This document shows positions 1 to 36,911 of a stretch of DNA of 36,911 nt, one piece after another. Origin of the DNA: Planctomycetota bacterium (GTDB lineage: Bacteria > Planctomycetota > Planctomycetia > Pirellulales > Pirellulaceae); contig JAJDEH010000003.1 in assembly GCA_029259935.1 (NCBI GenBank), forward strand, positions 1 through 36,911. Reading direction: 5' to 3'. Numbering within the stretch: the first letter of the stretch is position 1; every line of letters begins with the position of its first letter. Under the pieces are notes generated by a model. It was not told where the DNA came from. It saw nothing but the letters and a program-made list of their open reading frames with translations, and searched no databases. A program made the translations under genes and the position numbers.

Positions 1-1
1 C

Positions 2-211
2 GATACGACGTTTGAACCCTATCCCGGCTTTGTTGTCGGCCCCTACAAAGAATATTCGACGACTTCGTTCGGGCACTGTAAAGTGCTTCGTGGCGGCTGC
101 TGGACGACGCGTTCGAGGATGATCCGCAACACGTGGCGGAATTACTATCGACCGGATCGGCGCGATGTTCTGGCCGGCTTTAGAACCTGCGCCAAGACAT
201 GCGATGTGTAA
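2..211 (+). CDS. EgtB/SenA-like sulfoxide synthase family protein, C-terminal fragment
   Basis: An open frame enters from the left edge and ends at TAA 209-211, giving 69 residues. It carries the C-terminal signature of the FGE-sulfatase fold as used in EgtB-type enzymes: 'PYPGF', 'KEYS', 'VLRGGCW', 'RNTWRNYY' and 'RRDVLAGFRTC'. EgtB proteins are iron-dependent enzymes that join a thiol to trimethylhistidine in ergothioneine synthesis; SenA is the selenium relative. The run 'RRDV-AGFRT' is more typical of EgtB than of true formylglycine-generating enzyme, so despite the sulfatase next door I do not call it a sulfatase activator. The iron-binding DinB-like N-terminal half lies outside the window, so the exact subtype cannot be settled. 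It converges on the sulfatase gene with 16 bases between the stop codons. Confidence 0.75.
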   Translation, partial: DTTFEPYPGFVVGPYKEYSTTSFGHCKVLRGGCWTTRSRMIRNTWRNYYRPDRRDVLAGFRTCAKTCDV

Positions 212-227
212 GCCGCATGTCCGAGGC

Positions 228-2714
228 TTACCGCGAAAGCTTGCGGATTCTCACGTCCCGGAAGCGATGCACGGCTCCTTTGCCGTGATGCTGCAGGGCG
301 ACCGAACCGGCGGTGAAACGGCCGTCATGAACGTCGGCGGTTTTGACGTCGTTCAACCAGATCTGGATGTGGTCGCCCTCGCAACGGATGCGAAACTTGT
401 TCCACTCGCCGCCGCGGAACGCATCCTTGGTCATGGCTTGGAATTGCTTGGTCTGTTGAGGGCCTTTGGGCCACACCCACCCGGAACCAATCGCGTAAAT
501 CATGCCGCTCTTTTGTTCCTCGACCTCGCACTGGTAGCCTTTCGGCCGCCCTTGTCCAGTGCAACGAAAGCCGATCCCCGAGTTGTATCCGCCCTTGGCG
601 GGCATACGGACTTCGACCGTTAGCTCGAAATCGTCAAAGCTGTCTTCGTGGACCAGCCACAGATTTTTGCCCTTGGCCAGTATTTGAATCTCGCCGTCGA
701 CGACGCTCACTTCGCCCTCGGCCCGCGCGTTCCAGCCGGCAAGCGTCTTGCCGTCGAACAAATCCGTCCACGGTTCTGCCGCGAACCGGGAAAGAAACGC
801 GTTGGCGGCGAAACTGCAAAACATGGCTAAGTCCTGTTCGCCAGACAGAACAAACGTCGCCGGCGTATCCGAAGGCCGCAGCTTTTCGGACCGCTCCGCC
901 ACTTCGCGCATCGCCGGGATTGCCTCATGAGCAACATCGCCCAGCAATTCCACGGTCCGCGCCGCGTGAAGCACGACGTTGAGATCCTTATCGCTCAGCA
1001 ACTCGATCAGCTTCGGCATCGCCAGATTTGCGTCGCCGTGGCGCGCGAGCACATTGGCACTGGCAATCCGCACCGCCGCCGACCGGTCCTGAAGAGCTTG
1101 TCTTAGTTTGTCGATCGTTGCGTCGGACATCTGCTTTGACTGCGCCAACCCGACCGCGCCCCAATAACGAATCGCGGCGTTCTTATTTTCGAGCAGCGAA
1201 CTGAATTTGGATTCATCCGCCGTCCCGACCGCCGACGCGGCATGGTAAAGAGCATCCAGGCCCAACTCACGTTCTCGCGCGGTCTGCCAAGGCGTTGAAG
1301 AATCCAAGATTCGCCAAGATTCCGGTTCGGGGATGAAACCCAAGTCGCGCGTCTCGCGGAGGTGGCGCCGATGAGCTTTCCGCATTCTGGCCAACACGTC
1401 TCGATGTTGTTGCGACGCGGCCAGATTATTGAGGTTCCGTGGATCGCTTTCGCAATCGTACAGCTCTTCGACCGGTTTGCTCGGCCCGGCGAAATGCCAT
1501 TGAGCGGGCGTCATGGCCGACTCTTGGGCCAGGCGATAAAACTCGTGGCGGATCTCGCCCAGGTCGGGCCAGGCGGTCGGCTGATTGTAACTGAGGTGCG
1601 GCATGTAATTGCGGATGTAGAGATATTGCTTATCGCGGACCGAACGCGCCAGGTCGATCGCCTCGTCGACGCGGTCACGATGGCCGTACACCAGTTCGCG
1701 TGGCGTGGTCTCCGCCTCGCCCAAAAACGCCCGCCCCTGCATGTGCTGGGGAATCTCAACCGCCGCCAAACTTAGAACCGTGGGCCCGAAGTCAACGAAA
1801 CTCACCAGCCGGTCCAGAGTCTTTCCCGCCGTGGTGGGTGCCAGATGGCGGTACTTTGCTGGAAAGCGGACCATAAGCGGGACGTGCATGCCGCTGTCGA
1901 GCAAGGCCCGCTTGTGCCGTGGCATTCCGGAGCCGTGATCGGAATAGAAAAACACAATCGTGTCGTCGGCCAAACCGTCGTCTTCAAGTTGCCGCAGGAT
2001 CGCCCCCACTTCTTTGTCCATTGCCGTAACGCAATCGTAAAACCGGGCCACCGTGCGGCGAATGACCGGCGTGTCCGGATAGTAGGGCGGCAGCGGGGCC
2101 TTCGCCGGATCGTGGATTTCGTCGGCGTCGAGCCGGCTTTGAACTTCCTTCACGAATCGGTCACGCGTCCACACCATCGTGCGGCTCTGATGCGACGTCA
2201 TCAAGTTGAAGATGCTAAAAAACGGCTGATCGTTTTTTGGTCTTTTGCGCCAATGAGCCGTGCCGCTGCTCTCATCCCACGAGGCTTCGATAATCTTCTT
2301 CCAGTTGGCCGTGTTGTAGTCGGTTTTGACGTTGTTCGTGGTGTAGTATCCTTGCTCGCGCAGTAACGCGGGGAAACCTCGCATCGTTTCGGGAATCGGG
2401 AACGCCGAACGCATTTGCTGAGTTCCCAGGGAAGTTGCATAGCAACCGGTGATCAGACACGACCGCGCGGGCGAACAGACGGGGGTCGTCGCGAATGCAT
2501 GGGTATATTGCACGCTCTCGCCTGCCAGCCGGTCGATGTTTGGCGTGATGGCGTAGGGGTCGCCGTAGCAACCCAATGTGGGGCTCATGTCTTCGGCCGT
2601 GATCCACAAGATGTTGGGCCGAGACTGTTCCGCGTGGAGAGGGACGCTGAATGTACAACCTCCGGCAAGAATGATTGTGATCGCGATCAGACGTTGGGGC
2701 AGGAAAATAGGCAC
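228..2714 (-). CDS. Exported sulfatase fused to HEAT repeats and a C-terminal DUF1080 domain
   Basis: An 828-residue protein. A signal peptide (about 1-29, ending 'PLHA') is followed by an alkaline-phosphatase-fold sulfatase domain (about 32-450). It has the metal-binding start 'NILWITAED', the formylglycine motif C-S-P-A-R with Cys about 80, and 'SDHG' about 258-261. Residues about 485-610 look like HEAT/PBS-type helical repeats. Residues about 648-827 form a DUF1080 (3-keto-disaccharide hydrolase) domain starting 'WTDLFDGKTLAGW'. Likely role: desulfation and handling of sulfated polysaccharide in the periplasm. The open frame extends to 2903, but I chose GTG at 2714: it has GGAG nine bases upstream, gives a clean signal peptide, and a TATAAT lies between it and 2903. 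The substrate cannot be deduced. Confidence 0.85.
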   Translation of the reverse strand: MPIFLPQRLIAITIILAGGCTFSVPLHAEQSRPNILWITAEDMSPTLGCYGDPYAITPNIDRLAGESVQYTHAFATTPVCSPARSCLITGCYATSLGTQQMRSAFPIPETMRGFPALLREQGYYTTNNVKTDYNTANWKKIIEASWDESSGTAHWRKRPKNDQPFFSIFNLMTSHQSRTMVWTRDRFVKEVQSRLDADEIHDPAKAPLPPYYPDTPVIRRTVARFYDCVTAMDKEVGAILRQLEDDGLADDTIVFFYSDHGSGMPRHKRALLDSGMHVPLMVRFPAKYRHLAPTTAGKTLDRLVSFVDFGPTVLSLAAVEIPQHMQGRAFLGEAETTPRELVYGHRDRVDEAIDLARSVRDKQYLYIRNYMPHLSYNQPTAWPDLGEIRHEFYRLAQESAMTPAQWHFAGPSKPVEELYDCESDPRNLNNLAASQQHRDVLARMRKAHRRHLRETRDLGFIPEPESWRILDSSTPWQTARERELGLDALYHAASAVGTADESKFSSLLENKNAAIRYWGAVGLAQSKQMSDATIDKLRQALQDRSAAVRIASANVLARHGDANLAMPKLIELLSDKDLNVVLHAARTVELLGDVAHEAIPAMREVAERSEKLRPSDTPATFVLSGEQDLAMFCSFAANAFLSRFAAEPWTDLFDGKTLAGWNARAEGEVSVVDGEIQILAKGKNLWLVHEDSFDDFELTVEVRMPAKGGYNSGIGFRCTGQGRPKGYQCEVEEQKSGMIYAIGSGWVWPKGPQQTKQFQAMTKDAFRGGEWNKFRIRCEGDHIQIWLNDVKTADVHDGRFTAGSVALQHHGKGAVHRFRDVRIRKLSR

Positions 2715-2783
2715 GGAAAGCAACTCCGTTGCAAAGAGAAGGAGGGTGAGCCGATCGGGCCGGATAGCCGCTTGGTGTGGATG

Positions 2784-2789
2784 ATTATA
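2784..2789 (-). promoter_or_regulatory. -10 element (TATAAT) of the sulfatase gene
   Basis: The minus strand reads a perfect TATAAT about 70 bases upstream of the proposed GTG start. A weak -35 candidate, TGTAAA, lies 16 bases further upstream. Its position inside the longer open frame argues for the shorter sulfatase protein. Confidence 0.45.
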
Positions 2790-2863
2790 CTCCGCCGAAA
2801 GCTGGTTTACACCAAGCAGCCAAAGCGAGCGTGTGGCCAGATTCCATTGCGAGAGGAGTAGTG

Positions 2864-2962
2864 GTAGGCCGGACCGAGGAGCAAAGCGACGACGTTCCGG
2901 CATCCACGATCGCAGGACGCCGGGCCGGGGAGTGCCGGAGCGGTGCCTCGCGTGATCCGGCC
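2864..2962. repeat. Pair of REP-like hairpins with GCCGGA/TCCGGC arms
   Basis: Two adjacent imperfect palindromes share the same arms: GCCGGA at 2868-2873 with TCCGGC at 2896-2901, and GCCGGA at 2934-2939 with TCCGGC at 2956-2961. They fill the gap between the sulfatase and serine-hydrolase genes. From general familiarity, similar GGCCGGACC...TTCCGGC stretches are dispersed in planctomycete genomes, but that was not checked here. Confidence 0.4.
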
Positions 2963-2978
2963 TGCACTGAATGCAACT

Positions 2979-4421
2979 TTACTCGGTTGCCGTCAGGAAT
3001 TTTCGTTTCGTCAGTTCGACTGTCTTTGGTTCTTTACGTTCAGCATCGACGAGTTCCAGCCGCACTTTGGTTCCGGCCGGTCCGGCCATCAGGCCAAAGC
3101 ACTCTTGCATGGTCTTCCCCTCGATGGAAACGCCGTTGATCTTCTGGATCAACAGTCCCGGCGGCAGTTCAGCCTGTCCCGCCGGCGACTTGGGAAAAAC
3201 CGTTGTGATGCGAATCATGCCGGTCTTCTCGTCGGGGGCCAAGGCAACGCCGACTCCCACAACTTCGCGCACGCGTAGTCTGATGTTCTCCGGCGTGAGC
3301 GGCATCCCTTGAAGCAGTACCCACCCGATTCCCGAGGGATTCAGGACCATTTGATTGGTCAGCACGACCACGGCACGGCGCTTCTTGGTGTCGAAAGCAA
3401 TGAAAGCCAGATTCCCGAAGCCGCCGCCTCCGTGCCCCAAAAGTTCTGATCCCGGCGGGTTGTACACCTTCTCGCCAAGCCACGGCATGGCCGTCTTGCC
3501 AAACCTTGGTGAATCCGTATGTCGAATGACCTGCATCTTCGCCATTAACGGTCCCAGATGAGTCTCCGTGAAACGCAAATTGGCCGACAGAAATTTCAAC
3601 AGGTCATTCGCGGTGGAGAGCAGTGAGCCGGCGCTTCGCATCGCTTGAAAGTTAAGGTGCTCCGAGCGCTTACCATCGGTCCAATGGCCTCTCGCCAGCC
3701 GAGCTTTCAATTCGGGCGTGAGCGTGATGAGCGTGGTGTCCATTTTCAGCGGACGGCAGATTCGGCTCACGACCAGCGGTTCATAATCGGTGCCCGCCCG
3801 GCGGCCCAGCACGTGTCCCAGCACGGCCATTCCCACGTTGGAGTAATGAAAGCCGGCTCCCGGAGAGTGTGCCAGCGAGTGTGCCGAAAGAAATTCGTAC
3901 AAGTTCTCCACGGTGTAAGCGTCCGCTGCCTCCTTGATTTCCTTGACTGAGCGGTCCTTGGAGCCGGTGTCTTTGTAGTTATGCGGATGCCACGGCAGCC
4001 CCGAATCCTGCACGGCGAGGTTCAGAAGAGTGATGACCTTCCCCTCGTGCGTAGGCATCTTGACTCGCTCTGGCAAATACTTGGCCACCGGATCATCGAG
4101 TTTCATTTCACCGCGTCGGACCGCATCTAGCAGCAGCAAAGAAGTAAACACCTTGGTAACCGAGCCCAGTTCGAAGATCGTGTCACCGTTCACTTCCCGG
4201 TCCGTACCGTTGTCCAACTTGCCGGCGCTGAAAACCCGGCTGCCATGCTCGTCCAAAACTCCAATCACCATCCCCGCATTGCTGTCCGCGAAATTGTCAT
4301 CCAACAGCGTTTGAATGGCATCGGCGTAGTCATCAAAAAACCGCTCCTGCGCCGCGACGGCGAGCGGCCCCATCGCAATGATGAATAAACAAACAAATCG
4401 GCAGCAAAAAGCCATGCTCAT
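2979..4421 (-). CDS. Exported beta-lactamase-family serine hydrolase with C-terminal PDZ-like domain
   Basis: A 480-residue protein with a signal peptide (about 1-24, ending 'AVAA'). The serine beta-lactamase/transpeptidase fold shows all three motifs: S-V-T-K at 87-90, Y-S-N at 193-195, and H-G-G at 330-332. The last ~100 residues look like a PDZ-type domain ('PGLLIQKINGVSI', 'PAGTKVRLELVD'). This family (AmpC/AmpH/esterase-like) hydrolyses or transfers peptides, esters or lactams outside the cytoplasm; the substrate is unknown. The open frame starts at 4592, but ATG 4421 has GGAG just upstream and opens directly on the signal peptide. The extra upstream codons encode a decayed copy of this protein's own tail. 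Confidence 0.82.
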   Translation of the reverse strand: MSMAFCCRFVCLFIIAMGPLAVAAQERFFDDYADAIQTLLDDNFADSNAGMVIGVLDEHGSRVFSAGKLDNGTDREVNGDTIFELGSVTKVFTSLLLLDAVRRGEMKLDDPVAKYLPERVKMPTHEGKVITLLNLAVQDSGLPWHPHNYKDTGSKDRSVKEIKEAADAYTVENLYEFLSAHSLAHSPGAGFHYSNVGMAVLGHVLGRRAGTDYEPLVVSRICRPLKMDTTLITLTPELKARLARGHWTDGKRSEHLNFQAMRSAGSLLSTANDLLKFLSANLRFTETHLGPLMAKMQVIRHTDSPRFGKTAMPWLGEKVYNPPGSELLGHGGGGFGNLAFIAFDTKKRRAVVVLTNQMVLNPSGIGWVLLQGMPLTPENIRLRVREVVGVGVALAPDEKTGMIRITTVFPKSPAGQAELPPGLLIQKINGVSIEGKTMQECFGLMAGPAGTKVRLELVDAERKEPKTVELTKRKFLTATE

Positions 4422-4440
4422 GGTGTCTCCGGGTATCGCT

Positions 4441-4575
4441 GGCAGTGAGGAATTTCTGTTTCGACAATTCGACTGATCTGATCTCGTCTGGTTTTTCACC
4501 GGATCGAGCAGCTTCAGCCGGACCCTGGTTTCAATCGGCCCGTCATCATCCGAAAGCACTCTGACCGAGTTCGCG
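4441..4575 (-). pseudogene. Decayed copy of the PDZ tail of a second serine hydrolase
   Basis: Translated on the minus strand, this stretch reads 'TRVRLKLLDPVKNQ...NRNSSL'. It aligns with the C-terminus of the downstream gene, 'TKVRLELVDAERKE...KRKFLT'. The DNA is also similar: plus-strand 4443-4560 matches about 2990-3110 over several blocks, such as 'AGGAATTT', 'TTCGACTG' and 'CAAAGCACTC' versus 'CGAAAGCACTC'. No SD-preceded start or complete domain is present. It is best read as the last part of a tandem paralogue that was deleted or is decaying. Confidence 0.55.
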
Positions 4576-4595
4576 AGGCACGGACGCCGCATATA

Positions 4596-4635
4596 TCAGG
4601 CAACGTGCCTGACTATGGTAAGGCAAACTGCCTGA
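4596..4635. repeat. Two tandem short palindromes (AGGCA-n3-TGCCT core)
   Basis: TCAGGCA-ACG-TGCCTGA at 4596-4612 is a perfect 7-bp inverted repeat. Eight bases later AGGCA-AAC-TGCCT at 4621-4633, followed by GA, repeats the core. They lie in the 413-base gap between the serine hydrolase start and the zinc-ribbon gene. The rest of that gap, beyond the PDZ remnant, shows no convincing gene. Confidence 0.45.
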
Positions 4636-4834
4636 CTGTCAACGTTAATCCGCCGTTTCTTTTGGGAACTCGTCGCTTAGCTCGACCGGAAACGGCCGTA
4701 GGGGCCGAGAAGAAATTGCAGCCCCCAACCTGTATGGCCAAACACGAGGCGGGGCCAAGGATTGCGGCGGCGGTCACCAAGTAGAAACGAATCAACCGGG
4801 TCGCGCGAGACACAACTCGACCGAATCCAGGCCC

Positions 4835-5875
4835 TCAATCTTGCGACCAGCCCTGTGCCTTGCCTTCGGCGATGATTTCGTCGAGCTGTTCTTGGGTGAT
4901 CTTATATCGTCGCAACAGGCTGTTGATGCGCGACTCCTTGGTCCGTCGCATCGATTCCACGAATTGTTGTTGAATCTGCTTCTGACTGGGACGATTGAAC
5001 CTCTCACGGAAATCTTTCGCGCGCCGTTCGAATTCCTCATCGGCCCGCTGCCAGGATAAGTAAATCGTTTTCTTATTTGCTTCCGTCAGTTCGACCGGAG
5101 CCGATCCGGGACGCGTAACCGATCCGGGACGCAGCGACGTGGGAGGCCGAGTGGTAGGAGGCGGAATAGTGATGGTCGGCGGACGGGTGATCGTTGGCGG
5201 CTTGAACGTTGGTGGCGGCTTGAAGCTGGGTTGTGGCAACGGACGGGGCTGAGGTATGTCGATCTTGGGCGGTGTAAAATCGGGCACCTCAATTTTGGGT
5301 GGCGTGCGAATGGGTGGAGGAGGCGTGGTGGGGATGGTCACAACCGGCCTATTCGGAATCGCGCGGTTCGGTGTTGGCCGAAGTGCCGGGGTTTGCTGAA
5401 CGGCCGGGCGGCTCGCGGTGGGCGGTCGTACGGCCGTCGGCCTGTCTGAGTTGTCATTGGCGGAAAACCGCATGAGCAACGCGGCCACGCTGCCGACGAC
5501 GCAGACTAGCGGCAACAGCAAGGCCACAGCCACGATTCCCAGCACGAACAACCCGGAGCCAGCTTTTCGTCCCTGGTTCGATTGGTATTGTGGAAGTTTG
5601 TCGTAGCTGTAAGGGGAACTGGGAACCGCCGCTTGGACTGGAACTTGCGCGCTGGCCGCGACCGGGGCAGCGGGATTGTAGGCAGCAGCAGCCGGTTCCG
5701 CCTGCCGCGCCGCAACCGGCTCGCGCGACGCCGCGGGAAGCACTTCTGCCGCCACGGGGGCACCCGAGCCGATGGTGAGAATGTTTCCGCAACTTGAACA
5801 GCGGATTTTCTTTCCCGCCAATTCTGATTTTGCCTGGAACCGTTTACCGCACGGACAAGAAACGATGACACTCAT
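4835..5875 (-). CDS. Zinc-ribbon, proline-rich membrane protein of unknown function
   Basis: A 346-residue protein. Residues 8-33 hold two Cys pairs (C-P-C and C-S-S-C) in a zinc-ribbon arrangement. An Ala/Pro-rich linker follows, then one membrane helix at about 104-135 ('GLFVLGIVAVALLLPLV'). After that come ~120 residues very rich in Pro, Thr and Arg with repeats of 'RPPT' and 'PP(T/K)I', and a charged helical tail (about 265-346) with many Arg, Gln and Glu. The layout suggests a cytoplasmic metal-binding head tethered to a long extended segment across the membrane. I do not recognise a named family beyond the N-terminal zinc ribbon common in planctomycetes. Start ATG 5875 opens directly on the ribbon; its ribosome site is weak. 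Confidence 0.75.
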   Translation of the reverse strand: MSVIVSCPCGKRFQAKSELAGKKIRCSSCGNILTIGSGAPVAAEVLPAASREPVAARQAEPAAAAYNPAAPVAASAQVPVQAAVPSSPYSYDKLPQYQSNQGRKAGSGLFVLGIVAVALLLPLVCVVGSVAALLMRFSANDNSDRPTAVRPPTASRPAVQQTPALRPTPNRAIPNRPVVTIPTTPPPPIRTPPKIEVPDFTPPKIDIPQPRPLPQPSFKPPPTFKPPTITRPPTITIPPPTTRPPTSLRPGSVTRPGSAPVELTEANKKTIYLSWQRADEEFERRAKDFRERFNRPSQKQIQQQFVESMRRTKESRINSLLRRYKITQEQLDEIIAEGKAQGWSQD

Positions 5876-6125
5876 GGTTAAGGCTCGTCTTGCGTTTTAA
5901 AGCAGAATAGCAATGGCTTCGTCGAATTTCCATGATATCAAATTTCGCGGCCACAATCTCCGCCATTCCGCCGTCCCCCCGGAGCATGGCTTTTTCTCCG
6001 GGCGCAACGTACTTGTTCCTTGGCAAACCGGTTGTAACATGCAGGTGAGCTGGTGATTTGGGTAGGAAAAACCACCCAATTGGTGCTGAAGTGATGCAAG
6101 TCGATGGTCGTGATGGAAGCGGAGC

Positions 6126-7940
6126 ATGAGTTTCCGAAAGTTGGTCTGGTTTTGGCTCGCGCTGGCGGCATCGACGTCGACCGCGCTAGGCGACGCCATC
6201 GTCGTCTCGCAGGCCATGAAGGCGTCGACCATCGCGGAGTATTTCGTCGACCAGGATGGTGTCCGCCTGAAGATGGAAATCGGCCCCGCCGATTTGGACG
6301 CCTTTCGCAATTTGTTGCCCGACTCGACCTACCAAAAACTGGGCCACGAACCTCGGCCGCTGGGAGAGCGTATCTTGGAATTCTTCCAGCGCGACTGGGT
6401 CATACGAGCCGACAACGGTGAGCCGCTGCTGGGGCGAGTCGTGCTGATCGACTCCCGCCGGCGACTGCGGCGCGACGACATCACCGGAGAACCGCTCGCC
6501 ATCCAACCCAAGGACGCCGAACGTGTCCTTTATCTTGAACTGGCTTACTCCTGGAAAGACCGTCCGCAATCGATCTCGCTTCAACCTCCTCTTGGAAAGG
6601 AGGGCCGGGTGCCGACCGCCAACGTCGGATTCGTGCTGTACCATGACGGCGTGGCGGTGAATGATTTTCGCTATCTGAGCGCGGTGGCGACCGTGGACTT
6701 GGACTGGAGCGACCCGTGGTATTCGCGTTTTCGTCACCGGAATTTGAAGCGCCAATTCGACGCGCCGCTATCGGTGTTTCTGTACGTCGACTTCTTCGAG
6801 CTACGAAAAGAAATCGTTGTCCGGCCCAAGGATCTCCAGCAGTGGGTTGATCTGGGACTAGAGGGCCAGCAGACGATCGCCGTCGAGCAGCAGGAGGAGT
6901 TGAAGCAACGCGTGGCCGATTTTCTGTCCCGCCGGTCGCCAGTAACCATCGATGGCCGCCCCGTCCAGGGGACGCTCGATCGCATCCACTTTATTCGCCG
7001 CACGCTGCGCACTACGGGAGTGGTGGATCCGCCCGAGCCACTCGATGTGAACGTCGCCACGCTGGGCGTGATTTTCGTATACCCGTTGAATGGCCTGCCA
7101 CAACAAGCCAGCGTGGCTTGGGACCTGTTTGGCGACAAGATGCAAAGCATCCCCGCGGTGGCAACCGACCAGGCTGGCGGACTGCCTTCGGAGCTGACAC
7201 CCGACGATCCCTTGCTGGTCTGGACGAACTTTCTCAAGAACCCAACGCGGCCGGCCATGATGACCGTGGCGCGGCCCGAGTCGCGGCGAATCTCCGTACC
7301 AGTGGCGAGCGGCGTTTGCATTGTGGTCGTGTTGGCATTGCTGACGACTCGCCTGTTTCGGAAGAAGGCTCGTCGAAGCGCGCTGGCATGGACGGCAATG
7401 ACGGCGGCGATGGTCCTGGCAATTGTCGCCTTGCCGTTCTTCAGGATGTCGGTGGTGGATCCGTTTTCCGCCGCACCGGCGGTCGAACCGCGGCAGGCCG
7501 AGCAATTGCTGCACGCCTTGCTGTACAACATCTACCGCTCGTTCGACCACCGCGACGAGAGCCTGGTCTACGACCGCCTTGCGCTGAGCATTTCGGGTGA
7601 GTTGTTGAGCGAGGTGTACCTTCAAGTTCGGCGCGGCATGGAACTCGCCAACCAGGGCGGTGCGAGTGTGAAGATCGATGATGTCGAGATGCTCGAAGTT
7701 GTCCAGCAGCCCAGCGCCGACGCTGCGGGATTGACATTTCGATGTCGGTGGAACGCGTCGGGATCGGTTGGGCATTGGGGGCACATTCACCGGCGTACCA
7801 ACCAGTACGACGCGGTCGTCACGGTAACACCTATGGACGGCACCTGGAAAATTTCCAACATCGATTTACAAGACGAACGCCGTGTCGGAATGGGCGAGAA
7901 CCAAATCGGCGAGGGTCCTTCGCCAGGCACACCTCGTTAA
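6126..7940 (+). CDS. Unrecognised exported protein with internal membrane helices
   Basis: A 604-residue protein with an N-terminal signal peptide (about 1-22, 'LALAASTSTALG'). A ~370-residue extracytoplasmic-looking region follows. Two hydrophobic segments, at about 392-411 and 423-443, are separated by a basic loop 'RLFRKKARRS'. The C-terminal ~150 residues form a folded-looking region containing 'RRGMELANQGGASVKIDDVEMLEV' style alternation and ending 'TWKISNIDLQDER', which resembles the end of small NTF2-like or DUF-type beta domains. No catalytic motif is visible and I cannot name a function. The gene converges on the ATP-grasp gene; TTAA at 7937-7940 supplies the stop codon of both genes on opposite strands. 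Confidence 0.7.
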   Translation: MSFRKLVWFWLALAASTSTALGDAIVVSQAMKASTIAEYFVDQDGVRLKMEIGPADLDAFRNLLPDSTYQKLGHEPRPLGERILEFFQRDWVIRADNGEPLLGRVVLIDSRRRLRRDDITGEPLAIQPKDAERVLYLELAYSWKDRPQSISLQPPLGKEGRVPTANVGFVLYHDGVAVNDFRYLSAVATVDLDWSDPWYSRFRHRNLKRQFDAPLSVFLYVDFFELRKEIVVRPKDLQQWVDLGLEGQQTIAVEQQEELKQRVADFLSRRSPVTIDGRPVQGTLDRIHFIRRTLRTTGVVDPPEPLDVNVATLGVIFVYPLNGLPQQASVAWDLFGDKMQSIPAVATDQAGGLPSELTPDDPLLVWTNFLKNPTRPAMMTVARPESRRISVPVASGVCIVVVLALLTTRLFRKKARRSALAWTAMTAAMVLAIVALPFFRMSVVDPFSAAPAVEPRQAEQLLHALLYNIYRSFDHRDESLVYDRLALSISGELLSEVYLQVRRGMELANQGGASVKIDDVEMLEVVQQPSADAAGLTFRCRWNASGSVGHWGHIHRRTNQYDAVVTVTPMDGTWKISNIDLQDERRVGMGENQIGEGPSPGTPR

Positions 7941-9112
7941 GAATCGACGTGCGTCATGAAGTCCCGCCATTGCGATCGAAGACGGCTCTGCACGTCGTCG
8001 ACAGAATCGCCTTCCGTTAGCGCCGTGGCAATAGGATGACGCTTGGGGATTCGAGTGGGAGTCGTGGGCAGGTCGGCAAACCGCGGCCAAGTGGAATCGG
8101 CGTTCCGCTGCCGCGCCCAATCGATCGCTTTGGTGGGAAGGTCGGTGTCGCGGCGAGCATACAGGATGGCCTTGCCACAGCATGCCTTCAAGTTTGACGA
8201 ACGCATTTCCGCGGCGCTGGGAAACTCCGGCGGCGAGCCATTCGTGGCGGCGACATGCAACGCCACGGCATGGAAGGATAAAGCGCGCTCCAGCACTTCC
8301 ACCGAAGCCGTGTAGCGAGGATTGACTTCCAAGGGCCACACCCCCTCCTTGTTCAGAATAAAGTCCACGCCGAACAAGCCTGAAAGATCAAACTGTTCCG
8401 CCAAGCAGTCTCCCATCGCGCGAAGTTTCGCAACCGCTGAATTCTCCAACCGCAGCGGACCAATCGAGCCCGCGTATTGAAATTCGCCTGCTGCCAGCCA
8501 GTCTGGTCCAACCAGTTGCTTGGTCGTTCCCAGCAGGGCCGCTTGGCCGGCGGCGGCGACAAACAGGGCACTGCATGAGGTGCCTTCGATAAATTGCTGG
8601 AAATAAAAGCGCCCTCCGGTCGGTTCACGTTTGCTTGTCGGATGCGAGTACGCTTTGGGTGGCCGCGAGCAGCTCCACTTCTTGATTTGGAAACCAGCGG
8701 AACCTCGTAGTGGCTTGCGAACCCATTGGCCGCTTTCAGGCGGTCGATCACCGCGTTTCAATGTGGGAACGGAGACACCGTGGCTCGCGAGCGTCTCGGC
8801 GACGCAAAACGGATCGCGAACTCGGGCGAGGACGCGACCAGAATTGCCAAGCAGCTTGCAATTGCGGCTGATCTGATCGACGACATCCGGGTAATTTTCA
8901 AGCGATCCGGTGTACATCCAAACCGCCGCGGACGACTGCTCGGCTACCTGTACAAACTCCTCCGGATACCGTGAAATCTTCGTGGCGGAGCACACCGCCG
9001 CTAGGTCGGCGTCGGCGAACAAATCTCCGGCGACCGGCGCGTACCCGCCGCGCCGTGCCGAGTGGGCGGCAGCTCGCGCGCTGGCACCTAAAATGAGAAT
9101 TCGCTGAGGCAT
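7937..9112 (-). CDS. ATP-grasp protein linked to the tetrahydromethanopterin C1 module
   Basis: A 391-residue protein. Residues 1-100 are a nucleotide-binding-like pre-ATP-grasp domain ('ILILGASARAAAHSARRGG'). The ATP-grasp core follows, with the lysine strand 'WVRKPLRGSAGFQIKKW', 'FQQFIEGTSCSALFVA', and the metal-binding end 'GVDFILN...VWPLEVNPRYTAS'. ATP-grasp enzymes join an acid to an amine through an acyl-phosphate. Proteins of this kind are found beside H4MPT-pathway genes in methylotrophs and planctomycetes, where a role in making the cofactor is suspected. It is divergent from fae with a 178-base gap, which supports that link. The specific ligase reaction is inference. ATG 9112 has no clear ribosome site. 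Confidence 0.8.
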   Translation of the reverse strand: MPQRILILGASARAAAHSARRGGYAPVAGDLFADADLAAVCSATKISRYPEEFVQVAEQSSAAVWMYTGSLENYPDVVDQISRNCKLLGNSGRVLARVRDPFCVAETLASHGVSVPTLKRGDRPPESGQWVRKPLRGSAGFQIKKWSCSRPPKAYSHPTSKREPTGGRFYFQQFIEGTSCSALFVAAAGQAALLGTTKQLVGPDWLAAGEFQYAGSIGPLRLENSAVAKLRAMGDCLAEQFDLSGLFGVDFILNKEGVWPLEVNPRYTASVEVLERALSFHAVALHVAATNGSPPEFPSAAEMRSSNLKACCGKAILYARRDTDLPTKAIDWARQRNADSTWPRFADLPTTPTRIPKRHPIATALTEGDSVDDVQSRLRSQWRDFMTHVDS

Positions 9113-9290
9113 CTTCGGTTCGATCCAAACGGCGACTGATAGTCAGGGGGTGGTTGCTTTTGCGTGTAACTTTGATAGGCTCGTGGCAGCGTTTCCGTCT
9201 TAGGACTGTATGCAATTCCTAGTTCGCCATGCCTGAACGAAGGGGCCTCGCGAATTTAAGTTTTTTCTTTTGTAGTATGGAGAGTTATTC

Positions 9291-9788
9291 ATGTCGATGT
9301 ACATCGGAGAAGCCCTGGCAGGCGAAGGCAACGAAATCGCTCACATCGATTTGCTGGTCGGCAGCAAAGACGGCCCGGTCGGTGTCGCGTTCGCCAATGC
9401 ACTGGCGCGCCAAAGCGAAGGCCACTCGAACTTGCTGGCCGTGTTGACGCCCAACTTGGCCGTCAAACCCTCGACGGTATTGGTGACCAAGGTCACGATC
9501 AAGGGTATGAAGCAAGCCGTGCAGATGTTCGGCCCCGCGCAGGCGGCGGTTGCCAAAGCGGTCGCAGACGCGGTCGCCGAAGGCACGATTCCCAAGGATC
9601 AAGCGGAAGACCTGGTCATCGTGTGTGGAGTCTTCATTCATCCGGCCGCCGAAGACGACAAGAAGATCTACGACTACAACTACGAAGCCACGAAACAGTC
9701 GATCGTGAGCGCCATGAAAGGCTCGCCCTCGGCGGACGAAATGATCGCCGGCAAGGATTCGGCCGAACACCCCTTCCGGGGATTTTGA
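9291..9788 (+). CDS. fae: Formaldehyde-activating enzyme
   Basis: A 165-residue protein, the usual length for Fae. It catalyses condensation of formaldehyde with tetrahydromethanopterin to methylene-H4MPT, the entry step of the H4MPT-linked formaldehyde oxidation and detoxification route in the cytoplasm. The N-terminus 'YIGEALAGEGNEIAHIDL' is the family signature; His18 corresponds to the proposed catalytic histidine. 'NLAVKPSTVLVTKVTIKG' and 'VFIHPAAEDD' are also characteristic. ATG 9291 follows a good GGAGAG ribosome site. A strong terminator lies just downstream, before mtdB, so this gene may be transcribed at a higher level than its neighbour. Confidence 0.95.
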   Translation: MSMYIGEALAGEGNEIAHIDLLVGSKDGPVGVAFANALARQSEGHSNLLAVLTPNLAVKPSTVLVTKVTIKGMKQAVQMFGPAQAAVAKAVADAVAEGTIPKDQAEDLVIVCGVFIHPAAEDDKKIYDYNYEATKQSIVSAMKGSPSADEMIAGKDSAEHPFRGF

Positions 9789-9826
9789 CGTAGCGAAGTC
9801 TGGCCTAAGAACGATAAGCAAAACTC

Positions 9827-9861
9827 AAACCCGGCTTCGCGCGAGGCCGGGTTTGTTTTCG
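9827..9861 (+). terminator. Intrinsic terminator after fae
   Basis: AAACCCGGC (9827-9835) pairs with GCCGGGTTT (9846-9854), and the 10-base loop can pair further. It is followed by GTTTTC. It stands between fae and mtdB. Confidence 0.8.
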
Positions 9862-9887
9862 TCATGCATGCATAAGCTTTTACCGTG

Positions 9888-10751
9888 ATGAGCAAGCCGA
9901 AGATTCTCGTCCAATTGGATTCCGACCCGCACGCCAGTGTGTTTGACGGCGTCGTGGCCGTCGATTCTGGAGTCGACCATTTGTTCCGGCATCATTCGGT
10001 CGAGGCCGCTCAGGTTCGCGACCTGGTGCACGGCACGATGTTTACTCGCGGTCCGCAAGATTTGCGAAACACGGCAGTTTTTGTCGGCGGATCGGATGTC
10101 GCCGCCGGAGAGAACTTGCTGAAACAAGTCACGAACAGCTTCTTTGGTCCCATGCGCGTCTCGGTGATGATGGACGCCAACGGAGCGAATACCACCGCGG
10201 CCGCCGCCGTGCTTTCGGCGGCGAGACATCTGGATCTCAAGGGAACGAAATCGGCGGTGCTGGCCGCGACGGGGCCCGTGGGCGCGCGAGTCGTTCGCTT
10301 GCTCGCCCGAGCCGGTTCTCAGGTGCATGTCGGTTCACGCAACATGGAACGGGCCGACGACGTATGCCAACAGATTGCGGGACAAGTAGCAGGTGCCGCG
10401 CTCACGCCGCTGGCCACGCACCAACCGGGAGTGTTGCGAGCCGTGCTGGATGATTGCCAAGTCGTATTTGCCGCTGGTGCTTTTGGCATCCAACTGCTGC
10501 CCGAAGATGTGTGGCGTGAGTCGAATTTACAAGTGGCCATCGACATGAATGCCGTTCCACCGGTCGGAATCGAAGGCGTTGACGTGATGGATAGCGCCGC
10601 CGAGCGGCACGGCGCATTGTGCTATGGGGCGATTGGCGTTGGCAACTTGAAGATGAAAATTCACAAGGCGGCGATCAAGAAGTTGTTTGAATCCAATGAC
10701 CAGGTCTTCGACGCGGAAGAGATCTTCGCCATCGGCCAAGAGCTACTTTAA
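9888..10751 (+). CDS. mtdB: NAD(P)-dependent methylene-tetrahydromethanopterin dehydrogenase
   Basis: A 287-residue protein of the MtdA/MtdB family, which oxidises methylene-H4MPT to methenyl-H4MPT with NAD(P)+, the step after Fae. The N-terminal catalytic domain has 'LVQLDSDPHASVFDGVVAVDSGVD' and 'FFGPMRVSVMMDANGANTTAAA'. The Rossmann domain begins near residue 120 with 'AVLAATGPVGARVVRLLARAG' and the dinucleotide-selecting 'VHVGSRN'. The frame allows GTG at 9885, immediately followed by ATG 9888; I use the ATG. No strong ribosome site is visible. MtdB is favoured over MtdA because of the fae neighbour and the H4MPT context, but the two are close relatives. The 3' end overlaps the convergent zinc-ribbon gene by nine bases. 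Confidence 0.9.
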   Translation: MSKPKILVQLDSDPHASVFDGVVAVDSGVDHLFRHHSVEAAQVRDLVHGTMFTRGPQDLRNTAVFVGGSDVAAGENLLKQVTNSFFGPMRVSVMMDANGANTTAAAAVLSAARHLDLKGTKSAVLAATGPVGARVVRLLARAGSQVHVGSRNMERADDVCQQIAGQVAGAALTPLATHQPGVLRAVLDDCQVVFAAGAFGIQLLPEDVWRESNLQVAIDMNAVPPVGIEGVDVMDSAAERHGALCYGAIGVGNLKMKIHKAAIKKLFESNDQVFDAEEIFAIGQELL

Positions 10752-11699
10752 GAAGATCAACACCAGCAATCCCGCCGTCAGCACGATCACGCAAAACGCA
10801 AACACTATCGCGTTTTTCAAAAAACGGGTCTGCGATTTCTCTTGCGACGTGAGTGTCCGTAGATTGCGTTCTTTTTCGCGATAGTTGACTTTCCGTCGAG
10901 CGTCGACTGCAACCAAGTCGCCATCCGGGTCGGGGACGAAAATTTGATGCGACGTCTTGGAACTGGCGGGCTCGCCAGTTTCGTGGGCTTGGGCTGGTTC
11001 GGCCGCCAATGTTTGGTCGTTGGTCGAGAGCGGAGCCACGTCGGCGGGCGGAGGAAGCGGGGTGGCGACGGTTGCCATAATCGGCGGATCGGCGGCGTCC
11101 GATGTGTTATCCGTTGGCAACGGAGGTTCCGCCATTCCACTATCAGCGATGGGCGGCGCGGCACGCTGATGCGAAACGGGTGGCGGTGGCGGTTCAGCGA
11201 CGCCAGAGGATATTGAATCGTCGCCCGGCGCTGGCGGCGGAGGAGGAGGGAGAGGTGGACTGGTGCTGTCCATCGATGGCGGCTCAGCGGCGGGTGGGAC
11301 TATCTTCGGCGGTTCCCCGAACGGGCTTGGCGCGGCCACTGTGTCTGCAGTTGGCGGGTCGCCATCCATCGGTTCAACAGGTCGCGCCGGCTGCGTGCCC
11401 AAAATAGGCGGCGGTTCAGGCGGCCCATGCCGTTCCGCGTTTGGAGTAGGGTCTTGTTCTGCAGGTTCGGACTCTGCGTAGCCGGGCGGATAATAGTTCT
11501 CGGACAGAGACGCCAGCAGAGGCGGGGCCGGGGGCACGAGATCGGTCGACGCATCCGCGGGCGGTTTCGATGGATTCGTGGGAGGCGGCGCGATTGAAAT
11601 AGGGCTCTGACAATAAGGACAGGCCACTTCTTGGGCCGCGTCCGCCGGACGTTGGAAGCTTTCCGTGCAGTTGGGGCAGTTGAATTGCTGGGAGTCCAT
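10743..11699 (-). CDS. Zinc-ribbon, proline-rich, tail-anchored membrane protein
   Basis: A 318-residue protein. The N-terminus has two CxxC pairs ('CPNC' at 8-11, 'CPYC' at 28-31), a zinc ribbon. A ~200-residue low-complexity stretch of Pro, Ala, Glu and Ser follows, with polyproline runs. A short conserved-looking block comes next ('IFVPDPDGDLVAVDARRKVNYREKERN'), and one membrane helix ends the protein (about 294-317). With its C-terminal anchor the ribbon should face the cytoplasm. It repeats the design of the 4835-5875 protein with the helix moved to the end. Function unknown; a membrane-tethered adaptor is only a guess. No clear ribosome site precedes ATG 11699. Confidence 0.72.
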   Translation of the reverse strand: MDSQQFNCPNCTESFQRPADAAQEVACPYCQSPISIAPPPTNPSKPPADASTDLVPPAPPLLASLSENYYPPGYAESEPAEQDPTPNAERHGPPEPPPILGTQPARPVEPMDGDPPTADTVAAPSPFGEPPKIVPPAAEPPSMDSTSPPLPPPPPPAPGDDSISSGVAEPPPPPVSHQRAAPPIADSGMAEPPLPTDNTSDAADPPIMATVATPLPPPADVAPLSTNDQTLAAEPAQAHETGEPASSKTSHQIFVPDPDGDLVAVDARRKVNYREKERNLRTLTSQEKSQTRFLKNAIVFAFCVIVLTAGLLVLIFLK

Positions 11700-11946
11700 G
11701 AGCGCACGCTCGCGCGTCGAAAACGAGAAGAAATTCGATCTACTTAATCTATCCTAATTAACGCTGGCAGAACCATGGTAGCCCGGCTGCGTGAAATTAG
11801 CGTGGATGTGTCCCTTCCCCGTCCCGGCGGTAAACACCAACAAGCTCAAACTACGGTGGAAAGCCGGTCCCCCGCTATCTTGCAGGTTAGAATTAGGAAT
11901 GCGACCCAACGGATCAAAGAACAACAATTGTCGAATAGACTAACCA

Positions 11947-13350
11947 ATGAGTGCGGTAAGTTTCACGCAACTTGAAACGCATTCCGTCGCGGCCGACGCT
12001 CAAACCGATGTCGGTTCGCGGTTGCACTTTTTTGGGCTTTGCTTCTACTTGGCGGCTCAGGCCATGATGATCCCGCTGTTTGCCGTGGGGCCATCGTGGA
12101 CTTTGTGGCCCAGCCTGGCCGACGTCGGAGTTGGCATCCTGTGCTTGGCCTGCGTCTGGCGATTTCCGAGCTTGCGAGCTGTGCCGCCCGCCCACCGACG
12201 AACACTGGTTTGGCTGACCGTGGTGTCAGTTTACTGCGTGAGTTCATTCACCGTCTTTACGCTCTTGTTGCCCAACGTGCATGCCTTGCAGCCGACTCCC
12301 AAAGCGGCATTACTGTGGGGTGGATACGAGGTTCTGCGTTTGGGGCAGTTTCTTATCGTCTTCTTCGTCGTGTCCACCATCCCGTTAAGCCCCCGCCGCA
12401 TGCGAGTTCTTTTGGGCATCGTTACTTTGGCGCTGACGGTAGCTTGCCTGTCGGTGCTGTTGACCTATACCTCGGTCGTACCGCACACATTGCTGGTGGC
12501 TCATTTGCCGTCGGACGAAAGTGTATGTGGTCCCTGGATCAAGTATTACCACGCTCCGGATGGCCTCGGGACGTTGAGCTACAACCACGGCGATGCGGCG
12601 TGCCAGATATTGATGCTGTTCATTTTGCGACTGCATCTGAGCCGCGACAAATACGGGCCGTTGAATGCGGGTTTTCTGATCGTCTCGCTGGCCGCGATTT
12701 TCGCCACCGGCAGCCGAACGAATCTGCTGGCGATGCTCATTTTGTTCTGCGTCTACGTCTGGCAAACACTGCGGGCAAGGCAGTTCCAATGGCTCGGTGT
12801 CGCGTGCGTCCCGGTGCTGTTGGCCGGGCTGGTTTTTTCGATCTCCGATACGCACTTGTCACGGCGCGTGATGAAAGATCATGGAGAATTGGTGGAAAGA
12901 AACGTCGTCTCACTGTTGGCCAACCGCACGAAAGGTTTTGCCGGCAGAACCGCCATTTGGGAAAAGCGAATCCGTTTTTTGAACGAGGAACCGATCCGGT
13001 GGGTTTTCGGATCAGGTTTTGGATCAGCCGCCGCCAGCGGGTCGCAAAGCCACAATTTGTTTTTGAACATCGTGTTAGAAACGGGGTTGATTGGGCTAAT
13101 AATGGCCGCCGGACTGATGGGCCACCTGCTGCGATCGTTGTGGAAGCTGGAAAGTCGCGACCACGTCATTCTCTGGGGTACTCTAGTTCTGTTGGTCACT
13201 TGCCTAACTCGAGAGACGTTCTATCCGGTGCCACATACGGCGCATTTCCTTGGTTTTTTTCTGGCGGCCGTCGCGATTGCCTATCGGACTTGGGCTCCCG
13301 AAAGCCAAAATCCGGGGCGAACGGCGGCCGAGACGCAATCGGCGATTTGA
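11947..13350 (+). CDS. O-antigen ligase/polymerase (Wzy-like) family membrane protein
   Basis: A 467-residue polytopic protein with about ten hydrophobic segments spread from residue 22 to 450. The large periplasmic loop near residues 295-380 contains 'GRTAIWEKRIRFL', 'WVFGSGFGSA' and 'SQSHNLFLNIVLETGLIGL', the pattern of the O-antigen ligase domain, which carries the conserved His before the last helices. 'GSRTNLLAMLI' upstream is also typical. Such proteins ligate or polymerise surface polysaccharide units at the outer face of the inner membrane. A GT4 glycosyltransferase lies 4 kb downstream but no export genes are adjacent, so the polymer is unknown. A long open frame overlapping in another phase is a shadow. 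Confidence 0.82.
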   Translation: MSAVSFTQLETHSVAADAQTDVGSRLHFFGLCFYLAAQAMMIPLFAVGPSWTLWPSLADVGVGILCLACVWRFPSLRAVPPAHRRTLVWLTVVSVYCVSSFTVFTLLLPNVHALQPTPKAALLWGGYEVLRLGQFLIVFFVVSTIPLSPRRMRVLLGIVTLALTVACLSVLLTYTSVVPHTLLVAHLPSDESVCGPWIKYYHAPDGLGTLSYNHGDAACQILMLFILRLHLSRDKYGPLNAGFLIVSLAAIFATGSRTNLLAMLILFCVYVWQTLRARQFQWLGVACVPVLLAGLVFSISDTHLSRRVMKDHGELVERNVVSLLANRTKGFAGRTAIWEKRIRFLNEEPIRWVFGSGFGSAAASGSQSHNLFLNIVLETGLIGLIMAAGLMGHLLRSLWKLESRDHVILWGTLVLLVTCLTRETFYPVPHTAHFLGFFLAAVAIAYRTWAPESQNPGRTAAETQSAI

Positions 13351-13418
13351 CTTCGTTACTTGTTTGTTACAACCAACCCGTCAATCCTCCGCTAAACTGC
13401 GAATTGTCGTAGAGAAAC

Positions 13419-14258
13419 ATGGCGGGAGCAGATTCGGTGACCAACGTGATCAAGTACTTTCTACCAGTTCTTTTCGTGCTGTTTGGCGGATTTACCGGTG
13501 TGGCGGAAGAACCTTCCGGCGAAAAAGAGGCTTGGGGAACGCTTCGCGGTCGTTTCATTTATCGGGGCAAAGTGCCGGCTCGCAAGCCGTTGTCGATCGC
13601 GCGTCCGATTCCCGGGGTGGACGAATCGATCTTCGATGAGTCTCTGATGATTAACGACAAAAACGGTGGACTGGCCAATGTGGTGATTACTCTGGATCCT
13701 GGCCGGCGCACCCGTCCACCGATTCATCCCAGTTACGCCGATTCAGCCAGCGGCGAAGTCGAAATCGAGTCCGTTGGCGGCCGCTACAAGTCACGGATCA
13801 ATTTGATTCGGACTGGGCAAACCGTCCAGCTTGTTAACGGGGATCCGGTCGCGAACAACTTCAAAATCGATTCCTTCGCCAATTCTTCTTACAATTTGTT
13901 GGTACCGCGTTCGTCTCGAACTGCTTTGCCACGATCGTTCAAAGACCCGGAACCACTTCCAGTGATGGTAAGCAGTTCGGTTTACCCCTGGATTCGAGGG
14001 CGGTTGATCGTCCAGGATCATCCCTACACTGCCGTAACCGACGCGGACGGAAGATTCGTACTCAAGAATCTGCCGGTGGGCAACTGGCGATTCCGCGTGT
14101 GGCATGAACGGTGTGGGTATTTGCGCGAGGTCGTGCGGGGCATGGTCAAGGAGGAGTGGAATCTCGGGCGAGTTGAATTCGCGATCAACCCGGGTGACAA
14201 TGACTTGCGCGAATTCTATGTGGACAAGAAAATTCTGGTACCGCGTGCAGCGTCGTGA
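13419..14258 (+). CDS. Exported protein with carboxypeptidase-regulatory-like domains
   Basis: A 279-residue protein with a hydrophobic export segment at about 12-28 ('YFLPVLFVLFGGFTGV'), preceded by a short N-region. 'GTLRGRFIYRGKVP' opens a beta-sandwich-like domain. The middle part ('VQLVNGDPVANNFKIDSF') resembles the cupredoxin-like folds seen in methylamine-utilization-type proteins but lacks a clear copper site. The C-terminal part, 'YTAVTDADGRFVLKNLPVGNWRFRVWHE', is a classic carboxypeptidase-regulatory-like beta-sandwich. It lies 68 bases after the O-antigen ligase gene on the same strand, so co-transcription is possible. Function unknown; an extracellular binding or structural role is an inference. 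Confidence 0.7.
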   Translation: MAGADSVTNVIKYFLPVLFVLFGGFTGVAEEPSGEKEAWGTLRGRFIYRGKVPARKPLSIARPIPGVDESIFDESLMINDKNGGLANVVITLDPGRRTRPPIHPSYADSASGEVEIESVGGRYKSRINLIRTGQTVQLVNGDPVANNFKIDSFANSSYNLLVPRSSRTALPRSFKDPEPLPVMVSSSVYPWIRGRLIVQDHPYTAVTDADGRFVLKNLPVGNWRFRVWHERCGYLREVVRGMVKEEWNLGRVEFAINPGDNDLREFYVDKKILVPRAAS

Positions 14259-14384
14259 ACGAATCTTGATGAGGGCAGGGCCCTCGATCCGAGCAAAGAT
14301 GCGGAATAACCGCACTCCCCCCTCAGCGGCGGGTGTATATCGGAGTCACCTTCCCAGTGGGACATTCCCGGGTTCCGAATTAGC

Positions 14385-14414
14385 TTTACAGCGTGGCTTT
14401 TCATAAGGTAGAAT
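14385..14414 (+). promoter_or_regulatory. Sigma70-like promoter for the CBS-domain gene
   Basis: TTTACA (14385-14390), an 18-base spacer and TAGAAT (14409-14414). Each hexamer matches consensus at five of six positions. It places transcription start near 14421, downstream of the first in-frame ATG (14393), and so supports ATG 14453 as the true start. Confidence 0.5.
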
Positions 14415-14452
14415 TGCAGGGCTACCTACTTCTCTTGGGGAGTCCCCCTTTT

Positions 14453-14929
14453 ATGCCCGGGCCTATATTAGCCAAAGATATCATGGTCACCAAGCTGGTG
14501 ACCTTGGCACCCAGCGTGGATGTTTTTGACGCGATTGCTTTGTTGCTCAAGCATAAGATTTCCGGTGCGCCGGTGGTGGATGAGCAAGGCGGCTTCGTGG
14601 GTGTCTTTTCAGAAAAGGACTGTTTGAGCCTATTGGTTGCCGCCGTCTATGAGCAGCTTCCCAATACCAAGATCGCCGGCTTCGTGGAAACGGATGCTCG
14701 AACCGTGGACGAAACCGCGGATCTGTTAAGCATCGCGCAGATCTTTCTTAGCACTTCCTTCCGCCGGTTGCCCGTGGTGCGCGATGGAAAACTGGTTGGT
14801 CAGATCAGCCGACGTGACGTGCTGCGAGCGGCCCATGATTCGGTCGCCTTGGCGGTAGCGGAGAAACCGGAGTCCGCGATTCTTTATCTCAGTTCGCTGA
14901 TGGAACGAAACGAATCGCCGATCGGCTGA
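14453..14929 (+). CDS. Two-CBS-domain protein
   Basis: A 158-residue protein made almost entirely of a pair of CBS motifs. The first is about 7-60 ('AKDIMVTKLVTLAPSVDVFDAIALLLKHKISGAPVVDEQG'-like course). The second is about 78-132, ending 'RRLPVVRDGKLVGQISRRDVL'. CBS pairs bind adenine nucleotides or similar ligands and act as cytoplasmic energy or ligand sensors. No effector domain is attached, so it may regulate a partner in trans. The frame opens at ATG 14393, but that codon precedes a promoter -10 element; ATG 14453 follows GGGGAG about ten bases upstream. It converges on the kinase-like gene downstream. Confidence 0.82.
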   Translation: MPGPILAKDIMVTKLVTLAPSVDVFDAIALLLKHKISGAPVVDEQGGFVGVFSEKDCLSLLVAAVYEQLPNTKIAGFVETDARTVDETADLLSIAQIFLSTSFRRLPVVRDGKLVGQISRRDVLRAAHDSVALAVAEKPESAILYLSSLMERNESPIG

Positions 14930-14949
14930 GCATGACGGGGGCGGAACGA

Positions 14950-17109
14950 TCAATCCCAAACGATCTTGCAGCCCAGTTGTTGCTGGAAGATCTCGCGACT
15001 CTGCACTGAAGTGTCGTCCAGATTTAGCCTCGCCAGCCGCTGCATTTGCACAAAATGCTGCAACGACGCATCGTCGACGCGGGCGTTGCCGGATAGGTCC
15101 AGGCTTTCCAGGGCGTCCAGCGATCGAATGTACTGCAACCATTCGCTGCTAACTTCCGATCCGGTCACCGTCAGTTCCTTGAGATTCGCCAAGCGGCCCA
15201 GCATTCTGAATTGCATTTCATTTAGCGGAATCCCGTCCAGCGAAATGGCGGTCAGCGAACGGCCAAACCGGGCAACCAAAACCGGAACAATGCTGCCGTC
15301 CATTTGCCCGGAGTGGGCATCGAGCATGATGACCTGCAAAGGTGCCGTGGGAAGCGTGGCGAGTCCGGCCGCGGTGATGTACGTCCCCCGCAAATCAACA
15401 AAATGAAGATGCCGCAATTCGGAGAAGTGATCGCAACAGGCATCCGTTAGGAATGGGCAGTTTTCAAGCGTCAGCCACTTCAGATTCGACGTCTCCACCA
15501 GAAACTCCAGATCGTCGTCCTTGATGGGCGTGTTACTGAGGTTGATGCTGACGATCTCGACACGTTCTCCTTGGTCGATAAAGCCGCGCACACGATCGAG
15601 TTCGGTGGCCGCCACAACGACCGGTTCGTGTTCGTCGATGATAATATCGCCCGGACCTATCCGGCGGAGTTCCGCCACGGAAGGGGCCCGTCGGTAGCCG
15701 TCCCGGTCGGCTTTCAGGTTCTGGTCGATGACGAAAGAAAGTACAGCGAGCAGCATCTGCCCAGTTTCGACGGCTTCTTGGTCGTGCGTCCACAAGTTGA
15801 GGTCGACATCCGCCACCCGGCCGCGAATGTCAATCGAGACCGGTATCGACGCGGGTTCGACGAGTTTGGCCGTGGTGATCTTTTCGGTGGGAGGATCTTC
15901 GCCCGCGAACGAACGTCCTCCCACGTAAGCCAGGATAGCGACGATCGCCGAAAAAATGGCGGTCGCCGTCAATCCCAATGCCAACGCGGTTTGACGTGTG
16001 ACTTTGGGGAATGAATAGGCGCGAACACCTCGCCGCTTACCCGCCGCCAATGAAACCGTTTGCTCGCTGCTTGCGTCTTCTTCAGACGCAAGCAACGCCT
16101 TGAGGTGGAATATCACCTCGTCCATGTTTTGGAATCGATCCGAGGGATCCTTGGCAATCATCCGATGAAACAGTGATTCGACTTCCTCGGGAATATCATC
16201 CCGAACCTTGGAGAATACCGGCAAAGGTTCTTCGCGATGCACGCGAACCTTATCGGCGACGGTCGCGCCGCGATAGCAAGCCTTGCCTGCCAACTGCCAA
16301 AACAAGACACAGCCCAAGCTGTATATGTCGGCCCGCGGGCCACTCACTTTTCTCTGGCGGACAACCTCTGGAGCGACAAAATCAAAAACGTCGTTATAGG
16401 CGGGCGGCAAGGATGACAGATCATCTTGAACCAGCCGTTCAACTTGAAACCTCGACAGACCTAGGTTGATCACTCGCAAGTGGCCTTCGTTCGACAGCAA
16501 CAGGTTGCTCGGACGAACGTCGCCATGAACCAGCCCCTGGGCGTGAACATGTGCGAGCGCCTCCGCCACTTGCAATACGTTCGTCAGGGCCACCTCGATT
16601 GGATGCGAAGTTCGCTGGCGACGGTGATTGAGCAAATCGCCTTCTTCATATTGCGTGGCGACATAAAACTCTCCGGATCGGACGCCGACTTCACGAATGC
16701 CTATCAAATTTTCGTGGGCCACGGTCGCGGCTGCGTCAACCGACCGCTCCAGGGCCTCCATCCATTTGCCATCGCCGTCCCGTGGCGGTTGTACAATATT
16801 CAGAACGGCTTCCTGGCCAGTCGAAATCCGCTCGGTTCGATAACTCTTGAAAAACACGTCCGTGGCGAGGGAGTCCAGGATTCTATATTCGCCTACTATG
16901 TAAGGCTGCCCAGCACGAAGCCGCTCACGTTGACAGAAGGTGATACCCGCCGTGGCGACCCACTTTCGCAAGACCTCGTCGATCGTCTTCGGCTTGTCTG
17001 ACAAATGTCGAGAGAGGGCGATGCCTTGGACCATCCGCTCTAACTGCGCGGTCGACAGTGTGCGGCTGGCTCTGAGGTTGGAGATCAATCGGCTGATCGG
17101 GTCGTGCAT
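14950..17109 (-). CDS. Membrane-anchored Ser/Thr pseudokinase with leucine-rich repeats
   Basis: A 719-residue protein. The kinase fold spans about 72-341, followed by one membrane helix (about 372-397) and an extracytoplasmic region with leucine-rich repeats (about 520-719, 'LKWLTLENC', 'LKELTVTGS', 'LESLDLSGN', 'LARLNLDDT'). Several catalytic features are missing. The glycine loop is 'SLATDVFFKSY' with no glycines, the ATP-binding lysine position reads 'AVLN' (Asn104), and DFG is 'NLG' (Asn215). The HRD region is 'HGD' with Asp197 and Asn202 kept. 'VAPE' and 'DIYSLGCVLF' are intact. It is therefore probably unable to phosphorylate and may act as a ligand-sensing scaffold. Start ATG 17109 has only a weak ribosome site. 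Confidence 0.83.
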   Translation of the reverse strand: MHDPISRLISNLRASRTLSTAQLERMVQGIALSRHLSDKPKTIDEVLRKWVATAGITFCQRERLRAGQPYIVGEYRILDSLATDVFFKSYRTERISTGQEAVLNIVQPPRDGDGKWMEALERSVDAAATVAHENLIGIREVGVRSGEFYVATQYEEGDLLNHRRQRTSHPIEVALTNVLQVAEALAHVHAQGLVHGDVRPSNLLLSNEGHLRVINLGLSRFQVERLVQDDLSSLPPAYNDVFDFVAPEVVRQRKVSGPRADIYSLGCVLFWQLAGKACYRGATVADKVRVHREEPLPVFSKVRDDIPEEVESLFHRMIAKDPSDRFQNMDEVIFHLKALLASEEDASSEQTVSLAAGKRRGVRAYSFPKVTRQTALALGLTATAIFSAIVAILAYVGGRSFAGEDPPTEKITTAKLVEPASIPVSIDIRGRVADVDLNLWTHDQEAVETGQMLLAVLSFVIDQNLKADRDGYRRAPSVAELRRIGPGDIIIDEHEPVVVAATELDRVRGFIDQGERVEIVSINLSNTPIKDDDLEFLVETSNLKWLTLENCPFLTDACCDHFSELRHLHFVDLRGTYITAAGLATLPTAPLQVIMLDAHSGQMDGSIVPVLVARFGRSLTAISLDGIPLNEMQFRMLGRLANLKELTVTGSEVSSEWLQYIRSLDALESLDLSGNARVDDASLQHFVQMQRLARLNLDDTSVQSREIFQQQLGCKIVWD

Positions 17110-17149
17110 TACTTCTGGCGTGAAAACTCAAGAGGGCGGTATTCGATCC

Positions 17150-17163
17150 GTATAAATATATAC
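17150..17163 (-). promoter_or_regulatory. AT-rich inverted repeat with possible -10 of the pseudokinase gene
   Basis: GTATA-AATA-TATAC is a perfect palindrome about 40 bases upstream of the pseudokinase start. On the minus strand it contains TATATT (17155-17160), a plausible -10. No good -35 is visible. It may be a promoter or an operator. Confidence 0.25.
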
Positions 17164-17376
17164 AAAGTAGCTCCGCGCAGGGAATTGGTGAATTGACAAA
17201 CAATGGCTCTAACAGGCAAATTGCGGGAAATTCTCATTAAGCAGGTTCAAGGCAAAATGGGCTACCCTTGGCACCATTCGGCAGGCTAACTTGGAAAGTG
17301 GCCACCGGAGCGGTTCCGGCGGCAAGTCACGATCGGGCGGCCCGATCTTGTCGCTTACTCACGGCGGTCTCTGTTG

Positions 17377-18540
17377 ATGGCATCTGGTGACCAGTCCACG
17401 GCCAAGATCCGCGTCGCTCTGGCGATCACCGAATTGGAGGTCGGTGGAGCGGAAAGGTGCCTTGTCAGCCTGGCCAAGGGGCTGAAAGGCGGTCGTTTTG
17501 AACCGGCGGTCTATTCCTTGGCACCCAGGCCCCAGCCCGGACGCGATGGACTTGTTCAAGAGCTTGAAGACGGTCAGATTCCGGCCCATTTCATTGGAGT
17601 TCGCTCAAAAACTCAGTTCTGGTCGGCGGTCCGCGGGCTGCGAAATCATTTGCGACGGCAATCGCCGCACCTGCTGCAATCGTTTCTGTTCCACGCCAAC
17701 GTCACCAGTTGCCTGGCCGGCAAACTCGCTGGTGTACCCATTATTGTGACGGGAGTACGGGTAGCTGATCCCTCACGTTGCCGTCACTTTTTGGAACGCC
17801 GTTTCGCCAACCGGGCGGAAAAGATCGTATGCGTAAGTGATTCAGTCCAGGAGTTCTGTCGCGTCGAAGCCGGACTGCCGCCTGAAAAACTGATAGCAAT
17901 TTCCAATGGAATTGATGTCCGCCAATACCCGGCCCAATCGGTCGAGGATTTAGCCCAGTTTGGCATTCCGGCCTCGGCAAGTGTCGTCGGCTACGTTGGC
18001 CGCTTGGACGTCCAGAAAGGCTTGGATTGGTTGCTGGATGTGGCTCCCAAAATCCTCGATCAGTTAGACCACTTTCATTTTCTGTTTGTGGGTGATGGTC
18101 CTTTGCGGTCTCGCCTGGTCGAACAAGCAAGGCGACTGGGTATCGAAGGGCGGGTCCACTTCGCCGGTTGGCGCGCGGATGTGCCGCGTATTCTGGCGGC
18201 TTGCTCGTTGATTGTGCTGCCGTCGCGGTGGGAGGGGATGCCGAATATCCTGTTGGAAGCGATGGCTTCCAATCGGCCGGTCGTGGCAAGCCGGGCGCAT
18301 GGAGTCACCGAGATTTTGGGACCGTCGGCCGCCGAACAGTGCGTCGACTTCGGTGATTCCGACGCGCTGCTGGCGATGGTGGTACGGATCTGCCAAGACA
18401 AGCAACTCGCCGCGCGGCTAGGCCAGGACAATCGTAATCGGGTTGCCGATCACTTTTCGCTCGCCAAGATGCTCTCCGCTTACGTGACGCTTTACGACTC
18501 ACTGCTAGCATTAAAAACTGGCCCAAAAAAAAGTGGCTAA
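17377..18540 (+). CDS. GT4-type glycosyltransferase
   Basis: A 387-residue GT-B fold enzyme. The N-terminal acceptor domain has 'ITELEVGGAERCLVSLAKGL'. The C-terminal donor domain has 'VGYVGRLDVQKGLDWLL', 'HFLFVGDGPLRSRL' and 'VHFAGWRADVPRIL'. The EX7E nucleotide-sugar motif appears in 'SRWEGMPNILLEAMAS'. It transfers a sugar from a nucleotide donor to a lipid or glycan acceptor at the cytoplasmic face of the membrane; donor and acceptor are unknown. TTG 17374 is immediately followed by ATG 17377, which I use. It is divergent from the pseudokinase gene over a 267-base gap. Confidence 0.87.
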   Translation: MASGDQSTAKIRVALAITELEVGGAERCLVSLAKGLKGGRFEPAVYSLAPRPQPGRDGLVQELEDGQIPAHFIGVRSKTQFWSAVRGLRNHLRRQSPHLLQSFLFHANVTSCLAGKLAGVPIIVTGVRVADPSRCRHFLERRFANRAEKIVCVSDSVQEFCRVEAGLPPEKLIAISNGIDVRQYPAQSVEDLAQFGIPASASVVGYVGRLDVQKGLDWLLDVAPKILDQLDHFHFLFVGDGPLRSRLVEQARRLGIEGRVHFAGWRADVPRILAACSLIVLPSRWEGMPNILLEAMASNRPVVASRAHGVTEILGPSAAEQCVDFGDSDALLAMVVRICQDKQLAARLGQDNRNRVADHFSLAKMLSAYVTLYDSLLALKTGPKKSG

Positions 18541-18639
18541 ATCTTCGCGGAATATTTCGGTTGCCCGAAGTCCTCTGCCACTCGATACCTAGGTCGACAG
18601 GCCAATCGCGAATTGCAAGTTTCAAGTTGAAAAGTTCTG

Positions 18640-18667
18640 TTGACGTCATCATTGGGGCGGATATCTT
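18640..18667 (+). promoter_or_regulatory. Promoter-like sequence before the structured intergenic region
   Basis: TTGACG (18640-18645), a 16-base spacer and TATCTT (18662-18667). The -35 matches consensus at five of six positions, the -10 at four of six. There is no gene directly after it, only hairpins and a terminator. Confidence 0.45.
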
Positions 18668-18673
18668 GAGGTG

Positions 18674-18952
18674 ACTCTGAGGGGAAACAGCAGCAACCTC
18701 CTCTCACTTCAACTCCCAAGTTCCTCTTTGTTTGCACATCGAAATGTCCGTCCGAGTGTTCGCCATGCGCGACAACACGACCATCAACCGGCGGCCACCG
18801 ATTGATTGGATTCCCGTTGTAGCGGGTACGAGAGCCAGGATGTCTCTCGGCCGCGGACCGTGGGGATGCGCCTCCTTCTATGGGCGTGCGCCCCTCAACA
18901 AGCGACCCTGACCCAGGCACATGGATGTGACCCAGGGTCGTTTTGTTTCTTT
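18674..18952 (+). ncRNA. Candidate structured RNA (or attenuated leader) upstream of rsmH
   Basis: No open frame here has coding character. About 280 bases between a promoter-like sequence and a strong terminator contain several hairpins: GAGG...CCTC near 18679-18703, CCCG/CGGG near 18813-18826, CGAGAG/CTCTCG near 18829-18849, GGGCG-TG-CGCCC near 18882-18893, then the terminator stem. The signatures of tmRNA, RNase P RNA, 4.5S RNA and the cobalamin riboswitch were looked for and not found. It could be a free-standing small RNA or a leader controlling rsmH, whose start lies 113 bases beyond the terminator. Confidence 0.35.
18903..18952 (+). terminator. Strong intrinsic terminator upstream of rsmH
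   Basis: CGACCCTG (18903-18910) pairs with CAGGGTCG (18933-18940). The inner arm CACA/TGTG pairs across a TGGA loop. The tail is TTTTGTTTCTTT. Confidence 0.75.
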
Positions 18953-19064
18953 CACTTCCCTGTCGTCCTTGGGCTGGGAGGGTGCATCTCATTCATCGTA
19001 GGGCTGCTAGAATGAATCCTGGGTCTCATCCTCCTTCCCTTCCCGAGCTATCCGCGTCCGTTCC

Positions 19065-19994
19065 ATGCCCAGCCCGATGCACATTTCTGTATTGCTTGAC
19101 GAAGTAGTTCACGGTTTGGCCCCGGCGCCCGGACAGATTCTCGTGGACGGGACATTGGGCGGTGGCGGCCATACTCGGGTTTTGGCACAACACGTGGGCG
19201 AGCAGGGCAAAATCATCGCCCTGGACCGAGATTTGGACGCAATCGAGCGGGCTGCCGAAATTGCCGAGCAACTGCCCGTCGTTTTAATCCACGAGGATTT
19301 TCGAAATCTTCGCCAGGTTCTCGATGAACTGGAAATCGAAGCCGTCGACGGCGTGCTGCTGGACCTCGGATTGTCGAGCGATCAATTGGCCGATTCCGAA
19401 CGGGGGTTTAGTTTTAATGCGGATGGTCCGCTCGACTTGCGCATGAACCCCTTAAAAGGTGAGCCAGCTTGGCGGCTTGTGGAAAGAATGAGCGCCGAAC
19501 ATCTGGCAAATCTGATCTACGAGTTTGGCGAGGAGCGGCACAGTCGCCGTATTGCACGCAAGATCGTGGAAGTTCGCCGTCAGACTCCGATTCGCACTTC
19601 GGCTCAGCTAGCAGAGCTAGTGCGTCGCTGCGTACCGGCCGGTCGCAGACGCAACTTCGATACCGCCACTAGGACGTTTCAGGCCCTCAGAATCGCGGTG
19701 AATGAAGAAATGAAAGCCCTCGAAGTCGCCCTGCAATGGCTGCCCAGTTGTGTTCGCCCGGGTGGGCACGTCGCCATCATAAGTTTTCATTCCTTGGAAG
19801 ATCGGCAGGTCAAAAACGCGTTTCGTGACGATAATCGATATGAAGTCTTAACGAAAAAGCCGATTCGTCCGCAAACCGAGGAAGTCGAGCGTAATCCGCG
19901 GAGCCGCAGCGCACGGTTGCGGGTGGCGCGGCGGACCGAGGCCAGCGGAGATGGGAGTAGCACACATGGGCGAGACTCAAGGACGAGCCGCTAG
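19065..19994 (+). CDS. rsmH: 16S rRNA (cytosine-1402-N4)-methyltransferase
   Basis: A 309-residue protein matching RsmH/MraW along its whole length. It begins 'MHISVLLDEVVHGLAP'; the SAM-binding loop is 'VDGTLGGGGHT'. 'LLDLGLSSDQLADSERGFSF' and 'GPLDLRMN' follow, and near the end 'ISFHSLEDRQVKNAF'. It methylates C1402 of 16S rRNA using S-adenosylmethionine. In many bacteria it opens the dcw cluster after mraZ and before ftsL and ftsI. Here no mraZ is seen upstream and a LysM protein follows with overlap. ATG 19065 was kept; Met at residue 5 could also serve. Confidence 0.95.
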   Translation: MPSPMHISVLLDEVVHGLAPAPGQILVDGTLGGGGHTRVLAQHVGEQGKIIALDRDLDAIERAAEIAEQLPVVLIHEDFRNLRQVLDELEIEAVDGVLLDLGLSSDQLADSERGFSFNADGPLDLRMNPLKGEPAWRLVERMSAEHLANLIYEFGEERHSRRIARKIVEVRRQTPIRTSAQLAELVRRCVPAGRRRNFDTATRTFQALRIAVNEEMKALEVALQWLPSCVRPGGHVAIISFHSLEDRQVKNAFRDDNRYEVLTKKPIRPQTEEVERNPRSRSARLRVARRTEASGDGSSTHGRDSRTSR

Positions 19995-20961
19995 TTTGCC
20001 ACGTGATATTGGTTTTGGTTTCAGCGCGCTGGCGGTGCTGCTAGCAATGTTCTTTTCCGCCGCTTATCGGCGCTTCGGCGGGCCCTCGACTCCGCCCCCG
20101 GCGGTCATGCATGCAGTGGACAAGGCCGTCGAGAAAAAAGCACGGCAACAGATTGCTTCTGAAAAAAAAGTCGCTCCGCGTGATGAGAGCCCCATATTTG
20201 TCGCTCGGGTACCGGTCGAGGAGCGTGGTTCGCCGCCGGCACCACCCGCGCCGATCCCCTTGCCGGCCAGCGACGTTTTACCGCCCGTGGTGGAATTTGC
20301 GCCGGGCACGGACGTGGCTCTTCCTCCAGCCATCGAGACCCCGCCCATCGAAACCCCATCAACGAACCGCGGGAATTTCTCCATTGAAGCGGAAAGCCCA
20401 CCAACGTCCCGAACAAACGACTTCAACCCAACCAGCCAGGCGTTGCCTCGTGAATCCCAGATACTCCGTGATTCAGGAGACGAAACATCGCGCCATGACC
20501 CGCGAGCGTTTGTCGCCGTTCCGGCCGAGCCGACGGCCATGGTTCAATCGGGCGACAGCCACTGGACCATTGCTCAACGCGTTTACGGCGACGGCAACTA
20601 TTTCCGCGCGTTGTATAAACACAACCGCCACGAGTTCCCACATCCCGATGATCTTCCCACGGGCCGGCTAGTCAAGGTGCCGCCCGTGGAACATTTACGG
20701 CAACAGTACCCGGACATGTGCCCTCGCGCCAAATCGTCGGTCAGCCAAGTGTCTTACTCCAGTGGGCGGCACGCGCTACCTAGCTCCGCCCATCGAAGCT
20801 ACTCGGTGCAATCTGGCGAGTCGTTGTTCGATATCGCGAGATTCGAACTGGGCCAAGCTTCCCGCTATGTGGAGATCATCCGCCTCAACCCGGAAAGGCT
20901 GCCGGCGAATCAGACGGGCCTTCTCCCGACCGGGCTTCAACTTCGGCTGCCAGTGAAGTGA
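19966..20961 (+). CDS. Membrane-anchored protein with two LysM domains, overlapping rsmH
   Basis: A 331-residue protein. One membrane helix sits at about 15-33 with a short cytoplasmic N-terminus. A Pro/Ala/Glu-rich linker reaches about 190, followed by LysM 1 ('VQSGDSHWTIAQRVYGDGNYFRALYKHN') and LysM 2 at the C-terminus ('YSVQSGESLFDIARFELG'). LysM modules bind peptidoglycan or other N-acetylglucosamine polymers, so the protein likely tethers the inner membrane to the wall. Its first 29 bases overlap rsmH, implying coupled translation. I prefer ATG 19966, with GGGAG eight bases upstream, over ATG 19951. Position after rsmH and single-pass topology recall FtsL, but there is no FtsL-like coiled coil and the LysM domains are different. 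Confidence 0.85.
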   Translation: MGETQGRAASLPRDIGFGFSALAVLLAMFFSAAYRRFGGPSTPPPAVMHAVDKAVEKKARQQIASEKKVAPRDESPIFVARVPVEERGSPPAPPAPIPLPASDVLPPVVEFAPGTDVALPPAIETPPIETPSTNRGNFSIEAESPPTSRTNDFNPTSQALPRESQILRDSGDETSRHDPRAFVAVPAEPTAMVQSGDSHWTIAQRVYGDGNYFRALYKHNRHEFPHPDDLPTGRLVKVPPVEHLRQQYPDMCPRAKSSVSQVSYSSGRHALPSSAHRSYSVQSGESLFDIARFELGQASRYVEIIRLNPERLPANQTGLLPTGLQLRLPVK

Positions 20962-21022
20962 TTCGTGGCGAGCATCTAGCCAATTGGTTACAGCGAGGTG
21001 GCTCACTTGCTAAAATCGTGGC

Positions 21023-21523
21023 ATGAACGCGCGACCCAACGTCCTGCATTGCGTCACTCGAATCGTATCCGGCGGCCAAACCGGAGTTGATCGAGGCGCA
21101 CTGGATGCCGCGAGGGAATTGGGAATCGAACATGGTGGCTGGTGTCCACGCGGCCGTCGCGCGGAAGACGGCCCCGTGCCGATCCACTACGACCTGCAAG
21201 AGACCGAATCGCGTAAATACCACCCCCGCACCGAACGCAATGTAATCGATTCCGACGGAACCTTGATCTTATTTCGCGAGTCGCTCAGCGGTGGAACGCA
21301 ACTGACATCCGTCTACGCTCGCAGGTTCGCGAAGCCGCTGTTTCAGGCGGATCTCTCGCAAGATATCGATTCAACCGAAGTACTCGACTGGATCGTGAAG
21401 CATCACGTGCGCGTTCTCAATGTCGCTGGCCCCAGGGAGAGCAGCGCGCCGGGAATCGCGACTGTGTGTCAACGGTTTCTAGTCGATCTGCTTGCAAGCG
21501 GACAGGTGAAGATGTCTCCGTAG
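21023..21523 (+). CDS. Putative molybdenum-carrier-like Rossmann protein
   Basis: A 166-residue protein. 'IVSGGQTGVDRGALDAARELGI' and 'GGWCPRGRRAEDGPV' are the hallmark start of the MoCo_carrier/SLOG-like family. 'ERNVIDSDGTLILF' and 'GGTQLTSVYA' follow, then a terminal 'VLNVAGPRES' strand-loop. The family adopts a Rossmann-like nucleotide-binding fold related to molybdenum cofactor carrier proteins. Actual function in bacteria outside that pathway is largely uncharacterised, and no molybdopterin genes are nearby. It lies 61 bases after the LysM gene on the same strand. Confidence 0.8.
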   Translation: MNARPNVLHCVTRIVSGGQTGVDRGALDAARELGIEHGGWCPRGRRAEDGPVPIHYDLQETESRKYHPRTERNVIDSDGTLILFRESLSGGTQLTSVYARRFAKPLFQADLSQDIDSTEVLDWIVKHHVRVLNVAGPRESSAPGIATVCQRFLVDLLASGQVKMSP

Positions 21524-21593
21524 GCACGATCGCCCGACGACCGGCCCTCGCGTTCACTTCCTCGTTGGCCAGGACGAGCACGGAAGTATAGGG

Positions 21594-22649
21594 TTAGGCG
21601 TTCTCGAAGGCTTCGTCGCCGTATTCGTATTCGAATTCGTCCGACTCAGCATCATCGCTCTCGTCTTCCTCGTTCCAGGCGACTTCTTCCTTGACCGGCA
21701 AACCGGGTTTTGCGATATGCGGTTCGGGAAGCACGATATTTGAGCGGCGCGGCTTATCCGACTCGTCGATCTCGTCACCTTCACCGCCGCGCATTTGGTC
21801 CCAATCCGCAAGGCTGACCATGACTTCACGGGCTTGCGATCCAGCATAAGGGCCGACGATGCCGTCCTCGGCCATAAAGTCGATCAGGCGAGCCGCGCGC
21901 CCATACCCGATGCCCAACGTCCTTTGCAACAGTGACACGCTGCCTCGGCCTTCACGGACCACGATATCGACCGCGCCTTCATAGAGATCGTCGCGTTTTT
22001 TCAGCGGGCCGTGTTCCTGCTCTTCGCCTGGCTCTTCCACTTGAATGTTCACCAACTCCTTCACAAAGTTCTGCTCATCGGTGCTAACGGCATCCGTTAC
22101 TGATTCGATTTCTTCGTCGCTAAGATACGTACCCTGACCGCGCAACAGGGTGCTTGTCCCCGGCCAGAGGAAGAGCATGTCGCCGTTTCCGAGCAGTTTG
22201 TCCGCTCCCATTTCGTCCAGCACGACGCGGCTGTCGGTGCGGCTGGCGACTTGGAACGAAATACGGGCGGGCAGATTCGATTTGATGAGACCCGTGATGA
22301 CATCCACCGTCGGTTTCTGAGTCGCCAGGATGAGGTGAATTCCGACGGCCCGGCTCTTTTGTGCGAGCCGAATAATATGTTGCTCGACCTCCTTGCCCGA
22401 GGTCATCATCAAATCGGCCATTTCGTCCGCCACAATGACGATGAAGGGCAAGTGTTGGGGAATCTGCGACTTCTCTTCCTCGGATTCGATCTTCAACCGG
22501 TCGAACAGTTCTTCTTCGCTCAGTTGGTTGTAACTGCTGACGTGCCGCACTCCCGCGCGGGCCAGCAGTTGATAACGCTCTTCCATCTTTTCGACCGCCC
22601 AGGCCAAGATGGCTTCGGCCTTGCGCATGTCCGTCACGACGGGATGCAT
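21594..22649 (-). pseudogene. ftsK: ftsK, C-terminal part after an in-frame stop codon
   Basis: A 351-residue open frame beginning with ATG directly after the amber codon that ends the upstream part. It continues the FtsK motor without loss: 'HPVVTDMRKAEAILAWAV', Walker B 'FIVIVADEMADLMM' (about 69-82), 'LILATQKPTVDVITG' and 'NLPARISFQVASRTDSR'. The DNA-sequence-reading gamma winged helix lies at about 222-285 ('GRGSVSLLQRTLGIGYGRAARLID'). It then has a short acidic tail. It lacks Walker A and the membrane domain, so alone it cannot be a working translocase. No ribosome site precedes the ATG. Functional only if the stop is suppressed, is a sequencing error, or the two parts associate. Confidence 0.8.
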
Positions 22650-24212
22650 CTAGTGCGGCAATCGGGCATAGCCGCTTAGCTCGACCATCTTGGGGTCGAT
22701 CATCAGCATCCGCACTTCATCAGGCCGCCGCGTCATGAGGATCGACGAGATGATGGCGTTCAAACAGACGCTCTTGCCCGTTCCCGTACGTCCGGCGATC
22801 AGCAGATGCGGCAATGTCGAGAGGTCGACGGCCAGCGGGTTGCCAGAAACGTCCTTGCCCAAGAATAGTGGAATCCGCATCTTTTTGACTTTACTCGTCG
22901 CCTCCTCCATCACTTCGCGCAAGCGGACGACATGACGCGTCTCGTTGGGTACTTCGATACCAACGGTGTTCTTGCCCGGGATGGGTGCGACGATGCGGAC
23001 GCTGGGGACGCGCAAGGCGATCGCCAGATCGTCCGCCAGACCGGTGATCTTGGAAAGTCGCAAGCCGGCTTCGAGCTGAACCTCGTATTGGGCAATCACG
23101 GGGCCGGTTTCGATCTCGACTACTTTGACCTTGAAGCCGAATTCGCCAAAAGTTTTTTCCAACACTTTGGCCTTGCGGCGCACTTCCGACTCTTGGTTAT
23201 CGCCCGACACGTCATCGCCTTCGATCAGCAGGTCGATATCTGGCAGATCATATTCGCCTGGCTGCTCCTTGTGATCGGGATCGGCTTCATCAAGTTGGCT
23301 CATCACCTTCAGCCGTTCGGCGTCGTCCTCGTTGGAACCAAGTCGGAAGTGGGGCGACTGGCTGTTCGGTTGCGACTTCTTTCGCTTTTTCTTCTTCACG
23401 ACCACGGGAACCGGTTCTTCTTCTTCCGCCTCATCCGTGGCAGCTTCCGATTCCGCTTCGTCCAGGTTCTCTTCGGCTTCGGCCGGTTCGATCCGCGAGG
23501 GAGCTTCCGCGGGTTGGACTTTCTTGCCGCCAATGCGTATGGAGACCGTCGTGTCCTCCTCCTCCGCGTCTTCCTCCAAATCGGAAGCGGGTCGAGGCGG
23601 CGTTTTTTGCAGCGAGTGACGCAGCGCGGCCGTCATCACCAGCAATTGGCCCGCCTTGCGTATCGTTCGAATGATCGCGTAGTCGGTGCACAGCAGGAGC
23701 CCGCCCAAAATACAACTGGAGGCCAAGATCACTCCGCCAAACGTGGCGAATTGCATCTCCAAAAGGCCCGCGCCGAGTACTCCCAAATATCCGCCGCTGC
23801 CGACGACGGGTCCTGGCGACAACGCGGGAAACAACAGGGCGGCCAGTGTCGTGACCCCCACCAACGACGCGGCCCAACCCACGGTGCGCAAGATCGGCGT
23901 GTCGATATCCTTGCGTCGCAACATAACGAAGTCGACCACTCCGAGCGCCAGCACAACGTAGTAAGCCCCTAGGCCAAGCCCGTTCAGCAGCACGTCGGCC
24001 GCGATGGCTCCCCAGCGTCCACAGGCATTATTAATCTCTTCATTCGCCGGATGAACAAGCTGGTCGGGTTGATAGAGCGCATTGAAGGGTGGGACCACTT
24101 CTCCGATGCTATCGGCCGGGTCGTAGGTGGCCAGCGCCAAGCCCAAGAACAGCACGACGACAAACAGGCCGAGCGCGAGAAGATCCAATTTGAGACTTCG
24201 TTTTTCGAACAT
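22650..24212 (-). pseudogene. ftsK: ftsK, N-terminal part ending at an amber codon
   Basis: A 520-residue open frame with four membrane helices (about 8-30, 70-97, 110-133, 155-180). An acidic/basic linker follows (about 205-330), then the start of the DNA translocase motor: 'PVIAQYEVQLEAGLRLSKI', 'IVAPIPGKNTVGIEVPN', and Walker A 'GRTGTGKS' at 474-481. It stops after 'MIDPKMVELSGYARLPH' at TAG (plus 22650-22652). Intact FtsK proteins continue through this point, usually with a Leu where the stop is. FtsK pumps chromosomal DNA through the division septum and activates XerCD recombination. ATG 24212 opens directly before the first helix. Confidence 0.85.
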
Positions 24213-24683
24213 GGACGCGTTTCTTATCCGGTCGCGCCGGCCATTGAGCGGGGCCGACCTTCCGCGGGCGCGTCCTTGCCCGAGAATAATCCGTAGGTTG
24301 TCGCAAGAGGTTATCGACGCTCAGCCGCCGGCTTCGCCAAACTACGTCCCGGCAGCCGTGCCGATTACCTGGGAGATACGCTAAGCATCATCGCTTTGCG
24401 TGGAACATTCGGAAGGTTGAACACATCATGAAGGCGTGTGAGAGTATCTCCGTGTGGAAGTGTACCCCTCGTTCCGCACCGAGGCAGGATAAAAAACGCG
24501 CCGCCGCAAAAATTTTTCAACGACGCGGACCGGTCCGTTCGATTGTGCGAATCAGGCGAAACCTGGGGGATTTAGAACCGACCGCGCCGGCGGCTTCACG
24601 TGATTTGTGCCACCGGTGCAGCGACGCGGCCGTGCGGATAATGCACTGCTTGCGCAAGCTGCCGAACGCGACGCTTACGCGGA
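24213..24683. other. Intergenic region without a supported gene
   Basis: These 471 bases separate ftsK and truB, both on the minus strand. Open frames here are short and lack coding character. The only structures noted are the 12-base palindrome CGGACCGGTCCG near 24526 and an A/T-rich run just before it. The ftsK promoter presumably lies in the left part, but no convincing pair of hexamers was found. Confidence 0.4.
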
Positions 24684-25553
24684 TCAGACTGCCCGGAAGT
24701 TCCTCAGCGGCTTGAGCAACCGCGGCTCCTTGGGAGCGAGGATGGAAATTAACTCACCCGTTCGGTCGACGGCGGCGATTTCAGCGTGGGCCAAAGAGCG
24801 AGAGTTTTCGATCGACAATCCGTTTCCCAGTCGCTGCTCTTCCGCCTCGGTGAGTTCAATTTTTGGCAAGAACGCGACGGCCCGAGTTGCCGGTTGCAGG
24901 TACTCGGAGAGTGTTTGGGAACTGACTTGATTCATCGGTACCGCGTCTTCAATCGTAAAGTCACCGATGGCGGTTCGCGCAAGGGCCGACATGACCGCCG
25001 CACTGCCCAACGATTCGGCCAGATCGCGGCCCAGCGAACGGACATAGGTTCCCGAACCGCAAGCGATGTCGAGCGTTAACCGCGGATATTCGTACCGCAC
25101 CAATTGCAATTCGAAAATCGTCACGCCGCGCGGCTCTAAAACGACCGGCGCACCCTGGCGGGCCAACTGATAAGCTCGCTTGCCGCCGACCTTCAATGCC
25201 GAATAGGCCGGCGGACGCTGGCGAATCTCGCCCGTGAATTGTCCCAGCGCCGTCTCTATTTGCTTCTCGGATGGCCGCGGTGCCCTTTCGAGTTCGACCA
25301 CGTGCCCCTCAACGTCTTCCGTCTCGCTGTGACGGCCCAACAGAAATGTCGCCAGGTACCGCTTTGGCATTCGATGAATGTAATCGATCAAGCGAGTTGC
25401 CTTGCCAACGCAAACCAGAAGCACCCCGGTGGCCAACGGATCAAGCGTACCCGCATGCCCCGCTTTGTGCGGCTTGACCAGCCGTTGAATATGGTTGACC
25501 ACATCCCGCGAAGTCACGCCGGATGGTTTTGCGATATTCAACAAGCCAAACAT
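24684..25553 (-). CDS. truB: tRNA pseudouridine-55 synthase
   Basis: A 289-residue protein of the TruB family, which converts U55 in the T-loop of tRNAs to pseudouridine. The N-terminus 'GLLNIAKPSGVTSRDVVN' and the catalytic block 'KAGHAGTLDPLATGVL' (Asp38) are diagnostic. 'RYLATFLLGRHSETEDVEG', 'QRPPAYSALKVGGKRAYQLAR' and 'CGSGTYVRSLGRDLAE' also match. A short C-terminal domain follows. The frame can begin at TTG 25568; I chose ATG 25553 because 'MFGLLNIAKP' is the usual family start. A small zinc-ribbon gene lies 69 bases upstream on the same strand, so they may share a transcript. Confidence 0.95.
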   Translation of the reverse strand: MFGLLNIAKPSGVTSRDVVNHIQRLVKPHKAGHAGTLDPLATGVLLVCVGKATRLIDYIHRMPKRYLATFLLGRHSETEDVEGHVVELERAPRPSEKQIETALGQFTGEIRQRPPAYSALKVGGKRAYQLARQGAPVVLEPRGVTIFELQLVRYEYPRLTLDIACGSGTYVRSLGRDLAESLGSAAVMSALARTAIGDFTIEDAVPMNQVSSQTLSEYLQPATRAVAFLPKIELTEAEEQRLGNGLSIENSRSLAHAEIAAVDRTGELISILAPKEPRLLKPLRNFRAV

Positions 25554-25622
25554 GAAGCCTATTCTCAAGTTCCTAATTCATCGAATTCGCAAGACTCGCC
25601 CTGTTACGAGGCGAATGTGTTT

Positions 25623-25829
25623 CTACCTACGTCGTCGGCTAAAAATGGCGAACAGGTTCCGTAAGAAGGATCGTTCACCTTCCCGTTTGGTCAACTGATT
25701 TTCAATGTCAAGCTGTCTGGAAATCAAGTTGTCCGCATCGTTTTGACAGCCGCAAGCCACGCAATAGGTGATTCCGGCCGGCAGTTGCTTCTGACATCGT
25801 ACGCAAACCAGACTCTTTCCAGTGGACAT
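25623..25829 (-). CDS. Small zinc-ribbon protein
   Basis: A 68-residue protein. 'CVRCQKQLPAGITYCVACGC' places two Cys pairs (at about 9/12 and 24/27, with a fifth Cys at 29) in a zinc-ribbon pattern. A charged helix ('NLISRQLDIENQLTKREGE') and a basic, aromatic C-terminus ('FLRNLFAIFSRRRR') follow, which could touch the membrane or nucleic acid. ATG 25829 has GGAG eight bases upstream, supporting a real gene despite its size. It lies upstream of truB on the same strand. Function unknown. Confidence 0.65.
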   Translation of the reverse strand: MSTGKSLVCVRCQKQLPAGITYCVACGCQNDADNLISRQLDIENQLTKREGERSFLRNLFAIFSRRRR

Positions 25830-26047
25830 TTGTCATCTCCGTTGGATGAGTGCCTTCGAAAGCCAAGGATACTGGTGACCAGAAAAACGCGAGTGCGTGC
25901 ATCGGCACCAGACCTAAAGAGAGTTTAGCGAGTTTGTCGACAATTGCACATTCACTAGTCGGTTGCGTACGAGGCGGAAGTCGTGGCGAAAGCAGGTACC
26001 CCGGCACAGCGGGAGGCCGAATGCGCAAGTCCCCCGCTGGGGTCAGA

Positions 26048-26248
26048 TTAGCTGAATCCATTTTGGACGGCGTTGAATAGCTCGGTCGCGGTTTCCTTGG
26101 CCTCGCCGAGAAACCAGCGAACGCCGGAACCGCAATCGTCTCGCAAATCGAGGTAACCGATCATGGCAAATAGGAAGAGAACGACGACGAGCGAATACAT
26201 GGATTTAATAGTCATGGCGAGTTGCTCCTGGATTTGGGTCGTCGTCAT
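26048..26248 (-). CDS. Small single-pass membrane protein
   Basis: A 66-residue protein from ATG 26248, preceded by AGGGA at suitable spacing. A short N-terminal stretch leads into one hydrophobic helix (about 18-32, 'YSLVVVLFLFAMIGYL'). A 35-residue tail with a single Cys and an amphipathic end ('EAKETATELFNAVQNGF') follows. The longer frame to 26326 adds residues with no export or domain character. It does not match Flp pilins. Function unknown; it might be a small regulator or subunit of a membrane complex. Confidence 0.45.
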   Translation of the reverse strand: MTTTQIQEQLAMTIKSMYSLVVVLFLFAMIGYLDLRDDCGSGVRWFLGEAKETATELFNAVQNGFS

Positions 26249-26621
26249 GAAATCGTCCCTTGCTTGTCTCACGCCGACCGCCGGTTTGGATTTGGTCAAA
26301 TTGTGCTTATGTAATATCCCCATCACGAAGCCGCGATGGCGGGTGCTATTAGTTCATCAGAAAAGCCGAGCGCGGGCGGACACGTTCGACGAGTGAATTC
26401 ACAACTTCGCCAGAAATTGCGATGAGGAAGGTGCTTTCATTACGCGCATTGGAGCAACTCCGACAATCCCCCCGGTCGACAGCCCCGCTACATTGTGGAC
26501 CACCGCTACGGCTGGAATGTCGGCCTTCAGCTTCTGAAGTTGATCGATTTGCAGGGACGGCCACGAGAGACGAGAATGGAGCCGCTTCGCCGCCCGCCTT
26601 TGCCACAACTGGAGATCCACG
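26249..26621. other. Intergenic region without a supported gene
   Basis: These 373 bases lie between a minus-strand small membrane gene and the plus-strand esterase gene, so they should hold both promoters. Several short frames cross it on both strands, but none has a ribosome site, a domain or consistent codon use. The 3' end carries GGAG eight bases before the esterase ATG. Confidence 0.35.
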
Positions 26622-27605
26622 ATGCCACTGCTTCGTTTCACACTTATTTTGTTTTGCCTTTCCCTTGTGACTCAAGCCCGCGCGGAGCCGATTCGGGTCT
26701 TCATCCTCGCAGGCCAGTCGAACATGGAGGGCAAAGGGGCTCTCAAACATTTGGACCAATTGATCTCCGACCCCGCCACCGCCGACACTTACAAACATCT
26801 GAAGAACGGCGACGAGTGGGCGAAACGAGATGACGTCTACATCAAATACAATGACGACCGCGGGCAAGGAAAATTGACCGCCGGGTATGCCACCCCGACG
26901 AATCGATTTGGACCCGAGCTGCAGTTCGGTCATGTGGTGGGCGACGCACTCAAGCAGCGCGTGCTGATCATCAAGTGCGCCTGGGGTGGGCGGGCGCTTG
27001 CGGTTCGCTTTCGGCCACCAAGTTCCGGGTTGGGAGACTACACACAGCGCGATAAGAAAACAAAAGAATTGAAGCCCTTGCCATCGGAGACGTACGGGGA
27101 AGCCTACCGCGACACGATTCGCATCGTCAAGGAAACGTTGGCCGACATCAAAAGCGTCGTTCCCGACTACGACGGATCGGGGTATGAATTATCCGGCTTT
27201 GTCTTCTACCAAGGGTTCAACGACATCATTGATGCCAAGAAGTACGAGGAATACGGAACCAACTTGGCCAATTTGATTCGGGATGTGCGCAAGGATCTCG
27301 ACGCGCCGCGGATGCCGTTTATCATCGGCGAACTTGGACAGCAAGGAGCCGAACCGGAAAAACGCTACGCCGAAAAGCACTTTCGCTTCCGCAAGATCCA
27401 AGCGGACGTAGCCAACATGGACGAGTTCAAAAAGAACGTGCGGTATGTCAAGACAGGCATCTATGTCGTCAAGGACGGCGACAAATTCGACGGCGGTTAC
27501 CACTACATGGGCCGAGCGGATACGTTCTTTCATATCGGTCGCGCATTTGGTGAGGCGATATTGCCGTTGGTCGACGCCAAGCCCCGCCCGCAATCGACGC
27601 GCTGA
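26622..27605 (+). CDS. Exported SASA-type carbohydrate esterase (sialate O-acetylesterase-like)
   Basis: A 327-residue protein with a signal peptide (1-21, 'LVTQARA'). The SGNH-hydrolase catalytic block 'FILAGQSNMEGKG' gives Ser33 as nucleophile. 'FGPELQFGHVV', 'IIKCAWGGRAL' and 'YELSGFVFYQGFND' are the following family blocks, and 'YHYMGRADTFFHIG' near the end holds the likely catalytic His. Such enzymes remove acetyl groups from sugars in polysaccharides; planctomycetes carry many. ATG 26622 is supported by GGAG eight bases upstream. It converges with the MFS transporter gene, five bases apart. Confidence 0.85.
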   Translation: MPLLRFTLILFCLSLVTQARAEPIRVFILAGQSNMEGKGALKHLDQLISDPATADTYKHLKNGDEWAKRDDVYIKYNDDRGQGKLTAGYATPTNRFGPELQFGHVVGDALKQRVLIIKCAWGGRALAVRFRPPSSGLGDYTQRDKKTKELKPLPSETYGEAYRDTIRIVKETLADIKSVVPDYDGSGYELSGFVFYQGFNDIIDAKKYEEYGTNLANLIRDVRKDLDAPRMPFIIGELGQQGAEPEKRYAEKHFRFRKIQADVANMDEFKKNVRYVKTGIYVVKDGDKFDGGYHYMGRADTFFHIGRAFGEAILPLVDAKPRPQSTR

Positions 27606-27610
27606 TCCGG

Positions 27611-29389
27611 TCAATCGCGCACGATCGGAATTCTCGCGTCGACACCTAATGCGGCCGAACCGGCGATGAAAAATGCGATCGCCCCGGTGACGAATGCGCC
27701 GGTCCAACCAAAGCTGGTGATGACCCAGACTATCAATACGGGAGAAGTCGCCGCGCCAAAGTTGCCCCACATGTTGGCCCAACCATGAATCGCCGCCACG
27801 TGCTGGCCTCCGACGTCCTGCTTATAAGACCAGCCCGACGGATTGCAAAAGTCGTTTGATAGCGCGATGAACGCAAATGCCGCCACGGCGAACCACGCGC
27901 TAGGAGCAAAAATACAGGCGATGTAAGCCGTCATGGCGACGGTTCGTCCCATGACGACCGGAGCCGTGCGCCACCGCAGACCAAAACGCCCGGTGATCCA
28001 ATCCGTTGCCCAGCCGCCGGCCAACATGCCAATCCAACCGACGCCCAGCGGAACAGCCGCCATCCAACCACGTTCGATAAAAGGAACCGAGTGGACTTCC
28101 AGCAGGTACCGCGGCAGCCACGTCATCAAAAAAATCCACCCCACGTTGCCGCCAAACTGATTGACGCACATCAACCACAAGCTGCGACTTGAAATCATGG
28201 CTCGGAACGGCGGAGCGGATAACCCGGGTTTCTTTGGCTCCGTTTCTTTTGCGGTTCCGCTGATCAACGCAACTTCTTCAGTGTTGCACCACGGATGCTC
28301 GGGCGGCCGATTCCTAAAGCAGAACCAAAATAATCCGGCCACCACGATGCCCAGCGATCCATAGACAAACATCACGGGGCGCCAGCCATGTACATAAATC
28401 TTCCGCACCGACTTGGGGAACACCGCCTCCAGCACCAAGCGATTCAGTCGTTCTTTCTGTTGAGGCGATAACTGGTCCAACGAAATTAGTGATTTCGCTT
28501 CGCGTTCCAGCGGTAGATTGTCTAGGTCGGCGTGTTCTCGGAAGTCGGCATTCCGGATGTTGGCATTCAACTGAACCAACAGCACTTCCGCGTCTTTGCG
28601 CGGCGCTTCAAGGTGCTGTTGAACTCGTGGATCGTAGCCGTTCGGAGCGTCCGCCGATTCCTTTTCCTGCTGGCGTTGGAATTCAGCTTGATAATCGTCG
28701 GCCAGCTTCGTCAGCGCTTGTCGCGCGTCGGCCGACATGGAACCGTAAACGGACTGCCGCACCTGCTGCTTGGCACGTTCTACTTCCGCATCGGCTGAAC
28801 CGGTATCCGAGCGAGCCCGGGTGTCGGCGAGTTGAAAGCTGAGGTAATGAACATCGAGCAAGTCGTCGTTCTCTAGCCGCGACAAATCACCTAGTGGGAC
28901 AAACGCGACGACAAGTAGAGGTGTTAATAGGGGCGCGGCAAACCCGCCTAACCGTCCGCCGAATGCCACAAAACTGTTCGCCTTGCCTCGCCCTGAAAAG
29001 GGAACCCAATTGCGAACCAGTCCCGCGCAGGTCGGATAGGCTCCCGCCTGTCCCAGTCCCAAGCCAATCCGCAAAACAAACAGCATCACGAATCCCATCG
29101 CAATACCCAGCAGAGCCGTGAAGATCGACCAGGCGATTATGTAAGTGGCCAACATCCACCGCGCACCGAACCGGTCGCTAAGCCAACCGGATGGCACCTG
29201 TCCGAGCGCATACGCCCAAAAGAAGGCCGACAGGCAGAGTCCGAATTCCTTCTCTGTCAGCCCCAAGTCTTCCTTGATGTACTGCTGCGTGAATGAAATG
29301 CAAAACCGATCGAGGTACAATAGGAACGCCGCTAGAAACGTCACCAGCAAAACAAGATAGCGAGTCCGCGATGGCGATTCAGAAGTCAT
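27611..29389 (-). CDS. MFS transporter (anion:cation symporter type) with a large insertion
   Basis: A 592-residue major-facilitator protein. 'YLDRFCISFTQQYIKEDLGL' and 'GQVPSGWLSDRFGARWML' are the helix 1 and loop 2-3 signatures of the ACS/hexuronate-type group. Helix 4-5 has 'GLGQAGAYPTCAGLVRNWVP'. Between helix 5 ('LLTPLLVVAFVPLG', about 165) and helix 6 ('GWRPVMFVYGSLGIVV', about 335) is a ~170-residue charged, helical-looking insertion absent from ordinary ~430-residue members. It should lie outside the cytoplasm. The substrate is probably an organic anion or sugar acid, by family and by the adjacent lactonase, but that is inference. It is divergent from the SMP-30 gene by only 36 bases. 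Confidence 0.85.
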   Translation of the reverse strand: MTSESPSRTRYLVLLVTFLAAFLLYLDRFCISFTQQYIKEDLGLTEKEFGLCLSAFFWAYALGQVPSGWLSDRFGARWMLATYIIAWSIFTALLGIAMGFVMLFVLRIGLGLGQAGAYPTCAGLVRNWVPFSGRGKANSFVAFGGRLGGFAAPLLTPLLVVAFVPLGDLSRLENDDLLDVHYLSFQLADTRARSDTGSADAEVERAKQQVRQSVYGSMSADARQALTKLADDYQAEFQRQQEKESADAPNGYDPRVQQHLEAPRKDAEVLLVQLNANIRNADFREHADLDNLPLEREAKSLISLDQLSPQQKERLNRLVLEAVFPKSVRKIYVHGWRPVMFVYGSLGIVVAGLFWFCFRNRPPEHPWCNTEEVALISGTAKETEPKKPGLSAPPFRAMISSRSLWLMCVNQFGGNVGWIFLMTWLPRYLLEVHSVPFIERGWMAAVPLGVGWIGMLAGGWATDWITGRFGLRWRTAPVVMGRTVAMTAYIACIFAPSAWFAVAAFAFIALSNDFCNPSGWSYKQDVGGQHVAAIHGWANMWGNFGAATSPVLIVWVITSFGWTGAFVTGAIAFFIAGSAALGVDARIPIVRD

Positions 29390-29425
29390 GGATTAATCGC
29401 AACGGCTCGCGCGAGGAGGTTTGGG

Positions 29426-30322
29426 ATGAGCAGAGTATTGTCGCAACTGTCAGTGGCCAGCACAATTGTCTTCGGTCTCTTCTTCGTTGTCACCGATTTG
29501 CGCGGTGACGACGGAGCCAACCTTGTCGCCCCGGATGCGAAGGTTGTCAAACTGGCGGATGGATTCAAATTCACCGAAGGGCCAGCGGTCGACGCCAAGG
29601 GCAACGTCTATTTTTCGGACATCCCCAATATACGCGTTCACCGGTGGTCGCTGGACGGAAAGCTGACCACGTTTCGCGAAAACTCGGGCGGGGCGAACGG
29701 ATTGTACTTCGACAAGGCTGGAAACCTGCTGGCTTGCGAGGGCCGTAGCCGCAAGCTAACTCGCACGTCGATGGACGGAAAAGTAACCGTGCTGGCCGAC
29801 AGTTACCAAGACAAAAAGCTGAACAGCCCCAACGATCTGTGGATTGATTTGCGCGGCGGAGTTTACTTCACCGATCCTCGTTACGGCAGCCAAGACGGAC
29901 TGGAGCAAGGTGGGTTCCATGTTTATTACCTGGGACCCGATGGCAAGAAACTGGTTCGCGCCATCGACGACTTAGTGAAGCCCAATGGTGTGATTGGAAC
30001 GGCGGATGGCAAACTGCTGTACGTGGCCGACCCGGGCGACAGCAAAACCTATGTGTACAAAATCCAATCCGACGGCTCGCTGACAGGTCGCAAGCAGATC
30101 GCCCCGGAGGGGTCCGACGGGATGACGCTGGACGAACGGGGCAATCTGTATCTGACGCGGGACGGAGTGCAGGTTTATTCTCCGGCGGGCAAGAAAATCG
30201 CAAGTATCAAAATTCCGGAACGCCCGGCCAACGTCACTTTTGGCGGCAAGGATCGGCGAACCCTGTTCGTCACCGCCCGCACCGGCTTTTATTCCCTGCG
30301 AATGAACGTCCGTGGGCAATAG
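29426..30322 (+). CDS. Exported SMP-30/gluconolactonase-type beta-propeller
   Basis: A 298-residue protein with an N-terminal export segment (about 1-27). Propeller blades include 'GFKFTEGPAVDAKGNVYFSDI' (metal-ligand Glu51), 'GGANGLYFDKAGNLLACEG', 'LNSPNDLWIDLRGGVYFTDP', 'KPNGVIGTADGKLLYVAD' and 'GSDGMTLDERGNLYLT'. These supply the Glu, Asn and Asp ligands of the family's divalent metal. Members hydrolyse sugar lactones. GAGGAGG precedes ATG 29426 with ideal spacing. The divergent MFS gene suggests a joint role in sugar-acid metabolism. Confidence 0.88.
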   Translation: MSRVLSQLSVASTIVFGLFFVVTDLRGDDGANLVAPDAKVVKLADGFKFTEGPAVDAKGNVYFSDIPNIRVHRWSLDGKLTTFRENSGGANGLYFDKAGNLLACEGRSRKLTRTSMDGKVTVLADSYQDKKLNSPNDLWIDLRGGVYFTDPRYGSQDGLEQGGFHVYYLGPDGKKLVRAIDDLVKPNGVIGTADGKLLYVADPGDSKTYVYKIQSDGSLTGRKQIAPEGSDGMTLDERGNLYLTRDGVQVYSPAGKKIASIKIPERPANVTFGGKDRRTLFVTARTGFYSLRMNVRGQ

Positions 30323-30474
30323 AACCGGGGTGTAACAATTCCCCTCGGTCGTGACCATATGGAATGGATCAAGCTGTATGCAGGGGCTGATCCTGCTAAA
30401 CTGGTTACTCGGCCTGAAGGACGGCTCTCCGCGGCCGTCGTGAGCTAGATATCCAACGAGGAGGCATCTTCGCC

Positions 30475-31836
30475 ATGTCGCAACGCGATCCATCCCTGAC
30501 CGATCAAGACCGCTCTGGCAAACTTGGCATTTCGCGCAGGCTCGTCCTGAAGGGGTTGGGAGCTTCGATTGCCTTGCCGTGCCTCCAGTCGCTCGCACCC
30601 AAGACTGCCATGGCAGCAAGTGGCGAAGCGGCCGTTCCCTCGCGCATGATGGTCGCCCATTTTGGCACGGGGATGAACATCCGCGAGTTCTTTCCCAACC
30701 AGACCGGCCCCGATTCCCAGTTGACCCGTATTCTGCGGCCGCTGGCTGAATTTCGCCGCCGGATGACCGTCATCTCCGGATTGCAGCTTGAGCATGGCGG
30801 CGGACACACGGGGGACTACAGCTTTCGTACCGGTGCCGAAGGTTGGACTTCCAGTGGCATCAAAGCTTCCATCAGCGCCGACCAAGTCGTGGCCGGTGCC
30901 ATCGGCCAAGCGACTCGGTTTCCGTCGTTGCAACTTTCCATCGAGCGGGGCACGAATTTCGGCCAACAGGGCTTGGCCACTTTGTCTTGGAACAAAAACG
31001 GTATTCCCTTGGCTGCCGAAAATGACCCGCATGTCGTTTTCAACCGGTTTTTCCAAATCGACGGCGAGAAAGAAGCCAAGGCTCGCAATCAAGGTTTCCG
31101 CCGCCGCGGCAGCATTTTGGATTATGTGCGTGCTCAAGCCAAAGCGATGGAAAGAAAAGTGGGCCGTCGCGATCGAACGAAGCTGGATGAGTATTTCAGT
31201 TCCGTGCGAGAGATTGAGGTGCAGTTACAACGCGATATCGATTGGTCGACCAAACCCAAACCCAAGCCGGAACTGAGCGGCATCGGCGATTACTCGCGCA
31301 CGCTGACGCCGCGGTCACCCGGATTCGACTATACGACCTATCAAAAGCTAATGTACGACATGATCGCCTTGGCGTACCAAACCGATTCAACGCGGGTCAT
31401 CACCTACAACGTTCGCCGCGAACTGGCCGGCGGCACGTTCCCCGTTCACAACGTCTCCAAAGGCTTTCACGCGCTGACCCATCATAATAACGATCCCAAG
31501 AACCTCGACGAGTTGGCCAAGGTCGACGAGATCAACATGGGATTCTGGAACCAGTTCCTCAAGCGTTTGGATTCGATCGAAGAGGCGGACGGTCGCAGCT
31601 TGCTGGATCACACGGTGATTGGTTATTCCAGCAGCGCGGGCATGGACCATTCGCGAGATAAACTGCCGACGGTCGTCTTTGGCGGCGAGGCCCTGGGACT
31701 GAAGCACCAGACTCATATTAAGTTGCCTGAAAAGACACCGCTGGCCAACGTCTGGCACACAATGGTCGACCGCATGGGCGTGAAAACCGATTCGCTGCAA
31801 GACAGTACCGGTGTCATTTCCGAAATCGTGACATGA
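30475..31836 (+). CDS. DUF1552 protein with twin-arginine signal
   Basis: A 453-residue protein. The N-terminus has a Tat signal, 'SRRLVLKGLGASIALP' (about 20-35), so it is exported folded. The body matches DUF1552: 'RMMVAHFGTGMNIREFFP', 'VISGLQLEHGGGHTGDYSF', 'KLDEYFSSVREIEVQL', 'YDMIALAYQTDSTRVITY' and 'FHALTHHNNDP'. Function is not established; the fold is related to the DUF1501/alkaline-phosphatase-like group. In planctomycetes DUF1552 genes usually follow a DUF1592/1588 cytochrome-like gene, but here the neighbour is a lactonase 150 bases upstream. GAGGAGG lies 11 bases before ATG 30475. Confidence 0.88.
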   Translation: MSQRDPSLTDQDRSGKLGISRRLVLKGLGASIALPCLQSLAPKTAMAASGEAAVPSRMMVAHFGTGMNIREFFPNQTGPDSQLTRILRPLAEFRRRMTVISGLQLEHGGGHTGDYSFRTGAEGWTSSGIKASISADQVVAGAIGQATRFPSLQLSIERGTNFGQQGLATLSWNKNGIPLAAENDPHVVFNRFFQIDGEKEAKARNQGFRRRGSILDYVRAQAKAMERKVGRRDRTKLDEYFSSVREIEVQLQRDIDWSTKPKPKPELSGIGDYSRTLTPRSPGFDYTTYQKLMYDMIALAYQTDSTRVITYNVRRELAGGTFPVHNVSKGFHALTHHNNDPKNLDELAKVDEINMGFWNQFLKRLDSIEEADGRSLLDHTVIGYSSSAGMDHSRDKLPTVVFGGEALGLKHQTHIKLPEKTPLANVWHTMVDRMGVKTDSLQDSTGVISEIVT

Positions 31837-32027
31837 TGCGTCCTCTGTATTAGTTAGGTTGGCGCGAGGAAGACCTGCGATCCAGTGTCACCGTTGTTTG
31901 ACCATGTCAATTTGGATCTGTTTCGGATTCAGGACTCGGATTTCCGAGTCGCTCGCGCAACCGTGGCCGGATGTGGCTGTTAAGATTCGCCGTTTACTTC
32001 AGATCGCGTTCGGCGAGGGTGACCTAC

Positions 32028-32061
32028 AGAAAAAAAGCCGCTTGCTAGTTGCAAGCGGCTT
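32028..32061 (-). terminator. Intrinsic terminator of the CARDB-like gene
   Basis: On the minus strand an 11-bp perfect stem (AAGCCGCTTGC paired with GCAAGCGGCTT, 32035-32061, 5-base loop) is followed by a run of T. It lies 47 bases beyond the stop of the 32108-32974 gene. Confidence 0.85.
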
Positions 32062-32107
32062 ATTGAATCGATGGCCGTGAAATCCAATCAAGGTCATGGG
32101 TCGATTT

Positions 32108-32974
32108 TTACTGAGCAGCGTCGCCTTGCGCGGCATCGCCGGGGGCGACTTCCTGCGTGCCATCCTCTTGCTGGACGTCGTCGTCGTCGCCCAGATCCAA
32201 TTCGTCCAGGTCGATGTTGTCCAAGGGCGACGGACTCGCTTTCTGGCTAGGAACCTCGCCAGGAACGGCTGGTACCTGGGGGGCGGGCGGTGCTTGGCCA
32301 CCGGGAGCGGCTTGAACTGGCGCGGCGCCTTCGACGGTCGTTTCCACCGTAGTCTCGGTGACCACGATCTTGATCTCCGGCTTTTTCAGAATGGCGACGT
32401 TGTTCAGCTCGTTGCATTCAAACACCATGTCAAAGCTGTCGATCGCGACAACCAGGGTATCGAAGCAAACGGCTGCCTGTCCGTGAGGACCCATCGACAT
32501 GCAGGCCAAAGGCATTTTCACTTGAACGCTGCCGATCTCGCCAGCTTCCAAGCGGGGAACTCGGATCGTAACGCTCGGTGAGGTTTCCACAATCTGGCCA
32601 TATACGCTCACGGCGGTCACGGCAAAGTGACAGACGGGAACGCGGCTGTTGTTGCGGAAGTTGATCTGGTAGACCGGGCCGCATTCGTCACTGGCGTCGG
32701 TGATCATGCAGACTTCCATCAGTTCGATGTCGACGGGCACGGGACCCAACACCGAGTGGGGAATGGCGCTGATATCAATAAAATCGCCGTGCAGTTTACG
32801 CATCCGATTATGGACCAACTGATCAATCACGTGGCCGCAAAGGGGGCGGATGCCCAGAATGTGGTCGCTGGGACCGCCGAATACGAAAGGCTCGCCAGCC
32901 TTGGCTTGTGCGCCGAACGACATGGCGGCGACGATGACGGCCAGCGACAATAGTCCTTTTGCTTTAGTAGTCAT
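32108..32974 (-). CDS. Exported CARDB-like protein with acidic tail
   Basis: A 288-residue protein. It has a signal peptide (1-26, 'AQAKA'), then a Cys-containing N-terminal part ('LGIRPLCGHVIDQLVHNRM'). A CARDB-type beta-sandwich follows (about 100-195: 'YQINFRNNSRVPVCHFAVTAV', 'RLEAGEIGSVQVKMP', 'FECNELNNVA'). The tail is Pro/Ala-rich and then Asp/Glu-rich (about 205-288, 'NIDLDELDLGDDDD'). CARDB domains serve as adhesion or cell-surface modules. The frame opens at 33163, but ATG 32974 has GGAG eight bases upstream and starts the signal peptide. It follows the Gly-Tyr repeat gene on the same strand with a terminator between them. Confidence 0.78.
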   Translation of the reverse strand: MTTKAKGLLSLAVIVAAMSFGAQAKAGEPFVFGGPSDHILGIRPLCGHVIDQLVHNRMRKLHGDFIDISAIPHSVLGPVPVDIELMEVCMITDASDECGPVYQINFRNNSRVPVCHFAVTAVSVYGQIVETSPSVTIRVPRLEAGEIGSVQVKMPLACMSMGPHGQAAVCFDTLVVAIDSFDMVFECNELNNVAILKKPEIKIVVTETTVETTVEGAAPVQAAPGGQAPPAPQVPAVPGEVPSQKASPSPLDNIDLDELDLGDDDDVQQEDGTQEVAPGDAAQGDAAQ

Positions 32975-33040
32975 GACTTGTCTCCAAGGGAAAGGTGTTT
33001 CTTTTTTGGTGCGAGCGAAGTTCATCCAGGAGCCCCGCTC

Positions 33041-33078
33041 AAAAAAAACCCCGCGTCCGCTTGTCGCGGAACGCAGGG
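33041..33078 (-). terminator. Intrinsic terminator after the Gly-Tyr repeat gene
   Basis: On the minus strand CCCTGCGTTCCGC pairs imperfectly with GCGGACGCGGGG across a GACAA loop (33049-33078). It is followed by eight T (33041-33048). Confidence 0.8.
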
Positions 33079-33120
33079 CTTGTGAGGAACCGTTCGAGCC
33101 AGCAGGCTCGCTGTCGAGGT

Positions 33121-33513
33121 TTAGTGGCAACCCCAGTAGTTGTGGTAGTAGACGGGAGCACAACGGTAAACCGGTCGGTAGCAGTGCACGGTACGGTAGG
33201 TGTAGTACGTGCGGTAGCTAGGTCGGTAGCAGTTGTAACCGTATCCGCCGTAACCGTAACCACGGTAGCCGTAGCTGCGGTAGCCGTATCCGCGGTAACC
33301 GTAACCGCGGAAGCAAGCTTCAATCGCTTGGTCTTCCGAAGTTTCGCCAGCGTCGGCGGCCAACTGGTCCACGTCGATGTCCAGGCTTGCTTCCTGGATT
33401 TCGACCGACGCGTCGGTGATCGAAGAGATGTCCAGGCTAAGATTGTCATCAGCACTCACGGTCGACACCAACAGGGCCAGCGGGCACATCGCGAAAATTA
33501 CTTTCTTAAACAT
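33121..33513 (-). CDS. Small exported Gly-Tyr repeat protein
   Basis: A 130-residue protein. The signal peptide (1-20/21) is followed by an acidic stretch (about 22-66, 'LSLDISSITDASVEIQEASLD'). Five five-residue repeats of the form RGYGY then follow (about 69-93), and a Tyr/Arg/Cys-rich end ('CYRPVYRCAPVYYHNYWGCH'). Cysteines lie at 67, 95, 111, 118 and 129. Composition suggests a secreted structural or adhesive protein that could be cross-linked by disulfides or tyrosine oxidation; this is inference and no family is recognised. ATG 33513 has GGAG eight bases upstream; the longer frame to 33585 adds nothing recognisable. Confidence 0.72.
   Translation of the reverse strand: MFKKVIFAMCPLALLVSTVSADDNLSLDISSITDASVEIQEASLDIDVDQLAADAGETSEDQAIEACFRGYGYRGYGYRSYGYRGYGYGGYGYNCYRPSYRTYYTYRTVHCYRPVYRCAPVYYHNYWGCH
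33235..33309 (-). repeat. 15-bp coding tandem repeat (RGYGY units)
   Basis: Five imperfect 15-base units inside the Gly-Tyr protein gene; in plus orientation they recur as CGGTAACCGTAACCG-like blocks. Such units can expand or contract by slippage. Confidence 0.7.
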
Positions 33514-33756
33514 CGTAAGACTCCTTAGGGTACGGCAGTTGTTAGTAGGGTGGATTCGCAAGGCTGCCGTTTCTTGCGTCTCCATGTTTTGCTTTCTAAC
33601 TAGCTAAGCGAGAGCCCGGCGGATTTGTTACATGCGCGCGGAAGAAATCCCCGTGAGCCGGGAAAGAATGGCAGAAATGCCAAGAAAACGCCGAAAACCC
33701 CGCATAATTGGAGGCCGTTCCAGTCGAGTCAAGCTGGAGTGGACGGAGCGAGACTT

Positions 33757-34240
33757 CTATTCGTTGGGCGTCTTTGGCCGTGACTTGAGACGCAACACGT
33801 AACTCGTCGCATTGCCGTTTGCAGTCACCAAGTGCCGGCCCTCGGGACTGAAGGATAACGCGGTGATCTTGCCCTGTTTTGGGCCAATTTGGATTACATC
33901 GTGCAACTTACCTGCCTTCCAGTCCCAAAGTCGGACGGCACCATCCGTGCCGGCGGACGCAAGCAGCTTGCCGTCGGAAGAGAACTGAACTGAGTACACC
34001 GAATCTTGAAGACCGGCCAGCGTGTGAACGGCTTTCCCTGTTTCGACCTCCCAAATGCGGATGGTGTCATCTTCGCTTGCCGAGGCCAAGTACCGTCCCT
34101 GAGGATCGAAATCGAAACTACCCACATCCGCGGTGTGGCCGGTGAGTTTACGAACCTCTGTCCACGTACTTCTGTCCCAGAGCTTTATCGAATTGCCGTC
34201 GGACGATGTTGCCAGCAGCCGGCCATCAGGAAGAAGGCAA
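33757..34240 (-). pseudogene. C-terminal fragment of a WD40-repeat protein gene
   Basis: Minus-strand translation gives about four WD40 blades in a row: 'PDGRLLATSSDGNSIKLWD', 'GHTADVGSFDFDPQGRYLASASEDDTIRIWE', 'SVYSVQFSSDGKLLASAGTDGAVRLWD' and 'ITALSFSPEGRHLV'. It ends 'RPKTPNE' at a stop. WD40 propellers need about seven blades, so the N-terminal part is missing. The open frame runs to 34422, but above about 34240 the residues no longer resemble WD40, because the DNA there carries a WD40 blade on the other strand. It looks like a gene broken by the adjacent rearrangement. Confidence 0.75.
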
Positions 34241-34242
34241 CG

Positions 34243-34371
34243 TGTATGCGCGCATCCGTGGGCAGGGACCGGCACCTCCGAATTTGGGAGATTCCCTCGG
34301 GCAATGAAGTCAGATCCGGGCGTGCACACGCGTCCTCGATAAACTGTGTCCGGTTTAGCGCCAACAGCGAC
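34243..34371 (+). pseudogene. Inverted WD40 fragment
   Basis: On the plus strand this short stretch translates as 'GRDRHLRIWEIPSGNEVRSG' followed by 'AHASSINCVRFSANSD', an unmistakable WD40 blade end and the next blade's start. It is opposite in orientation to the WD40 fragment on its left. CGTGT at 34241-34245 and ACACG at 34370-34374 form a 5-bp inverted repeat at its two borders. Flipping it in place would put it on the same strand as the neighbouring fragment, though one base out of frame. Confidence 0.65.
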
Positions 34372-34676
34372 ACGCCCGAAAGCAACATCGAAGGCTCCGT
34401 GGCATCCATCCGCAACCGGCACGAACCTGGTTCGGATTTCAGGGCTTCAAACGTACCCGCTTCCAGTAGACGGTAATACAGCCAGTAGCCGCCGCCGTCG
34501 AAGTGCAACAGCTTCATCCGGTCGCGACGCCGATTGATGAAAATAAACAAACTGCCATCGGTCGGATCGGCCCCGAACTCCTCGCGGACCAGGCCGCTGA
34601 GCCCATTGAATCCCTTGCGCATATCCGTGATGCCGGTGTAGGCATGGATCTTGAGGTCACCAGAAAAGTTCAACAT
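34368..34676 (-). pseudogene. tnpB: IS66 TnpB accessory protein, 3' end replaced
   Basis: The first ~103 residues match IS66 TnpB ('Orf2'): 'HAYTGITDMRKGFNGLSGLV', 'GSLFIFINRRRDRMKLLHFDGGGYWLYYRLLE', 'GTFEALKSEPGSCRLRM' and 'LLSGVSL'. Family members end at about 115-120 residues. Here the frame runs on to 34185 with unrelated residues encoded by the antisense of the WD40 fragment. The last ~12 native residues are lost. TnpB is needed for transposition together with TnpA and TnpC; its biochemical role is unclear. Confidence 0.8.
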
Positions 34677-35068
34677 GACCGGCCCTCCGATCGCCCGGCC
34701 CGCAGGGCGAGTACTTGCTTGACCACCGCCTCGACGACCGCCCCCACAACCGGCGGGTCGTTGCCAAGTTCGATTTCGACTCCGTCCGCCAACCGAATCG
34801 TGGCCTGCTGTTGACGGAAAATCGGAGCCGTTAGCTGCACCGGCTTAAACGCGGGCGAAGGGGCTGCGCCAACTCCAACGGGCTCGTCACCGGCCTCGCC
34901 GCCGCTTCGCTTGCCCGCACCCTTGAGTCTCTTCCGCCACTGATAAAACGACGGCTGGGAAACACCTTCGGATTCACAAAACTGCGTGACCGTTTGAGCA
35001 GACTTCTCAAATCGGTCAAGACGGACCGTCCACAGCCTGACTTTGGTCGGATTTGATCCACGCGACAT
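34670..35068 (-). CDS. tnpA: IS66 TnpA-type helix-turn-helix protein
   Basis: A 132-residue protein. An N-terminal helix-turn-helix ('VTQFCESEGVSQPSFYQWRKRLKG', about 25-48) is followed by a Gly/Ala-rich linker and a C-terminal block ('IRLADGVEIELGNDPPVVGAVV') typical of IS66 Orf1 proteins. ATG 35068 has AGGAG close upstream; an upstream in-frame ATG (35119) is less likely. It overlaps tnpB by seven bases, the normal arrangement for coupled translation in this family. The reading frame appears intact though the element is not. Confidence 0.8.
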   Translation of the reverse strand: MSRGSNPTKVRLWTVRLDRFEKSAQTVTQFCESEGVSQPSFYQWRKRLKGAGKRSGGEAGDEPVGVGAAPSPAFKPVQLTAPIFRQQQATIRLADGVEIELGNDPPVVGAVVEAVVKQVLALRAGRSEGRSC

Positions 35069-35147
35069 ACCTGGCTCCTGATAGGGAATTTCATCCAAAA
35101 CTCCCAACCTAAACCACACGTCAACAACGGCTCTGATGCGCGCTTAC

Positions 35148-35464
35148 AGAGGCCCGTACGCTTGGCTTCCGAATTCGTCGAGAGCATTGATTTGTTGTTT
35201 CGAGAAATTGCCGACGTGCAACTCTGTTGATCGATGAGGCTTTAGGCAACGCCTTCAGGAAAATTCGAGTCGCCTTCGCTGAGATCAGCGATTGCATGAA
35301 TCCAAAGGGCGACCAAATGCTGAAGGGTGGGCGATCAACGACGGCACATCCGCAATGCCGCCGTTATTTCTAGCGTGCCAATAATCACGACCAACTCCGG
35401 TCGCGATTCGTGCTGAGTTCAGCCATAATACCTGACTCTTGATACGACGGGCTGCCGGAACCCC
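35148..35464. other. Region between the IS66 end and a small membrane gene; possible gene remnant
   Basis: These 317 bases hold no complete gene. Directly beside the IS66 terminus, plus-strand 35150-35230 reads an open stretch ('RPVRLASEFVESIDLLFREI') ending in TGA, which could be the tail of an interrupted gene. It is too short to be sure. The rest shows nothing recognisable. Confidence 0.25.
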
Positions 35465-35755
35465 ATGGGGCAGATAAACATGTCGCGTCCAAAGGCACAA
35501 TCGAACCCGCCGCCTCTGCAGTTTACTTTGAAGCGATTGATTTGCTTGGTAGTAATGTTAAGTGTCTGTTGCGCCTTAATTCCGGGCGCGGCGATGTTCG
35601 TTATTGGCGCGATGCCTCTTGTCATTGGTTTCCTAATTGTGGTAAGCGGCGACCAACGACATTCCGACGTACTCGTCATCATTGGGTCTTTTGTCATGGC
35701 GATCGGATTAGGCATCGGGGCGGCGCTCATGGCAATCGTGCGGAACCTGGGTTGA
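35465..35755 (+). CDS. Small two-helix membrane protein
   Basis: A 96-residue protein. The N-terminus is short and basic, 'PPPLQFTLKRLICLVVMLSV'. Three hydrophobic segments lie between 27 and 92 (about 27-42, 44-60 and 68-90), the middle two nearly continuous. The opening 'QFTLKRLI' resembles many small planctomycete membrane proteins beginning 'QFSLRTLL'. No domain can be named. Met at 35480 is an equally possible start; neither has a strong ribosome site. Confidence 0.5.
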   Translation: MGQINMSRPKAQSNPPPLQFTLKRLICLVVMLSVCCALIPGAAMFVIGAMPLVIGFLIVVSGDQRHSDVLVIIGSFVMAIGLGIGAALMAIVRNLG

Positions 35756-36083
35756 TGATCCACGCTGCCGAGGCGAGTTCACACAACACCAAGCATGCGA
35801 GGTCACACCATGCCGGTTCGATTCCAGTGTATCCGAGGCGCGGATGTTCAAAAGAGCGATGTTGGCGTTGGGTGTGTTTTGGTCGATTAGTTTTCGATGT
35901 GGAAAGAGCCGCTCTCGCTCCACGGCCTGTCGGTGTATCTGAAACGGCTGCCAGACGTGTTGCCGATGGCCCATTCGCCACGTTAGACTGAATCGTCGTG
36001 CCCCTCATCCTTGGGGTGCAGCCAAGACAGCCGCCCCTACCAAACGCTGGAATCCCGCACAACTCGGATTTTACGGAAAAACC
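35756..36083. other. Intergenic region without a supported gene
   Basis: These 328 bases lie between two plus-strand membrane-protein genes. Frames on both strands are interrupted or without coding character. A GGTTCGATTCC stretch near 35815 resembles a tRNA T-loop but no tRNA can be folded around it. A small CCCC/GGGG hairpin lies near 36001-36016. Confidence 0.35.
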
Positions 36084-36725
36084 ATGTTCACTAGCTTTGA
36101 AATCATTCTTGGCCTAATCGAGTTTGTTATCACGGTCGCCACTTTGGTGCTTGTGGCAAAAACCTATTTGGCGACCCGCTCGGCGTGGGCGCGGCGCGAG
36201 TTTATCAGCCGGGTCAACTTCAGCTTGAATTATGTGGAGGGCAACACGCTTAGGATTCGCACGGTTCGTGAAAGCGATATCAATCAGATTCTGCTGAATA
36301 ACGAACACGGCAAACAAATTGTCCTGCAGACCGCCAAGCAGACCTCGCTAAAGAGGCCATTTCTTGAGTTTCAAGAACCCGATCGGTGGATGATTCTCAA
36401 CGCGATCCTGAATGAACTGTCCGAGCAGTTTGCCAGGGGGTTTGTCGCTCACAGTGCCGGCATTCCGGTGCGAATGGTCAAATTCATGTTCGGCGTCAGT
36501 TGCGAACGCGACCCGCGCGTCAACATGAACAAAATTCGCGTCATGCTGATTGAACGATCGTTGCTGGAGCGTATCGACGAATTGGGCGACAGCCTCGTCT
36601 TCGAGCGGGAATCGCATGCCGTGCGATTGGAAACGCTAATAAAAATGAAGGAAATGCTGCTCGACAAGGGGCGGAGCGGCAACCTGTTTGAGGTTGAATT
36701 GGCGTTTGAGACTTCCGCCTCGTGA
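36084..36725 (+). CDS. Single-pass membrane protein with helical cytoplasmic domain, unknown function
   Basis: A 213-residue protein. One N-terminal helix (about 5-26, 'FEIILGLIEFVITVATLVLVA') is followed by ~185 mostly helical, charged residues ('NEHGKQIVLQTAKQTSL', 'WMILNAILNELSEQFARGFVAH', 'IRVMLIERSLLERIDELGDSLVFERESHAVRLETLIKMKEMLL'-like run at about 150-198). The layout resembles DUF4760-type proteins, but I cannot confirm the family. ATG 36084 opens directly before the helix; the ribosome site is weak. No neighbour suggests a role. Confidence 0.6.
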   Translation: MFTSFEIILGLIEFVITVATLVLVAKTYLATRSAWARREFISRVNFSLNYVEGNTLRIRTVRESDINQILLNNEHGKQIVLQTAKQTSLKRPFLEFQEPDRWMILNAILNELSEQFARGFVAHSAGIPVRMVKFMFGVSCERDPRVNMNKIRVMLIERSLLERIDELGDSLVFERESHAVRLETLIKMKEMLLDKGRSGNLFEVELAFETSAS

Positions 36726-36783
36726 CACGACAGCATCGGCAGGAGGGACCGTCGGTCTGTAAGTCCGCTCGATCTCCAGTCAA

Positions 36784-36911
36784 ATCGGGATAGAGGGGAG
36801 CCTTGCGGCTCCACCCCTCCCACACCACCGGGCATACGGGTCCGTACCACGGCGGTTCGGCTGGTTAAACTTTGGTTTCAGGGTTCAGGAGCAGAGGTAA
36901 TCCCAGTTCGA
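36784..36911 (-). mobile_element. 3' end of a group II intron (domains V and VI), running off the window
   Basis: On the minus strand 36857-36822 reads GAACCGCCGTGG...GGTGGTG, which folds into a domain-V-like hairpin. GTACG pairs with CGTAT around a GACC loop, a 2-base GC bulge follows, then CCGCCG pairs with CGGTGG. Next come GTGTGGGAGG and a domain-VI-like stem ending CTATCCCGAT at 36784, the form of bacterial group II intron 3' ends. Any reverse transcriptase gene would lie beyond the right edge. One base of the domain V stem is unpaired, so it may be degenerate. Confidence 0.5.

Follow-up and report, generated by a model that had tools for sequence, protein, structure and literature searches.

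The ftsK gene of a Planctomycetota bacterium (family Pirellulaceae; GenBank assembly GCA_029259935.1, contig JAJDEH010000003.1) is interrupted by one in-frame TAG, which raises the question of whether the stop belongs to the biology of the organism or to the sequence record. We examined the gene together with its window, meaning the whole stretch of 36,911 nucleotides analyzed here (positions 1 to 36,911 of the contig), to which all coordinates refer. The reading we favor, and consider probable, is that this is an ordinary planctomycete ftsK DNA translocase gene in which the TAG is a private single-codon anomaly, most likely a sequencing or assembly error.

The ftsK gene, its stop and its neighborhood

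The gene lies on the minus strand (24212-21594) and has a single in-frame TAG in an otherwise open frame. From the ATG at 24212, a 520-codon frame (22653..24212) with the C-terminal end ...YARLPH encodes the 4TM membrane region, the alpha domain, and the first part of the motor. The TAG follows at 22652-22650 as residue 521 (residues are numbered along the read-through product, with X at the stop); the frame then resumes without a gap at the ATG at 22649 and runs for another 350 codons to a TAA at 21596-21594. This 3' piece (21594..22649; 351 codons plus TAA) contains the remaining motor and the gamma domain. Walker A (GRTGTGKS) lies upstream of the stop (residues 474-481; 22770..22793, minus strand), and the Walker B region (FIVIVADEM) lies downstream (residues ~590-598; 22419..22445, minus strand). 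Under the standard code the two motifs are not in one continuous chain, as the TAG at 521 falls between them.

Pfam matches to the 5' piece are FtsK_4TM, FtsK_alpha, and positions 1-92 of the 221-position FtsK_SpoIIIE profile, while the 3' piece matches positions 95-220 of that profile together with FtsK_gamma. With the profile running from 1-92 straight on to 95-220, the junction has lost no sequence, and because the two are contiguous pieces of one conserved protein in one frame, the TAG is not a chance effect of how open reading frames (ORFs) were drawn. Neither piece was found to contain a second lesion. The protein has the parts of known FtsK/SpoIIIE DNA translocases in the same order (4TM, alpha, RecA-like motor with Walker A and B, gamma), and departs from them where an in-frame TAG stands in place of a leucine codon between the Walker motifs. 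In the comparison with solved FtsK motors (PDB 2iut, 2ius, and 2iuu), read-through residues 319-800 align to 2iut, where a leucine stands opposite the stop. A first-pass annotation had described an ftsK split by a single in-frame TAG falling between the two Walker motifs; that description holds, and the pieces are contiguous.

The gene directly upstream on the same strand is truB (24684..25568, minus strand), which is also upstream of ftsK in two of the 47 loci listed from relatives (L001 and L002). We considered whether the interrupted gene could be a paralog at an unusual place, and the shared truB neighbor disfavors this, on the basis of those two loci out of the 47.

Several other parts of the window are worth recording for their own sake. 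IS66-type transposase genes occupy the 33757-35119 region, with TnpB_IS66 at 34185-34676 and a weak, below-cutoff match to HTH_Tnp_1 at 34670-35119; they abut and overlap a WD40-repeat fragment (33757-34422), and judging from the sequence the arrangement looks like an insertion sequence remnant in or beside a WD40 gene. At 9291-10751, a gene for formaldehyde-activating enzyme (Fae) adjoins one for methylene-tetrahydromethanopterin dehydrogenase, making a pair of H4MPT-linked C1 genes. The ORF at 228-2903 combines a sulfatase, HEAT repeats, and a 3-keto-disaccharide hydrolase domain.

The stop position in relatives

Wherever a relative's alignment covered the site, the residue at the stop position was leucine. 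We fetched 80 ftsK loci, left out three, and compared the remaining 77 at the stop codon, all of which have a leucine codon in place of the TAG. At the protein level, 240 sequences were listed, 21 of which do not cover the site; the other 219 all have leucine there. The comparison with relatives that the first-pass annotation had proposed thus supports its view of a single-codon change at a leucine position. Five of the 77 loci do show internal stops in their alignments; these lie beyond the gamma domain (query positions 803-821), and we read them as normal gene ends.

Genome surveys gave the same picture. In each of 11 chosen relatives, ftsK was found at one place and without a stop. At the order level, 272 of 296 genomes had an ftsK match, and the 150 match rows listed, which come from 148 of those 272 genomes, are all free of internal stops. 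At the class level, we searched 397 genomes with a pattern placing a TRR codon (the stops or Trp) between the PH and M.P of the ftsK motif. The leucine-codon form of the motif had matches in 322 of these genomes. The TRR pattern matched in 12, about as often as a control pattern (13), and several of the 12 matches translate as PH-stop-M-x-P-V by chance. A split shared with other genomes was sought by opening all 12 places and was rejected, since none of them matched ftsK at E 1e-5. The stop form at ftsK was therefore found in 0 of the 397 class genomes, and together with the 150 stop-free order-level rows this means that no ftsK split common to the relatives was found. From these sequence comparisons, the TAG appears to be private to one contig and absent from all relatives examined.

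Copy number in the same survey is of interest for whether a second gene could compensate. Among the 148 genomes in the listed rows, a pair of near-full-length ftsK matches within a single assembly is seen only in G061 and G153; the survey counts two matches for some other genomes as well, with one of the two rows falling outside the listing. The two matches of G153 share a contig and have identical scores; those of G061 are on separate contigs and differ. Assembly could account for either pair. Planctopirus limnophila has one copy of ftsK, which resisted deletion, unlike ftsI, ftsW, and mreB (PMC6952346); a genome-wide screen in the same species likewise classed it as essential (PMC10632474). 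A fixed null allele would accordingly be surprising.

Constraint downstream of the stop and the adjacent ATG

If the stop were old and inactivating, the sequence beyond it should have begun to decay. In an alignment of the window protein with 120 relatives, we compared the regions upstream (residues 323-520) and downstream (522-800) of the stop. Near-invariant columns are retained in full on both sides (114 of 114 upstream, 162 of 162 downstream). The terminal branch of the window sequence, with the topology fixed, measures 0.084 upstream and 0.121 downstream, a downstream/upstream ratio of 1.44; the median ratio is 1.16, and a ratio of at least 1.44 is seen in 44 of the 121 taxa, counting the window. 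With free topologies, the window branch comes 27th among 121 for each of the two regions. The top-scoring database protein is 74% identical over 99% of the query, which makes the window branch a long one, and a branch of this length without marks of decay leaves a change that is an error, very recent, or tolerated. An old pseudogene is ruled out by the retained constraint and the ordinary branch ratio. The sequence after the stop is thus as well conserved as the first-pass annotation had stated, and the lack of decay downstream agrees with its judgment that the change is either very recent or an error.

The same annotation had taken the ATG directly after the TAG as a hint of re-initiation and a two-piece motor, and this we do not find supported. 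The ATG specifies the Met conserved in the PHLMHPV motif of the family, and it is the next codon after the stop position in 46 of the 47 loci L001-L047. It is inherited, and so gives no sign of a new start; we do not count it as evidence of an evolved restart. Pairing of the 20 bases before this ATG with the anti-Shine-Dalgarno sequence is +0.3 kcal/mol, that is, with no Shine-Dalgarno-like pairing, and values as good or better were obtained for 20 of 21 chosen gene starts and for about 90% of the 944 ATGs in the window. This says little, since the median is -2.2 for gene starts and background ATGs alike, making such pairing a weak criterion in this genome. As an observation apart from the stop, Shine-Dalgarno use in the window's genome seems weak, the chosen gene starts being no stronger at the median than random ATGs.

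A database protein search yielded 77 Met-initial FtsK fragments, 16 of which start at exactly the Met after the stop, the commonest single start and also the point where the search query began. Conserved Mets elsewhere (502, 493, and 504) open other fragments. Of the 16, twelve come from contigs no longer than about 4 kb and four from contigs of 7.8-22.8 kb. These short proteins (P0136, P0137, P0141, P0205, P0220, P0222, and ten others) are probably fragments or start choices.

TAG usage and the origin of the stop

In amber-recoded genes, TAG is read as an amino acid, or pyrrolysine. The window ftsK resembles such genes in that its single in-frame TAG is followed by conserved sequence, and differs from them in its setting, where TAG terminates four other ORFs: 10743-11699, rsmH, the cpYpsA/molybdenum-carrier-like gene, and the SMP-30 gene. 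The first-pass annotation had named the last three as ending in TAG, correctly, and ORF 10743-11699 can be added to them. These are 4 of 27 chosen ORFs; that the other 26 lack inner stops is so by construction and was not counted as evidence. Three of the four TAG-terminated ORFs (rsmH, cpYpsA, and SMP-30) were scanned for domains, and in each the domain reaches near the profile end before the TAG. No tRNA genes were found within the window. Genome-wide reassignment of TAG is rejected on the four terminators and the three near-complete domains, in agreement with the earlier opinion that general reassignment is unlikely, and we regard TAG recoding as unlikely here. Searches for stop-codon reassignment in Planctomycetes returned nothing on the topic, going by titles, and no split of this kind was described in the titles and opening lines of abstracts retrieved for split, truncated, interrupted, or pseudogene ftsK and for FtsK with an in-frame stop.

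The stop stands alone, appears private, and has no decay behind it, and the gene that it interrupts is single-copy and essential in the relative studied; the best explanation is an error in the contig at the level of single bases. We infer error rather than a rare true variant; FtsK would then presumably be made in one piece in living members of the population, and the TAG would have no mechanism of its own. Two observations count against the error reading. Most of the 20 other window ORFs scanned with Pfam have domains near full profile length, which, though not a systematic test, suggests that the contig is not generally poor, and the 16 database fragments that share a start at this Met include the four on longer contigs. 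The next most likely source of the TAG, doubtful though we hold it to be, is a very recent nonsense variant really present in the sequenced DNA of this strain or lineage, either lethal and transient or tolerated through a second ftsK/spoIIIE copy. The change of one codon without further decay fits this reading, and the paired matches in G061 and G153, if not assembly effects, make a second copy conceivable. Against it stand the rarity of such pairs (two among the 148 genomes with listed rows), the single place of ftsK in each of the 11 chosen relatives, the truB neighbor that the window copy shares with L001 and L002, and the single-copy, essential status of ftsK in Planctopirus (PMC6952346, PMC10632474). 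Compared with recent nonsense pseudogenes or strain variants in general, the window ftsK is alike in its single stop unseen in relatives, and unlike in its lack of decay and in being essential in a studied relative.

The readings that give the stop a function fare less well. If the TAG is real, near-cognate decoding or a suppressor tRNA-CUA might let ribosomes pass it, so that full-length FtsK would be made in lowered or regulated amounts. Such read-through would account for the full constraint downstream, which is equally expected under an error; since TAG ends four other ORFs, the window has no tRNA, and no relative examined has a stop at this position, we consider it improbable. In the re-initiation reading, translation would end at the TAG and start again at the ATG next to it, making the motor as two pieces with Walker A on one and Walker B on the other. 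This draws on the in-frame position of that ATG and on the short database proteins with the same Met start. The ATG is inherited, the fragment search was seeded at that very Met, most of the fragments come from short contigs, and none of the 397 class genomes has the stop form at ftsK; we rate re-initiation as the least probable of the readings, and very improbable in itself. For read-through and a split motor alike, the support is the stop itself and nothing beyond. What survives of the earlier interpretation is the change at a leucine codon, its recent or erroneous origin, and the low likelihood of general reassignment; the inference from the ATG to re-initiation or a two-piece motor does not, given the conserved Met, the lack of any surveyed genome with the split, and, as weak evidence, the missing Shine-Dalgarno-like pairing.

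Were the TAG a genuine, fixed codon, the cell would depend on an essential P-loop DNA pump working via stop read-through or as two chains split inside the ATPase core: a leaky amber codon would set the dose of the chromosome pump, or a two-chain motor divided between Walker A and Walker B would assemble in trans. We think this quite improbable. If true, it would be surprising in planctomycetes, where ftsK is reported to be essential and several other classical division genes are not (PMC6952346, PMC10632474). The present value of the case is one of caution, in that a conserved Met right after a stop mimics a designed restart when it is merely inherited.
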